This document shows positions 1 to 64,000 of a DNA stretch of 64,000 bases, piece by piece; position 1 is the first letter of the stretch; each line of letters opens with the position of its first letter. A program made the position numbers and the translations under genes. The DNA is from an uncultured Flavobacteriales bacterium (GTDB lineage: Bacteria > Bacteroidota > Bacteroidia > Flavobacteriales > Crocinitomicaceae): contig CAMLHZ010000007.1 in assembly GCA_946480085.1 (NCBI GenBank), positions 62,001 to 126,000 on the forward strand, in the 5' to 3' direction. The notes under the pieces are model-generated. The model worked only from the letters and a program-made list of their open reading frames with translations, ran no database searches and was not told the DNA's origin.

Positions 1-368
1 TCGCAGAAATAACCGATGCTTGTAAACAAATTGAAAACCGCATCATATTTCTCTGGCAATGGATTGCGCATGTCATGCACAAAAAACTCAAGTTCTTTAT
101 CTGAATTTGCTTTCGCCTCATCAATGCTATTGGAGGATAAATCGCAACCACTCACATTGAAACCAAGTTTGTGAAGTACACGAGCATGTCTTCCAGCTCC
201 GCAGGCTAAATCAAGAATATGGGTTTTTGCCGGAATATTTAGATGTGCACAAAGTTTTTCGATAAAAGCCTCAGCCTCCTTATCGTCTCGGTTTTTATAC
301 AGAATATGATAGTAAGGTGAATTGAACCAACTCGTAAACCAATCCGACTTATCGTTTAAATGCATCAT
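1..368 (-). CDS. Class I SAM-dependent methyltransferase (3' end outside window)
   Basis: The first 122 residues of a small-molecule-type methyltransferase are present; the gene runs off the left edge. Residues 51-60 form the glycine-rich SAM-binding motif I (ILDLACGAGR). GCDLS at 74-78 gives the acidic residue that normally contacts the SAM ribose, and a later hydrophobic stretch (YDAVFN) looks like motif II. Two tandem Met codons open the frame (366-368 and 363-365). The substrate cannot be read from this half; Methyltransf_11/25-like enzymes act on small molecules, lipids or quinones. It is divergent from the SiaB-like gene and separated from it by a palindromic repeat region. Confidence 0.85.
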   Translation of the reverse strand, partial: MMHLNDKSDWFTSWFNSPYYHILYKNRDDKEAEAFIEKLCAHLNIPAKTHILDLACGAGRHARVLHKLGFNVSGCDLSSNSIDEAKANSDKELEFFVHDMRNPLPEKYDAVFNLFTSIGYFC

Positions 369-393
369 TGTTGCAAATATAGAAAACAAAATC

Positions 394-537
394 GAGTTAC
401 AAGTTACGGGTTCAGAGTTATGAGTTGATTGGATGCCCATAATTCGTAACTAGTCACTTGTAAATCATCACTTATAACTCGTAACGAATAACTCGTATTT
501 AACCACTCATAACTCATAACTCGCAATTCATCACTCG
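394..537. repeat. Imperfect palindromic ACTC/TAAC-rich repeat block
   Basis: Short variants of AACTCGTAAC and AACTCATAACTC occur again and again. The left part carries them on the minus strand (GAGTTATGAGTT) and the right part on the plus strand, so the block can fold into a long imperfect hairpin between two divergent genes. No ORF is visible. It resembles the low-complexity intergenic repeats dispersed in Bacteroidota genomes; its function is unknown. Confidence 0.6.
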
Positions 538-595
538 TGTTTTACCATCCACTCAAAAAAAAACACCAATGACGTAACTAGTTGACTAGGTTTGT

Positions 596-603
596 TATAT
601 TTG
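596..603 (+). promoter_or_regulatory. -7 promoter box (TATATTTG) for the SiaB/SiaC-like pair
   Basis: This matches the Bacteroidota -7 consensus TAnnTTTG exactly. No well-spaced -33 TTTG is obvious. Transcription would start near 610, downstream of the alternative TTG at 582, which supports ATG 624 as the start of the next gene. Confidence 0.5.
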
Positions 604-623
604 CTTCACATTCCACAAAAAGA

Positions 624-1178
624 ATGATAAAGAACGACATTTTTGAACTATACCAAACGATGGAAAGAGAGAATATTTTGCTCTCATTCAAAGGTGTGGT
701 TACATCAGAATTACTTACCTCGGTTTTGTCCATTATGGAGTCTAAAATGGACTACATGGAGGAATCGCCGAAGACTAAGAAAAAAGTTTTCAATGTTTTG
801 GTGGAATGTCTTCAAAATCTATATCATCACATTGACGTTGAAGAAACCGAACGAAATATTGAACGCATTGAAGTAAAATCAGCCTTGTTCATGATTTCGA
901 AGAAAGATGATAACTTTGTGATCCAGACTGGAAATTATATCGATATTGAAAGTGCTGAAGACTTAGAGTCGAAGCTGGTTCAAATCAACGGAATGGATAA
1001 GGATGAATTGAAAAAGTTCTATCAGGATGTTCTCAACAATGGGAAAATGTCTGAAAAAGGAACTGCAGGATTAGGAATGATTGACATCGCCAGAAAATCG
1101 GGGAATAAATTAGAATACTTATTTTTGCCCGTAAATGAAACGAGTCGATTCTTTTGTTTGACAATAAAAATAGATTAG
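624..1178 (+). CDS. SiaB-family protein kinase-like regulator (DUF6272)
   Basis: 184 residues in the family annotated as SiaB-like (DUF6272). In Pseudomonas, SiaB is a GHKL-fold kinase that phosphorylates SiaC in the SiaABCD partner-switching pathway. The N-terminal half contains a helix rich in E/K followed by VLVECLQNLYHH, resembling the N-box region of GHKL kinases (ExxxN). Near the C-terminus GTAGLGMIDIARKSG resembles the glycine-rich ATP-lid region. I start at ATG 624 because a -7 box lies at 596-603; a TTG 14 codons upstream would fall before the transcription start. The downstream SiaC-like gene follows after 57 nt, consistent with an operon. No siaA phosphatase or siaD cyclase is beside it. 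Confidence 0.75.
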   Translation: MIKNDIFELYQTMERENILLSFKGVVTSELLTSVLSIMESKMDYMEESPKTKKKVFNVLVECLQNLYHHIDVEETERNIERIEVKSALFMISKKDDNFVIQTGNYIDIESAEDLESKLVQINGMDKDELKKFYQDVLNNGKMSEKGTAGLGMIDIARKSGNKLEYLFLPVNETSRFFCLTIKID

Positions 1179-1235
1179 GTCACTTTTTATAACGTATCAA
1201 CGCTATAGATCGGAGCCAAAAAATAGAATAAAGCC

Positions 1236-1619
1236 ATGGAAAATTTACAACTTGAAGGTTCAGCTAAAACCCCATCAATTCATTTTGATGCTGCTACAGG
1301 AAAATTAGAATTGAAAGGGCGTTCAATTCCGGAAAACTCTGTAGAATTCTATAAACCTTTGAATGAGTGGATAGACGCTTATGGTAAAAGCCCACAAGCA
1401 GAAACTGCAGTTGATGTGAAATTGGAATACTTCAATACATCATCGTCAAAGTGTATTCTTGATTTGTTTAAGAAATTGGAGTCTATCTCCGGATCGAGAA
1501 CAAACGTAACCGTTAATTGGTTCTTTGAAGAAGACGATGAGGATATGGAAGAAGCTGGTCAGGATTATCAGGCCATAATCGGATTACCATTCAATATTAT
1601 TGAAGTAGAAGAAATTTAA
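1236..1619 (+). CDS. SiaC-family regulatory phosphoprotein (DUF1987)
   Basis: 127 residues matching the SiaC/DUF1987 family, small STAS-like proteins phosphorylated by the SiaB kinase and dephosphorylated by SiaA. Typical features are TPSIHFDAATGKLELKGRS near the N-terminus, an SSSKCILDLF segment (residues about 69-78) where the phospho-acceptor Ser/Thr is expected, and an acidic EEDDEDMEE patch. In Pseudomonas the unphosphorylated protein activates the diguanylate cyclase SiaD; here no cyclase gene is nearby, so the output is unknown. It lies directly downstream of the SiaB-like gene and is followed by a strong terminator, so the two genes probably form a unit. Confidence 0.8.
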   Translation: MENLQLEGSAKTPSIHFDAATGKLELKGRSIPENSVEFYKPLNEWIDAYGKSPQAETAVDVKLEYFNTSSSKCILDLFKKLESISGSRTNVTVNWFFEEDDEDMEEAGQDYQAIIGLPFNIIEVEEI

Positions 1620-1626
1620 TTCTTAG

Positions 1627-1654
1627 TCCCCGTTAAACAACGGGGATTTTTTTT
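1627..1654 (+). terminator. Intrinsic terminator of the SiaB/SiaC-like operon
   Basis: Perfect 8-bp stem TCCCCGTT / AACGGGGA around an AAAC loop, followed by eight T. It ends only 13 nt before the coaE ATG. Confidence 0.9.
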
Positions 1655-1667
1655 GCAATTTGCATTC

Positions 1668-2264
1668 ATGTCTGAAAAACGAAAAATTGGAGTTTCCGGA
1701 GGAATTGGCTCTGGGAAAACGTTTGTGTGTCAACTCATAGAAAAGAAAGGTTATCCTGTTTATTATTCAGACAGTGAAGCGAAATATCTTATGCATGAAA
1801 ATGCTGCAATAAGAGAAGCACTAATTTCCCGATTCGGAGAGCAGATTTACATTGGCAGTGAGTTAAATCGTGAGTTTCTGGCAAATATCATTTTCCATAA
1901 CGAAACGGAACGCATCTTCGTAAATTCTGTTGTTCACCCTGTAGTACAATCCGATTTTCATCTTTGGGCTGAAAAGCAAAATTCTGATCTCGTATTCTAT
2001 GAATCTGCTTTGCTGTTCGATTCTAAAATCTATTTGTCTCTCGATGCTACCATTTTGGTCATGGCGCCACTTGAGTTAAGGATCGAACGCATAATGAGGC
2101 GGGATGCTTTAAGTTTGGAGAAGGTTAAGGCCAGGATAGAAAGTCAAGGCAATTCGGAAGAATTCAGAAGTTTGGCGAGTTTTTGTATTGAAAATGATGA
2201 TTCAGGAACGGTTGAAAAGCAATTGAATCATATTTTGTCCGAACTTGAGAATTTAAAGAAATAA
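1668..2264 (+). CDS. coaE: Dephospho-CoA kinase
   Basis: Catalyses the last step of coenzyme A synthesis, ATP-dependent phosphorylation of the 3'-OH of dephospho-CoA, in the cytoplasm. The 198-residue length is normal for the family. The Walker A motif GGIGSGKT is at residues 11-18, followed by YYSDSEAKYL (the family D-x-[ED]-A-[KR] substrate-site signature) and a lid-like RIERIMRRDALS segment. A TTG five codons upstream lies in the T-tract of the preceding terminator, so ATG 1668 is chosen. It must be transcribed either by read-through of that terminator or from a promoter overlapping it; I see no good TAnnTTTG box. Confidence 0.92.
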   Translation: MSEKRKIGVSGGIGSGKTFVCQLIEKKGYPVYYSDSEAKYLMHENAAIREALISRFGEQIYIGSELNREFLANIIFHNETERIFVNSVVHPVVQSDFHLWAEKQNSDLVFYESALLFDSKIYLSLDATILVMAPLELRIERIMRRDALSLEKVKARIESQGNSEEFRSLASFCIENDDSGTVEKQLNHILSELENLKK

Positions 2265-2410
2265 GTCAGATCAACAGAAACTCAGTTAACCAAGTCATTG
2301 CCTCTACCAAACTTACATTTCATACTAACTTAATCTGTTTACTCAATTATGTGACTACTTTTGTGGCAAAAACAACAGGTTTTCTTTGTTTTTAAGGAAA
2401 ACCGCTAAGT

Positions 2411-2438
2411 TTTGAATCATTGTTCATCGTTAGTTTTG
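2411..2438 (+). promoter_or_regulatory. Promoter of the large adhesin gene
   Basis: TTTG at 2411-2414 and TAGTTTTG (TAnnTTTG) at 2431-2438, with a 16-nt spacer that is slightly short. A second -7-like box, TACTTTTG, lies at 2356-2363. The ATG at 2455 would have a leader of about 10 nt. Confidence 0.5.
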
Positions 2439-2454
2439 CGACTAGAAGTAGCTC

Positions 2455-5400
2455 ATGAAAAATAGAATACAACTCACATTCCTGTTTATTGCATTAAGTC
2501 ACCTAACCGTTTTCGCCCAATATTTTCCTCCAGCATCAGCTTTGATTACTGGGCAAGGACCTGCGGGAAGTTTAGATCCGGTTTGGAGTGTTTCTCAACT
2601 TTGGTATGATCCTGCTCCAACCGCAGGTGATTTGGCAGGGGCTGTATTTTCGCCTGCGCTTATCAATAATTCCTGCGCTCCGGGAGCTTGGGTAGATCCA
2701 GCTTCATTGGCTTTTCCAAACAATCAATCCAATTGGATAACTGGTGCCGATGTGGACTGTGGAAATAATTATGGCTGGGGATATCGTGCATTTAGAATGA
2801 CTCTGAATTTGCCATCGGATTGTAATGGTGTTTCTGTGACTCAACCGGGAACGTACATCTTGAATTTGATTGCTTTTGCTGATAACTCTATTGCACAAGT
2901 TTACATCAACGGAACTGCAACTGGCATTTCTGGTGGAAATTATTCGCCAAGTGGTGGAGTGAACATTACCTTATCCGGACCATGGCTAGTTGGAAACAAT
3001 ACGGTTGACATTGTTGTTTTGAACGATTTCAATAACGGAGCTTTGAATCCCTATGGATTATTGGTAACTAGTAATTCTACAGTATTGACTGATACGGACA
3101 ATGATGGCGTAAACGATAACGATGACTTATGTCCGTGTACTCCCGGAAATAATGCTCAAGGTTGTATCACCAATACATTTGGTTGTGACATGACTTTGAT
3201 TCAAACGAATGTTGAGAATGCTCAATTGGCTTCGTTAGCTCAAAGTAATACCCCTTGTAAATTGTATTATATGGATACAATTCTGCGAACTTCCGCAACA
3301 GCTCAGTCAACAGCAGCTTCAATAAACGGAACGCTTGCTGTTATTGATTCTCCATCTTTAATGAGTTCATTGTTAGGTGCAATGCAAGAGGTGAATCCTA
3401 CCGCTCAGGCTTACTTCGGATTGAATGATATTACTGTTGAAGGAAACTTTGTTTACCCGAATGGAGAACCTGTGATCTTTACCAATTGGAATGCTGGTGA
3501 ACCAAATAACTCAGGTGATGAGGACTGTGTTGAGATTCTTACGAACGGTTTATGGAATGACATTCCCTGTAATACACTGCGTTATGCAGTTTATGAAATT
3601 GACCTTTGTCCTGATGTAAATCTTGGACCTGATATTCAGGTTTGTGTGAATACCCCTGTTACGGTGACTGCAACAGCAACAGACGGATCACTGTCGTATA
3701 CGTACGATTGGATGACAGGTGCCACAACTCCAGCTATTACCGTTACGCCATCGGCTCCCATGAATGTCTCTGTTACAATTTATGATGAGAATTTATGTAA
3801 CGATACAGATAACCTGAACATTACACTTTTCGCTTCCGAGCCAAAAGGAATTAATTCAACGGTAACTTCTTCCGGAATAAATGCGAATGGTGACCCTATC
3901 TACACGCTTTGTGAAGGGGCTTCAATTGGGCTTACTGCTTTCGGAGGATCAGGATATATTTGGTCGAATGGTGTGGCTAACGGAGCGAGTTTTGTTCCTG
4001 TATTAGGTACAACAATGCTTACTTGTCATTTTACTAATATCCATGGATGCCAGGATTCGGTTAAAGCTCAAATTCAGGTAAATCCACTTCCGAATGTTAA
4101 TGCAGGTACAGATGTAGCCTTGTGTTTTGGAGATGCTTATTCATTGAATGCAACTGGTGCTGTTTCTTACGTATGGAGCAATGGTCAGGCAAACGGAGTG
4201 AATTACAATCAGGTTCTTGGGACTTCTCAGTTAATTGTTACTGGTACCGGTGCTAACACATGTACAAAAAAAGATACTATTCTAATTACGGTTTATGCGC
4301 TTCCAGTTATTGGTGTGAATGATGCAACGTACTGTTTAGGAGGGAATGCCGTTTTAACGGCTACTGGTGCAATGAACTATGCCTGGAGTCCTGCAACAGC
4401 TTTAAGTGGAACTATCGGAGCAAGTGTAACAACTACTTCAAACGTTTCCATTGATTATACAGTAACAGGAACGGATGCCAACGGTTGTGTTTCTTCAGAT
4501 ATTAGCCATGTAGTGGTGAATGGAACTCCAACTGCAAGCATAAACGCACCTGTCGCTATTTGTTTAAATGACAACGCAAATATTATCGGGTCGGGCGGAA
4601 CAACTTATGAATGGTTAGCTCCAGCTTCCTTAGCTGGAACTACTAATCCAAATGTCACACAAACACCATTGGTGACTACAGTTTATACACTTGTAGCATT
4701 TAATGGAACGGGTTGTTCAGATACCATTTCAAGTACGGTTGTAGTTAATTCTAATCCAACTGTCACTGTCAATTCTGGAGCGATGTGTTTCGGAACCTCT
4801 TTGAATTTAACAGCTGGCGGAGCAGTAAACTATTCTTGGACACCAGCGACGGATCTTTCTGCAACGACAGGTACAACGGTTATGGCAACTCCGGGTTCAA
4901 CTACAATGTTTACAGTTGAAGGAACGGATGTAAACGGATGCTCTTCTATTGCAAATGCAACTGTGACAGTAAATCCGTTACCGCTTGTTGATGTGAATTC
5001 AGCAGCAGTTTGTAGTGGAATACCAGCAACTTTAACAGCTTCAGGTGCCGTCAATTATTCATGGTCGCCTGCAACTGATTTGAGCGCAACATCCGGAGCG
5101 ACTGTTAACAGCAGTACAACTTCAACGATTGATTATACCGTAACTGGAACCGATGCCAACGGTTGTGTTTCTTCAGCCATCAGTCATGTAACTGTAAACA
5201 GTTTGCCAATTGCTGGTTTGAATTCTCCGGCTGCTATTTGTTTGAACGATAATGCCAATATTATTGGTTCAGGTGGTACAACATATGAATGGTTGGCTCC
5301 AGCTTCGTTAGTTGGAACTACTAACCCAAATGTGACAGAAACGCCACTTGTTACAACGGTTTATACGCTGGTTGCATTCACTGTTGATGGGTGTTCGGAT

Positions 5401-6627
5401 ACCATTTCGAATACGGTTATGGTGAATAATAATCCAAACGTAACTGTGAATTCAGGTGCAATGTGTTTTGGAACTTCATTCGCTTTAACAGCTGGTGGGG
5501 CTTTAAATTATGTTTGGACACCAGCAACCGATCTTTCGGCAACAACAGGAACAACGGTTACAGCAACTCCTGGTTCTACAGCTGTATTCACAGTTGAAGG
5601 AACAGATGCAAATGGATGTTCGTCTACAGCAAATGCAACAGTAACAGTGAATTCACTACCGAATGTTGCAGTGAATTCGGAAACAATGTGTTTGGGAGAA
5701 ACTAGCATACTGAATGCTTCAGGTGCAGTGAACTATGTGTGGACACCAGCAACAAGTTTATCAGCAACAATAGGGAGTTCGGTTATCTCAAGCGCAACTG
5801 TAACAACAAATTATACAGTTACCGGAACGGATGCAAATGGTTGTATCGACGATGCAGTCAGTACAGTAACCATTTCTCCAAACCCTACTTTATCTATTCC
5901 AAGTGATCAAACCATTTGTTACGGTGAGGCTGTTGAGTTGAATGCAGTTTCAAATGGAACAGTGGAATGGAATACCAATTCAAACAATGCGGAGATTGTC
6001 CCACCAGTTGGAACTCATACCTACATTGCAACTGCTGTTTCTGCATTTGGTTGTGAAGCTACAGCTCAGTTTACTGTAATTGTAGCGCCAATTCCCGAAG
6101 CAAATTTCTTCATGTATCCTGATTCTCTTGAAATGTATTCGCCCGAGATTTCGTTTACCAATACTTCAAGTGGGGCTGTTGCTTACGAGTGGTGGTTTGG
6201 TGACGGTTCTATTTCGAGTGATGTAGATCCATCTCATGTTTATAGCATTGAGCCGTTGTTGGATCATTACATTACAATGGCCATCATGTCTGAATATGGC
6301 TGTTTTGATACAATAACGAAGTTCTTACCAAAGAATCAGATTCTGGTACACTTTGTTCCAAATACATTTACTCCTGATGGTGATGAAAACAATAATGTTT
6401 TCCTTCCAATTCTTGGTCCTGGATACGATGAGTTCAGTTATACGTTGTCCATTTTCAACCGTTGGGGAGAAACCTTATTCGAATCTCACGATATAAAAGA
6501 GGGTTGGGATGGAACATATCACGGACAATTAAGTCAGGTTGGGACGTACCTTTGGAAAATTACGGTAAAAGAAATTGGAGTAGATAAAGCCTTTGAATAT
6601 CACGGCAGTGTTACTTTAATGAAATAG
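2455..6627 (+). CDS. Giant secreted adhesin with C-type lectin domain, Ig-like repeats and T9SS type-B sorting domain
   Basis: 1390 residues with an N-terminal signal peptide ending near VFAQ (about 22). A likely jelly-roll domain (about 22-205) is followed by a calcium-binding thrombospondin-3-like DTDNDGVNDNDD (about 213-225). Next comes a C-type-lectin-like domain (about 266-385; EPNNSGDEDC and WNDIPC hallmarks). About ten Ig/PKD-like repeats of 70-90 residues follow (GxxNYxWxPAT...TVTGTDANGC), then a PKD domain (about 1212-1285, WWFGDGS...DPSHVY). The C-terminal domain (about 1300-1390; VPNTFTPDGDENN, FNRWGE, GWDGTY, GTYLWKI) is the gliding-motility-associated type-B signal, so export by T9SS and surface attachment are expected. 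A role in binding glycans or surfaces is inferred. Many shadow ORFs in other frames reflect the repeats. Confidence 0.9.
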   Translation: MKNRIQLTFLFIALSHLTVFAQYFPPASALITGQGPAGSLDPVWSVSQLWYDPAPTAGDLAGAVFSPALINNSCAPGAWVDPASLAFPNNQSNWITGADVDCGNNYGWGYRAFRMTLNLPSDCNGVSVTQPGTYILNLIAFADNSIAQVYINGTATGISGGNYSPSGGVNITLSGPWLVGNNTVDIVVLNDFNNGALNPYGLLVTSNSTVLTDTDNDGVNDNDDLCPCTPGNNAQGCITNTFGCDMTLIQTNVENAQLASLAQSNTPCKLYYMDTILRTSATAQSTAASINGTLAVIDSPSLMSSLLGAMQEVNPTAQAYFGLNDITVEGNFVYPNGEPVIFTNWNAGEPNNSGDEDCVEILTNGLWNDIPCNTLRYAVYEIDLCPDVNLGPDIQVCVNTPVTVTATATDGSLSYTYDWMTGATTPAITVTPSAPMNVSVTIYDENLCNDTDNLNITLFASEPKGINSTVTSSGINANGDPIYTLCEGASIGLTAFGGSGYIWSNGVANGASFVPVLGTTMLTCHFTNIHGCQDSVKAQIQVNPLPNVNAGTDVALCFGDAYSLNATGAVSYVWSNGQANGVNYNQVLGTSQLIVTGTGANTCTKKDTILITVYALPVIGVNDATYCLGGNAVLTATGAMNYAWSPATALSGTIGASVTTTSNVSIDYTVTGTDANGCVSSDISHVVVNGTPTASINAPVAICLNDNANIIGSGGTTYEWLAPASLAGTTNPNVTQTPLVTTVYTLVAFNGTGCSDTISSTVVVNSNPTVTVNSGAMCFGTSLNLTAGGAVNYSWTPATDLSATTGTTVMATPGSTTMFTVEGTDVNGCSSIANATVTVNPLPLVDVNSAAVCSGIPATLTASGAVNYSWSPATDLSATSGATVNSSTTSTIDYTVTGTDANGCVSSAISHVTVNSLPIAGLNSPAAICLNDNANIIGSGGTTYEWLAPASLVGTTNPNVTETPLVTTVYTLVAFTVDGCSDTISNTVMVNNNPNVTVNSGAMCFGTSFALTAGGALNYVWTPATDLSATTGTTVTATPGSTAVFTVEGTDANGCSSTANATVTVNSLPNVAVNSETMCLGETSILNASGAVNYVWTPATSLSATIGSSVISSATVTTNYTVTGTDANGCIDDAVSTVTISPNPTLSIPSDQTICYGEAVELNAVSNGTVEWNTNSNNAEIVPPVGTHTYIATAVSAFGCEATAQFTVIVAPIPEANFFMYPDSLEMYSPEISFTNTSSGAVAYEWWFGDGSISSDVDPSHVYSIEPLLDHYITMAIMSEYGCFDTITKFLPKNQILVHFVPNTFTPDGDENNNVFLPILGPGYDEFSYTLSIFNRWGETLFESHDIKEGWDGTYHGQLSQVGTYLWKITVKEIGVDKAFEYHGSVTLMK
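4558..5913 (+). repeat. Higher-order 678-bp coding repeat (two copies) inside the adhesin
   Basis: Units 4558-5235 and 5236-5913 each encode 226 residues made of three Ig-like modules. Over the first 48 codons the copies differ by only two amino acids (A/V and Q/E) while about 24 codons differ synonymously. The array is therefore conserved as protein but not as DNA. Confidence 0.8.
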
Positions 6628-6653
6628 AAGAAACACCGACATGATGGTCACAT

Positions 6654-7298
6654 CTATTTCACTTCTTCATAATCATCGAAATGATTGTCGTCGTTTTGAT
6701 TGTTATTGTTGCGATTATTGAAATTATCACCGGGAGATTTTCCTGTGATGATCACGTTAATAGAGTTCAACATTCTAAAGATCATTGTAATGGTAAAAAT
6801 CACTCCAATTACTTTGAAAATGAATCCAAAGAAAATGGTTTTTTCAATGTCAACTATGGAAGTGTAAAACCATTGAGCGACTGAATTTGCTGCTAATTCT
6901 GTATTAAACAGGAAGAATACATAGAACATCAAAGCCACTACGATCAAACCAAATTCCAAAGGCATGTTCGGTTTTGTTGGTTTATTGAAGTTTCGTCCCT
7001 GAATGGAAATAATCGCAAAATTCAACTTCATTTGCTGTACTTTTCCTAAGAAGTACATTCCGATAATGGCACCAGTGATAATGGCATTTCTCAGATTCAG
7101 TTCACCTTTATCGAGTACAAATAGTACAACAACATCAACGATTAGAAAATATTGAATTGCTTTTAGCATCAATTTTGCCGGATAGTTCAATGGCAATCCG
7201 CCACGTAGAATCGATAAGCAAATATTAAGAAGTCCCCAAATGAAACTGAAAATGGCCAGGGTAACACCTAAGCTGAAAATGATTGATAGTATCTCCAC
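6654..7298 (-). CDS. Multi-pass membrane protein of unknown function
   Basis: 214 residues; family not recognised. Hydrophobic segments lie near residues 3-25, 45-65, 72-88, 115-135 and 150-180, suggesting four to five transmembrane helices. The tail is an Asn/Asp-rich hydrophilic stretch (NNRNNNNQNDDNHFDDYEE). The gene is convergent with the adhesin (26 nt between stop codons) and divergent from the S46 peptidase. The 178-nt upstream gap shows no clear promoter. The start is the only reasonable ATG at the end of the frame. Function cannot be inferred beyond membrane location. Confidence 0.7.
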   Translation of the reverse strand: MEILSIIFSLGVTLAIFSFIWGLLNICLSILRGGLPLNYPAKLMLKAIQYFLIVDVVVLFVLDKGELNLRNAIITGAIIGMYFLGKVQQMKLNFAIISIQGRNFNKPTKPNMPLEFGLIVVALMFYVFFLFNTELAANSVAQWFYTSIVDIEKTIFFGFIFKVIGVIFTITMIFRMLNSINVIITGKSPGDNFNNRNNNNQNDDNHFDDYEEVK

Positions 7299-7476
7299 AA
7301 AACAAAGGAACTATTTTTTTGCAGATTTTCGAATTCAAGTGCGTTAAAAAATGAAAAGCCGGATCGAACATAGCTGAGTGAATGAAAGTTGTCTGAAAAT
7401 TCATTAAATCACAAATCGCCCGTCAACAATCGCCATTTCTATTTCAATTGGTATCTTTGGAACTCAAGAAAAAAAT

Positions 7477-9597
7477 ATGAAAAAGTTTTTAGCTACACTT
7501 TTAATCGGTTTTGCTTTACCGTGTTTCGCTGAAGAAGGAATGCTTATTCCATCGCTTTTGGAGGCTTTTGAGTCGGACATGAAAGCGCATGGAATGAAAT
7601 TAACTGCCGCGGATATCTACAATGTAAATGGTTCTTCTTTGAAAGATGCAATTATGCATTTTGGTGGCGGATGTACAGCAGAATTGGTTTCTGGTCAGGG
7701 ACTTATCCTAACAAATCACCATTGTGGATTGTCTCAGGTTCAGTCGCATTCTTCAGAAGCTAAGGACTATTTGAAAAATGGTTTTTGGGCAAAATCTTAC
7801 AGCGAAGAACTTGCGAATCCGGGTTTAACAGCAACACGAATTGTTCGTATTGAGAACGTTACGGAATTGATGCTTTTTGGAACCGAAGGATTGTCTAATC
7901 AAGCGAAAATTACGGAAGTGATGAATCGCAATATGAAGAAATTGATCGATGAAGCAGTTAAAGGAACCCACTACAAAGCTGAAATCAAGGCGTTCGACTA
8001 CGGAAACGATTATTACCTGATGGTGAAAGAAGTATTTAGCGATGTGCGTTTGGTTGGAGCGCCTCCAAGTTCTATCGGAAAGTTTGGTGGTGACACAGAT
8101 AATTGGGTTTGGCCGCGTCATACAGGTGATTTCACTGTTTTTAGAATTTATGCCGGAGCTGGAAATAAGCCAGCGGAATACAATGTGAACAATAAACCGT
8201 ATGAGCCAATTCAGTTTTTGAAAATTGCATTTAACGATAGAAAAGTGGGCGATTTTACAATGGTTTATGGTTTTCCGGGTGTGACAGAACAGCATTTAAG
8301 TTCAGGGAATTTGCGTTACATCGTTGAAAAACAACGTCCAATGGAGATTTCAATGAGAACTAAATCATTGGCTGTTATTGATGATGCAATGAAAGCTTCT
8401 GATAAAACACGTATTCAGTACATGGCGAAGCAAGCTCGTATTGCCAATGCATGGAAAAAGAATATTGGTCAGATAGACGGATTGAAACAACTCGGCGCTG
8501 TGGATCTGAAAACCATTTTTGAAGCTGAATATGAAAAGCGAGCAGCATCGAACGGTGACTGGAACAAATATGTCGGATTGGTGTCAAACATGAATAAACT
8601 GGTTGCTGAAAAAAGTGATTATGAATTCCATTATACTTTATTCTACGAGTATTTGTTTGTTGGACCAGAGTTTTACAAGCTGACACGAACAATGGAAGAT
8701 ATCGAACGCAATTTTGATAAATATCAAGAGGATAGCTCACTGCAAGGCAGAGTAGATAAGTTATTGAAAGGATTGCCTGGTTTCTATAAAGATTATGATG
8801 CAAAAGTAGATCAAAAGATTTTTGATGTTTTGACAAAGGAATTCAGCTCATATGTGAGTCCAAAATTCACTTATGAAGGCCTGTCTAATCCAAAACTTTC
8901 TTCAACAATTTATTCGAAAAGTATCTTTGTTGATCAGGCAAAAATGGAAGCTTTCCTAAAGAAATTCAATAAGAAGTCGCTTACAAAATTGCGTAAGGAT
9001 CCTGGATTCGTTGTTTTCAAAACACTTTGGAGTACAATGATTGATGAGATAAATCCAACTGCGATTGAGTACGACGAGCAGATGAATGCTTATCTGAAAC
9101 TGTTTGTTGAAGGTAAAAAGGTGATGTTCTCGGATGAAAAACAATGGTCGGATGCTAATTCAACTTTGCGTTTAACTTATGGTAATCTGGAAGGTTCTGC
9201 TCCGGTTGATGGAATGGCATATACTGAGCATACTACTTTGAAAGGAATGATTGATAAATTCAATACCGGGAATCCTGATTTTGAGTTGCAGCCAAGAATG
9301 GTTGAATTGTATCAACAGAAAAACTATGGTAATTACGGTCAGAATGGTGAATTGTGGGTTTGTTTCACCGGATCAAATCACACTACCGGAGGTAACTCTG
9401 GGTCACCAGTTTTGGATGCAAATGGAAATTTAATGGGACTGAACTTTGACCGTTCATGGGAAAGTACAATGAGCGATTATTATTTCGATCCGAAACGTTG
9501 TAGAAATATCGTAGTTGATATTCGTTATGTGATGTGGGTGATGGATGTTTACTGTGGTGCAAAACACCTGGTGGACGAAATGACATTGGTTAAATAG
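7477..9597 (+). CDS. S46 family dipeptidyl-peptidase, DPP11-like (Asp/Glu-specific)
   Basis: Secreted or periplasmic exopeptidase that releases N-terminal dipeptides from oligopeptides. 706 residues with a signal peptide (cleavage after CFA, about 18). The chymotrypsin-fold triad is visible: His82 in LTNHHCG, an Asp in WPRHTGDF (probably Asp218) and Ser641 in TGGNSGSP. Eighteen residues after the serine is Arg659 (GLNFDR). In Porphyromonas DPP11 the residue 18 after the catalytic serine (Arg673 after Ser655) confers acidic P1 specificity, whereas DPP7 has Gly. I therefore call it DPP11-like (inference from that residue). Length fits the family. It stands alone; the next gene is a tiny membrane ORF. 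Confidence 0.92.
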   Translation: MKKFLATLLIGFALPCFAEEGMLIPSLLEAFESDMKAHGMKLTAADIYNVNGSSLKDAIMHFGGGCTAELVSGQGLILTNHHCGLSQVQSHSSEAKDYLKNGFWAKSYSEELANPGLTATRIVRIENVTELMLFGTEGLSNQAKITEVMNRNMKKLIDEAVKGTHYKAEIKAFDYGNDYYLMVKEVFSDVRLVGAPPSSIGKFGGDTDNWVWPRHTGDFTVFRIYAGAGNKPAEYNVNNKPYEPIQFLKIAFNDRKVGDFTMVYGFPGVTEQHLSSGNLRYIVEKQRPMEISMRTKSLAVIDDAMKASDKTRIQYMAKQARIANAWKKNIGQIDGLKQLGAVDLKTIFEAEYEKRAASNGDWNKYVGLVSNMNKLVAEKSDYEFHYTLFYEYLFVGPEFYKLTRTMEDIERNFDKYQEDSSLQGRVDKLLKGLPGFYKDYDAKVDQKIFDVLTKEFSSYVSPKFTYEGLSNPKLSSTIYSKSIFVDQAKMEAFLKKFNKKSLTKLRKDPGFVVFKTLWSTMIDEINPTAIEYDEQMNAYLKLFVEGKKVMFSDEKQWSDANSTLRLTYGNLEGSAPVDGMAYTEHTTLKGMIDKFNTGNPDFELQPRMVELYQQKNYGNYGQNGELWVCFTGSNHTTGGNSGSPVLDANGNLMGLNFDRSWESTMSDYYFDPKRCRNIVVDIRYVMWVMDVYCGAKHLVDEMTLVK

Positions 9598-9642
9598 ACT
9601 TAAGATTAAAGACGTAAGACAAAAGACAATTTTAACGGATTA

Positions 9643-9813
9643 ATGGACTTTTTTGTAATCGGTGGATTGGGAATAGTGTTTCTTAGTTGGGCACTTTATA
9701 GGTTATTCATCAAAAAAGATCTTCGAAAACAAAAGAATCTTGATTTGTTGAAATTCGGGATTTTCTTCTTTTCCGTCTGGGGGTTGATTTGTCTCTGGAT
9801 TATTTGGATGTGA
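9643..9813 (+). CDS. Small two-helix membrane protein (56 aa), hypothetical
   Basis: ATG to TGA encodes 56 residues with two hydrophobic stretches (about 3-22 and 38-55) separated by a basic loop (KKDLRKQKN), a plausible helical hairpin membrane protein. It sits 45 nt downstream of the S46 peptidase and ends just before a perfect palindromic terminator. The flanks carry AGAC-rich repeat sequence. No family recognised. Coding status is supported only by composition and position, so it remains tentative. Confidence 0.45.
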   Translation: MDFFVIGGLGIVFLSWALYRLFIKKDLRKQKNLDLLKFGIFFFSVWGLICLWIIWM

Positions 9814-9815
9814 TA

Positions 9816-9857
9816 TTAAAACAAAAGCCTCGAGAATTCTCGAGGCTTTTGTTTTAA
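9816..9857. terminator. 42-bp perfect palindrome, bidirectional terminator
   Basis: Every base from 9816 to 9857 pairs with its mirror position. The core is AAGCCTCGAG / CTCGAGGCTT with A-rich and T-rich outer arms, so it gives a stem followed by T-runs on both strands. It separates the convergent 56-aa ORF and gldC. Confidence 0.9.
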
Positions 9858-9891
9858 TAAGTCTAATGTCTTTAGTCTATTGTTTAAAGTC

Positions 9892-10236
9892 TTATTCTGG
9901 TAAAATCTCCATCTTTTCAGCAAAGTGGTGACAGTAATCTCTTAAATCTTCTGTGATCAAATTTTCGCCTGTTGCTTTTTCAAAAGTATCGGCCATTGTA
10001 AGCAATGTTTGGTGAAAGAACTGTTTCATTTCCTCCACGCTCATTTCTTTCGTCCAAAGGTCAATTTTCATGGTGTTTTTTTCGTCCGGATTCCAGAACG
10101 AAAGAAACATAGCCTGCGCTGGTGAGTTGTTTACTGCTCCATCACTCGCCGACCAGTTCATTGCCAATGGCAGGTTATTTTCGTTTAATCCAACTTCAAT
10201 AGATATTGTTGACTTTTTTACTACTACTTCTTCCAT
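9892..10236 (-). CDS. gldC: Gliding motility protein GldC
   Basis: 114 residues, full length for GldC. GldC supports gliding and type IX-related functions in Flavobacterium; its biochemical role is unclear and no signal peptide is present, so it is probably cytoplasmic. Family-typical segments are STISIEVGLNENNLP, MNWSASDG, ALFLS-type FLSFWN, KIDLWTKEMSVEEMKQFFHQTL and MADTFEKATG. I start at ATG 10236 (MEEVVVKKS) rather than a TTG eight codons earlier. gldB lies 76 nt upstream on the same strand, the usual gldBC order. The palindromic terminator at 9816-9857 follows. Confidence 0.88.
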   Translation of the reverse strand: MEEVVVKKSTISIEVGLNENNLPLAMNWSASDGAVNNSPAQAMFLSFWNPDEKNTMKIDLWTKEMSVEEMKQFFHQTLLTMADTFEKATGENLITEDLRDYCHHFAEKMEILPE

Positions 10237-10312
10237 TTTTATTCTTGTGTTTTCTATCAATTGATAATGCCGAAGCGTTCCCTGCGTTTACAGTCGGGTT
10301 CTGCTTCTGGCG

Positions 10313-11320
10313 TTATTCATTGATCTCGTATTCCTGAATCAATTTTGTGTAAGGTGTTTTTAATAATTCCTCCAAAGTTACATCATATTGTTCCATGTAG
10401 CTATGAATAATTCTCCATCCAATAAACTGTCCGAGCCTGTCGGGTGTTTTTTCTCCGTCAGGTAATCCTGATGTGAAAGGAGCTTCATGCAGCATGTTCT
10501 GCTTTACTTTTTCTTCTTTCGAATACAGTAACTTATTCTTTACCAGATAATCCCAAAATGCGCGTTCGTTTTTTAGATCCCACTCGTAGTTCTTTTTACT
10601 TTGACGAAGAATAATTTCTTCTCCTTTATCTGGAAATGCAGCTTCAGTTAAATAGAGTACTTTTCCCCAGTTCACCATGGCTTCAATGAGATAAGCATCT
10701 TCTTTTTCTTCTACCATGTGAGTCAGAGCCCAGGCAGTAACAGCATCGCGCTCCAAATAAATCGGGTCCATCGCTTCCTTGATGTAAGCATAAAAGTTGT
10801 CGCTTGGTAATTCCTTAATCACGTCTGTTTTTCCTCCTAAATAGCGCTCAAGTCCCATGCACAGAGCATTTTCTGTACAATATGCGCTTGATGAGAAATA
10901 ACTGTTGGTGTAAAAAATACCTTGGGGAAATTTGCTTTTCGGAAAGTGAAATTTCAGGTTTTTGAAACCGTTTACAATTTCAGCGTGATTTTTTGCCAGA
11001 TGTGGAAACTTCTGATGAATGCGTTTTTCAAGTCGTTTTACATAATCCTCCTTGTAAAAATTATCCATCACCTCACTCGGGTCCATTCCCGGATTTCCAC
11101 TAGCATTAAAACAGTAGTACAACTGGTACTGAATAATATCGTTGTATTTGTCATCCACTTTGCCCAAATCAATTAAGCGATTTTTGGAGTGAAACAATGT
11201 TGAGTCTAAATTTGTGTATTCTACCTCCAACTTTACTTCTGAAGCATCAATATCCAAAGGGTCGGAACTACAGCTAGCAAGGAATCCACCGATTAGTATA
11301 AAAAGAACGTATTTTTTCAT
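10313..11320 (-). CDS. gldB: Gliding motility lipoprotein GldB
   Basis: 335-residue lipoprotein with a lipobox ending at Cys17 (FLASCSSD), so it is anchored in the envelope. GldB is required for gliding in Flavobacterium and is conserved across the phylum; its biochemical function is unknown. The segments DSTLFHSKN, NPGMDPSEVMDNFYKEDY and GxRIIHSYM-type GWRIIHSYMEQ are typical of the family. The start is taken at Met 11320 because a -7 box (TAACTTTG) lies 11 nt upstream and this Met begins the lipoprotein signal; a longer frame adds 11 residues before it. gldC follows. Confidence 0.88.
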   Translation of the reverse strand: MKKYVLFILIGGFLASCSSDPLDIDASEVKLEVEYTNLDSTLFHSKNRLIDLGKVDDKYNDIIQYQLYYCFNASGNPGMDPSEVMDNFYKEDYVKRLEKRIHQKFPHLAKNHAEIVNGFKNLKFHFPKSKFPQGIFYTNSYFSSSAYCTENALCMGLERYLGGKTDVIKELPSDNFYAYIKEAMDPIYLERDAVTAWALTHMVEEKEDAYLIEAMVNWGKVLYLTEAAFPDKGEEIILRQSKKNYEWDLKNERAFWDYLVKNKLLYSKEEKVKQNMLHEAPFTSGLPDGEKTPDRLGQFIGWRIIHSYMEQYDVTLEELLKTPYTKLIQEYEINE

Positions 11321-11331
11321 ATTACAAATGT

Positions 11332-11339
11332 CAAAGTTA
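11332..11339 (-). promoter_or_regulatory. -7 promoter box of gldB
   Basis: On the minus strand this reads TAACTTTG (TAnnTTTG), ending 11 nt before the gldB ATG. No convincing -33 TTTG. Confidence 0.45.
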
Positions 11340-11489
11340 AATCGGATCGTCAATTTTGAATTCCTGTTTTTGAACTAAATCAGTTTAAAATTACTGATGT
11401 TAGTTTGAATACAATTGAGAACGTTGATAAAAGTCACAACTTTTTAATTTTCAGCACACAGTTTCTGCTTTATTTTTATCGAAAGCAAT

Positions 11490-11497
11490 TATATTTG
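11490..11497 (+). promoter_or_regulatory. -7 promoter box of the outer-membrane protein gene
   Basis: TATATTTG, an exact TAnnTTTG match, 21 nt before ATG 11519; it lies inside the longer open frame, arguing against the upstream start. Confidence 0.5.
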
Positions 11498-11518
11498 TGC
11501 AATAATTTAGACGACACT

Positions 11519-12328
11519 ATGAAAAAATTACTTTGTACTGTTTTGTTAATGAGCGCAGGAACTGCAGTTATGGCTCAAGAGGCAGAAACGAAAGTTCAGG
11601 CAGGAATTACCTACCAAACAGGAATGAACTTTAACAAGCCAGGAACAAAAACTATCGCTAGAGATGGTGTTGGTGCGGTAAACTCTATTGGTTTAGTACT
11701 TAACTTTCCTTTCACACCAAATATTGGTTTGTCAACAGGATTAGAGTTCGATTTCGAATCGTTCAAGTACACAATGAACAACAACATGTACTATCGTTAC
11801 ATTGATACAGATATCTTGAAAAAACAAGATGATCAAACAGGTTCTGTTTTGTATCGTGTAACTGAGCGTAAACAAAAAGCAATCTATGGATCTATTCCAA
11901 CAATGTTGTTGTTTAGAACAAATGCTCTTGGAGATTTCAGATACTACGGTAAGTTTGGTGCTCGCACATCATTCTTGTTGGGTAACACTATTTTCGATAA
12001 AGGATTTAACCTGGCTGGTGATACTTTAGGTGGTACAGAAACTTCTCAAAGAAACGATGAGATGAAAGCTAAAGGAGATATGTTCTTTATGCGTTCTACA
12101 ATCGGTATTGCTGGAGGTGCTGAGTGGAACTTCACTGGAAACACTTCGCTTTATGCTGAAATCGGTTTCTACTATGGATTCACACCAGTTCACTATGGTG
12201 AAGCTGTAACAGGTGATGACAAGGAAAGAGATATGACATTGTTCCAATATACGAATGGAGCACAGGATTACACAACATTGAATGCTAAGCAAAAACAAAT
12301 CCTATTTAAAGTAGGTATTTTGTTCTAA
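11519..12328 (+). CDS. Outer-membrane beta-barrel protein (OmpW/porin-like)
   Basis: 269 residues with a clear signal peptide ending at VMAQ (about 19). The rest alternates polar and hydrophobic residues with aromatic strand ends (GLSTGLEFDFESFKY, RYYGKFGARTSFLLG, SLYAEIGFYYGF) and finishes with a terminal hydrophobic strand (ILFKVGILF), typical of an outer-membrane barrel recognised by BamA. No specific substrate can be assigned. The ATG at 11519 is chosen over the ORF's earlier start because the signal peptide and the -7 box position fit. It is monocistronic, closed by the terminator at 12350-12379. Confidence 0.75.
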   Translation: MKKLLCTVLLMSAGTAVMAQEAETKVQAGITYQTGMNFNKPGTKTIARDGVGAVNSIGLVLNFPFTPNIGLSTGLEFDFESFKYTMNNNMYYRYIDTDILKKQDDQTGSVLYRVTERKQKAIYGSIPTMLLFRTNALGDFRYYGKFGARTSFLLGNTIFDKGFNLAGDTLGGTETSQRNDEMKAKGDMFFMRSTIGIAGGAEWNFTGNTSLYAEIGFYYGFTPVHYGEAVTGDDKERDMTLFQYTNGAQDYTTLNAKQKQILFKVGILF

Positions 12329-12349
12329 GCTCGAATAAAAATTTGGAGG

Positions 12350-12379
12350 ACTGCCAGTGAAAACTGGCAGTTTTTTTTT
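12350..12379 (+). terminator. Intrinsic terminator of the outer-membrane protein gene
   Basis: Perfect 9-bp stem ACTGCCAGT / ACTGGCAGT, GAAA tetraloop, then nine T. Confidence 0.93.
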
Positions 12380-12454
12380 CTTTAAAAGGTTAAAAAAAGC
12401 TATAAGGATTAACATTTCTATGTTTCCTTTTTTAGTTTTAGGACATTGTAAGTT

Positions 12455-13234
12455 ATGAATGAAGTTAAGGTAGTATCTCACATCGTAGATTGGATGACAA
12501 CTTATGCTCAGAAAGCAGGAGCTAAAGGGTACGTTATAGGTATTTCTGGTGGGGTTGATTCTGCTCTAACATCAACATTATGTGCCTTGACTGGTTTAGA
12601 AGTAACTGTTGTTTCTTTGCCGATTCATCAAAAATCAGCTGAATTAAACAGGGCAGAGCTTCATATTCAATGGTTAACTGAGAATTTTTCAAATGTAAAA
12701 GCAGTTAATGTTGAATTATCTGGAACATTTGATGCGCTTACGAAGGCGCTACCTACGATTTCTTCGGACCATTTTTTAGCAATGGCGAATACCCGTGCAC
12801 GTTTAAGAATGACAACCTTGTATGCTATTGCGCAGCCATTATCTTGTCTTGTTGCCGGAACCGGAAATAAGATTGAGGATTTTGGGGTTGGTTTTTATAC
12901 AAAGTATGGCGATGGCGGTGTTGATCTAAGTCCGATTGCGGATTTAACAAAAACCCAGGTTAGAGCCTTGTCTCGTCATTTAAATATTACAAAAGAATTA
13001 TCCGAAGCACCTGCAACGGACGGTCTTTGGGAAGATGGACGAACCGACGAAGATCAGCTTGGCGCTACTTACCCTGAATTGGAATGGGCAATGGATTATC
13101 TTGAAACAAATTCAAACGAGCCGTTAACCAATCGACAAAAAGAAGTTATAGAGATATATTCTCGTTTAAATAAACTGAATCAACATAAAATGAATCCTAT
13201 ACCGGTTTGCATCATTCCAAAAGAACTTTTATGA
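12455..13234 (+). CDS. nadE: NH3-dependent NAD+ synthase
   Basis: Converts nicotinic acid adenine dinucleotide, ATP and ammonia to NAD+, the final step of NAD synthesis, in the cytoplasm. 259 residues, the length of the stand-alone ammonia-dependent form without a glutaminase domain. The ATP pyrophosphatase P-loop SGGVDS is at residues 31-36. NTRARLRM, GTGNKIEDFGVGFYTKYGDGGVDLSP-type motifs (GTGNKIED, KYGDGG, SPIADL) and the ATDGLWEDGRTDEDQLG loop are present. Its stop overlaps the ATG of the following M48 protease gene (ATGA), implying translational coupling. Confidence 0.93.
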   Translation: MNEVKVVSHIVDWMTTYAQKAGAKGYVIGISGGVDSALTSTLCALTGLEVTVVSLPIHQKSAELNRAELHIQWLTENFSNVKAVNVELSGTFDALTKALPTISSDHFLAMANTRARLRMTTLYAIAQPLSCLVAGTGNKIEDFGVGFYTKYGDGGVDLSPIADLTKTQVRALSRHLNITKELSEAPATDGLWEDGRTDEDQLGATYPELEWAMDYLETNSNEPLTNRQKEVIEIYSRLNKLNQHKMNPIPVCIIPKELL

Positions 13235-15492
13235 GACAGCTACTTACGCTCATTTGCGCTTTAACCACCATTATTTCGTTTTCCCAAACCGATTTCAATA
13301 ACTATCAGTCGTTGAGAAGTGCCGGCGCCTTACCCACAGATTTTTCTACCCCAACTCAGGAGAAAATCAGGAAAGCTTCGAAAGAGCATCTTGGTGATTT
13401 GACAGCAAAACAAAAGGAAATATTCATTGAAGAAGTGAATTACGCCATTGATGATTTGTTGAAGTCAGGCGAAGTTACTTTTGGTGATCCCGTTTCTCTA
13501 TATCTTCAAAAACTTGGTGATTTGTTGGTTGAAGGTGATCCTGAATTGGAAGGAAAGCTTCGTTTCTATACCTATAAGTCGAATGAAGCAAACGCCTTTT
13601 CAACCGACCAGGGAATGGTTTTCGTTACTACTGGTTTGATTGCCCAAATGACCAATGAAGCGCAATTGGCATTCGTGCTGGCTCATGAAATCATTCACTT
13701 CAGAGAAAAACACGTGGTTGATTTGTTCGATTTTTCAATGGATAAAAGAACAAGTTCATACAACGAGAAAGTTCGATTATTCAGTAAATACTCTCGTGAT
13801 AATGAATTTGAGGCTGATTCGTTGGCTGTTGCTTTGTTTCATCAAGCTGGATTCAAATCCACAGAGATCAATATGACTTTCGATGTTTTGATGTACTCTT
13901 ATCTTCCATTTGAAGAGTTGGTTTTCCCGAAAACCTATTTCAACAATGAATGGTTCTATGTTCCACCAAAACAATTTGAAGCTGACAAGAAGGACATTAC
14001 TGCGCGATCCAATTACGATGATCGTTTGAATTCTCATCCGAATATCGCAAAACGAAAAGAAGAGTTAACAAAGAAGATTTCTCAATTTACCGATTGGGGT
14101 TCAACATTAAACCGAGACGTTAAGCAATTTGCTGAAATCCGAAATATTTGTCGTTTTGAATACATTTTGAACGACGTTTACGCAGGAGAAAACACACATG
14201 CTTTGTATAGTATTTTCATCATGGAGAAGCAGTTTCCAGATTCACGTTTTTTGCGTAACTGTAAGTCGCAAATTTGGCTTGACCTGATGAAACACGAGAA
14301 GCCTAGTGAGGACTTTACTTACGGGTTTTATGACTACGGTTCGTACGACTACAACTCTTATAGCTTTTACGAAGGAAATATCAATACGCTGAATTTGTTT
14401 TTGAAGGGTTTGCCGAAGGAAGGCAAAATAGCTTTGGGACTTCGTACGATTAAAGACAGTTATCATCGTGATACAACGGATAAATTTGCCGCCCAGCTTT
14501 GGGAAAAAGCACTTGAGTTTACTGCCTACAACGATATTCTGGAAGATATTAAATATTCAAAATTCACTTTCCATCAGGCCATTGATGAGATTGCTCGTAA
14601 AAGGGCTTTAAACGACTCTTTAGCTGTGGTAGAAGCGGGTCAGGCATATTCGTGGGATAAGTACGAAACGATTAAGAATCAGAAATCAGGTTTTGATGTT
14701 GAAACGGGAATAGATTCATCCAAATACTATTTGTACGGAATCTCTGATATGATGAATGATTCACTTTTCATGCAGAAGATTGAGTTCTATACGGCGAAAA
14801 TGAAAACCGAGTACGCGAAGAACGATTTGGTATACGAAATGACGGATGATGAATTGGGAGACTATTTTTCGGAGGAATATGAAAATAAACTCCACATTCA
14901 GGCCGATTCCATTTTATTGATCAATCCTGTAGTTTTTGAAATTGAGGGTTACAGAAGGGTTGACTACGAGAAATCGGATGAATTGGAAATTCTGTTCATT
15001 GAAAGTTTGCGTAAAATGGCTGATGTACACGATATCGGGATTCAGCAACTGGATAGGTCTGATCAGCACAACATGACTGCTGACGATTATAACAACCTTT
15101 CTCAGTTAATGAGAAGTTTGGATAAGCGTATCGAAGAGAAGGAGGTGAATTCATTCATGCTGGATAAGGAAATGTTGAGTAGTTTGAAAGAAAAGTACAA
15201 AACAGATTATGTGGTTTGGTTCGATCTTTCACATGAATATGATGCTCAAATTTACGCTGGTCCGGCAATTTTAAGCACGATCTTTTTTCCTGTCGGAATG
15301 TTCTATTTCCCTATTAAATTGATGTCGGGGCACCACACAGAGATTACATGCTATGTTCTAGACCTACAAAAAGGAGAATTGGTGGTAAATGAAAGTTATT
15401 CAGGTCAGGAGCCCGCTTCACGCAAGTTTATTGAACTCAGACTTGACGCCTTATTTAATCAACTTAAACAAGAAAAGAGCAATGATGAATAA
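13231..15492 (+). CDS. M48 family zinc metallopeptidase, exported, long form
   Basis: 753 residues with a signal peptide (about 1-18, ends SFSQ). The zinc motif HEIIH is at 152-156 and the third ligand glutamate is in NEFEADSLA (Glu194), the M48/BepA-like arrangement. Such proteins act in envelope protein quality control. About 450 residues after the catalytic domain are unassigned, including YGFYDYGSYDYNSYSFYEG-type Tyr-rich sequence and a C-terminal region with a hydrophobic stretch (GPAILSTIFFPVGMFYF) that may be membrane-associated. The start is the ATG overlapping the nadE stop (ATGA), eight codons inside the longest frame. The next gene overlaps its 3' end by 11 nt. Confidence 0.85.
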   Translation: MRQLLTLICALTTIISFSQTDFNNYQSLRSAGALPTDFSTPTQEKIRKASKEHLGDLTAKQKEIFIEEVNYAIDDLLKSGEVTFGDPVSLYLQKLGDLLVEGDPELEGKLRFYTYKSNEANAFSTDQGMVFVTTGLIAQMTNEAQLAFVLAHEIIHFREKHVVDLFDFSMDKRTSSYNEKVRLFSKYSRDNEFEADSLAVALFHQAGFKSTEINMTFDVLMYSYLPFEELVFPKTYFNNEWFYVPPKQFEADKKDITARSNYDDRLNSHPNIAKRKEELTKKISQFTDWGSTLNRDVKQFAEIRNICRFEYILNDVYAGENTHALYSIFIMEKQFPDSRFLRNCKSQIWLDLMKHEKPSEDFTYGFYDYGSYDYNSYSFYEGNINTLNLFLKGLPKEGKIALGLRTIKDSYHRDTTDKFAAQLWEKALEFTAYNDILEDIKYSKFTFHQAIDEIARKRALNDSLAVVEAGQAYSWDKYETIKNQKSGFDVETGIDSSKYYLYGISDMMNDSLFMQKIEFYTAKMKTEYAKNDLVYEMTDDELGDYFSEEYENKLHIQADSILLINPVVFEIEGYRRVDYEKSDELEILFIESLRKMADVHDIGIQQLDRSDQHNMTADDYNNLSQLMRSLDKRIEEKEVNSFMLDKEMLSSLKEKYKTDYVVWFDLSHEYDAQIYAGPAILSTIFFPVGMFYFPIKLMSGHHTEITCYVLDLQKGELVVNESYSGQEPASRKFIELRLDALFNQLKQEKSNDE

Positions 15493-16294
15493 GTATAAAT
15501 TGATTTTTGGCGCTCTATTTCTAAGTTTTGGGTTGAATGCGCAGGAGCAGGGGTATTTTGGTAAGAATACCTTTATTGAAATTGATGGATTTGGTCAATT
15601 ACCTATTTTGACCAACATTTTTCACGATAAAGGATACGCAAATGCTTCTGGTAAATTGAAGGAAAGCTACAATCTATTGGATTATTCTTTCAGAGCAAGT
15701 ATTTCTACCGTAATGGATGAATATACCTCCAGTGGTTTTGAATTTGGTTTGAGAAATTACTTCGTTAATCCGCAAAAAGGTGATGAAGTAAACCGTCAGA
15801 TCTTGAATGAAGATGGTACAGTTACGCATGAAGCTGTAAATGCAAAAGCAGCAATGATTCCCATTCAGGAAATTCAGTTGATGACTAAGATGATCTTTTC
15901 CAATTCAAGTAGAGTTCCTTCCGGGTTCTCGCATGAAGTTGGAGTTGGGTATTCTATGATTCGAATTATGGATCAGCATCCTTTAGTTGAAGTTGGACCT
16001 TACGCATCTTATGATGCAGCAACAATCTCTGAGAACTTTGTGGATCAACGAATGGCAGAAATGAAAGGTTTGGTATTTTCTTACGGAATAAGAATGAATT
16101 ACCCAATCACGCGCTCGCTCTTGTTTCATTACGGTTTTAGATACCAATACAATGTACTCTTCGGAAAACGTAAGTACAAGGACTATGAGTATACGGATAT
16201 GTGGTATTCAGGAAGAGAAATTTGGTCGTCTGTAAATCAACGCCGCCAGCTTGGGGTTATGAGTTTTGGTGCGGGTTTGACACTTTGTTTCTAA
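15482..16294 (+). CDS. Probable outer-membrane beta-barrel protein, hypothetical
   Basis: 270 residues with a signal peptide ending at GLNAQ (about 20). Alternating strand-like segments and a closing strand (LGVMSFGAGLTLCF) suggest an outer-membrane barrel. No named family recognised. Two adjacent ATGs (15482, 15485) lie inside the last codons of the M48 gene, giving an 8-11 nt overlap and likely coupling, so nadE, the protease and this protein form one operon. It may be a partner or substrate of the protease (inference from position only). The following 139 nt are a palindromic repeat element that begins in the stop codon. Confidence 0.65.
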   Translation: MMNKYKLIFGALFLSFGLNAQEQGYFGKNTFIEIDGFGQLPILTNIFHDKGYANASGKLKESYNLLDYSFRASISTVMDEYTSSGFEFGLRNYFVNPQKGDEVNRQILNEDGTVTHEAVNAKAAMIPIQEIQLMTKMIFSNSSRVPSGFSHEVGVGYSMIRIMDQHPLVEVGPYASYDAATISENFVDQRMAEMKGLVFSYGIRMNYPITRSLLFHYGFRYQYNVLFGKRKYKDYEYTDMWYSGREIWSSVNQRRQLGVMSFGAGLTLCF

Positions 16295-16431
16295 TTCTAA
16301 ATTCCAAAATTCTAAATGTTAAAAGGTATATGGAATCAATTGTAAGATTATTCCTTTGTCTCCAGATATAAAGATAAGGTGCGATTAATACCTATTGGAT
16401 TTTACAATTTAACATTTTGGAATTTAGAATT
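16293..16431. repeat. MITE-like palindromic element, copy 1 (AATTCTAAATTCC ends)
   Basis: The ends AATTCTAAATTCCAAAAT and ATTTTGGAATTTAGAATT are inverted repeats; AAATGTTAAA / TTTAACATTT extends the pairing further inside. About 80 nt of unrelated sequence lies between. A second element with the same ends is at 51367-51495. There is no coding capacity. It spans the gap between convergent genes and could also act as a terminator. Confidence 0.75.
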
Positions 16432-16437
16432 CTAAAG

Positions 16438-16761
16438 TCACTCCGCCTCCGGCGCCAATCTCAATACAATTCCATCAATTTCATCCGAAATCGGAATTTG
16501 ACATCCCAAACGGCTATTCGCTTTCACGTAGAATGCTTGATCAAGCATGTCTAGTTCCATGTCGCTTTGTTCCTCCAGTTGGTGATCTGATTCTAAATAA
16601 CACTGACAAGTAGCACACATCGCCATTCCACCACATTCACCTTTTACAGGCAGTTCATACGATTTACAAACTTCCATGATATTCATGTTCATGTCTGTTG
16701 GAGCAATCAATTCATGTGAAACTCCCTCGCGATCGATAATGGTAACTTTGATATCTGACAT
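16438..16761 (-). CDS. 2Fe-2S ferredoxin (adrenodoxin/ISC type)
   Basis: 107-residue cytoplasmic electron carrier. Cluster ligands follow the CX5CX2C...C pattern: Cys43, Cys49 and Cys52 in ECGGMAMCATC, and a fourth cysteine in SRLGCQIP (about 87). The acidic stretch LEEQSDMELDML is typical of vertebrate-type/ISC ferredoxins, which donate electrons to iron-sulfur assembly or hydroxylases. The start ATG is unambiguous. The transcript has a leader of about 50 nt that contains a hairpin (16779-16807) below a -7 box at 16818-16825. No isc genes are adjacent, so the partner is unknown. Confidence 0.9.
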   Translation of the reverse strand: MSDIKVTIIDREGVSHELIAPTDMNMNIMEVCKSYELPVKGECGGMAMCATCQCYLESDHQLEEQSDMELDMLDQAFYVKANSRLGCQIPISDEIDGIVLRLAPEAE

Positions 16762-16778
16762 CAGAATTTTTAAATTGT

Positions 16779-16807
16779 GAAGCGATCAATTGGATTTGAT
16801 CTGCTTC
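16779..16807 (-). promoter_or_regulatory. Hairpin in the ferredoxin 5' leader
   Basis: GAAGC+GATCAA pairs with TTGATC+GCTTC across a six-base loop with one bulge. It lies 18 nt upstream of the ATG. It could be an operator dyad or an RNA stem; no family recognised. Confidence 0.35.
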
Positions 16808-16817
16808 ATTGTTTTTG

Positions 16818-16825
16818 CAAAATTA
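16818..16825 (-). promoter_or_regulatory. -7 promoter box of the ferredoxin gene
   Basis: On the minus strand TAATTTTG, an exact TAnnTTTG match, 56 nt before the ATG. Confidence 0.45.
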
Positions 16826-16972
16826 AGTTTTTTCTGCTGTTAACGCTTTTGAAGACTGCAAGTTTTAGTGATAATTTCAATGCATTGGTTCTGATTTAGG
16901 AAATTAACTAATTACCGTCTTAACAATATTGCTAAGTTGATAATTTCCTAATTTGAAATTCGCTGCTCAGCT

Positions 16973-17006
16973 AAAAAACAGAAAACCCTGATGTTAAATC
17001 AGGGTT
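16973..17006 (-). terminator. Intrinsic terminator downstream of groEL (distal)
   Basis: Perfect 9-bp stem AACCCTGAT / ATCAGGGTT with a 5-nt loop; on the minus strand it is followed by TTTTCTGTTTTTT. It ends groEL-strand transcription about 175 nt after the groEL stop. Confidence 0.8.
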
Positions 17007-17034
17007 CTCAATATATGTTGTCGTTTCGTTCTAT

Positions 17035-17099
17035 CCCTGTTGCGATTCGAAGAACCTGCAATAGGGGAAGGCAAAACGGAAAGCCCGCGCCATCGGCGC
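17035..17099. other. Structured non-coding segment of unknown nature
   Basis: Two hairpins lie side by side: CCCTGTTGC / GCAATAGGG around a 14-nt loop (17035-17066), and GCGCC-ATC-GGCGC (17087-17099), joined by GGAAAGCCC. The local GC content is higher than the surroundings. No ORF. It looks like the 3' part of a structured RNA on the groEL strand or a dispersed structural repeat; it is not a tRNA, since no acceptor stem or anticodon arm can be drawn. Confidence 0.35.
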
Positions 17100-17128
17100 T
17101 GACTATAAGTAGTGCAAAGGTAAAAAAT

Positions 17129-17156
17129 GTAGGGGCGAATAATCATTCGCCCTTAC
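17129..17156. terminator. GGGCGAAT hairpin repeat acting as groEL terminator (proximal)
   Basis: GTAGGGGCGAAT and ATTCGCCCTTAC pair as a 12-bp stem (one G-T) around AATC. On the minus strand a short T-rich tract (ACATTTTTTAC) follows, 25 nt after the groEL stop. The same core recurs at 26587-26622. Confidence 0.65.
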
Positions 17157-17180
17157 AATATTTTTTCCTTGCAATTAGGA

Positions 17181-18851
<1,671 letters not shown>

Positions 18852-18904
18852 TCAATATCAAGGTTTAAATTTTTTCATCGTTTTGAACCTCTGTTGAACG
18901 TTGT

Positions 18905-19180
18905 TTAAATGATTCCGTAAATGTCTGATTCTCTCATGATCAGAAATGTTCCGCCGTCGACTTTAAGTTCTGTTCCGGAGTACTGACCATAAATAACTGT
19001 ATCCCCAACTTTCACGGTCATTGGTTCATCCACTTTTCCTGTCCCAACAGCAACAACTTTTCCTTTCAACGGTTTTTCTTTTGCTGTATCAGGGATAATA
19101 ATTCCGCTTGCAGTTACTTGCTCAGCTGCTGCTGGCTCAATAAGAACGCGGTCTGCTAATGGTTTAAATGTTGTAGACAT
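18905..19180 (-). CDS. groS: Co-chaperonin GroES (10 kDa)
   Basis: 91 residues capping the GroEL ring. [13 protein letters not shown], the mobile-loop [25 protein letters not shown] and [13 protein letters not shown] identify it. The longest frame begins 30 codons upstream at 19270, but that extension is absent from GroES proteins, so ATG 19180 is used. The 5' region from 19181 to 19270 is therefore leader; no operator dyad was found in it. Confidence 0.96.
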
Positions 19181-19303
19181 ATTTTGTTTTTTATATTTCG
19201 AAGTGTTTAGCCGTGGCTGATCTACTTCGTTTTTGTTTTGACGATTCTCTTCCGTCAACTCGTATGCCATTCTATGTTTTCTGACAGATTAGCAACTTTA
19301 GAG

Positions 19304-19337
19304 CAAAAAAAATGTCAGTATGCTGACATACTGACAT
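19304..19337 (-). terminator. Intrinsic terminator of the miaB-secG gene chain
   Basis: Perfect 11-bp stem ATGTCAGTATG / CATACTGACAT with a 4-nt loop; eight T follow on the minus strand. It lies 23 nt after the secG stop and insulates groES. Confidence 0.93.
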
Positions 19338-19360
19338 TCTATATTTTTTTGAAATTGATC

Positions 19361-19690
19361 TTAATTTGTTGGAGGAAGTGGTTTTGATCCACCACCGTTT
19401 CCGTTTGGAGCAGGTGCATTTTTATCAGTTCCTGATTTTGCATTCGGGTCTTCCACTTTTTTAATCGAAGCCGGTTGAATCATAGATGACAATGCGATGC
19501 TCAAAACTACAATTGCAACAGATAATCCCCAAGTTGCTTTTTCAACGAAATCATTTGCACGTTGAACTCCACCTAATTGTTGAGTACCGAAATCATTAGT
19601 TAAACCTCCACCTTTTGGGTTTTGGATGAATACAACTACAACCAGCAAAGCCGCTGCTAGAATGATGATAATAGATATTAATGCTGTCAT
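19361..19690 (-). CDS. secG: Preprotein translocase subunit SecG
   Basis: 109-residue inner-membrane component of SecYEG. Two transmembrane segments (about 2-22 and 53-70) flank the conserved cytoplasmic loop QNPKGGGLTNDFG. The C-terminal tail is Asn/Gly/Pro-rich (APNGNGGGSKPLPPTN), as often in Bacteroidota. Its ATG is immediately adjacent to the stop codon of the upstream TPR-like gene (no intergenic base), so it is the last gene of a chain running from miaB. A strong terminator follows. Confidence 0.93.
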   Translation of the reverse strand: MTALISIIIILAAALLVVVVFIQNPKGGGLTNDFGTQQLGGVQRANDFVEKATWGLSVAIVVLSIALSSMIQPASIKKVEDPNAKSGTDKNAPAPNGNGGGSKPLPPTN

Positions 19691-20665
19691 TTATTGTGAT
19701 ATTTTATTCTTCAATTCTTCAATTCGAGGTGCAAATAAACTCTTTTTTTCTGGATAATTCAAAATTAATTGGTGATAAACATGAATTGCCTTCTGATAAT
19801 TTCCTTGTGCTTCGTATATTTTCGCCAATGTTTCTGATACTGGATTTCGATTTGCATCCAAACTTTCTTTCGCTTTTTTACTCGCTGAGTAAAATTCTGC
19901 ACTAGGTTTCGAAATACGCGGCTGTGTTTCAATGAAACGGTCGATAATTTCTTCTTTATGCTTTTTAACAGGCACAGCGTCTGTTGAAATTTCTTTTTCT
20001 GGCAGACCAGAAGGTTGATTTTGGTTCAGCCACGAAGTGAAACTCATTTTACTGTCTTCTGAAATAGATGATTCTACTGAAACTTCTTTTTCTTCCTCAG
20101 GTTCTGGAGTTTCATCACTTGCGGTGACGGTTTCTTCTTCTTTTTCCGAAACAGAAACTTCTGTAATTCCCTGCGAAGCCAAATAATCCTGTTCAAGCGC
20201 TGTAGCTGTAGTATTGTAGATCAACTCTTCCAATTCACCTACTTGTTCCGTTGTAGTTTCTTGTTCAAGGACCGTTTCTACTTCCATTGAACTTGTTGTT
20301 TCCGCTACAGCAAATTCGATGATTTCTTCCTTGCTTTCAATTACTTCAGGAATTTCAACCACAGGAACTATTTCATCAACTACTGATTTTTCAATAACAA
20401 CTTCTTCTTCTTGTGCTGATTCACCTTGGTCGGACGAAGCATCCAACAACTCAACAATACGCTCACGATGTGTTATTCTGTAAGCTGTTGATAGTAGTGC
20501 ATCATCAAATTTCATGTCAGCATGCTTAGAAACTGCATACAAATACAAAAACTGCAATGTTTCTGAATACGAGTATTCGTTCGCCAGATTCTTTAAAGAA
20601 TCCACATCATTCGCTGTAATAAGCGATGGATTTTCAATAAATGCACTAATCTGACTCGAATTCAT
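19691..20665 (-). CDS. Acidic tetratricopeptide-like protein, hypothetical
   Basis: 324 residues. The N-terminal part (1-75) looks like a helical repeat (LKNLANEYSYSETLQFLYLYAVSKH). Residues about 75-215 form a very acidic, low-complexity linker (EEEVVIEK, EKEEETVTASDETPEPEEEKE). The C-terminal 60 residues contain a single TPR-like hairpin (SETLAKIYEAQGNYQKAIHVYHQLILNYPEKKSLFAPRI, split motif). There is no signal peptide, so it is probably cytoplasmic and a binding protein. It lies 1 nt after lptE and abuts secG. The same gene order occurs in other Bacteroidota to my knowledge; the function is not known. Confidence 0.7.
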   Translation of the reverse strand: MNSSQISAFIENPSLITANDVDSLKNLANEYSYSETLQFLYLYAVSKHADMKFDDALLSTAYRITHRERIVELLDASSDQGESAQEEEVVIEKSVVDEIVPVVEIPEVIESKEEIIEFAVAETTSSMEVETVLEQETTTEQVGELEELIYNTTATALEQDYLASQGITEVSVSEKEEETVTASDETPEPEEEKEVSVESSISEDSKMSFTSWLNQNQPSGLPEKEISTDAVPVKKHKEEIIDRFIETQPRISKPSAEFYSASKKAKESLDANRNPVSETLAKIYEAQGNYQKAIHVYHQLILNYPEKKSLFAPRIEELKNKISQ

Positions 20666-20666
20666 A

Positions 20667-21179
20667 CTACCAATTGGAGTTTAATTTATTGATGACGTCT
20701 TGTACAATTTGCTGATTGATATTCTCGATCAACGATTGTTCAACATCTACCAATTGTTTTGAAGCGTCATAATTCGCAAATCGAGTTGAACTTAAGGTCA
20801 ATTCCTCTAAACCTTTGCTTGGCGTTGTAATCACTGCATTTACAGTAATTGACAAACGGTTTTCTGTAGCAACGTCGCCTTGTTGAATCGCAACCGGACT
20901 TGTTGAATAATTAGTAACCACCAAAGTAATTTGTAAGGTTGAATCTTTTGGCGTTGAAACCAAATTTAACCGAGTATTATTCTGAACGCCTGACCGAATG
21001 TTTTCTGATAAAACCGATCCATAATTGGAAGGTGCCGTTGCGCTTGAAACCTCAATAGGATTGACATAAAACTCTTTCCATTCTTTAGGCATTCCTTTGT
21101 CTCTGGGATTCATGAAAACCTCAGGCCAACAACTTGTTAGCGCCATTCCTAAAAATGCTATGAGGAAGAAGTTTCTCAT
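20667..21179 (-). CDS. lptE: LPS-assembly lipoprotein LptE
   Basis: 170-residue outer-membrane lipoprotein; the lipobox ends at Cys17 (MALTSC). LptE plugs the LptD barrel during lipopolysaccharide transport. The family (LptE/RlpB-like) is recognised from the [34 protein letters not shown] region ([18 protein letters not shown]) and the strand-rich middle. No lptD is present in the window. The ATG overlaps the stop codon of the upstream activator gene by 4 nt (21176-21179), indicating coupling. Confidence 0.8.
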
Positions 21180-22429
21180 CCCTGAATATTGTATTCTTTG
21201 ATTTTTCTGTACAAGGTACGCTCAGAAATCCCCAATTCGTCTGAAGCTTGTTTTCTTCGTCCTTTATGCTTTTCTAGCGCACGTTGAATCAATTCTTTTT
21301 CCTGATCTTCCAATGAAAGTGATTCTTCCACTTCTTCATGGATGTCAATAATTTCGTCATCCAGATCGTCGGAACCATAATTGACAATTGGCTCATGATG
21401 AACAGGAGCTTGTTGTGAAGGTAGAATACGCTGCTCACCGACGTGTAGGTCGGTGTACAACCGGTTTACAACTTCTCGTTGATCGTTAGACAAACTGAAA
21501 TCGCCCTGATGATTCAATAGTTCAACAACCAATTTCTTTAATTCTGTCAAGTCCTTCTTCATGTCGAAAAGGAATTGATACATCAAATCGCGTTCGTTGA
21601 TATTGGTTTCCGTCTGACCAATAACCATTGGTGTTTTATCGGCTTCTGCTGGCAAATAACTTGCTAAACGAGCGCCATCAATATCTCTCTCCTGCTCAAT
21701 TACAGAGAGCTGTTCTACCAAATTCTTTAACTGACGGATATTTCCCGGCCAAGAATATGAATTGAGAACATTCACTGCGTCAGCACTTAATTTAACCGCT
21801 GGCATTCTATATTTATCCGCAAAATCATTCGCAAACTTCCTGAAAAGCAAATAAATATCTTCACTTCGTTGACGCAAAGGCGGTAATGCAATTGGAACTG
21901 TACTTAAACGGTACAACAAATCTTCTCTGAATTTTCCGGATTGAATGGCGCGATTCATATTCTCGTTTGTGGCAGCAACTACGCGAACATTCGTCTTGAT
22001 GACTTTTGAAGAACCTACACGAATGAATTCGCCCGTTTCCAAAACACGTAGTAAACGCACTTGGGTCTGCATAGGTAATTCAGCAACTTCATCCAAGAAA
22101 ATGGTTCCACCGTCTGCAACTTCAAAATATCCTTGTCGGCTGCCTGTTGCGCCTGTAAACGATCCTTTTTCGTGACCAAATAATTCTGAGTCAATTGTTC
22201 CCTCTGGAATAGCACCACAGTTTACTGCAATATACTCTGCATGTTTCCGTGAGCTCAACTGATGAATTACCTGAGGAATGATCTCTTTTCCAGTTCCACT
22301 TTCTCCGGTAACCAAAACAGAAATATCAGTAGGAGCAACCTGTACGGCTACTTCCAATGCTCTGTTCAATTGCGGAGCATTTCCAATAATTCCGAAGCGT
22401 TGTTTGATTTGTTGCGTATTCACAGACAT
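21176..22429 (-). CDS. Sigma-54-interacting AAA+ transcriptional activator, Fis-type HTH
   Basis: 417 residues. The AAA+ domain begins at once, with Walker A GESGTGKE at 42-49 and the sigma54-contacting loop as GSFTGA (89-94, canonical GAFTGA with A to S). Walker [10 protein letters not shown] and the R-finger region follow. A C-terminal Fis-like helix-turn-helix ([22 protein letters not shown]) binds DNA. There is no N-terminal receiver or other sensory domain, so activity must be controlled by other means; a region around 280-370 of unknown fold separates the AAA+ and HTH domains. It is located 12 nt after miaB and overlaps lptE. Targets are unknown; an envelope role is suggested by the neighbour only. 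Confidence 0.88.
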
Positions 22430-22441
22430 GATTCAGCGATT

Positions 22442-23881
22442 TTACTTCGGTTGTTCAACAATGTTTCCTAGTAATGTTGCTGATGTTGAATCAGTAATAT
22501 TTACCCAAACATATTTACCTTTTTCAGCATCTTGTTTCGGGAACACCACCATTGAGTTTCTTCCGTCCCGGCCACAGAAATGTTCTGCAGAACGTTTAGA
22601 AGGACCTTCAACCAAAACTTTTACTGTTCTACCAATCTGACGTTTGTGAGAAGCCGCAGAATTTTCCAATTGAAGTGCAATAATTTCCTCCAAACGTTTT
22701 CCTTTTACAGCTTCAGGAACATCATCATCAAATCGTCTTTCAGCCAATGTTTTCGGACGCTCTGAGTATTTGAACATGTATGCGAAATCATAAGCGACTT
22801 CTTTCATCAATGAAACCGTATCGTTGTGTTCTTCATCTGTTTCGCCACAGAATCCGGTGATAATATCTGTTGAAATCGCACAATCAGGAACTATGCGTCT
22901 GATAGCATCAATTCTTTCCAAATACCATTCACGACTATATCCACGATTCATTCTTGCAAGCACATCTGTATGTCCGCTTTGCACAGGTAAATGAATGTAA
23001 GGACAAATGTTTTCGTATTTCGCCATCACCTCAAGTACGTCATCTGTCATATCTTTTGGGTGCGAAGTTGAGAAACGAACACGTAAATCTGGGTTCACCT
23101 CTGCAACCATAGCCATCAATTGTGCAAAGTCAGTTGTTGGTTGGTTTTCGTCTTTAATAACACCTTTACTCGACATGTTCCAGCGGTAGCTGTCAACATT
23201 CTGTCCCAACAAGGTAACTTCTCTATATCCTTTTGCGAAGAGGTCTTTACATTCCTGAACAATTGTTTTTGGATCTCTGGAACGTTCACGACCACGTGTA
23301 AACGGAACAACGCAGAAAGAACACATGTTATCACAACCACGCGTAATGGTTACAAAAGCTGTAATTCCGCCCTGATCTAAACGAACAGGAGAAATATCTG
23401 CGTATGTTTCATCTCTTGATAGAAGAACATTAACTGCTTTTTGACCCGTTCCAACTTCTTCTACAAGATTTGGTAAATCGCGGTAAGCATCTGGTCCGGC
23501 CACAAGGTCAACCAGTTTTTCTTCTTCTAAAAGGTTTTGTTTCAAACGTTCAGCCATACAGCCTAAGATTCCAACAACCAAATTCGGTTGATCTTCTTTA
23601 CGTTTTTTAAACTCCGTCAAACGGTTGCGAACTCTTGTTTCCGCATTTTCGCGAATAGAGCAGGTATTGATAAGAACCACATCTGCCTCGTCGATATTTC
23701 GTGTTGTACTATAGCCCTCATTTGCCATGATGGAAGCAACAACTTCGCTGTCAGAAAAGTTCATTTGACAACCGTAGCTTTCCACATACAGCTTTTTGCC
23801 GCCTGTTTCACCTTCTACCATTGTTGCAGTTCCTTGAGCTGCTTCGTCAATTACTTTGTTTGTTCCGTGATCGAAAGACAT
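22442..23881 (-). CDS. miaB: tRNA-2-methylthio-N6-dimethylallyladenosine synthase MiaB
   Basis: Radical SAM methylthiotransferase that converts i6A37 to ms2i6A37 in tRNAs reading UNN codons. 479 residues. The N-terminal UPF0004 domain carries the three auxiliary-cluster cysteines ([25 protein letters not shown]). The radical SAM motif is CDNMCSFC, within [22 protein letters not shown]-terminal TRAM domain (about 410-475) ends the protein. It is first in the chain miaB - activator - lptE - TPR-like protein - secG and has a well-formed promoter at 23907-23937. Confidence 0.95.
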
Positions 23882-23906
23882 CTGTTCTTTTACTATTTTA
23901 AGACCG

Positions 23907-23937
23907 CGAATTTAGTGTTAATAAAAATGATGTCAAA
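23907..23937 (-). promoter_or_regulatory. Promoter of miaB
   Basis: On the minus strand TTTG (23934-23937), a 19-nt spacer, then TAAATTCG (23907-23914), one base off TAnnTTTG. Good Bacteroidota-type promoter, 25 nt before the ATG. Confidence 0.65.
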
Positions 23938-24021
23938 ATGTCAGTTGTTAAGAAATGTGTGCCATTCGTCTATTTTTCATTTCTTTCAATTACATTGAAT
24001 AATAAATAGAGTAAGGTACAA

Positions 24022-24054
24022 TTTGCATTTTGCTTTTAAATCAATTTATATTTG
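24022..24054 (+). promoter_or_regulatory. Promoter of topA
   Basis: TTTG at 24022-24025, 21-nt spacer, TATATTTG at 24047-24054. It leaves a leader of about 35 nt before ATG 24097. Divergent from the miaB promoter. Confidence 0.7.
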
Positions 24055-24096
24055 CACCGCTTCCAAACGTTAGGAAGACATTCAAATCTATAATTT

Positions 24097-26583
24097 ATGG
24101 GCAAGAATTTAGTTATCGTTGAGTCACCTGCAAAGGCCAAAACAATTGAAGGATATCTGGGAAAAGATTTCACTGTTAAGTCAAGTTTTGGACATGTTAG
24201 AGATCTGACTTCGAAGGGACTAGCCATAGATATAGAAAACAATTTTCAACCATCATATGAGGTAAGTGCCGACAAGAAATCACTTGTTGCCGATCTAAAG
24301 AAACTAGCAAAGGAAGCCGAAGTGGTTTGGCTAGCTACCGATGAGGACCGTGAGGGAGAAGCTATTTCCTGGCACTTGTATGAAGCGCTTGGATTGGAAA
24401 AAAAGATTACAAAGAGAATTACTTTCAACGAGATTACAAAAACAGCAATTTTAAAGGCAATTGAAAATCCAAGGGAGATCAATAAGCCTTTGGTTGATGC
24501 TCAGCAAGCCCGTCGGGTATTGGATCGTTTGGTAGGTTTTGAACTTTCTCCTGTTTTGTGGAAAAAAGTGAAACCAAGCCTTAGTGCTGGTCGTGTGCAA
24601 TCTGTTGCAGTTCGATTAATTGTTGAACGTGAAAAGGAAATTATTGGTTTTAAAGCCGAAAGCTATTTCAAGGTTGCTGCTGTTTTCAAAAAAGGAAAAG
24701 ATCAGATTAAAGCGGATTTAGCTAAGAACCTTGGAACGGATAAGGAAGCTGATGCGTTTTTAGCGAATTGTGCCGATAAGGATTTCGCTGTTCTTGATGT
24801 ACAGAAAAAGCCGGCGAAGAAAACTCCTGCTGCGCCTTTTACCACTTCAACGCTTCAGCAAGAGGCGAGTTTGAAGTTGGGATATTCGGTTTCTCGCACA
24901 ATGCAAGTTGCGCAGCGTTTGTATGAAAGTGGGCGTATTACTTATATGCGTACCGATTCAGTGAACTTGTCGGAAACGGCAATGCGCGGAGCAGAAAGTG
25001 AAATCAATTCGGCTTACGGGTCAAAGTATTCTCACCCAACAAAATATTCGACTAAAAGTGCGAATGCACAGGAGGCTCACGAGGCGATTCGTCCAACTGA
25101 CTTTGCTTTGCATAGCCTGGATAATGCCGAAAATGACGAGAGACGTTTGTATGATTTGATCTGGAAACGTGCAATTGCGAGCCAGATGAGTCATGCCGAG
25201 CTGGAAAGAACAACTATTTCTATCGGAAACAAGTCGGTTCCTGAAGTTTTCCAGGCAAAAGGGGAGGTGATTAAGTTCGACGGTTTCTTAAAGGTTTATC
25301 TTGAAACTTCAATTGATGAAGAGGAAGATGGCGAAATGGAAGGATTGCTTCCTGCTGTAGAAGTTGGTGAAGTACTTGCAACGGATGTTATTCGTGCTAC
25401 AGAGCGTTTTTCTCGTCCTTCAGCACGTTACGTGGAAGCTTCTTTGGTGAAGAAACTAGAAGAATTAGGTATTGGACGACCTTCGACTTATGCTCCAACA
25501 ATTTCAACCATCCAGAAACGTGGATATGTTGAAAAGCAAGAGCGAGATGGTGAAGAGCGTGCATATAAAGTATTTGAACTGAAAGGTTCAACGGTGAGTT
25601 CTTCAGTGAAAAAAGAAATTACCGGAAAAGAAAAGAATAAATTGTTCCCTACAGATATTGGTGTTGTTGTAACTGATTTCTTAACAGATCATTTCGAACA
25701 CATCATGGATTACCATTTTACCGCTGAGGTAGAAGAGCAGTTTGATGAAATTGCACGTGGTAAAACCAATTGGACAGACATGATTGGAAGTTTTTACAAA
25801 CCTTTCCATACAAGTGTCGAAAACACACTGGAAACTTCAGATCGAGCTACTGGTGAGCGTGAATTAGGTGTTCATCCCGTTAGCGGGAAGAAAGTGATCG
25901 CTAGAATTGGTCGTTTTGGACCAATGATTCAAGTGGGTGATGAAAAAGAAGACGGTGAAAAAGCACAATTTGCTTCTTTGCACGGAACACAGTCTATTCA
26001 TACAATTACTTTGGAAGAAGCGCTTGATCTGTTTCAACTTCCAAAAACCTTGGGTGAGTATAAGGGACATGTTATCGAAGTGAGTGTTGGTCGTTTTGGA
26101 CCTTATGTGAAATTCGGAGATCAGTTCATATCGTTGAATAAAAACGAAGAGCCAATGGATGTAACCATGGATCGTGCAATTGAATTGGTAGAATCGAAAT
26201 TACAAGCTGATGCTCCAATTGGAACATTTGACGGTTTGCCTGTTCAAAAAGGTGTTGGTCGTTTTGGTCCCTTCATTAAGTGGAATAGTATGTTCATTAA
26301 TGTGAACAAGAAATACGATTTTGATAATCTATCTCAGGCAGATATTGAAACCTTGATTGCTGAAAAATTGCAGAAGGACATTGATAAAGTGGTTCACGAT
26401 TGGAAATCGGATGGAATCCGCGTTGAAAAAGCACGTTGGGGGAAATCGGTTATTCTAAAAGGTAAAATCAAAATTGAATTGCCAAAAACTGTCGACCCAG
26501 AGAAGTTGACACTAGAACAAGTGAAGGAAATGATCGAAAAGAAAGCGCCAGCAAAAAAGGCCCAGGCGAAGAAAAAGAAATAA
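24097..26583 (+). CDS. topA: DNA topoisomerase I
   Basis: Type IA topoisomerase relaxing negative supercoils. 828 residues. The TOPRIM domain opens with VIVESPAKAKTIEGYLG and contains ATDEDREGEAISWH. The catalytic tyrosine is in RITYMRTDS. SAGRVQSVAVRLIVERE and the GIGRPSTYAPTI segment are conserved. The C-terminal third carries repeated GRFGPxVxxGD modules (for example GRFGPMIQVGDE, GRFGPYVKFGDQ, GRFGPFIKW), the zinc-free topoisomerase repeats seen in Bacteroidota, and a Lys-rich tail (KKAPAKKAQAKKKK). Closed by a strong hairpin at 26587-26622. Confidence 0.97.
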   Translation: MGKNLVIVESPAKAKTIEGYLGKDFTVKSSFGHVRDLTSKGLAIDIENNFQPSYEVSADKKSLVADLKKLAKEAEVVWLATDEDREGEAISWHLYEALGLEKKITKRITFNEITKTAILKAIENPREINKPLVDAQQARRVLDRLVGFELSPVLWKKVKPSLSAGRVQSVAVRLIVEREKEIIGFKAESYFKVAAVFKKGKDQIKADLAKNLGTDKEADAFLANCADKDFAVLDVQKKPAKKTPAAPFTTSTLQQEASLKLGYSVSRTMQVAQRLYESGRITYMRTDSVNLSETAMRGAESEINSAYGSKYSHPTKYSTKSANAQEAHEAIRPTDFALHSLDNAENDERRLYDLIWKRAIASQMSHAELERTTISIGNKSVPEVFQAKGEVIKFDGFLKVYLETSIDEEEDGEMEGLLPAVEVGEVLATDVIRATERFSRPSARYVEASLVKKLEELGIGRPSTYAPTISTIQKRGYVEKQERDGEERAYKVFELKGSTVSSSVKKEITGKEKNKLFPTDIGVVVTDFLTDHFEHIMDYHFTAEVEEQFDEIARGKTNWTDMIGSFYKPFHTSVENTLETSDRATGERELGVHPVSGKKVIARIGRFGPMIQVGDEKEDGEKAQFASLHGTQSIHTITLEEALDLFQLPKTLGEYKGHVIEVSVGRFGPYVKFGDQFISLNKNEEPMDVTMDRAIELVESKLQADAPIGTFDGLPVQKGVGRFGPFIKWNSMFINVNKKYDFDNLSQADIETLIAEKLQKDIDKVVHDWKSDGIRVEKARWGKSVILKGKIKIELPKTVDPEKLTLEQVKEMIEKKAPAKKAQAKKKK

Positions 26584-26586
26584 TCA

Positions 26587-26622
26587 AAAAAAAGGGGCGA
26601 ATGATGATTCGCCCCTTTTTTT
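26587..26622. terminator. GGGGCGAAT hairpin terminator after topA
   Basis: AAAAAGGGGCGAAT / ATTCGCCCCTTTTT with a GATG loop; A- and T-runs on both sides make it bidirectional. Same GGGCGAAT core as the element at 17129-17156. Confidence 0.9.
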
Positions 26623-26710
26623 ACACGATTTTTTTCAATTCTCCTAGTTATTAACTTCTCGTTCTTGATTCTTCGTTGAACCCGTTCTCATTCCGATTGA
26701 CTTCCTGCTG

Positions 26711-26718
26711 TATTTTTG
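26711..26718 (+). promoter_or_regulatory. -7 promoter box of the arginase-fold gene
   Basis: TATTTTTG (TAnnTTTG). It overlaps the TTG at 26716 that would start the longest frame, so that start is excluded; ATGs at 26725 and 26731 lie 6 and 12 nt downstream. Confidence 0.5.
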
Positions 26719-26730
26719 AAAAAAATGCAC

Positions 26731-27879
26731 ATGAAAGATCTTTCAATTTATTTCCAACCTGTTGAAGAAACGCTAGACTTTGGTCTTGGTGCGCATGTCG
26801 CTATTCATACAGATGGCAACTTTCCGGAATTGAAAGAAAAAGGTGTTGCACTAATTTATGTTCCCGAGTATAGAAATGGCGACGTTAGCAATCAAGGCAA
26901 TGTTAACCATGCGTTTCGAAATCATTTCTACAGTTTAAATCCGGCTGAATCCTGGAAGTTTGCTATTTATGATCTGGGGACACTTTCGCCGGGATCTTCA
27001 ATTGAAGACACCTATTTCGCAGTTCGACAAGTGGTTGCTGAGTTGGTGAAAGGAAATATTTTGCCAATTATTGTTGGTGGCTCGCAAGACCTGACTTTCG
27101 CTATGTATCAGGGTTTCGAAGAGCTGGAGCAGATGATCAATGTGATGAGTGTTGATTATAAACTGGATATTGGTGATCCGGACATTGACATCAATGCAGA
27201 TGGATTTGTAAACAAGATGTTGATGCATCGACCTTGTTATCTCTTCAATTATGCCACTTTAGGAGTTCAGGCTCCATTTGTTTCGAAAGACGATTTGATA
27301 CTTTTTGAGAAATTGTATTTCGATATGGTTCGACTAGGCGAGTATGCAGCCGATTTTAAGGTGGCAGAACCACATTTACGTAATACAGATTTGTTATCTA
27401 TTGATTTGAATGTACTTCGAACAACAGATTTTCCAAATAATAACTTCGTTCAACCAAACGGATTGTTCAATCACGAGTTGTGTCAGATAGCTCGCTATGC
27501 AGGGATTAGCGATAAACTATCGGCTTTAGGCTTATTTAATCTATCCTCGAAAACAGGAAATGATCTTGCTCATTCATCCTTAGCACAGATTATTTGGTAT
27601 TTCATTGATGGATTTGCACAACGAGTGGGAGATTTTCCGGTAGGCTTGAAGAAGAACTATACAAAGTTCACCGTTTTCTTAGATGAACTGGACCATGAAT
27701 TGGTGTTTTATAAAAGCGATAAAAGCGCCCGTTGGTGGATGGAAGTTCCTTACCCGCCGCTGGAAGGCGTTAAGTTTGAGCGACATCACATGGTTCCGTG
27801 TAATAAGAAGGATTATGAGAACGCTTTGAAAGGTGATATTCCAAATCTTTGGTGGAAAACATATCAGAAGCTGGGTTGA
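26731..27879 (+). CDS. Arginase/formimidoylglutamase-fold protein with degenerate metal site
   Basis: 382 residues of the ureohydrolase superfamily, often annotated formimidoylglutamase in Bacteroidota and known to lie beside gld genes. Visible family landmarks are IIVGGSQDLTFA, VDYKLDIGD and LLSIDLNVLRTTDFP. In active enzymes these positions read GG[DN]H, DAHxD and SxDxDxxDP; here the first His is Gln119, DAHxD is DYKLD, and the last motif keeps one Asp but has Asn at the next. The two-manganese site therefore looks incomplete and the protein is probably not a ureohydrolase (inference). ATG 26731 is preferred from the -7 box; 26725 is possible. It sits between topA and the porP/gldK cluster. 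Confidence 0.72.
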   Translation: MKDLSIYFQPVEETLDFGLGAHVAIHTDGNFPELKEKGVALIYVPEYRNGDVSNQGNVNHAFRNHFYSLNPAESWKFAIYDLGTLSPGSSIEDTYFAVRQVVAELVKGNILPIIVGGSQDLTFAMYQGFEELEQMINVMSVDYKLDIGDPDIDINADGFVNKMLMHRPCYLFNYATLGVQAPFVSKDDLILFEKLYFDMVRLGEYAADFKVAEPHLRNTDLLSIDLNVLRTTDFPNNNFVQPNGLFNHELCQIARYAGISDKLSALGLFNLSSKTGNDLAHSSLAQIIWYFIDGFAQRVGDFPVGLKKNYTKFTVFLDELDHELVFYKSDKSARWWMEVPYPPLEGVKFERHHMVPCNKKDYENALKGDIPNLWWKTYQKLG

Positions 27880-28074
27880 GTTGTAACTTTTGTGATTCCG
27901 CATCGTACAAGCAATTCGTGAAAAAAAAGTGTTGTTGAACATTTCGGTGTTGAAAACACACAGTTTGATGAAGAAAATATTTTGATTGTATTAAAACAAT
28001 ACTTATTTTAGTCGCCGAATGGGTGAATTGTACCCAATAATAAACAAGATCATACCGTACTAAGTACACTGTTT

Positions 28075-29052
28075 ATGAAAAAAAGAATACTAGTTGTTAC
28101 TACCCTTTTGCTTGCCGCTTGTGGAGCTAATGCTCAGCAAGATCTTGCATTGACGCATTTTATCTACAATAAGATGGCTGTGAATCCAGGTGAAACTGGA
28201 ATTGAAAACGGAGCATGTGGAAGCATGATTTACCGTAATCAGTGGGATAAGGTGAATGGAGCGCCGAACTCGTTATTGATTAATGCCGAAGGAAATTTGC
28301 CAAGTTTATTACGTTTATCCCCATTAAATGCGGGTATTGGTTTGAATGTGGTACATGATGCCATTGGTTTCAACCGTCAAACAAACGTAATGTTGAACTA
28401 TTCTCAGCATATTTCTCTTAATACCGGTGGAACACTAGGTATTGGTGTTGGTTTGGGCTTGTTCTCGTTTGGTTTGAATCCGGTTTGGGTGCCACCAAAT
28501 ACCTTGAGCGATGCCTCTTTGCCTGCAGGAAGTAGTGCAATGACTTTTGATGCAAACTTCGGTTTGTTTTATAAGCAGAATAACTGGTATGCAGGTTTGT
28601 CTTCTACGCATTTAGCAGCGCCAATTCTAGAACAGAAATCTATCCTTGGAACGGGTAATGTGGAGTACAATGGTGCTCGTCACTATTACTTTATGGGTGG
28701 TTATACCATTAATAATGTTGGTTCTGACGGAAAAGTTGATATTCAAATGATGGGGCAGACAGATGCTGTAAAAACATCAGTAAACTTGAATGCACGTTAT
28801 ATTTATAGAAATTTCTTGTATGGAGGTTTGGCTTTTAGAAATTCTGATGCAGTATCTGTGTTATTAGGATGGAGTCCAAGTCTTAGCCCAACAAAATCTG
28901 GAGCTGCTCAAAACTTTTGGGTAGGATACTCTTATGACCTTACAATTGGTAAGATTGCTAGCATTTCTAATGGTACGCATGAGATAGCGGTGAAGTATTG
29001 TTACATTCCAAAAATGAAAGTAACGAAACATAAACACCCTAGATGGTTGTAA
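28075..29052 (+). CDS. Type IX secretion outer-membrane protein, PorP/SprF family
   Basis: 325-residue beta-barrel with a signal peptide (ends ANAQQ, about 21). PorP/SprF proteins are outer-membrane partners of the T9SS; SprF is needed to export particular adhesins, while PorP is encoded in the porPKLMN cluster and is a core factor. The opening QDLALTHFIYNKMAVNPGETG and the YRNQWDKVNGAPNS segment are characteristic. Its position directly upstream of gldKLMN matches the porP-K-L-M-N order, so a core role is likely, but the family has many paralogues. An internal helix-free, strand-rich pattern continues to the basic C-terminus. Confidence 0.87.
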   Translation: MKKRILVVTTLLLAACGANAQQDLALTHFIYNKMAVNPGETGIENGACGSMIYRNQWDKVNGAPNSLLINAEGNLPSLLRLSPLNAGIGLNVVHDAIGFNRQTNVMLNYSQHISLNTGGTLGIGVGLGLFSFGLNPVWVPPNTLSDASLPAGSSAMTFDANFGLFYKQNNWYAGLSSTHLAAPILEQKSILGTGNVEYNGARHYYFMGGYTINNVGSDGKVDIQMMGQTDAVKTSVNLNARYIYRNFLYGGLAFRNSDAVSVLLGWSPSLSPTKSGAAQNFWVGYSYDLTIGKIASISNGTHEIAVKYCYIPKMKVTKHKHPRWL

Positions 29053-29127
29053 AATCAAAAAAAAAATTAAAATCTTTGTAACCATTTTTAAGACGGTTTC
29101 GTTATATCACAAAATTGATCCCTGTAG

Positions 29128-29158
29128 TTTGTTGAGATTATCCGGAACTGTAAATTTG
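29128..29158 (+). promoter_or_regulatory. Promoter of the gldKLMN operon
   Basis: TTTG at 29128-29131, exact 19-nt spacer, TAAATTTG at 29151-29158. The ATG of gldK follows only 7 nt after the box, so the mRNA would be leaderless or nearly so. Confidence 0.75.
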
Positions 29159-29165
29159 AATTAGG

Positions 29166-30719
29166 ATGAAAAAATTATTGTTGCTCGGCTTTATTGTGCC
29201 ATTCTTGATGGGTTGTCCCAAAAGAAGTGGTCATTTGACTGGAGTGCTTGGTAGACCGGTATACCAACCTGAAATTCCGCTTGGAATGGTTTATATACCA
29301 TCAGGTTCATACGACATGGGTGAGAATGATCAAGATGTTCCTTTCTTGCATCAAACTCGTGCGAAAACAGTTTCGGTACAAGCGTTCTATATCGATCAAA
29401 CCGAAATTACGAACAACGAGTATCGTCAGTTCGTAGAGTGGGTTCGTGATTCGATGGCTCGTGAGTTAATTTACGCTGCTGACATTGAGGGTATCGATGA
29501 GGAAGAAAAAGCTCGTTACATCAACTACAAGGATTACTATTTTAGTGAGACTGATGGTGAGATGAAAGAGTTTGATCCAACTGACCCTGAAGGTAACCGT
29601 GAAGTGTTCGCGTTAAACTGGGACAGAAAGTTTTCGTATGAAGATCCTGAATTGATTCCAACATTAGCAGAATTGTATTATGTTGATGGTGAGCGTTTTT
29701 ACCATAGACGTGAAATTGATACGCGTAAGTTGATTTTCAATTACAACTGGATCGATTTACGTGAAGCGGCTCGTAGAGGTGATGTTGAGATTATTCCTGA
29801 TGGTTATGATTACCAGGGAACGAAACAAGATCCGATGCACCGTGAGTTAGATCCAACTCCACATCCGTTTTCAAAAGAGCCTCAAGGTTTGGACGTAGAT
29901 TACGGTTGGTTGAATAAGAAAGGTCAAAACTCCGCAATTCGTGGGCATGCTAACCGTTCTCGTTTCATTATCAATGAGCATACACCGGTTTTCCCTGATA
30001 CATTATGTTGGGTTCGTGATTTTACATACTCGTTCCATGATCCAATGACAAATATGTACTTCTGGCATCCAGCGTACGATAACTATCCAGTTGTTGGTAT
30101 TACTTGGATTCAGGCAAAAGCTTTCTCTGTTTGGAGAACACAATTGTTGAATAGCTGGTTGCAGGCAATGGGTGATCTTTTTGTGAATGATTTCCGTTTG
30201 CCAACTGAAGCAGAGTGGGAAAGAGCAGCGCGAGGTGATTTGAATAATTCACCATATCCATGGGGAGGTCCTTACATCAGAAATGAGGCTGGATGTTTCT
30301 TAGGTAACTTTAAACCAATGCGTGGTCGTTATTTCGATGACGGTGGATTCCACACAGTAAAAGCTTACTCTTACAATCCAAATGGATGGGGTATTTACTG
30401 TATGGCTGGAAACGTTGCTGAATGGTGTGAAACTGCATACGACGAATCAATGTATGAGTTCTCTCATGATTTGAATACTGAATACCGTTACGATGCAATG
30501 GACTGGGATCCGCCAGCAATGAAACGTAAAGTTATTCGTGGTGGATCATGGAAAGACATTGGTTACTATTTAATGACTTCAACTCGTGCATACGAGTATC
30601 AAGATACGGCAAAATCTTACGTCGGCTTCCGAAATGTGGCAACACACTTAGGACGTGGTGGACGTGACTTCTCGAAAGAGGGAGGTGAAGAAATTCGAAG
30701 CGATATTGAACTGCGCTAA
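29166..30719 (+). CDS. gldK: T9SS ring lipoprotein GldK (PorK)
   Basis: 517-residue outer-membrane lipoprotein (lipobox Cys17 in FLMGCPKR) with a formylglycine-generating-enzyme (SUMF1) fold lacking a known catalytic role. PorK/GldK forms a periplasmic ring with PorN/GldN under the outer membrane. Fold hallmarks are MVYIPSGSYDMG, DQTEITNNEYRQFV, RLPTEAEWERAARG, GNVAEWCETAYD and VIRGGSWKD near the C-terminus. GldJ has the same fold, but the following gldLMN genes identify this copy as GldK. gldL starts 51 nt downstream. Confidence 0.93.
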   Translation: MKKLLLLGFIVPFLMGCPKRSGHLTGVLGRPVYQPEIPLGMVYIPSGSYDMGENDQDVPFLHQTRAKTVSVQAFYIDQTEITNNEYRQFVEWVRDSMARELIYAADIEGIDEEEKARYINYKDYYFSETDGEMKEFDPTDPEGNREVFALNWDRKFSYEDPELIPTLAELYYVDGERFYHRREIDTRKLIFNYNWIDLREAARRGDVEIIPDGYDYQGTKQDPMHRELDPTPHPFSKEPQGLDVDYGWLNKKGQNSAIRGHANRSRFIINEHTPVFPDTLCWVRDFTYSFHDPMTNMYFWHPAYDNYPVVGITWIQAKAFSVWRTQLLNSWLQAMGDLFVNDFRLPTEAEWERAARGDLNNSPYPWGGPYIRNEAGCFLGNFKPMRGRYFDDGGFHTVKAYSYNPNGWGIYCMAGNVAEWCETAYDESMYEFSHDLNTEYRYDAMDWDPPAMKRKVIRGGSWKDIGYYLMTSTRAYEYQDTAKSYVGFRNVATHLGRGGRDFSKEGGEEIRSDIELR

Positions 30720-30770
30720 GAATAAACAACAAACAAAAACTTTTTAATAAACCCAAAAAACAAGAAAACT

Positions 30771-31592
30771 ATGAAACCAGGAAGTAAAGGATGGAAGAAG
30801 TTTATGGCGAAACTCTACGGTTGGGGTGCGGCAGTCGTAATCGTTGGAGCATTATTTAAAATTCAACACTGGCCATTTGCATCTGAGATGCTTATCGTCG
30901 GATTAAGTACAGAAGCATTAATCTTCATTTTCTCATCTTTTGAGCCAATACATGAAGATCCAAACTGGGAGTTAGTATACCCTGAATTAGCATTAGGTCA
31001 TAGCGATGATTTAGATCACGATGCACTTCCGGCGGCAGGCGGACGTGGAAATCGCGGTGGAGGTTCAGGTATTACAGCTGAGCTAGACAAAATGCTTGAA
31101 GAAGCTAAAATTGACGGACAATTATTAGAGCGACTAGGTGACGGTATGCGTGCACTTGGTGAAAATGCAGCTCAATTGAAAGGTGTTACTTCAGCAGCAG
31201 CGGCTACTGATTCTTATGTTACTTCATTGCAAGCAGCATCTGATAAAGTATCTTCTTTGTCTGAAGCTTATGAAAGAGCATCAGTTTCTATTTCTGGTAT
31301 GACTTCTACAACTCAAGAAGGAGAGTCATTCGGAGAGCAAATGCAAAAAGTATCTAAAAATTTGGCTGCGTTGAACAACGTTTACGAATTACAATTGAAA
31401 GGTTCTTCTTCTCACTTAGAGGCTACAGAGAAGTTCCAACAACAAGTTACAGATATGATGGCAAACTTGTCAGCTTCTGTAGAAGATACACGTTTGTACA
31501 AAGAAAATATGGCTATGTTGTCTAAAAACTTAACTGACTTGAACTCAGTTTACGGCAACATGTTGAAAGCAATGACAATTTCTAGAGATTAA
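30771..31592 (+). CDS. gldL: T9SS motor protein GldL (PorL)
   Basis: 273-residue inner-membrane protein. With GldM it forms the proton-motive-force-driven motor of the T9SS and gliding. Two transmembrane helices lie at about 18-30 and 40-57; Glu48 in LSTEALIF occupies the position of the conserved membrane glutamate implicated in proton coupling. The cytoplasmic part has a Gly-rich linker (GGRGNRGGGSG) and long helical segments with repeated NLAALNNVYELQLKG / NLTDLNSVYGNMLKA, likely coiled coil. Only one gldL exists in the window although two gldM genes follow. Confidence 0.94.
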   Translation: MKPGSKGWKKFMAKLYGWGAAVVIVGALFKIQHWPFASEMLIVGLSTEALIFIFSSFEPIHEDPNWELVYPELALGHSDDLDHDALPAAGGRGNRGGGSGITAELDKMLEEAKIDGQLLERLGDGMRALGENAAQLKGVTSAAAATDSYVTSLQAASDKVSSLSEAYERASVSISGMTSTTQEGESFGEQMQKVSKNLAALNNVYELQLKGSSSHLEATEKFQQQVTDMMANLSASVEDTRLYKENMAMLSKNLTDLNSVYGNMLKAMTISRD

Positions 31593-31642
31593 TTTCTTTT
31601 TCTGGACCAATAATTTATTAATCAAATAAAAGATTAGAAAAC

Positions 31643-33382
31643 ATGGCAGGAGGAAAAGAAACCCCTAGACAGAAGATGATCGGTATGATGTACTTGGTAC
31701 TTACCGCACTTCTGGCACTAAATGTATCTAAAGCTATTCTCGACGCATTCGTTGCAATTGAAGAAAATATTCAATTAGCAAATTTGAATGAGTACGGACG
31801 TGGAAGAGAGAAGCTTATTGAATTGGAAGAAGTATCTCAGGATAAATCAAATCCACAGGCAATGGCAAAAGCGAAAACTTTGCTTAAAACTGTTAAGGAA
31901 ATTGATGCTATGACTGGGGCTCAAATCAAAATGATTGATGATTTGAAACTTGCAATTCTTGAAAAATGTAAAGAAAAGGTAGATCAGGCAGGTCCAGAGA
32001 ACATCATCACTAAAAAGTACGACGCAGCTGATCCGTTGAGACCAACTCGTATGAACTTGATGAAAGTTGATGGTAAAGACAAGTACGATGAGCCAATGGA
32101 AGTAATGGGTATCGCTGAAGATATCAAGAAACCAGGTGGTGAGGGTATGAAACTTTGGGAAGCTTATCAAAAGTACCGTAAAGACTTGACTGAATTGGTT
32201 GCAAAATCTTCATCAACTAAAGAGAAGAAGTATTCATTCGTTGCTCCAGCTTTTAACAAAAGCACTGATTTCGCGGTTATCGCTAAGGAATTGGAGAAAT
32301 CAATGAAAACGGTTGCTCCGGATGATAAGGATGTATTGATGAAGATTTACTCTTCATTAACGAAGGTTGAGTTTGCTGATATGCACGAAGGTGAAATCAA
32401 AGATGTTCATTGGATTGGACGTACTTTTGACCACTCTCCATCTGTTGCTGCATTAGCATCATTATCTTCTATGCAAAAAGAGATTCTTACTGCTCGTGCT
32501 GAAGCTGTTGCGTTAATTCGTGGTAGAGTTGGTGGAGGTGAGTACTCTTTCAACAAAGTTATGGCATTGGCTTACGGTCCTGAAGTGGCAAATCAAAATG
32601 AGGAAATTGAAATCCAAGTATTGATGGCTGCATTTGACTCAGATAAACAACCTTCAGTAACAATGAACGGTGGTGCTGTTTCTAAAGAAAACATTCGTGA
32701 AGGTAAAGCGTTCATTAAAACGAAAGCTGGTTCTACTGAAATGACTTTAAAAGGTGAGATTACTATCCTTAAGAAAGATGGTAGTCCTAAAACGTTGCCT
32801 TGGGAGAAGAAAATTCAAGTAATGAAACCTCAAGGAGTTGTATCGTTACCAGATATGAATGTATTGTACCGTGGTTACGATAACAAAATTGAAGCAACTG
32901 CATCTGGTTACCCTGAAGCAAAAGTTACAGGATCTGGAGTATCAGTTACAAAGTCTGGAGCAGGTTACGTTGGTCGTGTAAGCGGTGGAGGTAAAGAAGC
33001 TACAATTTCAATTTCTGGTTTCAACAAAGCGACAAACAAGAGTGTTCCTTTAGGTTCATTTAAGTTCCGTGTTCGTAACCTTCCTCCTCCAAGTTTATTC
33101 TTTGGTGGTGCTGAAGATGGTGGACAAGCTTCTCGTGCTGAAACTAAGATCTTTGCTAAGTATGGTCCTGAGATTCCATTAAACGTTTCTTTCCAGGTAT
33201 TAACATGGGAATTAGTAGTTGCTGGAGCTCCAATTACTGCAAAAGGAACTGGTAGTGTATTAGATGCTAAAGGAGTTGCGTTATTGAAACAAGCTAAGCC
33301 TGGTTCATTAATTACACTTCAAACAACTGTAAGAGGTCCAGACGGGGTTTCTCGTAAGAAATCTGGATCATTCAGAGTATAA
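31643..33382 (+). CDS. gldM: T9SS motor protein GldM (PorM), copy 1
   Basis: 579 residues. A single N-terminal transmembrane helix (MMYLVLTALLALNVSKAI, about 15-32) inserts in the GldL pentamer, and a long periplasmic part made of four domains reaches the GldK/N ring. EVANQNEEIEIQVLMAAF and the repeated Ig-like segments (KKIQVMKPQGVVSLPDMNVLYRG, split) are typical. It lies 50 nt after gldL and 23 nt before gldN. The first 42 residues are identical to those of the second copy at 34560, although about 20 codons differ synonymously. Confidence 0.94.
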   Translation: MAGGKETPRQKMIGMMYLVLTALLALNVSKAILDAFVAIEENIQLANLNEYGRGREKLIELEEVSQDKSNPQAMAKAKTLLKTVKEIDAMTGAQIKMIDDLKLAILEKCKEKVDQAGPENIITKKYDAADPLRPTRMNLMKVDGKDKYDEPMEVMGIAEDIKKPGGEGMKLWEAYQKYRKDLTELVAKSSSTKEKKYSFVAPAFNKSTDFAVIAKELEKSMKTVAPDDKDVLMKIYSSLTKVEFADMHEGEIKDVHWIGRTFDHSPSVAALASLSSMQKEILTARAEAVALIRGRVGGGEYSFNKVMALAYGPEVANQNEEIEIQVLMAAFDSDKQPSVTMNGGAVSKENIREGKAFIKTKAGSTEMTLKGEITILKKDGSPKTLPWEKKIQVMKPQGVVSLPDMNVLYRGYDNKIEATASGYPEAKVTGSGVSVTKSGAGYVGRVSGGGKEATISISGFNKATNKSVPLGSFKFRVRNLPPPSLFFGGAEDGGQASRAETKIFAKYGPEIPLNVSFQVLTWELVVAGAPITAKGTGSVLDAKGVALLKQAKPGSLITLQTTVRGPDGVSRKKSGSFRV

Positions 33383-33405
33383 TTTTAAATAGTCAACAAT
33401 TAGTC

Positions 33406-34419
33406 ATGAAACGTTTATTTTTAATTAGTTCATTATTCCTAGCGGCAATTACATCTGTATCTGCACAAGAGATTAATGGTGGACCTATTAATGTTCCTCA
33501 AAGAGACATCATCGATGGTGTTTATTTGACAGAGCATGTCCCTACGAAGCGTATGATTCCATATGAGTTTGTTCGCGAGGCTGATGTAACTTGGAGTAAA
33601 CGTGTATGGCAAAATATTGACATGCGTGAGAAGTTCAATCATCCAATTTATCTTCCATTCGATAAGCACTATGTTTCTGGTGTATACGTTAGAAATGCTT
33701 CTCGTTGGAGTCTTTGGACAATTTTACGTCACCACATTATTCAAGGAGATTTAACTGTGTTCTCTCCATACAATCCGTATCAGTTTGATATGTTTGATGG
33801 TGATCAGTTTAAGTATCCGATTGCACCAACTCCGGGCGAAAGCTACGCGACCGATTCACTTTTCAGAAATGAAGTGTTCCGTTACTTAGGGAAAGTTGGT
33901 TTACAATCCGATGTGGCATTTTCAAATGTTGATGGTGAAGATTCAATGGCAGTTATCAATGGAGTTTTACAGTATGTATACCCTCCAGCAGATACTACTT
34001 GGGTTGATTCTGAGCACATTGTTTCATACCACATTAAAGAGGATTGGTTCTTTGATAAAGAGCGTTCTGTACTTGATGTTCGTATTCTTGGAATTGCACC
34101 GGTTGTTTATCGTTATGATGAGGATCCAGTGACTAAGAAGAAGATCATTAAAGGAACAGAAGAGAAGTTCTGGTTGTATTTCCCTAGATGTCGTTACTTA
34201 TTGAACAACTACTTTGTTTACAATGAGCAGAATGACGCTAACTGGATGAGTTTTGATGACTTATTCTGGAAACGACAGTTCGTTAGTACTATTTACAAAG
34301 AGAGTAATGTATTCGATCGTCAGATTGAAAGTTACAGAACGGGTGTAGACGCCCTGATGGAAGCCGATAAGATTAAGGAAGAAATCAGATTGTTCGAACA
34401 CGATGTTTGGAACTTCTAA
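33406..34419 (+). CDS. gldN: T9SS ring protein GldN (PorN), copy 1
   Basis: 337-residue periplasmic partner of GldK, with a signal peptide ending at VSAQ (about 21). Characteristic blocks are READVTWSKRVWQNIDMREK, SRWSLWTILRHHI, FDGDQFKYPIAPTPGE, KEDWFFDKERSVLDVRILGI and the C-terminal ESNVFDRQIESYRTGVDALM (each conserved in the family). An additional aspartate/tyrosine-rich middle is less conserved. It is followed by a strong terminator at 34440-34480, so the primary operon ends here and the second gldM-gldN pair needs read-through or its own promoter. Confidence 0.94.
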   Translation: MKRLFLISSLFLAAITSVSAQEINGGPINVPQRDIIDGVYLTEHVPTKRMIPYEFVREADVTWSKRVWQNIDMREKFNHPIYLPFDKHYVSGVYVRNASRWSLWTILRHHIIQGDLTVFSPYNPYQFDMFDGDQFKYPIAPTPGESYATDSLFRNEVFRYLGKVGLQSDVAFSNVDGEDSMAVINGVLQYVYPPADTTWVDSEHIVSYHIKEDWFFDKERSVLDVRILGIAPVVYRYDEDPVTKKKIIKGTEEKFWLYFPRCRYLLNNYFVYNEQNDANWMSFDDLFWKRQFVSTIYKESNVFDRQIESYRTGVDALMEADKIKEEIRLFEHDVWNF

Positions 34420-34439
34420 TACCAGAAAATAAATTCTTG

Positions 34440-34480
34440 AACCCCGATCCCGCGCATGTAGGATCGGGGTTTTTCTTTTT
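34440..34480 (+). terminator. Intrinsic terminator between the two gldMN pairs
   Basis: Perfect 11-bp stem AACCCCGATCC / GGATCGGGGTT, 10-nt loop, then T-rich tract. It ends about 80 nt before gldM copy 2. Confidence 0.93.
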
Positions 34481-34559
34481 CTGGAAATCTGCCTTTCTTT
34501 TATTCGGTTACTTTTTTATTCCAACGCATTCTGTCCGTAAACCAATTAAACTTAAAGTT

Positions 34560-36293
34560 ATGGCAGGCGGAAAAGAGACCCCCAGACAAAAGATGATAGG
34601 TATGATGTACCTTGTTCTTACAGCGCTTCTCGCACTTAACGTGTCAAAAGCAATCCTTGATGCTTTCGTTGCAATCGAAGAGAATGTTCAAATTGCCAAT
34701 GTAAATGAATATGGCAGAGGAGAAGAAAAAAAAGGTGAGCTGAGCGATGCCGCAAATGATGGCAGTCAACCTGATTTGAAAAAGAAAGCAAAAAAATTAC
34801 TTGCGATTGTTAATCAAATTGATGCACTTACGGCAAAGCAAATTCAATTCATTGACGAGATGAAATTGGCGATTCTTGATAAAAGCGGTGAGGATATTAA
34901 ATCGACAGGCTCCAATTTTATTATTTCGACCAAATACAGTAAGAATGATCCGCTCAAGCCAACCCGTATGAATCTTATGAAAGTGGATGGGAAAGACAAA
35001 TATGATGAACCAATGGAGGTCTTGGGAATTGCAGATGACATTAAAATGCCAACCGGAGATGGGTTGAAACTTTGGAATTCATATTCTTCTTATCGAACTA
35101 GTCTTACAGAAATATTGGCTGCATCGTCTTCTGAAAATGGTAAGAACTATAAGTTCAAAGATCCAAAAATTAATTCCTTTAAAGATTTCGCTGATATTAA
35201 AAAGCAGTTGAGTAAATCTTTGAAAAATGTGGCAGAGGATGATAAGGAAGATCTAATTAAGATTTATGCTTCATTGACGAAACAAGAGTTTGGGGATTTA
35301 CATGATGGTGAAGTCAAAAATGTACATTGGATTGGTCGAACTTTTGACCATTCACCCACTGTTGCAGCGATTGCTTCACTGTCTTCTTTGCAAAAGGAAA
35401 TTCTTACCGCCCGTGCTGACGCAATTTCTTTAATTCGCTCACGAGTTGGGACTGGTGAGTACTCGTTTAATAAAATCATGCCTTTAGCTTATGGACCTGA
35501 AGTTGCCAATCAGAATGAAGAAGTGGAAATTGAGGTGTTGATGGCAGCATTCAATTCTGACAAAAAGCCGAGAGTAACTGTAAGTGGTGGTACTTTAAAA
35601 GAAGTTAGAGACGGTAAAGGTTATATCAAAACAAAAGGTTCGTCAGGTGAAATCAAATTAACTGGAGAAATTACAATTACAAATAAACGCGGACAAGAGA
35701 AAACAATGCCCTGGTCGAAAACGATTCAGGTAATGAAACCTCAGGGAACAATCTCTCTTCCGGACATGATGGTTTTGTATCGTGGCTATGAGAATCGCTT
35801 GCAGGCTACTGCTTCAGGTTATCCGGATTTTAAGCTAATTGGAAATGGTGTCTCAATTCGAAAAAATGGAAACGAATTCGTTGGGACGGTTAGTACTTCT
35901 GCCAAAACGGCAACCATCCAAATTTCCGGATTCAATAAAATGACGAATAAATCTGTACCACTTGGAATTACCACTTTCAGAGTGAAACAATTGCCAAATC
36001 CGAATGTTTATTGGGGAAATGTGGAAAACGGAGGCACGGTTTCGGGGAAAGACCCTAAAATATCTTTAAGTTACGGATCAGATAATTTATTGAATGTGAA
36101 ATTCCCTGTAAACTCATGGGATGTCAGTATCGAAGGTGTCCAAATCAAAGTTTCCGGTAGCGGTGGTACCTTAGACCAAAAAGCAATGAACTTAGTTAGA
36201 CAGGCCAAGAAAGGTTCCAGAATTATTGTAAATGTTAAAACTATTGGTCCTGACAAAGTTTTACGTAACAGAACGGGCGTTTTCTATTTATAA
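34560..36293 (+). CDS. T9SS motor protein GldM (PorM), copy 2
   Basis: 577 residues, a full-length paralogue of the first GldM. The N-terminal 42 residues, including the transmembrane helix, are identical; the region about 50-85 (YGRGEEKKGELSDAANDG) and the last periplasmic domain are the most different. Both keep EVANQNEE, the IQVMKPQG segment and MVLYRGYENR. No second gldL is present, so both GldMs would have to use the same GldL. The longest frame begins at 34407 inside gldN copy 1 and spans the terminator; ATG 34560 matches copy 1 and is chosen. I see no strong promoter box in 34481-34559. Confidence 0.92.
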   Translation: MAGGKETPRQKMIGMMYLVLTALLALNVSKAILDAFVAIEENVQIANVNEYGRGEEKKGELSDAANDGSQPDLKKKAKKLLAIVNQIDALTAKQIQFIDEMKLAILDKSGEDIKSTGSNFIISTKYSKNDPLKPTRMNLMKVDGKDKYDEPMEVLGIADDIKMPTGDGLKLWNSYSSYRTSLTEILAASSSENGKNYKFKDPKINSFKDFADIKKQLSKSLKNVAEDDKEDLIKIYASLTKQEFGDLHDGEVKNVHWIGRTFDHSPTVAAIASLSSLQKEILTARADAISLIRSRVGTGEYSFNKIMPLAYGPEVANQNEEVEIEVLMAAFNSDKKPRVTVSGGTLKEVRDGKGYIKTKGSSGEIKLTGEITITNKRGQEKTMPWSKTIQVMKPQGTISLPDMMVLYRGYENRLQATASGYPDFKLIGNGVSIRKNGNEFVGTVSTSAKTATIQISGFNKMTNKSVPLGITTFRVKQLPNPNVYWGNVENGGTVSGKDPKISLSYGSDNLLNVKFPVNSWDVSIEGVQIKVSGSGGTLDQKAMNLVRQAKKGSRIIVNVKTIGPDKVLRNRTGVFYL

Positions 36294-36309
36294 GAAGAAA
36301 CCCAAATCC

Positions 36310-37317
36310 ATGAAAACAATAACAAAACTTTTCGTCGCAGTGTGCCTCTTCATCACAGGAGAGGCATTTGCGCAATTTGGTCCAGTGCCAGCCCGGAACG
36401 GAATTATCGACGGCGTCTATCTTCCGGAAAATATCCCGACTAAACGATTTGTTCCATACGAATTTGTGCGTGAAGCGGATGTGATGTGGAGTAAACGTGT
36501 TTGGCGGAACATCGATATGCGTGAAAAGATCAATCACCCACTTTATTTACCATTCGATCATCATACACCTTCCGGACAATATGTTCGAGATGGTAGCAGA
36601 TGGAGTTTATGGACAATACTTCGATACCATATTGTAAACGGAGACTTAACAGTATTTTCGGCTTATAATCCGTTGCAGTTTGATATGTTAGACGGAGATC
36701 AATTCAAGTACCCAATTGCTCCGGAGCCTGGGAAAGACTATTATACAGATTCCGTTTTCAGAGATGAAGTATTTCGTTACTTAGGCAATGTTGGTCTACA
36801 ATCGGATATACCAATTCCAACATATGACGGTGAAGGTGATTCTATGCGATTTGTAAATGGTAACTGGGAATATGTATATTATCCTCCCGATACCACCTGG
36901 CTTGATTCACAGGATATTGTTTCGTATCATTTGAAAGAGGATTGGTTCTTCGATAAAGAGCGTTCCGTAATGGATGTTCGAATTATTGGAATTGCTCCAG
37001 TTGCATACAAATATCAGGTTGATCCTGTTACAAGTAAGAGAACGATTACTGGAACAGAAGAGAAGTTTTGGATTTATTTCCCACGTTGCAGGTATATTCT
37101 GAATAATTATTTCACCTATAATGAACGGAATGATGCACAATGGATGAGTTACGATGATTTGTTCATGAAGCGGAAGTTTAATAGTACCATTTATAAAGAA
37201 AGTAATGTTTTCGATCGATCAATAGACAGTTACAGAACTGGTGTTGATGCTTTGATGGAATCGGAAAAGATAACAGAGGAGATCCGGACTTTCGAAAGCG
37301 ATGTTTGGAATTTTTAG
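36310..37317 (+). CDS. T9SS ring protein GldN (PorN), copy 2 (GldO-like)
   Basis: 335 residues with a signal peptide ending at AFAQF (about 21). It matches GldN copy 1 along its whole length (READVMWSKRVWRNIDMREK, SRWSLWTILRYHI, LDGDQFKYPIAPEPG, KEDWFFDKERSVMDVRIIGI). It begins 16 nt after gldM copy 2. F. johnsoniae has a comparable gldN paralogue called gldO that is partly redundant with gldN; here gldM is duplicated too. The ATG at 36310 opens the signal peptide and is preferred to the longer frame starting at 36232 in gldM. A terminator follows at 37331. Confidence 0.92.
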   Translation: MKTITKLFVAVCLFITGEAFAQFGPVPARNGIIDGVYLPENIPTKRFVPYEFVREADVMWSKRVWRNIDMREKINHPLYLPFDHHTPSGQYVRDGSRWSLWTILRYHIVNGDLTVFSAYNPLQFDMLDGDQFKYPIAPEPGKDYYTDSVFRDEVFRYLGNVGLQSDIPIPTYDGEGDSMRFVNGNWEYVYYPPDTTWLDSQDIVSYHLKEDWFFDKERSVMDVRIIGIAPVAYKYQVDPVTSKRTITGTEEKFWIYFPRCRYILNNYFTYNERNDAQWMSYDDLFMKRKFNSTIYKESNVFDRSIDSYRTGVDALMESEKITEEIRTFESDVWNF

Positions 37318-37330
37318 TAATAGTGAAATA

Positions 37331-37358
37331 GGGTCGGCAATTGTTGACCCCTTTTTTT
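37331..37358 (+). terminator. Intrinsic terminator after the second gldMN pair
   Basis: GGGTC / GACCC stem extended by G-T and C-G pairs, followed by seven T. Confidence 0.8.
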
Positions 37359-37434
37359 ATAAATAGGATTTCAACCAATTCGAATTTCTCAAGTAATATT
37401 GCAACATTACTTTTTGCATAAATAACTGAAGCTT

Positions 37435-37746
37435 TTATGAATTCTTGCTTGAAATTTGATTCAGTTCGGTTAGAAAGTAATCCAAGATTTCTTCATTTAA
37501 GTGTAAAACATCAAAATGAACAAAATATTCGCATGTGACCAATCCCGATTTCCTTAAGCAATTGATATGTTGCGTCACTGTAGCATGATGTAGATTTAAA
37601 TGTGTTGGCAAATCTGTATTTCGAACAAACGAATACCTCTGAATTATGTCTATTATACGTTTTCTTGCAGGATGACCTAAAGCGGTCGCTATAAGCGTAA
37701 ATTTTATCTCGTCTTCTCCGTAATTATTCGGTTTTGTTAAGCCCAT
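37435..37746 (-). CDS. ArsR-like winged-helix transcriptional regulator
   Basis: 103 residues containing a single winged helix-turn-helix: TLIATALGHPARKRIIDII is the N-terminal helix pair, TDLPTHLNLHHATVTQHINCL the recognition region, and SGLVTCEYFVHFDVLHL the wing. No ArsR-type metal-binding CxC motif lies in the recognition helix, so it need not be a metal sensor; it may respond to a small molecule or act on another signal. It is convergent with gldN copy 2 and divergent from the ABC-F gene. Target unknown. Confidence 0.75.
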   Translation of the reverse strand: MGLTKPNNYGEDEIKFTLIATALGHPARKRIIDIIQRYSFVRNTDLPTHLNLHHATVTQHINCLRKSGLVTCEYFVHFDVLHLNEEILDYFLTELNQISSKNS

Positions 37747-37872
37747 TCTGAATAGTTTTTACTTTAAGTTATATCAAAACATCATTTTATACAAGAGCTC
37801 AATTGTTAAAAATCAAGGAAATTTATTGGTTTCAGACACAAGCGATTCGTACGTAAAAACCATACAATTCCG

Positions 37873-37880
37873 TACCTTTG
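37873..37880 (+). promoter_or_regulatory. -7 promoter box of the ABC-F gene
   Basis: TACCTTTG (TAnnTTTG) ending 3 nt before ATG 37884, so the mRNA would be leaderless. It overlaps the TTG start (37878) of the longest frame. Confidence 0.55.
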
Positions 37881-37883
37881 CGC

Positions 37884-39848
37884 ATGCTTGTTTTAGAAAA
37901 ATGTGGGATTCACTTCCCTCAAGGATTTCTTTTTGATGACGTGTCAGGTCAAGTCGTTTCTGGTAATAGAATTGGTTTGGTTGGTAAAAATGGCGCAGGA
38001 AAATCTACCTTACTTCGATTAATTGCTGGAAAAGAGACACTTTCAACCGGGAAAATTCATCGTGAGAAAGGAAGTACAATTGGATTTTTGACACAAGACA
38101 TTGTTATTGATACTACACAGAAAGTATTCGATTATATCTTTTTTTCCAACGAACAATTGAATCGTCTTCGTTCACGAATTGATGATATTAATAAAGAACT
38201 GACGAATAGAACCGATTATGAATCTGATTCTTACTTGGGATTGTTAGATGAGTTGAACGCGCAAAACGATCAATTTGCAATTCTTGACGGTTTTCAATGG
38301 GAAGAGAAAATTGCTTCTGCATTAAGCGGACTTGGATTTCAGTTGGAAGATTTCCATAAAAAATTGGATGAATTTTCCGGTGGATGGAAAATGAGGGCGG
38401 AATTAGCGAAGATTTTAGTGAACCGACCAAGTTTATTACTGCTCGATGAGCCAACGAATCACTTGGATATTGTGTCCATTCAATGGTTGGAAAACTATTT
38501 GTCCAAGTTTGAAGGAGCTGTGATTGTTATTTCGCACGACAGACTTTTCTTAGATAACGTTACGAATAGAACGTGGGACATTGCTCTCGGTAAATTGCTC
38601 GACTTCCCTTATTCTTATTCGCGTTATAAAGAGCAAAGGGCAGAAGATTTGGAACGATTGGCTGATGCGAAAAAGCAACAGGATAAAGATATCAAGCATA
38701 CACAGGAGCTAATTGATAAATTTCGCGCAAAGAAGAATAAAGCTGCTTTTGCCCAGTCGTTGATAAAAAAATTAGAGCGTACCGAGCGAATTGAAGTGGA
38801 ATCTGATGCGATTGCGCGTTTGAATATTTATTTTCCTTTGAGCGTTCAGCCAGGAAAATTAGTTCTGGAAATGGAACATGTTGGGAAAACCTACGGTGAT
38901 AAAACCCTGTTTCAAGACATTTCTATTTCTGTTGGACGTGGAGAAAAAATTGCTTTGTTAGGACCAAACGGAGTGGGTAAATCAACATTGTTCAAGTGTT
39001 TGATGAACGAAATTGAGTTCGATGGACAAGTGAATCATGGTCATCAGGTGAAAGTAACATACTTTGCTCAAGATCAGGCTGAACGTTTGGATAAGAATAA
39101 AACTGTTTTGGAGACCGTTGATGATGTTGCAGTAGGTGATATTAGAAAGGATTTACGTTCTATTCTGGGAGCGTTCTTGTTTTCCGGAGAAGATGCAGAT
39201 AAGAAAGTGGCGGTGCTTTCCGGTGGGGAGAGAACAAGATTAGCTTTGTGTCAGTTGTTATTGAGCCCGTCGAACGTTCTAATCCTTGATGAGCCAACAA
39301 ATCACCTGGATATTCAGAGTAAGCAGGTATTGAAGAAAGCACTACAGAAATATGAAGGAACGTTCCTAATTGTTTCCCACGATAGAGAGTTTTTAGATGG
39401 ACTGACAAATAGAATTTGGGATATCGAGAACAAAACCTTGAAAATTCATCATTTTGGTGTTTACGATTATTTACAGCGTAAATTGGGAACGTCACCAAAT
39501 GAAACGGAGAAATCGAAGGTAACTGAAAAGATCAGCGAGCGGCCTGCACTGAGCGGAGTCGAAGTGAGTCGAGATGACAATAGTAAAATCTCGAACGAAG
39601 AACGAAAGGAACAGAAAAAACAACGAAATAAATTGCAGAATCAGGTAAAAACGCTTGAGGAAAAGATCAAAAGTTTGGAAGTGGAAACAAAAAAACTTGA
39701 AGCAGATCTTTCAGAGGCGGATTTTACCGATATGGAAAAAACAGGTCCAATTCTAAAGGCTTTTGAGGAGGCTAAAAGCAAATTGGATTATTATACGGAA
39801 TGTTGGATGCAAAGTTCAGAAGAACTTGAACAATTGATCGAATTATGA
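37884..39848 (+). CDS. ABC-F family ATPase (Uup/EttA-like)
   Basis: 654-residue soluble protein with two ABC domains and no transmembrane segment; ABC-F proteins act on ribosomes in translation control or antibiotic protection. Domain 1 has Walker A GKNGAGKST and signature FSGGWKMR with Walker B LLLLDEPTNHLD. Domain 2 has GPNGVGKST, LSGGERTRLALCQ and VLILDEPTNHLD. The inter-domain linker is basic and helical (KAAFAQSLIKKLERTERIE). A C-terminal coiled coil (about 575-650) follows a linker that contains a translated dispersed repeat (39546-39579). ATG 37884 is used. The next gene overlaps by ATGA. A Uup-type role is likely from the C-terminal coiled coil, not proven. Confidence 0.9.
   Translation: MLVLEKCGIHFPQGFLFDDVSGQVVSGNRIGLVGKNGAGKSTLLRLIAGKETLSTGKIHREKGSTIGFLTQDIVIDTTQKVFDYIFFSNEQLNRLRSRIDDINKELTNRTDYESDSYLGLLDELNAQNDQFAILDGFQWEEKIASALSGLGFQLEDFHKKLDEFSGGWKMRAELAKILVNRPSLLLLDEPTNHLDIVSIQWLENYLSKFEGAVIVISHDRLFLDNVTNRTWDIALGKLLDFPYSYSRYKEQRAEDLERLADAKKQQDKDIKHTQELIDKFRAKKNKAAFAQSLIKKLERTERIEVESDAIARLNIYFPLSVQPGKLVLEMEHVGKTYGDKTLFQDISISVGRGEKIALLGPNGVGKSTLFKCLMNEIEFDGQVNHGHQVKVTYFAQDQAERLDKNKTVLETVDDVAVGDIRKDLRSILGAFLFSGEDADKKVAVLSGGERTRLALCQLLLSPSNVLILDEPTNHLDIQSKQVLKKALQKYEGTFLIVSHDREFLDGLTNRIWDIENKTLKIHHFGVYDYLQRKLGTSPNETEKSKVTEKISERPALSGVEVSRDDNSKISNEERKEQKKQRNKLQNQVKTLEEKIKSLEVETKKLEADLSEADFTDMEKTGPILKAFEEAKSKLDYYTECWMQSSEELEQLIEL
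39546..39579 (+). repeat. Dispersed CTGAGCGGAGTCGAAG repeat inside the ABC-F gene
   Basis: GCACTGAGCGGAGTCGAAG followed by TGAGTCGAGATGACA, translated in frame as PALSGVEVSRDD in the linker before the C-terminal coiled coil. The same core occurs in intergenic DNA at 51432-51456 and, interrupted, at 50034-50076. Confidence 0.75.
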
Positions 39849-40639
39849 TAAAGGGATTAATCTCAAAAATGAGAACGGAATTTGGAAGTCCGATTCAATA
39901 TACATTGGAATTAGAACAATCCATTCCTATGAATCAGTTCATTGGAAAGTCGATTCGTTTAACACATACGGGAGTGATTCTGTGTGAGAATTGTGGTAAA
40001 AGAACCAAGACCTCATTCGGACAAGGTTTTTGTTTCAACTGTTTTCAAACTGCTCCTCAGGCCTCTCCGTGTATTATCAATCCTGAATTGTGTCGGGCGC
40101 ATTTGGGCGAAGGTCGAGACGTGGAATGGGAACAACTGAATCACAACCAGCCGCACGTGGTTTATTTGGCCTCAACGGATACGGTGAAGGTTGGAGTAAC
40201 GAGAACGAGTCATTTGTTTACCCGCTGGATGGATCAGGGAGCTCATCAAACCATTATTCTTGCCGAAACAGCGAATCGTTTTGAAGCCGGACAAATTGAA
40301 AAGGCATTAAAAGCGGAGATGAATGATAAAACCAATTGGCAGCGAATGCTCAAAAATGAAATTGATGAATCCATTGATTTGATTGAAGAAAAAGGTAGAG
40401 TGGAAGACATGCTGCCTTTCGATTTACGCGATTTCGTAAGCGACAGAGACGATGTCATCCGCTTTGAGTATCCCGTTCTTTCCTTTCCTGATAAAGTGAA
40501 AAGTGTTGGTTTTGATAAAACTCCCGTTGTTGAAGGAACATTGAAAGGAATTAAGGGACAATACTTGATTTTTGAAGATAATTCAGTGATCAATATCCGT
40601 AAGCACACGAGCTACGAAGTCATTTTTGAAGCGCTGTAA
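39845..40639 (+). CDS. DUF2797 family protein with Cys4 zinc-binding motif
   Basis: 264 residues. A CENCGKRTKTSFGQGFCFNC segment (about 43-62) can bind zinc. VVYLASTDTVKVGVTRTSHLFTRWMDQGA (split here: VVYLAS, VKVGVTR, RWMDQGA) resembles the start of a GIY-YIG nuclease-like fold, an inference I cannot test. DUF2797 proteins have no established function. The gene overlaps the ABC-F stop codon by ATGA, so the two are translationally coupled. Gap 40640-40838 downstream holds purine-rich repeats (GAGAGAAAAACGGAAAG facing CTTTCTCCTTTCTCTTTC) but no gene. Confidence 0.78.
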   Translation: MIKGLISKMRTEFGSPIQYTLELEQSIPMNQFIGKSIRLTHTGVILCENCGKRTKTSFGQGFCFNCFQTAPQASPCIINPELCRAHLGEGRDVEWEQLNHNQPHVVYLASTDTVKVGVTRTSHLFTRWMDQGAHQTIILAETANRFEAGQIEKALKAEMNDKTNWQRMLKNEIDESIDLIEEKGRVEDMLPFDLRDFVSDRDDVIRFEYPVLSFPDKVKSVGFDKTPVVEGTLKGIKGQYLIFEDNSVINIRKHTSYEVIFEAL

Positions 40640-40838
40640 GAGAGAAAAACGGAAAGCCAAAAGAGGAAAGAATGTGCTAGGAGTAATTTTACTTAAAGCG
40701 TTGATTGGTCCTTTGTCCTTTCTCCTTTCTCTTTCGTCTATTAGATGTTAAAAAATCTCCCGTTAATTTCTGCTAAAACAGTGCTGAATTCGCATAATCC
40801 TACTACTTTTAAAACTCAAATAGAAAAAACAATTACCC

Positions 40839-41507
40839 ATGTTTGATAAAAACGAATTTCACAAATACGCAACAAAGCATGCCGGAATTTCTAGTATGCA
40901 CTTGGATAGCTACATAGAGTCTTCTTTAACTCCATACATCATTGAAGAACGTCATTTGAATATGACTCAAATGGACGTTTTTTCACGTCTGATGATGGAC
41001 AGAATTTTATTCCTTGGAACTGGAATTAATGATCAGGTTGCTAACATTATCAATGCTCAATTGTTGTTCTTGGAATCAGTTGATGCTAAAAAGGACATTC
41101 AAATTTACTTGAATTCTCCAGGAGGATCGGTTTACGCTGGTTTGGGAATTTATGATACCATGCAATACATTAAGCCAGATGTAGCAACAATCTGTACAGG
41201 AATGGCAGCTTCTATGGGAGCGGTGTTGATGTGTGCAGGTGCTGAAGGAAAAAGAACAGCATTGAAGCATGCTCGTGTAATGATTCACCAACCGCTTGGT
41301 GGTGCACAAGGACAAGCTTCTGATATCGAAATTACAGCTCGCGAAATTCAAAAATTGAAGAAAGAATTGTACGATATTATTGCGCATCACTCAAAACAGA
41401 CTTACGAAAAAGTTTGGGAAGATTCAGATCGCGATTACTGGATGACTGCCGAAGAAGCAAAAGCTTACGGAATGGTTGACGAAGTCTTGACTCGCAACCC
41501 GAAATAG
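40839..41507 (+). CDS. clpP: ATP-dependent Clp protease proteolytic subunit
   Basis: 222-residue serine peptidase forming the two-ring degradation chamber used with ClpX. Ser125 in GMAASMGA and His150 in RVMIHQPLGG are the catalytic residues; the Asp is further downstream (DRDYWMTAEEAKAYGMVDEV region). IYLNSPGGSVYAGLGIYDT is conserved. An N-terminal extension of about 25 residues is probably removed. clpX follows after 77 nt, but a stem-loop terminator lies between, so clpX may be only partly co-transcribed. Confidence 0.96.
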   Translation: MFDKNEFHKYATKHAGISSMHLDSYIESSLTPYIIEERHLNMTQMDVFSRLMMDRILFLGTGINDQVANIINAQLLFLESVDAKKDIQIYLNSPGGSVYAGLGIYDTMQYIKPDVATICTGMAASMGAVLMCAGAEGKRTALKHARVMIHQPLGGAQGQASDIEITAREIQKLKKELYDIIAHHSKQTYEKVWEDSDRDYWMTAEEAKAYGMVDEVLTRNPK

Positions 41508-41531
41508 TCTACATTTGCAAAAACTATTAAG

Positions 41532-41565
41532 AAGTCATCCTAATTTATGTTAGGGTGACTTTTTT
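41532..41565 (+). terminator. Terminator/attenuator between clpP and clpX
   Basis: 12-bp stem AAGTCATCCTAA / TTAGGGTGACTT (one G-T), TTTATG loop, six T. It ends 19 nt before clpX. Confidence 0.8.
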
Positions 41566-41584
41566 GTCGAAAGAAACTACATAC

Positions 41585-42802
41585 ATGTCAAAGAGAGAAA
41601 CATCATGCTCATTCTGTGGTCGTCCACGTAACCAGGTTGGTTTGCTAATTGCAGGTCTTTCTGGTCACATTTGTGATAATTGCATTGTACAAGCCCGTTC
41701 AATTGTTGACGAAGAAATTACGTCCAAAACTTCAGAATCCGCCCCGGTAAACATCCTGAAGCCTATTGAAATTAAAGAGAAATTAGATGAATATGTAATT
41801 GGTCAGGAAGATGCTAAAAAAGTACTTGCCGTTGCCGTTTACAATCATTACAAACGTTTAAATCAAACCAAGATCGACGATATCGAAATCGAGAAGTCGA
41901 ATGTAATTATGGTTGGTAGAACAGGAACCGGAAAGACACTTTTGGCAAAAACCATTGCTAAAATGCTGAATGTTCCTTTTTGCGTTGCAGATGCTACGGT
42001 TCTCACTGAAGCAGGTTACGTTGGTGAAGATGTGGAAAGCATTCTTTCACGTTTGCTTCAGGCAGCAGATTACAATGCTCAGGCAGCTCAACACGGAATC
42101 GTTTTTATTGATGAGATTGATAAAATTGCACGTAAAAGTGATAATCCATCAATAACAAGAGATGTTTCCGGAGAAGGTGTTCAGCAAGCATTGTTAAAGT
42201 TGTTAGAAGGCGCTTCTGTAAATGTTCCGCCTCAGGGAGGAAGAAAACATCCGGAGCAGAAAATGATCACGATCGATACGAAAAACATCCTTTTCATTTG
42301 TGGAGGAGCGTTTGACGGAATCGAGAAAATTATTGCTCGTCGTGTAAATACACAAACTATTGGTTTCGGTCAGGCAGAATCTGTTCGAATTGATGGAGAT
42401 AACTTCTTGAAATACATCAATCCAACGGATATCAAAACGTTTGGATTAATTCCCGAATTGATTGGTCGTTTCCCGGTATTAACGTACTTGGAACCATTGG
42501 AAGCTAAGAGCTTGAAACGAATTCTTACTGAGCCGAAAAATGCGTTGATTAAGCAATATGCTCGCTTGTTCGAAATTGATGGTATCCGTTTGACATTCGA
42601 TGCTGAAGTACTTGACTTCATTGTTGAAAAAGCGATGGAATTCAAATTGGGAGCTCGTGGATTGCGTTCTATCTGTGAAGCAATTCTTACCGATGCAATG
42701 TATGATTTACCATCCAAGAAAGAGAAGGAATACCGTGTCGAAATTGAATACGCAAAAAATCAGTTTTCAAAAAGCAAAATCGCTCGATTGAAAGTAGCTT
42801 AG
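41585..42802 (+). CDS. clpX: ATP-dependent Clp protease ATPase subunit ClpX
   Basis: 405-residue AAA+ unfoldase that feeds ClpP. The N-terminal zinc-binding domain has Cys8, Cys11, Cys30 and Cys33 (CSFCGRP, CDNC). Walker A is GRTGTGKT at 111-118 (canonical GPTGSGKT), Walker B is [14 protein letters not shown], and the ClpP-docking loop (IGF-type) is IGFGQAE. ATG 41585 begins MSKRETSC; the earlier in-frame start at 41555 lies in the terminator tail. Followed by a terminator at 42832. Confidence 0.96.
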
Positions 42803-42831
42803 AAAGTCAAAAGTTAAAAATCAAAATAGTG

Positions 42832-42863
42832 AATCCCTCTTCTAATCGGTTGAGGGATTTTTT
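42832..42863 (+). terminator. Intrinsic terminator after clpX
   Basis: AATCCCTC / GAGGGATT stem with a 12-nt loop, followed by T6. On the far side lies a dispersed repeat. Confidence 0.85.
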
Positions 42864-42874
42864 GTCTGTAGTCT

Positions 42875-42928
42875 GTCAGTTCGAGTGATTTTCGGAATGT
42901 AATGGAGAAAAATGTATCGAGAACGACG
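42875..42928. repeat. Dispersed TCAGTTCGAGTGATTTTC...TATCGAGAAC repeat
   Basis: TCAGTTCGAGTGATTTTCGG and AAAAATGTATCGAGAACG bracket a short spacer; TTCGAGTGATTTT and AAAAATGTATCGAGAA are imperfect inverted repeats. This is the type of short palindromic repeat scattered between genes in many Flavobacteriales. It lies between the convergent clpX and trmB. Confidence 0.6.
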
Positions 42929-42930
42929 GA

Positions 42931-43611
42931 CTAATGAATTTTAAAAGAACAATACTTGATCACAGCGCCTTTGGCTGTAAACAGTTGCTCGTAGTGTGTT
43001 TTGATGTGAAGAATATCCCTGATTTTTGGGTCTAACTCAGCCGGAATACTGTGATATAAATCATGTCTTAACTCTACAACCGTGTATTTGTGTTCTTCAA
43101 TCTGCTCTAAAGTTGATTCGAACAAAAGATCTGAATCTGTTTTCATGTGAACCAATCCACCGTTTTTTAGAATGCGCTGATAACGTTCTACGAAAAGTCG
43201 TGAACTCAAACGTTTTCTTGGTTTTTCTTTCTGTGGATCAGAAAAGGTTAACCAAATTTCATCGACTTCATTTTCTGCAAAATACTGCTCAATAAAATCA
43301 ACCTTTGCACGTAAAAAAGCAACATTGTTCATTCCTGCATCCAGCGCTTCTTTAGCACCAATGAACATTCGTGAACCTTTGATGTCTACTCCTATGAAAT
43401 TGCGCTCAGGATAATGTTTGGCCAAACCAACAGAGTATTCGCCCTTTCCACAGCCCAATTCCAAAACAATAGGATGATCATTTTTGAAAAAATCACTTCT
43501 CCATTTTCCTTTTAAAGGGAAATCTTGCGCCGGATTCGGCTCCAACGTGGGTTCGAAAACATTTGGAAATGTCTTCATTTCTGCGAATCTCTTGAGCTTG
43601 TTTTTTGCCAT
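42931..43611 (-). CDS. trmB: tRNA (guanine-N7-)-methyltransferase
   Basis: SAM-dependent enzyme making m7G46 in tRNA. 226 residues. Motif I is VLELGCGKGEYSVGLA, FIGVDIKGSRMFIG follows, and the hallmark DEIWLTFSDPQKEKPRKRL (normally W-x-x-F-P-D-P-x-x-K-x-R-H) has Ser in place of Pro and Gln in place of the following residue, a common Bacteroidota variant. VHMKTDSDLLFE and the C-terminal THYEQLF are also typical. A -7 box lies 8 nt before the ATG. Divergent from kup. Confidence 0.92.
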   Translation of the reverse strand: MAKNKLKRFAEMKTFPNVFEPTLEPNPAQDFPLKGKWRSDFFKNDHPIVLELGCGKGEYSVGLAKHYPERNFIGVDIKGSRMFIGAKEALDAGMNNVAFLRAKVDFIEQYFAENEVDEIWLTFSDPQKEKPRKRLSSRLFVERYQRILKNGGLVHMKTDSDLLFESTLEQIEEHKYTVVELRHDLYHSIPAELDPKIRDILHIKTHYEQLFTAKGAVIKYCSFKIH

Positions 43612-43619
43612 ATTGGGTG

Positions 43620-43627
43620 CAAAAATA
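43620..43627 (-). promoter_or_regulatory. -7 promoter box of trmB
   Basis: On the minus strand TATTTTTG (TAnnTTTG), ending 8 nt before the ATG; near-leaderless. Confidence 0.55.
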
Positions 43628-43699
43628 GGGATTATTTAAGTTTGTTTTTTACTGTGTAATTATCTGGCTTTTGAGTAATTTTATTGCAAAATACACAAC

Positions 43700-45664
43700 A
43701 TGTCAAAACACCATCATCACGCACTTTCGTTCGCGGGATTGATTATCACAGTAGGAATCATTTTTGGAGATATCGGTACGTCTCCACTTTACGTTCTAAA
43801 AGCCTTAACAAACAATAGAGAAATTTCAGAGAGGTTGATTCTTGGAGGATTATCCTGTGTGTTTTGGACCTTAACACTGCAAACCACGATCAAGTATGTC
43901 ATTATTACGCTTAGGGCTGATAACCGGGGTGAAGGTGGTATTTTTTCACTTTACACACTTGTCCGACGAAAGCATAAATGGCTTATTATTCCTGCAATGA
44001 TTGGTGGTGCGGCGCTTTTAGCGGATGGAATTATTACTCCTCCCATTTCTGTTTCATCGGCTGTGGAGGGACTTAAATACTTTAATCCACATATCAATAC
44101 CATTCCCATTGTAATTGGAATTTTGGTCGGAATTTTCGTCATACAGCAATTCGGAACAAAGTTCGTTGGAAGAGCTTTTGGCCCTGTAATGGTGGTTTGG
44201 TTTTTAATGCTTGGTACACTTGGTGTTTATGCTTTGAGTGCAGATTGGTCGGTTTTGAAAGCCTTAAATCCCGTTTATGCATTCGATTTATTGGTTAAAT
44301 ATCCCCAAGGATTTTGGTTACTAGGTGCAATTTTCCTTTGTACCACCGGAGCAGAAGCACTTTATTCTGATCTGGGACACTGTGGTAAAGAAAATATTCG
44401 TGTGAGTTGGATTTTTGTAAAATGTATGTTGATTCTGAACTACTTCGGACAAGGAGCGTTTTTATTAGGTGAGTCTGCAAAATCCATTGCATCAGGAAAT
44501 AAATTAATATTAGCTGCGAATGACAATCCGTTTTACCTGATTGTTCCGAAAGATTTCATGCTCGTTGCTATTATTATTGCAACTGCGGCAGCAATTGTCG
44601 CATCTCAAGCCCTTATATCAGGTTCGTTTACGCTTATCAATGAAGCCATTCGCTTGAATTTGTGGCCACGTGTTAAGATCAATTTCCCTTCTGATATTAA
44701 GGGACAGTTATACATTCCTTCCGTGAATTGGTTTTTACTTCTAGGATGTATTGGTGTTGTTTTCTTGTTTAAGAAATCAGAGAATATGGAAGCCGCCTAT
44801 GGTTTGTCAATCGTGCTCTGTATGATTTCTACCTCAATATTGCTCATCTTCTATATGGCAAGAAAGCACTGGAACCCTATCCTGAGATACAGTATGATCA
44901 TTGTCTTTTTCATTATTGAAATGGCCTTTTTGGTGGCTCAGGTTGAGAAGTTCCCACATGGAGGTTTTGTGACGCTGATTATTGCCTCCAGCTTGATTAT
45001 GATGATGTATGTCATTTATAAAAGCAAGATCATTCGTACAAGCTATTTGGAATTCGTGAAAATCAAAAATTTCCTTCCGGTTTTACGTAAACTTTCAGTT
45101 GATGATCAGATTCCGACTTATGCAACGCATTTGGTTTATTTGACAAGCGCTGAACGACCAGATGAAGTGGAATCGAAAGTGTTTTATTCCATAATGGAAC
45201 AACAGCCGAAACGCGCGGAACGCTATTGGTTCGTACATGTTTTGACTGCTGATGAGCCTTATACAAAGGAGTATAAAGTGACAATGCACGATAAGGAAGA
45301 TTTGATCAGAATAGACTTTAAGCTAGGTTTCAGAATTCAACCGAAACTGGACACCATGTTCAAACAAGTAGTTGAAGAGCTGGTTCAAAATGGAGAAATA
45401 GAAATTAAATCTCGTTACGCTTGTGAGTACCATCACAGTGATCATATCGGTGATTTCAAGTTCATAGTGATTCGTAAGTTCTTATCCAATGAGAACGAAT
45501 TGCCTTGGTTCCATAAAGTGATTTTGAATGCTTATTTCTTTATCAAAGGATTGAGTTTGTCTGAAAAAAATGAGTTTGGTTTAGATCCAAGTTCGTTCAT
45601 TGAAGAGAAGTTTCCATATGTCATTTCCAAGGCTGCTCCAATGGAGATGAAACGCATAGAGTAA
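43700..45664 (+). CDS. kup: KUP family potassium uptake transporter
   Basis: 654-residue inner-membrane K+/H+ symporter. GIIFGDIGTSPLYVLK in the first helix is the family signature (DIGTSPLY). About twelve transmembrane segments cover residues 10-450 (GGEGGIFSLYTLV, GAEALYSDLGHCGKENIRVSW, QALISGSFTLINEAIRL are conserved), followed by a cytoplasmic domain of about 200 residues. It has a His-rich start (SKHHHHALS). The glycosyltransferase gene starts 5 nt downstream, so the two are probably co-transcribed, although no functional link is evident. Confidence 0.94.
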   Translation: MSKHHHHALSFAGLIITVGIIFGDIGTSPLYVLKALTNNREISERLILGGLSCVFWTLTLQTTIKYVIITLRADNRGEGGIFSLYTLVRRKHKWLIIPAMIGGAALLADGIITPPISVSSAVEGLKYFNPHINTIPIVIGILVGIFVIQQFGTKFVGRAFGPVMVVWFLMLGTLGVYALSADWSVLKALNPVYAFDLLVKYPQGFWLLGAIFLCTTGAEALYSDLGHCGKENIRVSWIFVKCMLILNYFGQGAFLLGESAKSIASGNKLILAANDNPFYLIVPKDFMLVAIIIATAAAIVASQALISGSFTLINEAIRLNLWPRVKINFPSDIKGQLYIPSVNWFLLLGCIGVVFLFKKSENMEAAYGLSIVLCMISTSILLIFYMARKHWNPILRYSMIIVFFIIEMAFLVAQVEKFPHGGFVTLIIASSLIMMMYVIYKSKIIRTSYLEFVKIKNFLPVLRKLSVDDQIPTYATHLVYLTSAERPDEVESKVFYSIMEQQPKRAERYWFVHVLTADEPYTKEYKVTMHDKEDLIRIDFKLGFRIQPKLDTMFKQVVEELVQNGEIEIKSRYACEYHHSDHIGDFKFIVIRKFLSNENELPWFHKVILNAYFFIKGLSLSEKNEFGLDPSSFIEEKFPYVISKAAPMEMKRIE

Positions 45665-45669
45665 GAAGC

Positions 45670-46587
45670 ATGAATTTATCCGAAGTTCGAAATCAACGAA
45701 TTTTGTTTACTTGTCTCAATTGGGGTAGTGGACATGTTGCTCGTTCTATCGGATTGCTTCGTTTGTTGTCATCACAGGACAACACCATTTTCGTTTACTG
45801 CTCGGAAAGCCAGAAAGCTATTTTTGAGTTTTATGATCTTTCTGTAACTTATTTGGTTGGTGAGAAGTTTGAGTTCAAATTTAAAGGCGATAGCAACTTC
45901 TCGAAAGAAATGTTACGCAACGGATTCTCATTTCGGAAATCTATCAAAGAAGAGGGAGTTTTCGCTGAAGAGTTGGTGAAAAAGAATGAAATCTCCTTAG
46001 TACTTTCAGATCATTGTTACGGATTTCGCTCCAGAAATGTGAAATCCATTTTCATTACCCATCAGGTTCAACTTCCTCCAAAATCGGGATTTATAGCACA
46101 ACGTGTCCATAAGAAATGGATGAAAGGATTTGATTGGATTTGGATCATGGACAATGAACAGAATCGATTGGCTGGAGTTCTAAGCTCACCGATTGAAAAT
46201 TCAACTTACATCGGTTGGTTTTCACGCTTTTCTGGATCAGAAATTACTTGTAAGAAGGATAAGATTGTTGTTGTTGTCAGTGGGCCAGAACCTTATGCTG
46301 AACAATTGTTCAACTGGGTTTTATTACAGCCCCGAAATCAAGAAGTGACTATTACTATTATTTCTCCTAAAGTTTATTCACCTGTCCCTGAAAATGTCAA
46401 AGTAATTTCAGATTGGAAACAAGCAGATAAAGAAATTCTTTCTGCTGAAACCATCATTTCGAGAAATGGCTATTCCACCTTAATGGATTTGAAATTCCTA
46501 AAAAAAGAAACCATTCTTATTCCAACTCCCGGACAATTAGAACAGGAGTATTTGCATCATTTTCTTTCGGGCTCCATTTCAGCATAG
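45670..46587 (+). CDS. GT-B glycosyltransferase-like protein (MurG/UGT type), apparently short
   Basis: 305 residues. LFTCLNWGSGHVARSIGLLRLL resembles the N-terminal G-x-G-H-x-x-R loop of GT28/MurG-like enzymes. The second half contains VVVVSGPEPYAEQLF and TIISRNGYSTLMDL with TPGQLEQEYL, the nucleotide-sugar-binding region. Relatives usually continue with another helix of 20-40 residues after EQEYL; here the frame stops after HHFLSGSISA, overlapping the 3' end of the convergent OmpA-like gene by 31 nt. The short end may be natural or a recent truncation. Substrate unknown. Confidence 0.75.
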   Translation: MNLSEVRNQRILFTCLNWGSGHVARSIGLLRLLSSQDNTIFVYCSESQKAIFEFYDLSVTYLVGEKFEFKFKGDSNFSKEMLRNGFSFRKSIKEEGVFAEELVKKNEISLVLSDHCYGFRSRNVKSIFITHQVQLPPKSGFIAQRVHKKWMKGFDWIWIMDNEQNRLAGVLSSPIENSTYIGWFSRFSGSEITCKKDKIVVVVSGPEPYAEQLFNWVLLQPRNQEVTITIISPKVYSPVPENVKVISDWKQADKEILSAETIISRNGYSTLMDLKFLKKETILIPTPGQLEQEYLHHFLSGSISA

Positions 46588-47969
46588 TAACTGAATTTAT
46601 TCAAATTCGCGTTGTTAAGTTTGATTTTATACGTGTTCTTTTTCTTTTTGTACCTGAAATTGAGGTTGTCAAGATCAGCGATATAAACCTTGTCTTTTCG
46701 TCGGATAGCTACCAAGTTACCTTCCAATGGTTTTTTTGAAACCAATGACCCTTCAGGCAGATTTTCCACTATTGGTAAATAATCTTCCACTTCCATAATG
46801 AAATAGCCGATGTTTTCCACCTTTGCTTTTTTCTTGTATTTAAAAATTATCGTGGTATCTGAAAAGCGGAATGTTTTGTAAGCTGATAACGGAATACGGT
46901 AAGTATGGTAAACGTTGTACGTTTGAAAGTTGCTGTCCACTTCGGTCTCAAAAGGGGCCAACGGAGAGTTTAGAAAGTAATAGTCATTTTTTATTTTTCC
47001 AATACTGACTGTGGTTGCTGTAGTAGAAACGCTACCATTGATTGGAATGGAATCGAACGAGGATTGAATAATCACTTTTTTTCCATTAAGGACTTTTGAC
47101 TTTAAAGGTTGGAATACCTTAGGGTAAATAATTTTGCTGTCCTTTTCTTCTTTATTCCAACACCACCAAGGTTTATCGAGATTGATCATAACATCACAGG
47201 CAGAAAAGCGGTAAACTTTCTGAACGGAATCATAAAACGGCATTCCGTCAGTTTGTCTCCACACAAATCCATTTTTGTAAATGACCTTTTCCCAAATGCG
47301 CATATCAGGATCGTATTTTTCAGCTGGAATGGTGTAGTTGATGCATTTGGTATTGGGAACAGTATCGTTGTTACATGGAATGAAATCCAGTTTCATGGTT
47401 CCAGCTGTTATTAATCTTCCGCCAAACTCGTTTTCGAATAGAATGTTGTCCTTTTCCCCTTCGTCCTGAGAATAATAACTCTTCAGTTTCGGACGGGAAG
47501 CACAAACACCGCAGGGCTCAAAGTAATCGAGAGGTAAATCAACATTTTCTCTTCCTTTTGAAATTAGAATACGATCGTCGACCAGAGGAACAACATAAAT
47601 ATCCACTCTTCGGTACAAAGCCATATTGTCTGTGTTATTTCCATTCTCGGATTCACCCAGATTCTTTTCACTGAACCGTAGTTTTTGATTTGTTTTAGTA
47701 TTGATATAGTTTCTAACCGTTTCGTTTCTGGTCGCGGATAATTTCAGATTATATTCAATACTGGCTGAACTGTCGGCAAACGCATAAAGTTCAATTAAAT
47801 AAGATTGCTGGTTCAGAACTTTCACCAAACTATCAAGCGTATTGATGGACTTGCCAGTGAGCTCAGATTTATTTGCGTCGAAATACACGCTTGTTTTGGA
47901 GCAATATTCTTGTGAAAAGCCTTGAAAGGATAATGTAATGAAGGTGGAAATGATGATAGGTAATCTCAT
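46557..47969 (-). CDS. OmpA-like peptidoglycan-binding domain protein, domain at N-terminus
   Basis: 470 residues with a signal peptide (ends GFSQE, about 20). Residues about 25-130 resemble an OmpA C-terminal domain: VYFDANKSELTGKSINTLDSL, LIELYAFADSS, NLKLSATRNETVRNYI and RRVDIYV. In most proteins this domain is C-terminal; here it is N-terminal and about 340 residues of unknown, strand-rich sequence follow. Cys-containing FEPCGVCASRPK and DVMINLDKPWWCWNKEE are visible. It is probably a periplasmic or outer-membrane-linked protein. Its 3' end overlaps the glycosyltransferase gene. Confidence 0.7.
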   Translation of the reverse strand: MRLPIIISTFITLSFQGFSQEYCSKTSVYFDANKSELTGKSINTLDSLVKVLNQQSYLIELYAFADSSASIEYNLKLSATRNETVRNYINTKTNQKLRFSEKNLGESENGNNTDNMALYRRVDIYVVPLVDDRILISKGRENVDLPLDYFEPCGVCASRPKLKSYYSQDEGEKDNILFENEFGGRLITAGTMKLDFIPCNNDTVPNTKCINYTIPAEKYDPDMRIWEKVIYKNGFVWRQTDGMPFYDSVQKVYRFSACDVMINLDKPWWCWNKEEKDSKIIYPKVFQPLKSKVLNGKKVIIQSSFDSIPINGSVSTTATTVSIGKIKNDYYFLNSPLAPFETEVDSNFQTYNVYHTYRIPLSAYKTFRFSDTTIIFKYKKKAKVENIGYFIMEVEDYLPIVENLPEGSLVSKKPLEGNLVAIRRKDKVYIADLDNLNFRYKKKKNTYKIKLNNANLNKFSYYAEMEPERK

Positions 47970-48114
47970 AATTAGAAGTAGTTTCTTTTACAACGTACTT
48001 AAGTTAGACTTTATTATTTACTCTGTTTGCAATTCATGTTCTTCAGAATGCGTTTCGTGAGTTTTGGATAAGTTGATTGAGGTCAATGTAAAATTGACTC
48101 TTCGTCATCAAAAA

Positions 48115-49200
48115 CTACTTAATCTGAATTCCTCTAGACGAAATCAATGAACTGGAACTTCCTTTGAAGCGATCCAATGAGAAAATGAAGGTTGAACCAA
48201 CCCCAACTGTACTTCGAACGGAAATACTTTGGTTGTGCGAATCCAGAATGTGTTTTACGATGGATAAACCAAGTCCGGAACCACCTTCGTTTCTGTTTCG
48301 GCTTTTTTCCACGCGGTAAAAACGTTCGAACAATCGTGGGAAATGTTGAGGATCGATTCCAGGACCGTTATCCGAAATTTCAATGGTGATCAAATCATCA
48401 ACCGGGAAAATACGAATCACCGTTTCACCACCTTCTTTACCGTAGGAAATTGAATTGGAAAGAATATTGGTGAAAACCTGCGCGATTTTTCCTCTGTCGG
48501 CCGCCACCATAATTTCTTTGGCACTTTCTTTTGAAAAACGAATCAGAATTCCTTTTTCTTCGGCTTTCAATTCCAGACTTTCCATCACTTCCTTGGCCAA
48601 TTCACGAACATCGAACGGACGTAATTCTGTGCGAAGGTCGTTTACTTCCAGTTTGGTAAGCGTGTCCAGATCTTCCAGAATGTGGGTCATTCTATCAATA
48701 GCTTTAGAAGCGCGTTCAAGAAAAACACGATTCACTTTATCGTCTTCCAAACCGCCTTCCAACAGGGTAAGAACGTAACCCTGAATAGAGAAAACAGGCG
48801 TTTTCAATTCATGTGCAAGGTTTCCAAGAAACTCCCTACGGAATTTATCCTGCTCCTTTAATGCTGTAATTTCAATGTGCTTTTCGTCGGCCCATTCCTT
48901 AGTTGCCACTTGTGCGTCACCAATCGGGTCTTTTCTCATCGACATCTCAAAAGGTTCTTCCATGTTCATTTTTCCTTTTCGGATGGAACGGTAAAGAACA
49001 CTTAAGCGTTCATGTAAAAATTGTCGAACTAAAACGAAGAAGATAAAGAAGGTGAAGATCATCACCAACAGTGGAACGTAAGCAAATATTTCTGCTGAAA
49101 ATGGAATAAAAAGGCGCAATAAACTAAGGATGCCCAATGTCAGAATTCCGACGATTGAGCTTCCTATAAGAACTAAGCCTAATGGTTGAATGTTTTTCAC
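48115..49200 (-). CDS. Sensor histidine kinase, PhoR-like
   Basis: 361 residues. Two transmembrane helices lie at about 7-28 and 40-58 with almost no periplasmic loop, so it may sense a membrane or internal signal. The H-box FLGNLAHELKTPVFSIQGY has phospho-acceptor His130. N-box QVFTNILSNSISYGKEGG, G1 EISDNGPGID, F-box LFERFYRVEKSR and G2 GGSGLGLSIVKHIL complete the ATPase domain. No PAS or clear HAMP. Its ATG overlaps the response regulator stop by ATGA, so the two form a coupled pair. Phosphate control is suggested by family resemblance only. Confidence 0.9.
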   Translation of the reverse strand: MKNIQPLGLVLIGSSIVGILTLGILSLLRLFIPFSAEIFAYVPLLVMIFTFFIFFVLVRQFLHERLSVLYRSIRKGKMNMEEPFEMSMRKDPIGDAQVATKEWADEKHIEITALKEQDKFRREFLGNLAHELKTPVFSIQGYVLTLLEGGLEDDKVNRVFLERASKAIDRMTHILEDLDTLTKLEVNDLRTELRPFDVRELAKEVMESLELKAEEKGILIRFSKESAKEIMVAADRGKIAQVFTNILSNSISYGKEGGETVIRIFPVDDLITIEISDNGPGIDPQHFPRLFERFYRVEKSRNRNEGGSGLGLSIVKHILDSHNQSISVRSTVGVGSTFIFSLDRFKGSSSSLISSRGIQIK

Positions 49201-49886
49201 TTTTCTGAAAAGGTATATCCTACTCCTTTAATAGTACGAATATACGATTCTCCCAACTTCTCTCGCAATTTTCTGATGTGAACATCGATGGTTCTTTCAC
49301 CAACAATTGTTTCGTCACCCCAAACCGTAGATAGAATTTGTTCGCGTGTGAAAACTTTACCCGGACGAGATGCCAAAAGTTCCAATAACTCGAATTCTTT
49401 CTTTGGAAGTTGTAATTCTGCGTCTTCAGTATAAACCAGGAATTTCTCACGATTAACAACTAAAGATGAGGTTGTGATTTCCTTTGGAGCACCATTTGTT
49501 CTACCTGCTCTTCTCAATAAAGCTTCCACCTTTGAAATCAATAAACGTGGACGAATTGGTTTGGTGATATAATCATCAGCTCCAGCTTCGAAACCAGCTA
49601 CCTGAGAATAATCTTCAGCTCTGGAAGTTAAGAAGGCAATCAGCGGTGAATCCAATTGTAGTTGTTGTCGAATGTTCTGACAAGCTTCAATTCCGTCCAT
49701 TCTTGGCATCATTACATCCATAAGAATCAAATCCGGAGATAATTTTTGTGCCATTTCCACACCCTCAAGTCCATCCTTTGCGGTAAAAACTTTGTATCCC
49801 TCTTTCTCTAAATTGTATTGTAGAAATTCAACGATATCTGGTTCGTCGTCTACCAATAGAATTGTTTGCACTTTGCTTGTTTGCAT
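49197..49886 (-). CDS. Response regulator, OmpR/PhoB family
   Basis: 229 residues. The receiver domain (1-125) has the acidic pair DDEPD (13-17), phospho-acceptor Asp57 in LILMDVMMPRMDG, and Lys in ITKPIRP. The C-terminal winged helix (about 135-228) has LPKKEFELLELLASRPGKVF, the DNA-contact VGERTIDVHIRKLREKLG and IRTIKGVGYTF. It is cognate to the downstream kinase, overlapping by 4 nt. A -7 box lies at 49907-49914. In this family the regulator binds direct repeats; none was identified here. Confidence 0.93.
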   Translation of the reverse strand: MQTSKVQTILLVDDEPDIVEFLQYNLEKEGYKVFTAKDGLEGVEMAQKLSPDLILMDVMMPRMDGIEACQNIRQQLQLDSPLIAFLTSRAEDYSQVAGFEAGADDYITKPIRPRLLISKVEALLRRAGRTNGAPKEITTSSLVVNREKFLVYTEDAELQLPKKEFELLELLASRPGKVFTREQILSTVWGDETIVGERTIDVHIRKLREKLGESYIRTIKGVGYTFSEK

Positions 49887-49906
49887 CCTGTGTTTTGTTT
49901 ACAGTG

Positions 49907-49914
49907 CAAAAGTA
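49907..49914 (-). promoter_or_regulatory. -7 promoter box of the two-component operon
   Basis: On the minus strand TACTTTTG (TAnnTTTG), 20 nt before the ATG. Confidence 0.5.
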
Positions 49915-50033
49915 TTGGAGCCACTTTCCTTTAAGTTTAGAGCGTAGTTATGTTAAGGTTAATAAAAACAGGGCAGTGTTATGGAATTATTAATAAGTCA
50001 AAGGTTAACAGTGTAAAGTCAAAAAGAAACATG

Positions 50034-50076
50034 GTCACTGAGCGCCTGCCTGATCGGCAGACAGGGAGTCGAGATG
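50034..50076. repeat. Nested dispersed repeat (ACTGAGCG ... GGAGTCGAGATG)
   Basis: The ACTGAGCGGAGTCGAGATG-type repeat is interrupted after ACTGAGC by CCTGCCTGATCGGCAGACAGG-like palindrome (CCTGCCTG / GGCAGACAGG). The element ends directly at the stop codon of the minus-strand gene at 50077, so it may have supplied or trimmed that gene's 3' end. Confidence 0.55.
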
Positions 50077-51339
50077 TTATGTTTTCCGCTTCTGTTTTTT
50101 TGCAGCCGGGAACAAAATGTTGTTCAGAATTAATCGATAACCAGGCGAATTTGGGTGAAGATTCAGGTCTGTTGGTGGATCTCCAACCAAATGCTGATAA
50201 TCCTCAGGATCGTGACCACCGTAAAAACTCCAGGTTCCTTGACCTAGCTCTCCATGAATATAACGAGCAGTTCCAAATTGTTTTGATTCTCCTAAAACCA
50301 GAACATTTGATTTGATCAGTTCTTTTCTGAAATCTGTAGTTTGTCCCATGAAGCCGTTGATTTCCTGTGTGTGACATTGCGTCAACATAGTTGGAACAAC
50401 ATCCCATTTTGCGGAAAAATCGAATAAGGTGAATTTGTCAAGATTTTCTGGTACCCTGTGTAAATCGGTCCCATCGATATTGGAGTACTCGTAAACAAGT
50501 GGATCTTGTACCAATTGGAAATCCTGGAAGGCAAAGGTTTCTCCGAATCTCAGTTTATTCTGACAATTGGGGTCGCGCGAATCATGGTCATAGATGCTTT
50601 CACAAATGTCCGTCTCCTGGGCGGCGAGTGCAATGTCATAACTGTCGGTTCCGGAACACATAGTAAACAGGAAACCACCGCCAATTACAAAGTTTTTTAT
50701 GTTTTGAGCAACTGCTAATTTCAATTCTGAAACCTTAGCAAATCCGAGTTCTGCAGCATCTTCTTCAGCATCAGCAACCTGATCGCGGTACCACTTTTCG
50801 TTGTGGAATTTGTTGTAGAATTTTCCGTATTGACCCGTAAAGTCTTCGTGGTGCAAGTGCAGCCAATCGTATTTTGGCAGAATGCCTGTTACAATTGCTG
50901 AGTCGTAGATCTTATCGTATGGAATTTCGGCGTACTCTAAAACCATTGTTACCGCATCATCCCATGGAAGAGAGCTGCTTGGTGTATAAACGGCAATTTT
51001 CGGTGCTTTTTCCAGTTGAACAATCTCCATATTCACTTCCGGATTTGCAATTTCAGTTCGAATGGCGTTTACTTGTCCATCAGCTACAATCTCATAACTA
51101 ACACCTCGAATGATAAGTTCTTCTTCAATAGCTTGTAAATGCGGAAATAGAAACGAGCCACCGCGGTAATTCAGAAGCCATTCCATCGTTACGTCGTTGC
51201 CCAAAACCCAATAAGAAATTCCGTAAGCTTTAAGGTGATTGGTTTGTTTTTCATCCATTGGAACCAGAATAGAAGAAGCCTTCACAGCAGTTCCCATGAA
51301 CAAGAAAATAGATAGTATAAGGAGTTTGAAATTTTTCAT
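50077..51339 (-). CDS. Secreted protein with glutamine-amidotransferase-like fold (database label 'asparagine synthetase B')
   Basis: 420 residues with a signal peptide ending near VKASS (about 21). Homologues in Bacteroidota are commonly labelled asparagine synthetase B, but I see none of the AsnB motifs (no N-terminal catalytic Cys after Met, no SGGLDS pyrophosphatase loop), so that name is not supported. Residues about 115-300 (KIAVYTPSSSLPWDDAVTMVLEY, FVIGGGFLFTMCSGTDSY, GTARYIHGELGQGTWSFYGGHDPED) resemble class I glutamine-amidotransferase or ThuA-like folds, with a Cys in the LFTMCSGT elbow. The Met at 51339 opens the signal peptide; the longest frame begins 14 codons earlier. Exported, function unknown. 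Confidence 0.65.
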   Translation of the reverse strand: MKNFKLLILSIFLFMGTAVKASSILVPMDEKQTNHLKAYGISYWVLGNDVTMEWLLNYRGGSFLFPHLQAIEEELIIRGVSYEIVADGQVNAIRTEIANPEVNMEIVQLEKAPKIAVYTPSSSLPWDDAVTMVLEYAEIPYDKIYDSAIVTGILPKYDWLHLHHEDFTGQYGKFYNKFHNEKWYRDQVADAEEDAAELGFAKVSELKLAVAQNIKNFVIGGGFLFTMCSGTDSYDIALAAQETDICESIYDHDSRDPNCQNKLRFGETFAFQDFQLVQDPLVYEYSNIDGTDLHRVPENLDKFTLFDFSAKWDVVPTMLTQCHTQEINGFMGQTTDFRKELIKSNVLVLGESKQFGTARYIHGELGQGTWSFYGGHDPEDYQHLVGDPPTDLNLHPNSPGYRLILNNILFPAAKKQKRKT

Positions 51340-51366
51340 CTTGTCTAAAGTAATGAAACCAAGGTT

Positions 51367-51495
51367 AATTCTAAATTCCAAAAGTCAAAATTGTAAAAGA
51401 ATTAAGGCAATTTTAACGAATTCACCAAATGGTGACTGAGCGGAGTCGAAGGCGCCTCATTGCATTTAACATTTACAATTTTTGAATTTAGAATT
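51367..51495. repeat. MITE-like palindromic element, copy 2 (AATTCTAAATTCC ends)
   Basis: Ends AATTCTAAATTCCAAAA and TTTTTGAATTTAGAATT are inverted repeats matching those at 16293-16431; the inner ATTTAACATTTACAATTTT also matches that copy. This copy contains a GTGACTGAGCGGAGTCGAAGGCGCC repeat (51432-51456) in its centre. It lies between the amidotransferase-like gene and the end of dnaB. Confidence 0.75.
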
Positions 51496-51497
51496 AT

Positions 51498-53060
51498 CTA
51501 AAACGGTGCATCCGAATGCTCGTTAAAATCAATTCCTTTGTCACTTAGGTTGTCCATTGAACTACGAATAGTTGTGGTTGCCGGTGTGTCGAAAGAGCTG
51601 TTTCTCGTCATTCCGTTTCCTAAACTCGTTGGATTGAAATCATCTCCATATTGAGAATCTTCCAGGTTTTCGAAACGTGCGAACTGACCAACAAAGCGCA
51701 TACGAACCGATTCCAAAGAACCATTTCGGTGTTTTGCAATAATTACTTCTCCAATTCCAGCATTCGAAGAACCATCTTCAGCTTCCATTAAACCGTAATA
51801 TTCTGGTCGATATAAGAAACTTACGATATCGGCATCTTGCTCGATCGCACCAGATTCACGAAGATCGGAAAGTACCGGACGCTTGTCGCCACCACGTGTT
51901 TCTACGGAACGTGAAAGCTGTGAAAGTGCAATAATTGGAATGTTCAACTCTTTTGCGATTTCCTTAATGGAACGCGAAATGGTGGAGATTTCCTGCTCAC
52001 GGTTACCATTTTTACTGCTTCCCGCCGACATCAACTGCAAGTAATCGATGATTACCATTTGGATATCGTACTGCATCTTCAAACGTCGACATTTTGCTCT
52101 TAAGTCGAAAACACTGATTCCCGGAGTATCGTCGATGAAAATAGGCGCTTTTGCCAATTTCTCAACGCGTGAGTGTAATTGGTGGAACTCATGTTCAGCC
52201 AATTGACCTTTTCTCAGTTTTTCAGCAGAAATTCTACTTTCAGAGGCAATCAAACGTTTTACAAGTTGAACCGCCGACATCTCAAGAGAGAAAACGGCAA
52301 CTCCCATATTAAAATCTACAGCAGTATTTCGCGCCATTGAAAGTACGAATGCTGTTTTTCCCATTGCGGGACGAGCTGCAATTACAATCATATCAGAACG
52401 CTGCCAGCCCGAAGTGACTTCATCCAGTTTTCTGAAACCAGTTGGAACACCAGAAAGTCCGTCACTGTTTTTAGCAGCAGCTTCAATTTCCCGTATAGCC
52501 TCAGTTACAGTTGAACTCATAGTGCTGATCGACTTCTTCATATTGTTTTCAGCAATTCCGAACAATTTTTCTTCGGCACTATTCAACAAGTCGAATACGT
52601 CTGTCGTTTCGTCGTAAGCATCTTTCAATGTTTCGGCACACATGCGAATAATTTCGCGCTGAATGTATTTTTGAGCAATGATGCGGGCATGATATTCAAT
52701 GTGCGCTGATGATGCTACGCGTTGAGTAAGTGAAGAAATGTAAACCACATTTCCTGCAGCTTCCAATTCGCCCTTTTCCTTTAATCGCTGTGTTACTGTA
52801 AGTAAGTCGATTGGATTCGAGGTTCCGAAAAGATCTCGGATTGCCGCGAAAATATATTGGTGTTTCGGATCGTAAAACGATTCCGCTGCAAGAATATCAA
52901 TGGTATCAGTAACAGCATGTTTGTCGAGCATCATTGCACCAAGTACCGCTTGTTCTAAGTCTATCGCCTGAGGCGGGACTTTTCCCATCTCTGTAGCTAA
53001 AGGTAAAATGGTGTTTTTTGTTCGAGCTGCAACGCGTCGATTCGGAGTATTTTCTTCCAT
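51498..53060 (-). CDS. dnaB: Replicative DNA helicase DnaB
   Basis: Hexameric 5'-3' helicase unwinding DNA at the replication fork. 520 residues. The N-terminal domain (QAIDLEQAVLGAMMLD) is followed by the RecA-like core with Walker A ARPAMGKTAF, FSLEMSAVQLVKRL, Walker B VIIDYLQLM, and LSQLSRSVETRGGDKRPVLSDLRESGAIEQDAD (split: LSQLSRSVE, RESGAIEQDAD). FLYRPEYY and GEVIIAKHRNG are also conserved. The C-terminal about 60 residues are variable. No intein is inserted. A -7 box (TATCTTTG) lies 7 nt before the ATG. Confidence 0.96.
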   Translation of the reverse strand: MEENTPNRRVAARTKNTILPLATEMGKVPPQAIDLEQAVLGAMMLDKHAVTDTIDILAAESFYDPKHQYIFAAIRDLFGTSNPIDLLTVTQRLKEKGELEAAGNVVYISSLTQRVASSAHIEYHARIIAQKYIQREIIRMCAETLKDAYDETTDVFDLLNSAEEKLFGIAENNMKKSISTMSSTVTEAIREIEAAAKNSDGLSGVPTGFRKLDEVTSGWQRSDMIVIAARPAMGKTAFVLSMARNTAVDFNMGVAVFSLEMSAVQLVKRLIASESRISAEKLRKGQLAEHEFHQLHSRVEKLAKAPIFIDDTPGISVFDLRAKCRRLKMQYDIQMVIIDYLQLMSAGSSKNGNREQEISTISRSIKEIAKELNIPIIALSQLSRSVETRGGDKRPVLSDLRESGAIEQDADIVSFLYRPEYYGLMEAEDGSSNAGIGEVIIAKHRNGSLESVRMRFVGQFARFENLEDSQYGDDFNPTSLGNGMTRNSSFDTPATTTIRSSMDNLSDKGIDFNEHSDAPF

Positions 53061-53067
53061 GATTAAG

Positions 53068-53075
53068 CAAAGATA
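53068..53075 (-). promoter_or_regulatory. -7 promoter box of dnaB
   Basis: On the minus strand TATCTTTG (TAnnTTTG), ending 7 nt before the dnaB ATG. A TTTC 20 nt upstream stands where TTTG is expected. Confidence 0.55.
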
Positions 53076-53152
53076 GCGAAAGCCTATCCGCTTTTGAAAC
53101 TCTTTCTTTGAATTAAGTTACAACGAATTCGCTAACACGAAATGAACAGAGT

Positions 53153-53186
53153 TTTGAACGATGTTTTGAATCAATGAATACCTTTG
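53153..53186 (+). promoter_or_regulatory. Promoter of the pentapeptide-repeat gene
   Basis: TTTG at 53153-53156, 22-nt spacer, TACCTTTG at 53179-53186. The -7 box lies downstream of the first in-frame ATG (53174), so translation must start later. Confidence 0.55.
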
Positions 53187-53200
53187 CCGAAAAAGAAAGT

Positions 53201-53770
53201 ATGAGCTCGTGTTTTGATAAGGAATTCAGACAGATTAATTGGTCTAAGTTGCCCGAAGGTGTTGATGATTTTGAAAATTGCGAGTTCAAATCGTGTGATT
53301 TTTCCAATGCCAATTTTTCACGATTTCGCTTCACTGATTGCACCTTTTCCGATTGTAACCTGAGTATGATGAAGGTGGGTTCAACTTCTATGCAATCGGT
53401 TCTTTTTCGCGAATGCAAGATGCTCGGAATTCATTTTGATGCATTGAATTCTTTTGGAATCATCATTGGTTTCGAGAATTGCACATTGAATCACAGTACT
53501 TTCTATCAGCTGAACTTAAAGAAGTCACCCTTTAATAATTGCGAATTAAAGGAGTGTGATTTTTCCGAATGTGATTTGTCGGGAGCGACTTTTTCCGGAT
53601 CTGATTTGACAGATACGAAGTTTGACCGAACAAACCTGGAAGCTGTTGATTTTTCAAACGCAGTGAATTTTGTGATCTCACCAGCGAAAAATAAGTTGAA
53701 AGGAGCAAAGTTCTCGAAAGAAGGTTTAGCTGGTTTGTTGGTTGAATTTGGAATCAAGATTCTTGATTAG
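53201..53770 (+). CDS. Pentapeptide-repeat protein
   Basis: 189 residues forming a right-handed quadrilateral beta-helix of A(D/N)LXX repeats, for example FENCEFKSCDFSNANFSRFRF (split: CEFKSCDFSNANF), CTFSDCNLSMM, CELKECDFSECDLSGATF, SGSDLTDTKFDRTNLEAVDF. Such proteins can mimic DNA or protect gyrase (Qnr/MfpA), but most are uncharacterised; Qnr-like spacing cannot be confirmed here. There is no signal peptide, so it is cytoplasmic. The longest frame starts at 53174, but a promoter -7 box at 53179-53186 lies inside it, so ATG 53201 is preferred. Confidence 0.85.
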   Translation: MSSCFDKEFRQINWSKLPEGVDDFENCEFKSCDFSNANFSRFRFTDCTFSDCNLSMMKVGSTSMQSVLFRECKMLGIHFDALNSFGIIIGFENCTLNHSTFYQLNLKKSPFNNCELKECDFSECDLSGATFSGSDLTDTKFDRTNLEAVDFSNAVNFVISPAKNKLKGAKFSKEGLAGLLVEFGIKILD

Positions 53771-53816
53771 AATTCAATTTTGTACTCATTGTATTCTTTC
53801 ATTGATTGAATTTTTC

Positions 53817-53847
53817 AAAAAAAGGTGTCCAAACGAATTTGAACACC
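53817..53847 (-). terminator. Terminator of the porin-family gene
   Basis: GGTGTCCAAA / TTTGAACACC hairpin (one mismatch) with a 4-nt loop; on the minus strand a run of seven T follows. It lies 33 nt after the stop of the gene at 53880. Confidence 0.75.
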
Positions 53848-53879
53848 CTTTACCACTTCACCGTTGTTAAACTTAATAC

Positions 53880-54515
53880 TTAAAAACGGAATCCAACTGT
53901 AAGTTGTAGCCATTGATTACGGTAACGTGGACTATCGGAGGTTCCATCACCGTTATTGGTCTGGAAATCCCAGCCAACTCGAGGTGCAATAACAAAGTGA
54001 TTAACGTTGATATCCGCCCCGAAAATAGCACCTAAAGTATTTTTTCGGAGGTTAGAGTTGTTGAACTCATCGTATTCCGATTCTGTAAAAGTTCCATAAT
54101 TCCAAACGTCGCTTTGACTTGTTAAGTAAGAGTAAGTTGGACCACCTACAAAAGTGATATATTCAACTGGTTTGAACTGGATCAGGATAGGAACATCAAT
54201 GTAATTCGATGTTCGTGTAAATGAATAATCTGTTCCAAATGCACGTCCATAGGCCTGAAAACCTTTTTGAGAGTAGATGATCTCTGGTTGAATCCCTAAA
54301 TATTTTCCCACCGGAATAGACATAAAAGCACCAGCTGCAAAACCGTTTTTTGAGTCTGCCTGAAATTCCTGACCTTGTTCGTCCCAAACGTTCGAGTTAT
54401 TAATACCACCTTTAATACCGAATTGAAGTTGTTCACGATTGTCTTCTGTTTGTGCGTTCAAGTTCATCCCGAAGATTGAAACACTCGTGCAAAGCACTAA
54501 TACTAATCTTTTCAT
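53880..54515 (-). CDS. Outer-membrane porin-family beta-barrel protein
   Basis: 211 residues with a signal peptide ending at NLNAQ (about 22). The pattern is an eight-stranded small barrel: QFGIKGGINNSNVW, GFAAGAFMSIPVGKYLGIQPEIIYSQKGFQAYG (split: YLGIQPEIIYSQKGF), FVGGPTYSYLTSQ and a final aromatic strand QLTVGFRF. This is the Bacteroidota OMP_b-brl_2/PorT-like group. PorT itself is a T9SS factor, but this family is broad, so no T9SS role is claimed. The start at 54515 opens the signal peptide; the longer frame adds ten residues. Confidence 0.8.
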   Translation of the reverse strand: MKRLVLVLCTSVSIFGMNLNAQTEDNREQLQFGIKGGINNSNVWDEQGQEFQADSKNGFAAGAFMSIPVGKYLGIQPEIIYSQKGFQAYGRAFGTDYSFTRTSNYIDVPILIQFKPVEYITFVGGPTYSYLTSQSDVWNYGTFTESEYDEFNNSNLRKNTLGAIFGADINVNHFVIAPRVGWDFQTNNGDGTSDSPRYRNQWLQLTVGFRF

Positions 54516-54679
54516 GACGTTAAATTGTTTAAGTTCGAATGTCATGTTCGAAATACTGTACCTACAACCGGTTTCATCTTCTTAAGAAAAGTTAATCACC
54601 TGTGTTTTTAGTGTGTACAGAGGAGTGTTTTGAGGCGGGTTGACGTGCCAAAGACTTCATTCTTTTTCAAAATGAAAAT

Positions 54680-54723
54680 CCCCTCATTCAAAATGAAATT
54701 AATCTTTCAAGTTGAATGAGGGG
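54680..54723 (-). terminator. Long-stem hairpin after exonuclease III
   Basis: CCCCTCATTCAA / TTGAATGAGGGG, a perfect 12-bp stem with a 20-nt loop; on the minus strand GATTTTCATTTTG follows, a weak T-tract. It lies 29 nt after the xth stop. Confidence 0.65.
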
Positions 54724-54752
54724 AGATCGATGTTTTTAATATTTTTCTCGCC

Positions 54753-55514
54753 TTAGTTCAGTTCCAGAGCAACCGGACAGTGGTCTGATCCAAAGATGTC
54801 GTTGTGTATAGTTGCAGATTTGATATGCGGAAGGAATGCCTCACTGGCTAAAAAGTAGTCAATCCGCCAGCCAACATTTTTCTCGCGTGCACCACCGCGG
54901 TAACTCCACCAGGAATACTTGACTTCGTCACCATTTTTAGCGCGCCATGTATCAACCAATCCTGCTTTGATCAAATTGTCCATACCATCAATTTCCTGCT
55001 GCATGTACCCCGCTGATTTGTTGTAATTCGCTTTTGGTCGAGCCAAATCGATACTTGTATGTGCAACGTTTAAGTCGCCACAAACCAAAACAGGTTTCTT
55101 TGCCTCTAGTTTCTTAATGTATTTCAAGAAGTCAGCATCCCATGCCTGACGATAATCCAAGCGTAACAATTCACTTCCGGAGTTCGGGACATAAACAGTT
55201 ACCAGATAGAAGTTTTCGTATTCGGCACAAATTACGCGACCTTCATTGTCGTGTTCAGCAATACCCATATCGTAGGTAACAGAAATTGGTTCTATTTTAG
55301 AAAGAATTGCAGTTCCCGAATAACCTTTTTTCTCAGCTTCGTTTACGTATACGAAAGGGTAATTCAAAGGAGCAACAGTTTCTTTTACCTGCTCAACGCT
55401 GGCTTTTGTTTCTTGCAAACAGATAACATCATAATTGTGTGTTTGCATATCCTTGATAAACGTTTTTCCGGCAATAGCACGCACTCCGTTTACATTAAAA
55501 GAAAGTAGTCTCAT
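54753..55514 (-). CDS. xth: Exodeoxyribonuclease III
   Basis: AP endonuclease/3'-5' exonuclease of the EEP superfamily in base excision repair. 253 residues. Motifs in order: LLSFNVNGVRAI, VICLQETKA (Glu metal ligand), VTVYVPNSG, VLVCGDLNVAHTSIDLARPK (Asp and Asn of the active site), YSWWSYRGGAREKNVGWRIDYFLAS (split: WSYRGGARE, GWRIDYFL) and GSDHCPVALEL (catalytic His). The frame begins upstream at 55571, but ATG 55514 starts the conserved LLSFNVN. Divergent from the fulvocin C-like operon. Confidence 0.95.
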   Translation of the reverse strand: MRLLSFNVNGVRAIAGKTFIKDMQTHNYDVICLQETKASVEQVKETVAPLNYPFVYVNEAEKKGYSGTAILSKIEPISVTYDMGIAEHDNEGRVICAEYENFYLVTVYVPNSGSELLRLDYRQAWDADFLKYIKKLEAKKPVLVCGDLNVAHTSIDLARPKANYNKSAGYMQQEIDGMDNLIKAGLVDTWRAKNGDEVKYSWWSYRGGAREKNVGWRIDYFLASEAFLPHIKSATIHNDIFGSDHCPVALELN

Positions 55515-55578
55515 GTTCTTTGAATTTTGGATAAAAATAACGCTATGATTCATTTGAAAGGAATTTTTCAAGAATTTA

Positions 55579-55607
55579 TTGTTTTTTGAAAAACACTTTT
55601 ATATTTG
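55579..55607 (+). promoter_or_regulatory. Promoter of the fulvocin C-like operon
   Basis: TTG at 55579-55581, 18-nt spacer, TATATTTG at 55600-55607, giving a leader of about 20 nt before ATG 55634. It lies inside the longer open frame starting at 55586, which supports the later start. Confidence 0.6.
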
Positions 55608-55633
55608 TTCTACTAACGTATAAATTATTCACT

Positions 55634-56236
55634 ATGAGAAAATTAGTTTTCTTTCTGGGGGGCATTGTGCTCCTTGCAACAGTTGCATGTTCAAAATCTG
55701 CGAATGTTAAAACCGAAAGGTCTGAAGCTGTTGAGTCATTTCAAAATTTAGAGAAAAGCACCGACCAGCGAATGGCATTTAGTTTATTAACGGTAAATGA
55801 AAAAGTAGATTTGGCAAAAGAGCATATCGATTTTTGTATTTCCTATTTCAATCTTACATCAACACAAGTAGGGATTTTGCAAAATGTGAAATCTAATTTA
55901 AGAGATATTTATTCTTCATCAGATCCTGAAAATGAACACGCGTTAATTGCTCTTGCTTTAGATATTCAGCAGTATTTTTCAAATTTATCTGATCGTGATG
56001 GTCAAATAATTTTTGATTCGATGGTTACAGATGAAGACGGAGTTAATGGAATTGCAACTCATAATCCGGATAAAATTGTTTCGTGTACATGTAGTTCGAA
56101 ATCAAACTGGTGTTCATCATCACCTTATGGGCCAAGAATCACTTGTGATAAATCTGCATGTAATGATCAGACATCTTCTGGTTGTGGAACTTTGTGGGGA
56201 TATGCCTGCAATGGTAAGTGTAATATCTTTGCATAA
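55634..56236 (+). CDS. Fulvocin C-related cysteine-rich lipoprotein (putative bacteriocin precursor)
   Basis: 200 residues. A lipoprotein signal ends with TVAC, Cys19. A helical acidic middle (about 25-148) follows. The last about 50 residues hold eight cysteines: C151, C153, C160, C171, C176, C184, C192, C196 (SCTCSSKSNWC...SGCGTLWGYACNGKC). As I remember the myxobacterial bacteriocin fulvocin C (45 residues, eight Cys), it has the same opening CxC-x6-C and GCGTxWxYACNG-like end; a database family 'fulvocin C-related' exists in Bacteroidota. So the protein looks like a lipid-anchored precursor with a releasable disulfide-rich tail. That release and a killing activity are inferred. The stop codon abuts the next ATG with no gap. 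Confidence 0.8.
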   Translation: MRKLVFFLGGIVLLATVACSKSANVKTERSEAVESFQNLEKSTDQRMAFSLLTVNEKVDLAKEHIDFCISYFNLTSTQVGILQNVKSNLRDIYSSSDPENEHALIALALDIQQYFSNLSDRDGQIIFDSMVTDEDGVNGIATHNPDKIVSCTCSSKSNWCSSSPYGPRITCDKSACNDQTSSGCGTLWGYACNGKCNIFA

Positions 56237-57085
56237 ATGAATGTTTTTCGAGCAATCGGGTGGATAATATTGTCCACCCTCATTTTTTTTGTTTTGTTCA
56301 TTGTTTTGCAATGGATTACTCATGAATTATTGCTGATTAATAGAATTACACATAACATTCTTGTTGTTGTTGTTGTTGGATTGGCTTCATATGCCTTACC
56401 GAAATATTATGGTGTTATCGGCTCCTCATTAGTCGCTCTTTTCTGGTTTTGTTTGATGATTTTTTCACATAATCTTTCTTATGAGCACATCACGATTTCT
56501 GTCATTATGTTACTTGGTGGTACTGCTGGGATGTTATTGAAAAAGAGAAGACACATTTTCTTTATAGCTTCAATTTTGGTTACTGTTGTCATTTTGGTTG
56601 CTGCTTATTTTAAGTATTCCACTATTGAGATTGTTTCAGTTTCTTCTGATGATAGATTATCAATTGATTTGGTTAACGAATCAAACGAGGAAGTGAAGAA
56701 TATGTTTGGTGAGAAATTATTTCTATCAAGGGATAGTGTTTACCTGATTAATTTCTCATTTTACGCCTGCCTCCCGTGTAGAAAAAAGAAAAAGACAATG
56801 AAGGAACTTGAAGAAAAGTTTAAAAACAAGCCATTTCGACTCATTAATATTCATTCTTTCGAATCTAAAAAGATGTATCTGGATTATTATAAAGATGAAC
56901 CTGAAACATATCATGATTCAGAACAACTACTTCAAAAGAAGTTCAAAATTAATGGAGCTCCGTTCGAGTTATTGTTTGATAAAAGTGGTTATGAAGTCCG
57001 TAGAATGGAAGGTTTTGACGCTGAATATAGCCAAGATTACCTGAATAAAACAATTAATGAAATATCAAAATTTTTAAAGAGATGA
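56237..57085 (+). CDS. Membrane protein with thioredoxin-like domain (CLPC)
   Basis: 282 residues. Four hydrophobic segments (about 7-27, 40-55, 60-78 and 88-125) form a membrane domain; the C-terminal part (about 140-282) looks like a thioredoxin-like TlpA fold with C178-L-P-C181 (NFSFYACLPCRKKKK) and a PFELLFDKSGYEV strand. Such domains handle disulfides outside the cytoplasm. Because it begins directly at the stop codon of the eight-cysteine lipoprotein and overlaps the next gene by ATGA, a role in forming or checking disulfides of that protein, or in self-protection, is a reasonable inference. Base composition is AT-rich. Confidence 0.72.
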   Translation: MNVFRAIGWIILSTLIFFVLFIVLQWITHELLLINRITHNILVVVVVGLASYALPKYYGVIGSSLVALFWFCLMIFSHNLSYEHITISVIMLLGGTAGMLLKKRRHIFFIASILVTVVILVAAYFKYSTIEIVSVSSDDRLSIDLVNESNEEVKNMFGEKLFLSRDSVYLINFSFYACLPCRKKKKTMKELEEKFKNKPFRLINIHSFESKKMYLDYYKDEPETYHDSEQLLQKKFKINGAPFELLFDKSGYEVRRMEGFDAEYSQDYLNKTINEISKFLKR

Positions 57086-57471
57086 GATACCGTTTAGCTT
57101 TTTTTATTGCGTTCTTCCAACTAATATGCTCATGTAATGAGTCCTCTGAATCAACTAAGAAAAATATGGATTCAGTCGTAGTGTTACCATCAAAGCGTGA
57201 TCTTGGAAAGGTTGAAAGTAGTGATTTAATTACTTTGAATTTTGAGATCATAAATAATTCAAATAAGGATATTAAAATCGTTTCAAAGGCAAAATCTTGT
57301 GGTTGCACAAATTTTGTTCTGCCTTCAGATAAGTTGAAAGCTAAATCTCACACAGTTGTAAATGTTGATTTTGATCCAACAAAAGTGAGTGGTGATTTTG
57401 AGAAATCTGTATTTTTCCGATTGGATAATGGAAAGATTTTGTTGTTTAAGTTTTCTGGTACTGTGGTTTAG
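57082..57471 (+). CDS. DUF1573 Ig-like lipoprotein
   Basis: 129 residues. A lipoprotein-type signal ends near Cys16/18 (FQLICSCNES). The body is one DUF1573 (ASPM-SPD-2-Hydin-like) beta-sandwich: KRDLGKVESSDLITLNFEIINNSNKDI (split: KRDLGKVESSDL, NFEIINNSNKDI), the typical KSCGCTNFVLPSDKLKA, VDFDPTKVSGDFEKSVFF. DUF1573 proteins are surface or periplasmic binding domains without an assigned reaction. It overlaps the thioredoxin-like gene by 4 nt and ends the three-gene unit. Its stop codon overlaps the stop codon of an ATPase remnant on the other strand. Confidence 0.75.
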   Translation: MRYRLAFFIAFFQLICSCNESSESTKKNMDSVVVLPSKRDLGKVESSDLITLNFEIINNSNKDIKIVSKAKSCGCTNFVLPSDKLKAKSHTVVNVDFDPTKVSGDFEKSVFFRLDNGKILLFKFSGTVV

Positions 57472-57690
57472 TTGATAATATTAATCCGAAACAACCGCCT
57501 GAAATAAATCTCAAAAACGGGGTCCAAGTGCTCTACGTTATTGCCTTTAAAATCGATTAGATCTTGCTCTATAAGGATGAGAGGGTTTTTTACGACCGAG
57601 ACCGATGTTCTCAGTTGGTATTTTTCGATAGCGGCCTTTGATGAAAATTGTTTTGCCTGAAAGCATTAATGCAATGATTAGGTTATCAGA
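57468..57690 (-). pseudogene. Decayed 3' fragment of the ATPase gene at 60878-62026
   Basis: Read on the minus strand, this stretch encodes, from about 57650 to the stop at 57468, the same C-terminal 60 residues as the intact ATPase: KQFSSKAAIEKYQL, NPLILIEQDLID, GNNVEHLDPVFEIYFRRLF and RIN at the end, next to KQLSSKATIEKYQL, NRRILMEQDLID and GNNVELLDPVFEIYFRRLF in the intact protein. Further upstream the match (LIIALMLSG versus LIKAILNGE) continues in another frame, so a frameshift is present, and the rest of the gene is missing. There is no start codon. DNA identity is moderate, with many substitutions, so the copy is not recent. Confidence 0.85.
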
Positions 57691-57754
57691 AGTTTAATTT
57701 TTACTGGTTTTCAAAAATAATTTAGTTGAATATTTTGCGAGTGCAGTATACAAA

Positions 57755-57792
57755 CAAAAAAAATGACTACCCGCTTGTTGCAGATAGCCATT
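57755..57792 (-). terminator. Terminator of the secreted-protein gene
   Basis: AATGGCTA / TAGTCATT stem (one G-T) on the minus strand around a 15-nt loop, followed by eight T. It lies 25 nt after the stop at 57817. The remaining DNA between it and 57690 is AT-rich without visible genes. Confidence 0.75.
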
Positions 57793-57816
57793 CTTTATTC
57801 TATTATAAGAAACCTC

Positions 57817-59400
57817 TTAGTTGCCCAAAGATTCCATTCTAAATTCCAATTTTTTCTCTTTTCGGTAGTATTCACCAACAGAAATAAATCCTGGTTTTGC
57901 CGCTTGAATCCAGAAGTACCAAGAGTTGCTATTGATAGGAACACGTTTTGCTGAATCATCACCTTCGCGAACAGAGATAACACCAATCATAATATCATTT
58001 TTCTTGATATCACCTTTTTGCTCTCTACGGTTAGCATCAATGTAAACAATGTCGAACTGATCTTTAGCTTCATCTCTTGAAGTGAAAGAATAATCGAAGA
58101 AACCTAAAGATTTGATGTAGTAACCCATTGTTGAAGAACTCATAAATCCTCCACCTGGGACATTTACAGATGTTTTCTTCTTAGAAACGATATCAAAATC
58201 AACCATTTTCTTGTTTTGGTCAAGTTCAATTACAACCATGTTTCCAACGCGTACTTCAAAAGCTCCTGCGTTTGTAGATCCACCTAGTGCAGCAACCGCA
58301 ACATTTGCAGCAATACCTCCGGCTGAAACTTGCTTACGGAATTGTTCTCCGATAAGGAAAATGTGTCCATTATCTGAAACTACGATGTCATGGAAGAAAA
58401 TACTAAATGGTTTATCAGCTTCTTTTTTGTCTTCCTCATCCATGTTTTCCATCTTGAATTTGTCGATATCACCTTTCCACGCGTATTGTGTACTGGAAAT
58501 TTCGTTTCCATTCAAATCCAATTCCATTGCGAAAATACCTTGACTTTTATCTTTCAAATAGTCGTCTTTAGGCTTAAAGTATTCACCAACAATGATAATC
58601 TTTTGTGTTTTTTCGTTGATAAACGATTTCAAGATTGATTTACGACCTGTTGCTTCAGTTCCTAATTGGAATTCTTTGATTTTCTTTCCAGTCTTTGTGT
58701 CAAGAACTAAACAAAACATATCGATTTCTTTCGTCATCATGTTTTTCTTCTTAGAAATTGTTGCCGTTAAGATGTTTTCAGAGACGTCAACAATCTCAGA
58801 TGTTTCAATCAATGTTGAGTTTGGATCTGGTCCAAATGTCCAAAGTTCTTTGGCGTCATTATCATAAGCCACAATTTCGTATCCAAGTTTGTTGTTCTTT
58901 ACGAAAGTGTTTCTAACGAAACCAGCGTTACCCATTGGGTAAATAGAAAGGTTCTCTGTCTGAGAAGTTGTGTTTTGTTCAATACGAGCTACTTCCCACT
59001 TGCTTAAATCATCTTTAGCAATGTTGCTTTTTCCCAATAAAGTTCCGCTTCTGTCATAAGAAACAAACTCCATTCCGGTTTTGTTGTTGTAGAACTGCAT
59101 CATAAAAGAAGATCCGTTATAAACCACTTCTAATAGAACGCTTTTCTTTGATTTAACGATTTCAAAATTTCCAGATTCATTGTAGTTGTCATCGAAAATC
59201 GCGATTTCGTAAGCGTTATTTTCTTTGTCAACTTTCTCTTTCATGTAGAATACGTAGTAACCAACAATTTTGTTGTTCTCAATAATAGTTCCTGAGTTTG
59301 ATGCGCTTCTTAGATTTAGTACGTTGGGTACGGTTGTTTGTGCAGTAAGTGTCCCAAAAGAAAGGGCAAGCGCTGCGATTAAGGTTTTTAGATTTCTCAT
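57817..59400 (-). CDS. Exported protein of unknown function
   Basis: 527 residues with a signal peptide ending at TLTAQ (about 21). The sequence is rich in short strands (KIVGYYVFYMKEKVDKENNAYEIAIFDDNY, NKLGYEIVAYDNDAKELWTFG, split) with recurring 'turn-Asp-Asn' patterns suggestive of a beta-propeller-like secreted protein. I do not recognise the family with confidence. There is no T9SS C-terminal domain, so it is probably periplasmic. The M48 protease gene lies 5 nt upstream on the same strand, so the two are likely co-transcribed. Confidence 0.7.
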   Translation of the reverse strand: MRNLKTLIAALALSFGTLTAQTTVPNVLNLRSASNSGTIIENNKIVGYYVFYMKEKVDKENNAYEIAIFDDNYNESGNFEIVKSKKSVLLEVVYNGSSFMMQFYNNKTGMEFVSYDRSGTLLGKSNIAKDDLSKWEVARIEQNTTSQTENLSIYPMGNAGFVRNTFVKNNKLGYEIVAYDNDAKELWTFGPDPNSTLIETSEIVDVSENILTATISKKKNMMTKEIDMFCLVLDTKTGKKIKEFQLGTEATGRKSILKSFINEKTQKIIIVGEYFKPKDDYLKDKSQGIFAMELDLNGNEISSTQYAWKGDIDKFKMENMDEEDKKEADKPFSIFFHDIVVSDNGHIFLIGEQFRKQVSAGGIAANVAVAALGGSTNAGAFEVRVGNMVVIELDQNKKMVDFDIVSKKKTSVNVPGGGFMSSSTMGYYIKSLGFFDYSFTSRDEAKDQFDIVYIDANRREQKGDIKKNDIMIGVISVREGDDSAKRVPINSNSWYFWIQAAKPGFISVGEYYRKEKKLEFRMESLGN

Positions 59401-59405
59401 TTATT

Positions 59406-60845
59406 TTATTTGATTTGTTTTACAAAAGTGTACCTTTTTACAGAGTACAAATATTCTTCTAGCTGTGATACGAACCAGCCGTATGGAGAGTCTTTCAATG
59501 CTGGGACGTATTGCGGCCAAATGAGTTTCAGGGTTTCTTCGTTATCTGCTTTTATCAAACCTATAATTCCTATGACTTGTTGTTCAGGTGTTAGATCCGG
59601 AGTTGAAAAGCTGATTTTCGGAACAATAGTGTTTGACATCGCGTAAAAATTGGCGCTGCTGCAGTTGGTCATAATATGGCAAAAACGATCGTAATCTTCT
59701 GGTTGTGCAAGGTTTTGCGACTCAATATATTTTCCAATAATATAACGTTCTTTCAAAAATCCTAATGTGATGAAACCAAGAGCTGTATTGGTCAGGTTCT
59801 GCTCGTCGAGATTGTAATTCTCCACTGCCATATATTGGTAGCGTGAAAGCTCTCCCAGTTGAAATGCGATTTTACTCATTTCCTGATAAAGCTTGGATCG
59901 CATTTCAGCAGTACTTAGTTTTATTTCAACATTCGCTAGGTTATAAGCTTTCTCCAGAGCAATGTAACGATCGTCTGAATACGGGTGACTAGCCAAATAA
60001 GAATCCCATTCGGTTTCTATTTTTTTACTGAAACCAAGCGAATTTTCTCTGGTATAATATTTTTCTTTGGCAGAAAACACTTCCTGAACCGGCGTTGGAA
60101 GCGCTGAGAAATCCATTTTTCCGGCTAATGCTTCGCTGTAGTAATTCATGATTTCAAATACCTTGATTCCCTGTGAGGCATCGAATCCAGCGGCAATAAC
60201 ATATTTCAACCCAAGTGAATCAGCGTCTAACTCATTTTGTCTTGATTGTTCCTTATCATTTAGAATCTTAGGAAGCATCAGGGTGTTTAAGGCCGTTGCC
60301 TGACCATATTCCTGTCTGGCTGCAATTCTCAATTCTTTTTGTATTGAATCGTTTGTTAGAAATTTTACGGTTTTTATTTGGTCTTTTTGGCTATGTTTCA
60401 GCGAATTATGAGCAATTTCATGGGCAATTACCGTCGCCAATTCATTTACGTTTCTGCATTCATATACCAGATTTGCGTTAATGAAGAGAATGTCTTCTCC
60501 CATTGTAAATGCATTGAATGCAGTTGATTTGTAGATGAATGCTTCTGTATGCTGAGGAATTTCTGGATTGGCAGAAAGAAGAGCTTTTACAACTGAATCT
60601 ACCAGACTAGTCATGTAACAATCTTCTAAAACATATTTTTTGTCAAGAAGTATAGTTTCAGCTTTAATCTTTTGCGCATGTCGGTTTCTAAGTAACGCTT
60701 TTTGATCGTTCTCTAATACTTCTGAATCCGGAATAAATGGCTTGGATTCTTTTATACGTTCGCGTGCCATCTCCAAACGAAACTCCGTTTGAGAAAAGGC
60801 GATTACTGAAATAAGTGTAAAAACTAGACTTAGGGGCAGTTTCAT
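59406..60845 (-). CDS. M48 family zinc metallopeptidase, exported, short form
   Basis: 479 residues with a signal peptide ending at AFSQ (about 18). The zinc site is H142-E-I-A-H146 in VIAHEIAHNSLKHS; the third ligand glutamate is in QNELDADSLGLKY (ELDAD, where many relatives have ExxAD). AFTMGEDILFINANLVYEC and FDASQGIKVFEIMNYYSEAL surround the catalytic region. It is probably involved in envelope proteolysis. It shares the N-terminal organisation of the 753-residue M48 protein at 13231 but lacks the long C-terminal part. The secreted protein gene follows 5 nt downstream. Confidence 0.85.
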   Translation of the reverse strand: MKLPLSLVFTLISVIAFSQTEFRLEMARERIKESKPFIPDSEVLENDQKALLRNRHAQKIKAETILLDKKYVLEDCYMTSLVDSVVKALLSANPEIPQHTEAFIYKSTAFNAFTMGEDILFINANLVYECRNVNELATVIAHEIAHNSLKHSQKDQIKTVKFLTNDSIQKELRIAARQEYGQATALNTLMLPKILNDKEQSRQNELDADSLGLKYVIAAGFDASQGIKVFEIMNYYSEALAGKMDFSALPTPVQEVFSAKEKYYTRENSLGFSKKIETEWDSYLASHPYSDDRYIALEKAYNLANVEIKLSTAEMRSKLYQEMSKIAFQLGELSRYQYMAVENYNLDEQNLTNTALGFITLGFLKERYIIGKYIESQNLAQPEDYDRFCHIMTNCSSANFYAMSNTIVPKISFSTPDLTPEQQVIGIIGLIKADNEETLKLIWPQYVPALKDSPYGWFVSQLEEYLYSVKRYTFVKQIK

Positions 60846-60859
60846 TCGGTAATTTTACA

Positions 60860-60867
60860 CGAAAATA
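60860..60867 (-). promoter_or_regulatory. -7-like box of the short M48 protease gene
   Basis: On the minus strand TATTTTCG, one base off TAnnTTTG, 14 nt before the ATG. Confidence 0.35.
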
Positions 60868-60877
60868 CTTCTTTTTT

Positions 60878-62026
60878 TTAATTGTGATTAATCCTGAACA
60901 ATCTCCTGAAGTAAATCTCAAAAACAGGATCCAAAAGCTCAACGTTATTGCCTTGACTATCGATGAGGTCTTGCTCCATAAGGATGCGACGGTTTTTTAC
61001 AACCAGGGCCGATGTTCCGAGTTGATATTTTTCGATCGTAGCTTTCGATGAAAGCTGTTTTTCTCCGTTCAAAATGGCTTTGATCAATTTTATCTGTGAT
61101 TGATTCATCAATTCAATTTCACGTTGAAATAGGGGAGTATTCGACTGAATCACTTGCTCTATCGCGCTTTCAATGATTTGTTGCGTGCAGATGCTTTCTG
61201 TTCTCACCCAGGTGTAGTGCGACAATTGTTGTACATACCACGAGTGGTTTTTCATGCTGTCGCTGATCAGTTTAGCATTTTCTTTGTCAATAGATTTTCC
61301 TGTACGCTTGAATTGTTTCATGATGAATGTAATCCATTTCTCGGAGGCAATCTTCTGCAGAAACATCAAATCACCAAACTTGTAAAAGGCATTTGATGAA
61401 TTACTGAAAATGTCGTTCATCATATGGCGCTTACTTCCGTAAATGCAGTAAGTCACTTGTTTTTGTCGCTGCCAAACTGCTCTTAGGCGTTTCTCCAGCT
61501 GATAGTTCGAATCGATATCCCGTAAATGCTGAAACTCATCTATACAAATGATATAACGTGTGCCTTTTTCCTGAGCAATGAGTTCTGGTAGGTTTAGTAC
61601 CTCATCTTTGTGTTTTTCCAATTCTGAAAGATCGAATGTGATACTGAAATCGATGTGTGGATTGACGCCGAAGTTCAGTTTTGGTGTCAGTTTACGAAAG
61701 TATTTTTTTATCAGTTGTACCCATTCTTCCCATTTGTTGGAAGAAGTCGTGATAACGGAGCGAGCGAATAATTCGAGAAATTCCTGTTCATTACCCACTG
61801 AAAACATATCGAAGGAAACAATGAAAAGGTCGGAATTTTCTTTTTGAAGATCGAGAATTACTTTTTCAACTAGGGAAGATTTTCCCCAACGTCGTGGCGA
61901 GATCAACAAGGTGTTAATTCCTCCAACAAGGTTGCTTTTCAAGCGTAGTGCGTCTTCCTCGCGATTGGTGAAGGCAGTTGTGCTTACCGTCGACCCGAAA
62001 TTGAATGGCATTATTCGATCTTTCAT
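60878..62026 (-). CDS. P-loop ATPase (archaeal-ATPase/AAA type) of unknown function
   Basis: 382 residues. Walker A SPRRWGKSS at about 43-51 and Walker B YIICIDEF at 158-165, with SKRHMMNDIF as a sensor-1-like segment and a helical C-terminal region that could bind DNA (SKATIEKYQLGTSALVVKNRRILM resembles a winged helix). These stand-alone ATPases are common and mobile in Bacteroidota and archaea; the substrate is unknown. A promoter with its -33 element inside the first of four palindromic operators lies just upstream, so the gene is probably repressed, perhaps by its own product. ATG 62026 is 4 nt from the -7 box; Met6 (62011) is an alternative. A decayed partial copy is at 57468-57690. Confidence 0.85.
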   Translation of the reverse strand: MKDRIMPFNFGSTVSTTAFTNREEDALRLKSNLVGGINTLLISPRRWGKSSLVEKVILDLQKENSDLFIVSFDMFSVGNEQEFLELFARSVITTSSNKWEEWVQLIKKYFRKLTPKLNFGVNPHIDFSITFDLSELEKHKDEVLNLPELIAQEKGTRYIICIDEFQHLRDIDSNYQLEKRLRAVWQRQKQVTYCIYGSKRHMMNDIFSNSSNAFYKFGDLMFLQKIASEKWITFIMKQFKRTGKSIDKENAKLISDSMKNHSWYVQQLSHYTWVRTESICTQQIIESAIEQVIQSNTPLFQREIELMNQSQIKLIKAILNGEKQLSSKATIEKYQLGTSALVVKNRRILMEQDLIDSQGNNVELLDPVFEIYFRRLFRINHN

Positions 62027-62030
62027 TCTC

Positions 62031-62062
62031 CGAATGTATGAAATTGAATCTAGCTTACCAAA
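62031..62062 (-). promoter_or_regulatory. Promoter of the ATPase gene, -33 inside operator 1
   Basis: On the minus strand TTTG at 62059-62062, 20-nt spacer, TACATTCG at 62031-62038. The TTTG is part of the first TTACC-AAAT-GGTAA palindrome, so binding there would block the promoter. Confidence 0.65.
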
Positions 62063-62128
62063 TGGTAACTTACTAGTTGGTAAGTTTATTTTTTATAGCT
62101 TACTTTTTGGTAAGTTACCATTTGGTAA
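62055..62128. promoter_or_regulatory. Array of four TTAC-N6-GTAA palindromic operators, 15-bp phased
   Basis: TTACCAAATGGTAA (62055-62068), TTACTAGTTGGTAA (62070-62083), TTACTTTTTGGTAA (62100-62113) and TTACCATTTGGTAA (62115-62128) start 15, 30 and 15 bp apart, as if a fifth site at 62085 were degenerate. The whole array is also an imperfect palindrome about 62092. It lies between the divergent ATPase and mutS2 genes. Confidence 0.85.
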
Positions 62129-62162
62129 GTTGAGTAATCGCAACACAAAACAAGATTTACGC

Positions 62163-62170
62163 TAAATTTG
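62163..62170 (+). promoter_or_regulatory. -7 promoter box of mutS2
   Basis: TAAATTTG (TAnnTTTG) ending 5 nt before ATG 62176; near-leaderless. No TTTG at the expected distance. Confidence 0.6.
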
Positions 62171-62175
62171 CAATC

Positions 62176-64000
62176 ATGAAAAGTTTCGACCAGCAAACAT
62201 TAGGCGATTTAGAGTTCAACCAAATACGGGAATGGCTTGTCTTGGGTGCAATTGGCGAAACAGCGAAGCAGCGACTTGACGAATTGCAACCTTCAAATGA
62301 TTTTGATGCCATTGAGAAAGCTTTGCTCAGAACTGCCGAATTCAAGAATATTCGTGTAGAAGGAGAAAGTTTCCCGCGTTTGGAATTTGAAGAGCTTTTG
62401 GAGGAAATCAAATTACTTCCCATTCAGAATGCAGTTCTTCCGCAAGAAGGATTTATCAGAATTAGTCAGGCCTGCGATTTGGTGAATTCCATCTTACATT
62501 TCTTCGATAAGCGTTCACAGGATTATCCTGAACTTTTTGCCTTGCTCGATGAGGTTTCTTTCAATACAGAGATAATTGCATCGATTGAAAAGGTCTTTGA
62601 TAAAAAAGGATTTATCCGAAACGATGCATCGCCCTATCTGGCTGAAATCCGACATAGCATTCATACGGTTCGCCAGCAAATTTCCCGCATTTTCGACAAA
62701 GAGATGCGCAAGTTTATAAAGGAAGGATTCTTAGGTGAAACCAGAGAAACGTTCATCAATGAACGTCGTGTTTTAACTGTTCTTTCCACTCACAAACGAC
62801 AAGTTGGCGGATCGGTAATGGGTTCTTCCAAAACAGGAAGTTTGACCTTTATTGAACCAGCAGCAACAATTCCGTTAAATAACGAGTTGGAACTTTTATT
62901 GGACGACGAACGAAAAGAAATTTTCCGAATTCTACGCGTTCTGACTGCTGAAATTGCACACCATTTGCCTTTGATCGAAGCTTATCAGAAGTTGCTTACA
63001 GAAATCGATTTCATTAATGCAAAGACAAAGTTGGCGCTTGATCTTGATGCTGTTCTTCCGGGAATTGTTCGTGGAACAAGAATCGAATTGATTGATGCTT
63101 ATCATCCCATACTTTGGAAGAATAATAAATCACTTGGTAAACCAACATTTCCGCAACATGTGATTTTGGAACCGCAAAGTAGAATGCTGGTGATTTCCGG
63201 ACCAAATGCAGGAGGAAAGTCGATTACTTTAAAGACAATCGGACTTCTACAGCTCATGCTGCAAGCAGGACTACTCGTTCCTGTTCACGAGAACAGTAAA
63301 ATGTGTTTCTTCCAGCAAGTGCTTACGGATATTGGTGACAATCAATCCATCGAAAATGAGCTGAGTACATATTCTTATCGCTTGAAACGAATGAAGCATT
63401 TTCTTCGTGTTTCGAACAGAAGAACCTTGCTTTTGCTGGATGAATTTGGAACTGGTTCTGACCCGGAATTGGGTGGAGCTTTAGCCGAAGTTTTCTTTGA
63501 AAATTTATACAACAGTGGTGCATTTGCTGTGATTACAACGCATTACGCCTCCATAAAACTGAAGGCAGATCAACTGAAACACGCATTGAACGGTTGTATG
63601 CTTTTCAATACCGAAACGTTGGAGCCAATGTATCGTTTCAGCATGGGACAACCCGGAAGTTCATTTACCTTCGAAGTTGCTCAAATCAACGGAATTCCAA
63701 TGAAATTGATTGAGGAAGCGAAAGGAAAACTCGATAAGAATCGTGTGAAAATGGATCGCCTGCTCAGTGAACTGCAAAAGGAAAAAACTTATTTGGAACG
63801 TCTGACCAAAGAGCACATAGAAGCACAAGCTCTGGCAGATGAAGCGCGACAATACTATTTAGAGCGCAAAGATCATTTCGAAGCGCGGTTCAAGAATCAG
63901 CAGGAATTTATTGAGAAGAACAACCTTTATCTAAATGCCGGAAAAAAACTGAAATCATACATCGACCGATTCCAAACGCGTTCCAGAAAGAAGGATGCAA
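62176..64000 (+). CDS. mutS2: Endonuclease MutS2 (3' end outside window)
   Basis: The first 608 residues of a MutS2 protein; the frame is open to the window edge. MutS2 resembles MutS in its core and clamp but lacks the mismatch-reading domain; it processes branched DNA and, in some bacteria, collided ribosomes. The ATPase domain carries Walker A GPNAGGKSITLK and Walker B LLLLDEFGTGSDPELGGAL, followed by VITTHYASIKL. The N-terminal part (LGDLEFNQIREWL, FIRNDASPYLAEIRHSI, FIEPAATIPLNNEL) is typical. A coiled coil starts after about residue 510 and the C-terminal Smr nuclease domain would be beyond the window. Confidence 0.93.
   Translation, partial: MKSFDQQTLGDLEFNQIREWLVLGAIGETAKQRLDELQPSNDFDAIEKALLRTAEFKNIRVEGESFPRLEFEELLEEIKLLPIQNAVLPQEGFIRISQACDLVNSILHFFDKRSQDYPELFALLDEVSFNTEIIASIEKVFDKKGFIRNDASPYLAEIRHSIHTVRQQISRIFDKEMRKFIKEGFLGETRETFINERRVLTVLSTHKRQVGGSVMGSSKTGSLTFIEPAATIPLNNELELLLDDERKEIFRILRVLTAEIAHHLPLIEAYQKLLTEIDFINAKTKLALDLDAVLPGIVRGTRIELIDAYHPILWKNNKSLGKPTFPQHVILEPQSRMLVISGPNAGGKSITLKTIGLLQLMLQAGLLVPVHENSKMCFFQQVLTDIGDNQSIENELSTYSYRLKRMKHFLRVSNRRTLLLLDEFGTGSDPELGGALAEVFFENLYNSGAFAVITTHYASIKLKADQLKHALNGCMLFNTETLEPMYRFSMGQPGSSFTFEVAQINGIPMKLIEEAKGKLDKNRVKMDRLLSELQKEKTYLERLTKEHIEAQALADEARQYYLERKDHFEARFKNQQEFIEKNNLYLNAGKKLKSYIDRFQTRSRKKDA

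Follow-up and report, generated by a model that had tools for sequence, protein, structure and literature searches.

A fulvocin C-related lipoprotein gene and its recurrent membrane-thioredoxin and DUF1573 partners in Bacteroidota: a candidate bacteriocin-type cassette

The window, i.e. the whole analysed stretch of 64,000 nucleotides from an uncultured Flavobacteriales bacterium (contig CAMLHZ010000007.1), holds three head-to-tail genes (Table 1) which, according to the sequence and its list of open reading frames, are flanked by minus-strand genes at 54753-55571 and 57817-59400. The former neighbour, to judge by its sequence, probably encodes an exonuclease III-type protein (xth). The close packing described in the initial annotation is confirmed: the stop codon TAA of gene 1 (56234-56236) abuts the gene 2 start codon, an ATG at 56237, and gene 2 and gene 3 overlap in an ATGA at 57082-57085, with gene 3 ending at 57471. 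The products are recognizable by their sequences as an exported, lipidated protein (gene 1), a protein of the inner membrane that includes a domain of thioredoxin fold (gene 2), and a lipoprotein with a CxC motif (gene 3).

Table 1. Features of the three-gene locus; positions refer to the window
Feature	Position	Strand	Evidence
Promoter-like TTG-N18-TATATTTG	55579..55607	+	27 bases upstream of gene 1 start codon
Gene 1, fulvocin C-related lipoprotein, 200 aa	55634..56236	+	NCBIfam NF033852
Lipobox cysteine 19 (TVAC)	55688..55690	+	Sequence; Cys19 invariant in the 6 closest sequences
Conserved helical domain, residues 36-133	55739..56032	+	90% identical to P0002; helices of the model
Fast-changing linker, residues 134-148	56033..56077	+	60% identity to P0002 vs 90% and 88% in the flanking parts
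Eight-cysteine fulvocin-like tail, residues 149-200	56078..56233	+	Cysteine conservation, alignment with relatives
Gene 2, membrane-anchored thioredoxin-like protein, 282 aa	56237..57085	+	Pfam match, model
Four-helix membrane part, residues 1-128	56237..56620	+	Model, hydropathy, thioredoxin-less homologues
Terminator-like hairpin, then TCATTTTTTTT	56258..56279	+	Within first codons of gene 2
CLPC active-site-like motif, residues 178-181	56768..56779	+	Both Cys invariant in 24 aligned relatives
Gene 3, DUF1573 lipoprotein, 129 aa	57082..57471	+	PF07610 51.3 bits, gathering cut-off 26.1
CGC motif, residues 73-75 of gene 3	57298..57306	+	CxC in 15/16 loci counted with DUF1573 gene

A single promoter ahead of the operon had also been proposed. 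A promoter-like sequence is indeed found at 55579-55607, and its frequency does not exceed chance: TTG-N18-TANNTTTG matches occur twice in the window as compared to 1.86 expected, so that only the position argues for a promoter. A sigma-70 promoter scan yielded 8 matches, which is below the shuffle mean of 11.5. The initial annotation made no mention of the hairpin at the start of gene 2 (-15.3 kcal/mol, z -4.49; none of 200 shuffles equally good), which is possibly an attenuator. A terminator-like hairpin lies 3′ of gene 1 in 6 of 37 loci, with a partner gene downstream in the window, L055, L108 and L109; at this frequency it is not a feature of the family, and the idea of a conserved attenuator was rejected. 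A search for the hairpin sequence in viral contigs found none.

The nearest counterpart of the DnaB protein encoded in the window is 69% identical among 148 genomes, and the nearest genome region (L130) has dnaB and one neighbour in common with the window. None of the eight other compared window proteins, xth and the three-gene set included, is present there, and the comparison with L130 as an empty site is hence uninformative with regard to insertion. A viral origin was rejected after a tblastn search of gene 1 against viral contigs (47 pattern stretches, none confirmed), and a plasmid or phage origin after the same search against plasmids and phages, which found no relative. The distant relative L122 matches three Streptomyces plasmid records, none of which covers more than 80% of the query. 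A defence origin was likewise rejected: PADLOC returned one match in all, an unspecific one to gene 3 (E 0.057).

Gene 1 matches the NCBIfam model NF033852 with 67.5 bits at a curated cut-off of 35, from residue 45 to 196 and along model positions 1–149 of 150; the kinship to fulvocin C proposed in the initial annotation therefore spans the whole mature protein. The described architecture of lipobox, helical spacer and eight-cysteine tail is borne out by the TVAC motif with Cys19, by helices between residues 31 and 138 of the model, and by eight cysteines within the last 52 residues. The AlphaFold model (mean pLDDT 61.4) is confident in the helical core (72–94 for blocks 51–140, above 85 for blocks 51–90) and not in the tail (below 50). 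The CxC opening and the GCG..CxG end of the tail are both confirmed in an alignment of 36 sequences, where C151, C153, C176, C184 and C192 are invariant and C160, C171 and C196 are conserved in at least 90%; the tails of L117–L119 display fewer cysteines. In comparison with the closest relative, P0002, identity amounts to 90% in the helical domain, 60% in the linker and 88% in the tail, which is thus conserved nearly as well as the domain and is not hypervariable, unlike many toxins. The linker may represent a candidate cleavage zone. Close relatives are few: a single-sequence search of 5.8 billion proteins found 5 besides gene 1 itself, and a 36-row profile raised this to 18, the protein of the window being counted. 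Some of the relatives at NCBI already carry the name “bacteriocin fulvocin C-related protein”, in agreement with the expectation that fulvocin-like proteins exist in databases. Of 37 gene 1 sequences, 30 contain a lipobox according to a loose pattern.

NF033852 matches were found in 9 of 59 genomes from the family to which the Myxococcus genome G004 belongs, 7 of them above the cut-off. The best of these matches, L038 (Myxococcaceae), is a protein of 205 residues; it has an ordinary signal peptide and shares the helical domain, and its tail begins with ANCSC, 45 residues from the C-terminal end. Mature fulvocin C is reportedly a peptide of 45 residues with eight cysteines, the sequence dating from 1981; if so, it would be the C-terminus of an L038-type precursor. 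BLASTP aligns the L038 protein with gene 1 over 155 residues (22% identity, E 2e-6), and the two tails align at all eight cysteines. A Myxococcus contig (L004) carries a broken copy in two frames. An ordinary signal peptide is seen by eye in L038, L040, L041 and L043–L045, and the same is true of most myxobacterial relatives. The three partner profiles found no match (E ≤ 0.01) at the 19 loci outside Bacteroidota, namely 9 in Myxococcota, 9 in Actinomycetota and 1 in Acidobacteriota, with less than about 1.7 kb of downstream sequence covered in seven of them (L001, L003, L005, L010, L011, L013, L014). Homologues that lack both lipobox and neighbours had been named beforehand as an argument against the proposal. 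Outside the phylum such homologues do occur, mostly with an ordinary signal peptide and with the neighbours in 0/19 loci; within Bacteroidota the argument holds in part, as L099 and L100 have a lipobox and no partner.

The second product had been described as a CLPC thioredoxin-like domain joined to a four-helix membrane part, and both parts are found: Pfam Thioredoxin_8 (PF13905) matches with 42.5 bits at a cut-off of 27, and the model and hydropathy agree on four membrane helices. Fold comparison of the model points to a TlpA/ResA/DsbE-like fold. ResA/DsbE-type proteins are reductants. Gene 2 fails the NCBIfam equivalog or subfamily cut-offs of ResA (29 of 170 bits), TlpA (26.1 of 230) and DsbH (15.3 of 190). 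The matches listed for gene 2 and for 24 relatives include no Pfam family for the membrane part. MauE (PF07291), which has a role in disulfide formation, is absent both from the Pfam matches listed for gene 2 (E ≤ 1) and from the 25 families displayed for the 24 relatives; it occurs as a separate gene next to DUF1573 in L115 and L116, where the membrane partner lacks the thioredoxin domain. Such thioredoxin-less partners are found in L033, L111, L113, L114, L115 and L116, and when five of them were combined into a profile, it aligned with the membrane part of twelve membrane-thioredoxin proteins at a probability of 95.7% (E 9.8e-9). The CxxC motif is retained in 24 of the 26 loci with a membrane-thioredoxin gene and lost in L034 and L119, the tail of L034 still having eight cysteines. 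Since the thioredoxin domain may be absent (6 loci) or its CxxC lost (L034, L119), the membrane part is the more constant element. Two or three copies of gene 2 are present at L058, L101, L112 and L124, and the gene changes faster than gene 1 (50–62% as compared to 88–90% identity).

The third product is a small lipoprotein of 129 residues, as had been stated, with the lipobox ICSC. DUF1573 proteins with UGC are tabulated as selenoproteins in PMC13188914.

A neighbourhood survey, recommended in the initial annotation, displays recurrence of the lipobox, the membrane thioredoxin and DUF1573 at other Bacteroidota loci. The scans of genome groups described below, together with one further search, gave 43 NF033852 places above the cut-off in Bacteroidota. 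A second copy situated at the end of a contig was omitted, which left 42 loci, and sub-threshold matches (G135, G640 and three in G1391) were excluded. Neighbours were counted on the same strand within 1.2 kb, a membrane partner being defined by at least 3 helices, and open reading frames of the same stretches served as controls. A membrane-thioredoxin gene lies near the fulvocin-related gene in 26/42 loci (2/117 controls), a homologue of the membrane part without thioredoxin in 6/42 (0/117), a DUF1573 gene in 16/42 (0/117), and any gene with at least 3 membrane helices in 37/42 (21/117). The thioredoxin profile was built from 16 of the 26 loci and the DUF1573 profile from 10 of the 16, and these source loci are therefore found by construction; the other 10, the other 6, and all 6 thioredoxin-less loci were not used for the profiles. 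Independent checks are provided by Pfam, as thioredoxin families are matched (E ≤ 1) by 22 of the 24 relatives of gene 2 and all 10 DUF1573 neighbours tested pass PF07610. No membrane neighbour is present at 5/42 loci (L036, L099, L100, L105, L106), among them L099 and L100, which are the only fulvocin-bearing genomes of the family nearest to the window among those searched and which are both without partners.

The gene order of the window (gene 1, membrane thioredoxin, DUF1573) recurs in L102, L104, L110, L122, L123 and L126; in L055 and L057, DUF1573 takes the second place. P0002 (83% identical to gene 1) and P0041 (56% identical to gene 2) are each reported from a 1,639-base contig, so that they probably belong to one piece of DNA with the same arrangement. 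In 12 of 20 genomes the fulvocin gene has a DUF1573 gene no more than 2 kb away, as compared to 0.13 expected (112 DUF1573 matches in total); these genomes were picked by hand and not blindly, and the unbiased figure is hence the 16/42 given above. Full-length matches of gene 2 above 200 bits occur in 7 of the 199 genomes examined in one family, where 6 of them coincide with the 7 fulvocin-bearing genomes (P 6e-10 if both draws comprise the same genomes). The seventh genome, G1527, has an orphan copy, and weaker full-length relatives (122 to 134 bits in G1376, G300 and G1394) are without a fulvocin neighbour; the membrane-thioredoxin architecture is thus not exclusive to fulvocin operons. The gene trees run in parallel, with distance correlations of 0.65 (20 pairs of gene 1 and gene 2) and 0.66 (9 pairs of gene 1 and gene 3), which can also be caused by shared host descent.

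The occurrence of NF033852 is sporadic. Among partly overlapping groups of genomes, it was found in 4 of 395 genomes from the same phylum as G001, 3 of them exceeding the cut-off, in 10 of 291 of one order (9 over the cut-off), in 2 of 200 and 0 of 114 of the families of the two genomes nearest to the window, and in 10 of 195, 12 of 121 and 8 of 199 (7 over the cut-off) of three further families. A first genome scan with alignment A1 returned 178 pattern stretches and no confirmed relative, and a DNA pattern of the tail then led to 14 loci.

Based on this dataset, we hypothesize, at about even probability, that the gene set is a bacteriocin-type cassette of Bacteroidota, comprising a lipid-anchored pro-bacteriocin and dedicated disulfide machinery. 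The helical domain would serve as a pro-region, holding the tail in a harmless state and presenting it, and in the envelope gene 2 and gene 3 would make or rearrange the four tail disulfides. They may thereby substitute for the general disulfide machinery, which is reported as missing in Bacteroides (PMC6671954). The tail would then be cut off in the linker and, once released, attack competitors among the bacteria. As the most constant partner, the membrane part of gene 2 may have a further role in maturation or self-protection. This hypothesis is favoured by the NF033852 match along almost the whole model, by L038 with the same domain and a 45-residue tail, by the enrichment of partners over controls and their order in six loci, by CxxC in 24/26 and CxC in 15/16, by MauE at L115 and L116, by the ResA/DsbE-like fold of gene 2, and by the fast linker and the sporadic occurrence. 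Precedents exist in bacteroidetocins, whose activity requires a five-TM protein together with a thiol oxidoreductase (PMC6671954), and in gallocin A, which depends on a protein with a thioredoxin domain (PMC10100652). On the other hand, the pro-bacteriocin step draws on likeness to a single bacteriocin; the three-gene set contains no protease and no exporter, five loci (L036, L099, L100, L105, L106) lack a membrane neighbour, CxxC is lost in L034 and L119, L117–L119 have fewer tail cysteines, and the tail is not hypervariable and is modelled with low confidence.

Gene 1 might instead be an envelope lipoprotein with disulfide bonds and no toxicity, working in a periplasmic thiol relay or served by it, and merely sharing the fold of fulvocin C. 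We consider this unlikely, yet worth serious weight. A lipid anchor in place of a secretion signal, a strongly conserved tail and two redox-like products out of three would fit such a protein, and so would a locus in which neither an immunity gene nor an exporter stands out and a gene 1 without surface-export signal in the window. However, a core redox function is poorly reconciled with presence in 2/200, 0/114 and 4/395 genomes, the partners can lose the thioredoxin domain or the CxxC motif, and homology to the myxobacterial precursor extends over helical domain and tail alike.

An immunity gene had been considered possible in the initial annotation, and gene 2 is a candidate, protecting the producer either by its membrane domain or by a thioredoxin that reduces the disulfides of the toxin. 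Persistence of the membrane domain without thioredoxin in six loci, where the profile match described above links the two forms, is consistent with this role, as are the multiple copies at L058, L101, L112 and L124, the orphan in G1527, the faster change in comparison with gene 1, and a ResA/DsbE-type fold, which is that of reductants. The faster change may, however, merely reflect membrane helices, and loci without any membrane partner exist. For bacteroidetocins, moreover, a membrane protein and a thiol oxidoreductase are described as needed for production, neither of them being protective (PMC6671954). Immunity conferred by gene 2 appears rather improbable to us, and of its two parts only the membrane domain might play such a role.

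In the initial annotation, gene 1 was proposed to be a contact-dependent or surface-tethered toxin. Such a protein, with its tail unreleased, would resemble the BSAPs, lipoprotein toxins on the surface of Bacteroidales. Surface tethering is unsupported in the window: the lipidated cysteine is followed by SKSAN, without an acidic residue at +2 to +6, and an export signal of the published type is therefore absent, although this criterion, taken from PMC5080379, may not hold for the present lineage. A pair of neighbouring acidic residues between +2 and +6, resembling the export signals described there, occurs in 6 of the 39 N-termini compared, five of which belong to the G003 family; most relatives, like the protein of the window, do not fit. 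This pair and the lipobox in 30/37 sequences speak for a tethered toxin, and BSAPs are presented as surface-exposed lipoprotein toxins with an export signal (PMC12853789); the myxobacterial relatives, however, mainly have an ordinary signal peptide. An anchor facing the periplasm is the safer guess, and we regard a toxin tethered at the surface as quite improbable. We give very little credence to a form of redox immunity in which the membrane domain of gene 2 would bind the toxin and the thioredoxin would reduce its disulfides and keep or render the bacteriocin harmless; one operon would then combine a toxin with a disulfide-specific antidote, DUF1573 being the electron partner.

The protein family of gene 1 is already known by name. 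The initial annotation considered the gene combination undescribed, and among the open-access papers listed for fulvocin, DUF1573, Myxococcus fulvus and Bacteroidota bacteriocins none gives an account of it. The recurrent partners offer a first handle: the membrane domain, to which no Pfam family corresponds, a thioredoxin that may be missing, and the CxC lipoprotein from the uncharacterised DUF1573. If they oxidise or reduce the tail, DUF1573 would gain a substrate, a bacteriocin family with few published data would become testable in laboratory strains, and the locus would demonstrate folding with four disulfides in Bacteroidota despite the machinery reported as missing in Bacteroides (PMC6671954).

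Among known systems, fulvocin C of Myxococcus fulvus and the NF033852 proteins share the helical domain and the eight-cysteine C-terminal tail with gene 1; they differ by the ordinary signal peptide seen in L038, L040, L041 and L043–L045, whereas gene 1 is lipid-anchored, and by the membrane thioredoxin and DUF1573 neighbours of the window, which are found at none of the 19 loci outside Bacteroidota. The TlpA/ResA/DsbE thiol-disulfide oxidoreductases resemble gene 2 in fold and CxxC, but lack its Pfam-less four-helix membrane part, and gene 2 stays far below their equivalog cut-offs. BSAPs of Bacteroidales (PMC12853789) are lipid-anchored antibacterial proteins of the same phylum, the toxicity of gene 1 being putative; they carry a MACPF domain and an export signal, both of which gene 1 lacks, MACPF being absent among its Pfam matches at E ≤ 1. 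Activity of gallocin A requires the thioredoxin-domain protein BlpT (PMC10100652), likewise an envelope protein with a thioredoxin domain in a bacteriocin locus, though in a Gram-positive organism and with an unrelated two-peptide bacteriocin. Bacteroidetocins, proposed as class IIf, are described in PMC6671954 as peptides of 42 residues that contain four cysteines, are made with a double-glycine leader and have a peptidase-ABC transporter; their activity requires a five-TM protein and a thiol oxidoreductase, neither of which gave immunity. Gene 1, with 200 residues and a lipobox signal peptide, is not a short precursor of the double-glycine-leader type; it differs by Sec export with a lipobox, by eight cysteines, and by a domain of about 115 residues ahead of the tail. 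Common to both is a putative peptide-toxin locus of Bacteroidota with a multi-TM protein and a thiol oxidoreductase, which appear fused in gene 2.

In four fulvocin-related loci whose counterpart of gene 2 is without the thioredoxin domain (L111, L113, L115 and L116), the small membrane proteins share an ELPxRVF-like stretch, and that of L116, the only one scanned with Pfam, gave no strong match. These proteins are candidates for a new family. In the window, a strong terminator-like hairpin with a T-run points to a possible attenuation separating gene 1 from genes 2 and 3.

Features of the cassette, its neighbours and related loci
Feature	Locus	Position	Remark
Small membrane protein	L116	5612-6043	homologous to gene 2 membrane part
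Small membrane protein	L113	5562-6002	as above
Small membrane protein	L111	2141-2626	as above
Small membrane protein	L115	5503-5994	as above
Terminator-like hairpin	window	56258-56279	within first codons of gene 2
Exonuclease III-type gene	window	54753-55571	adjoins cassette
Exonuclease III-type gene	L122	6806-7567	adjoins cassette
Exonuclease III-type gene	L123	2963-3730	adjoins cassette
Helical-domain-only match	L128	2842-3276	G1391
Helical-domain-only match	L129	4902-5531	G1391
Wzy_C gene	L113	2831-4381	O-antigen-ligase-like
Wzy_C gene	L118	5684-7252	O-antigen-ligase-like

The gene adjoining the cassette in the window and its counterparts in loci L122 and L123 are, from reading their sequences, presumably of exonuclease III type; the proteins display 39-40% identity. 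In L122 and L123, whose two genomes have common synteny, this gene lies on the opposite side compared to the window. Its position may reflect a preferred site, or else chance. In the family of genome G003, L113 and L118 each have an O-antigen-ligase-like (Wzy_C) gene, about 520 residues long, that adjoins the cassette. Genes resembling these neighbours, as judged by eye, are seen in L111, L112, L114, L117 and L119.

Genome G1391 holds three places below the 35-bit cut-off, where only the fulvocin family's helical domain is matched. The two that were read (L128, L129) display a different, shorter cysteine tail, with no partner genes seen, which suggests that this domain may also carry tails of other kinds.

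In Myxococcus sp. CA023 (L004), two reading frames share out one fulvocin-like tail, so that either the gene is broken or the assembly is in error. Nine actinomycete relatives (L001, L002, L003, L005, L008, L010, L011, L013, L014) share both the helical domain and the fulvocin-like tail, in open frames of 333-392 residues reaching upstream of the family match.
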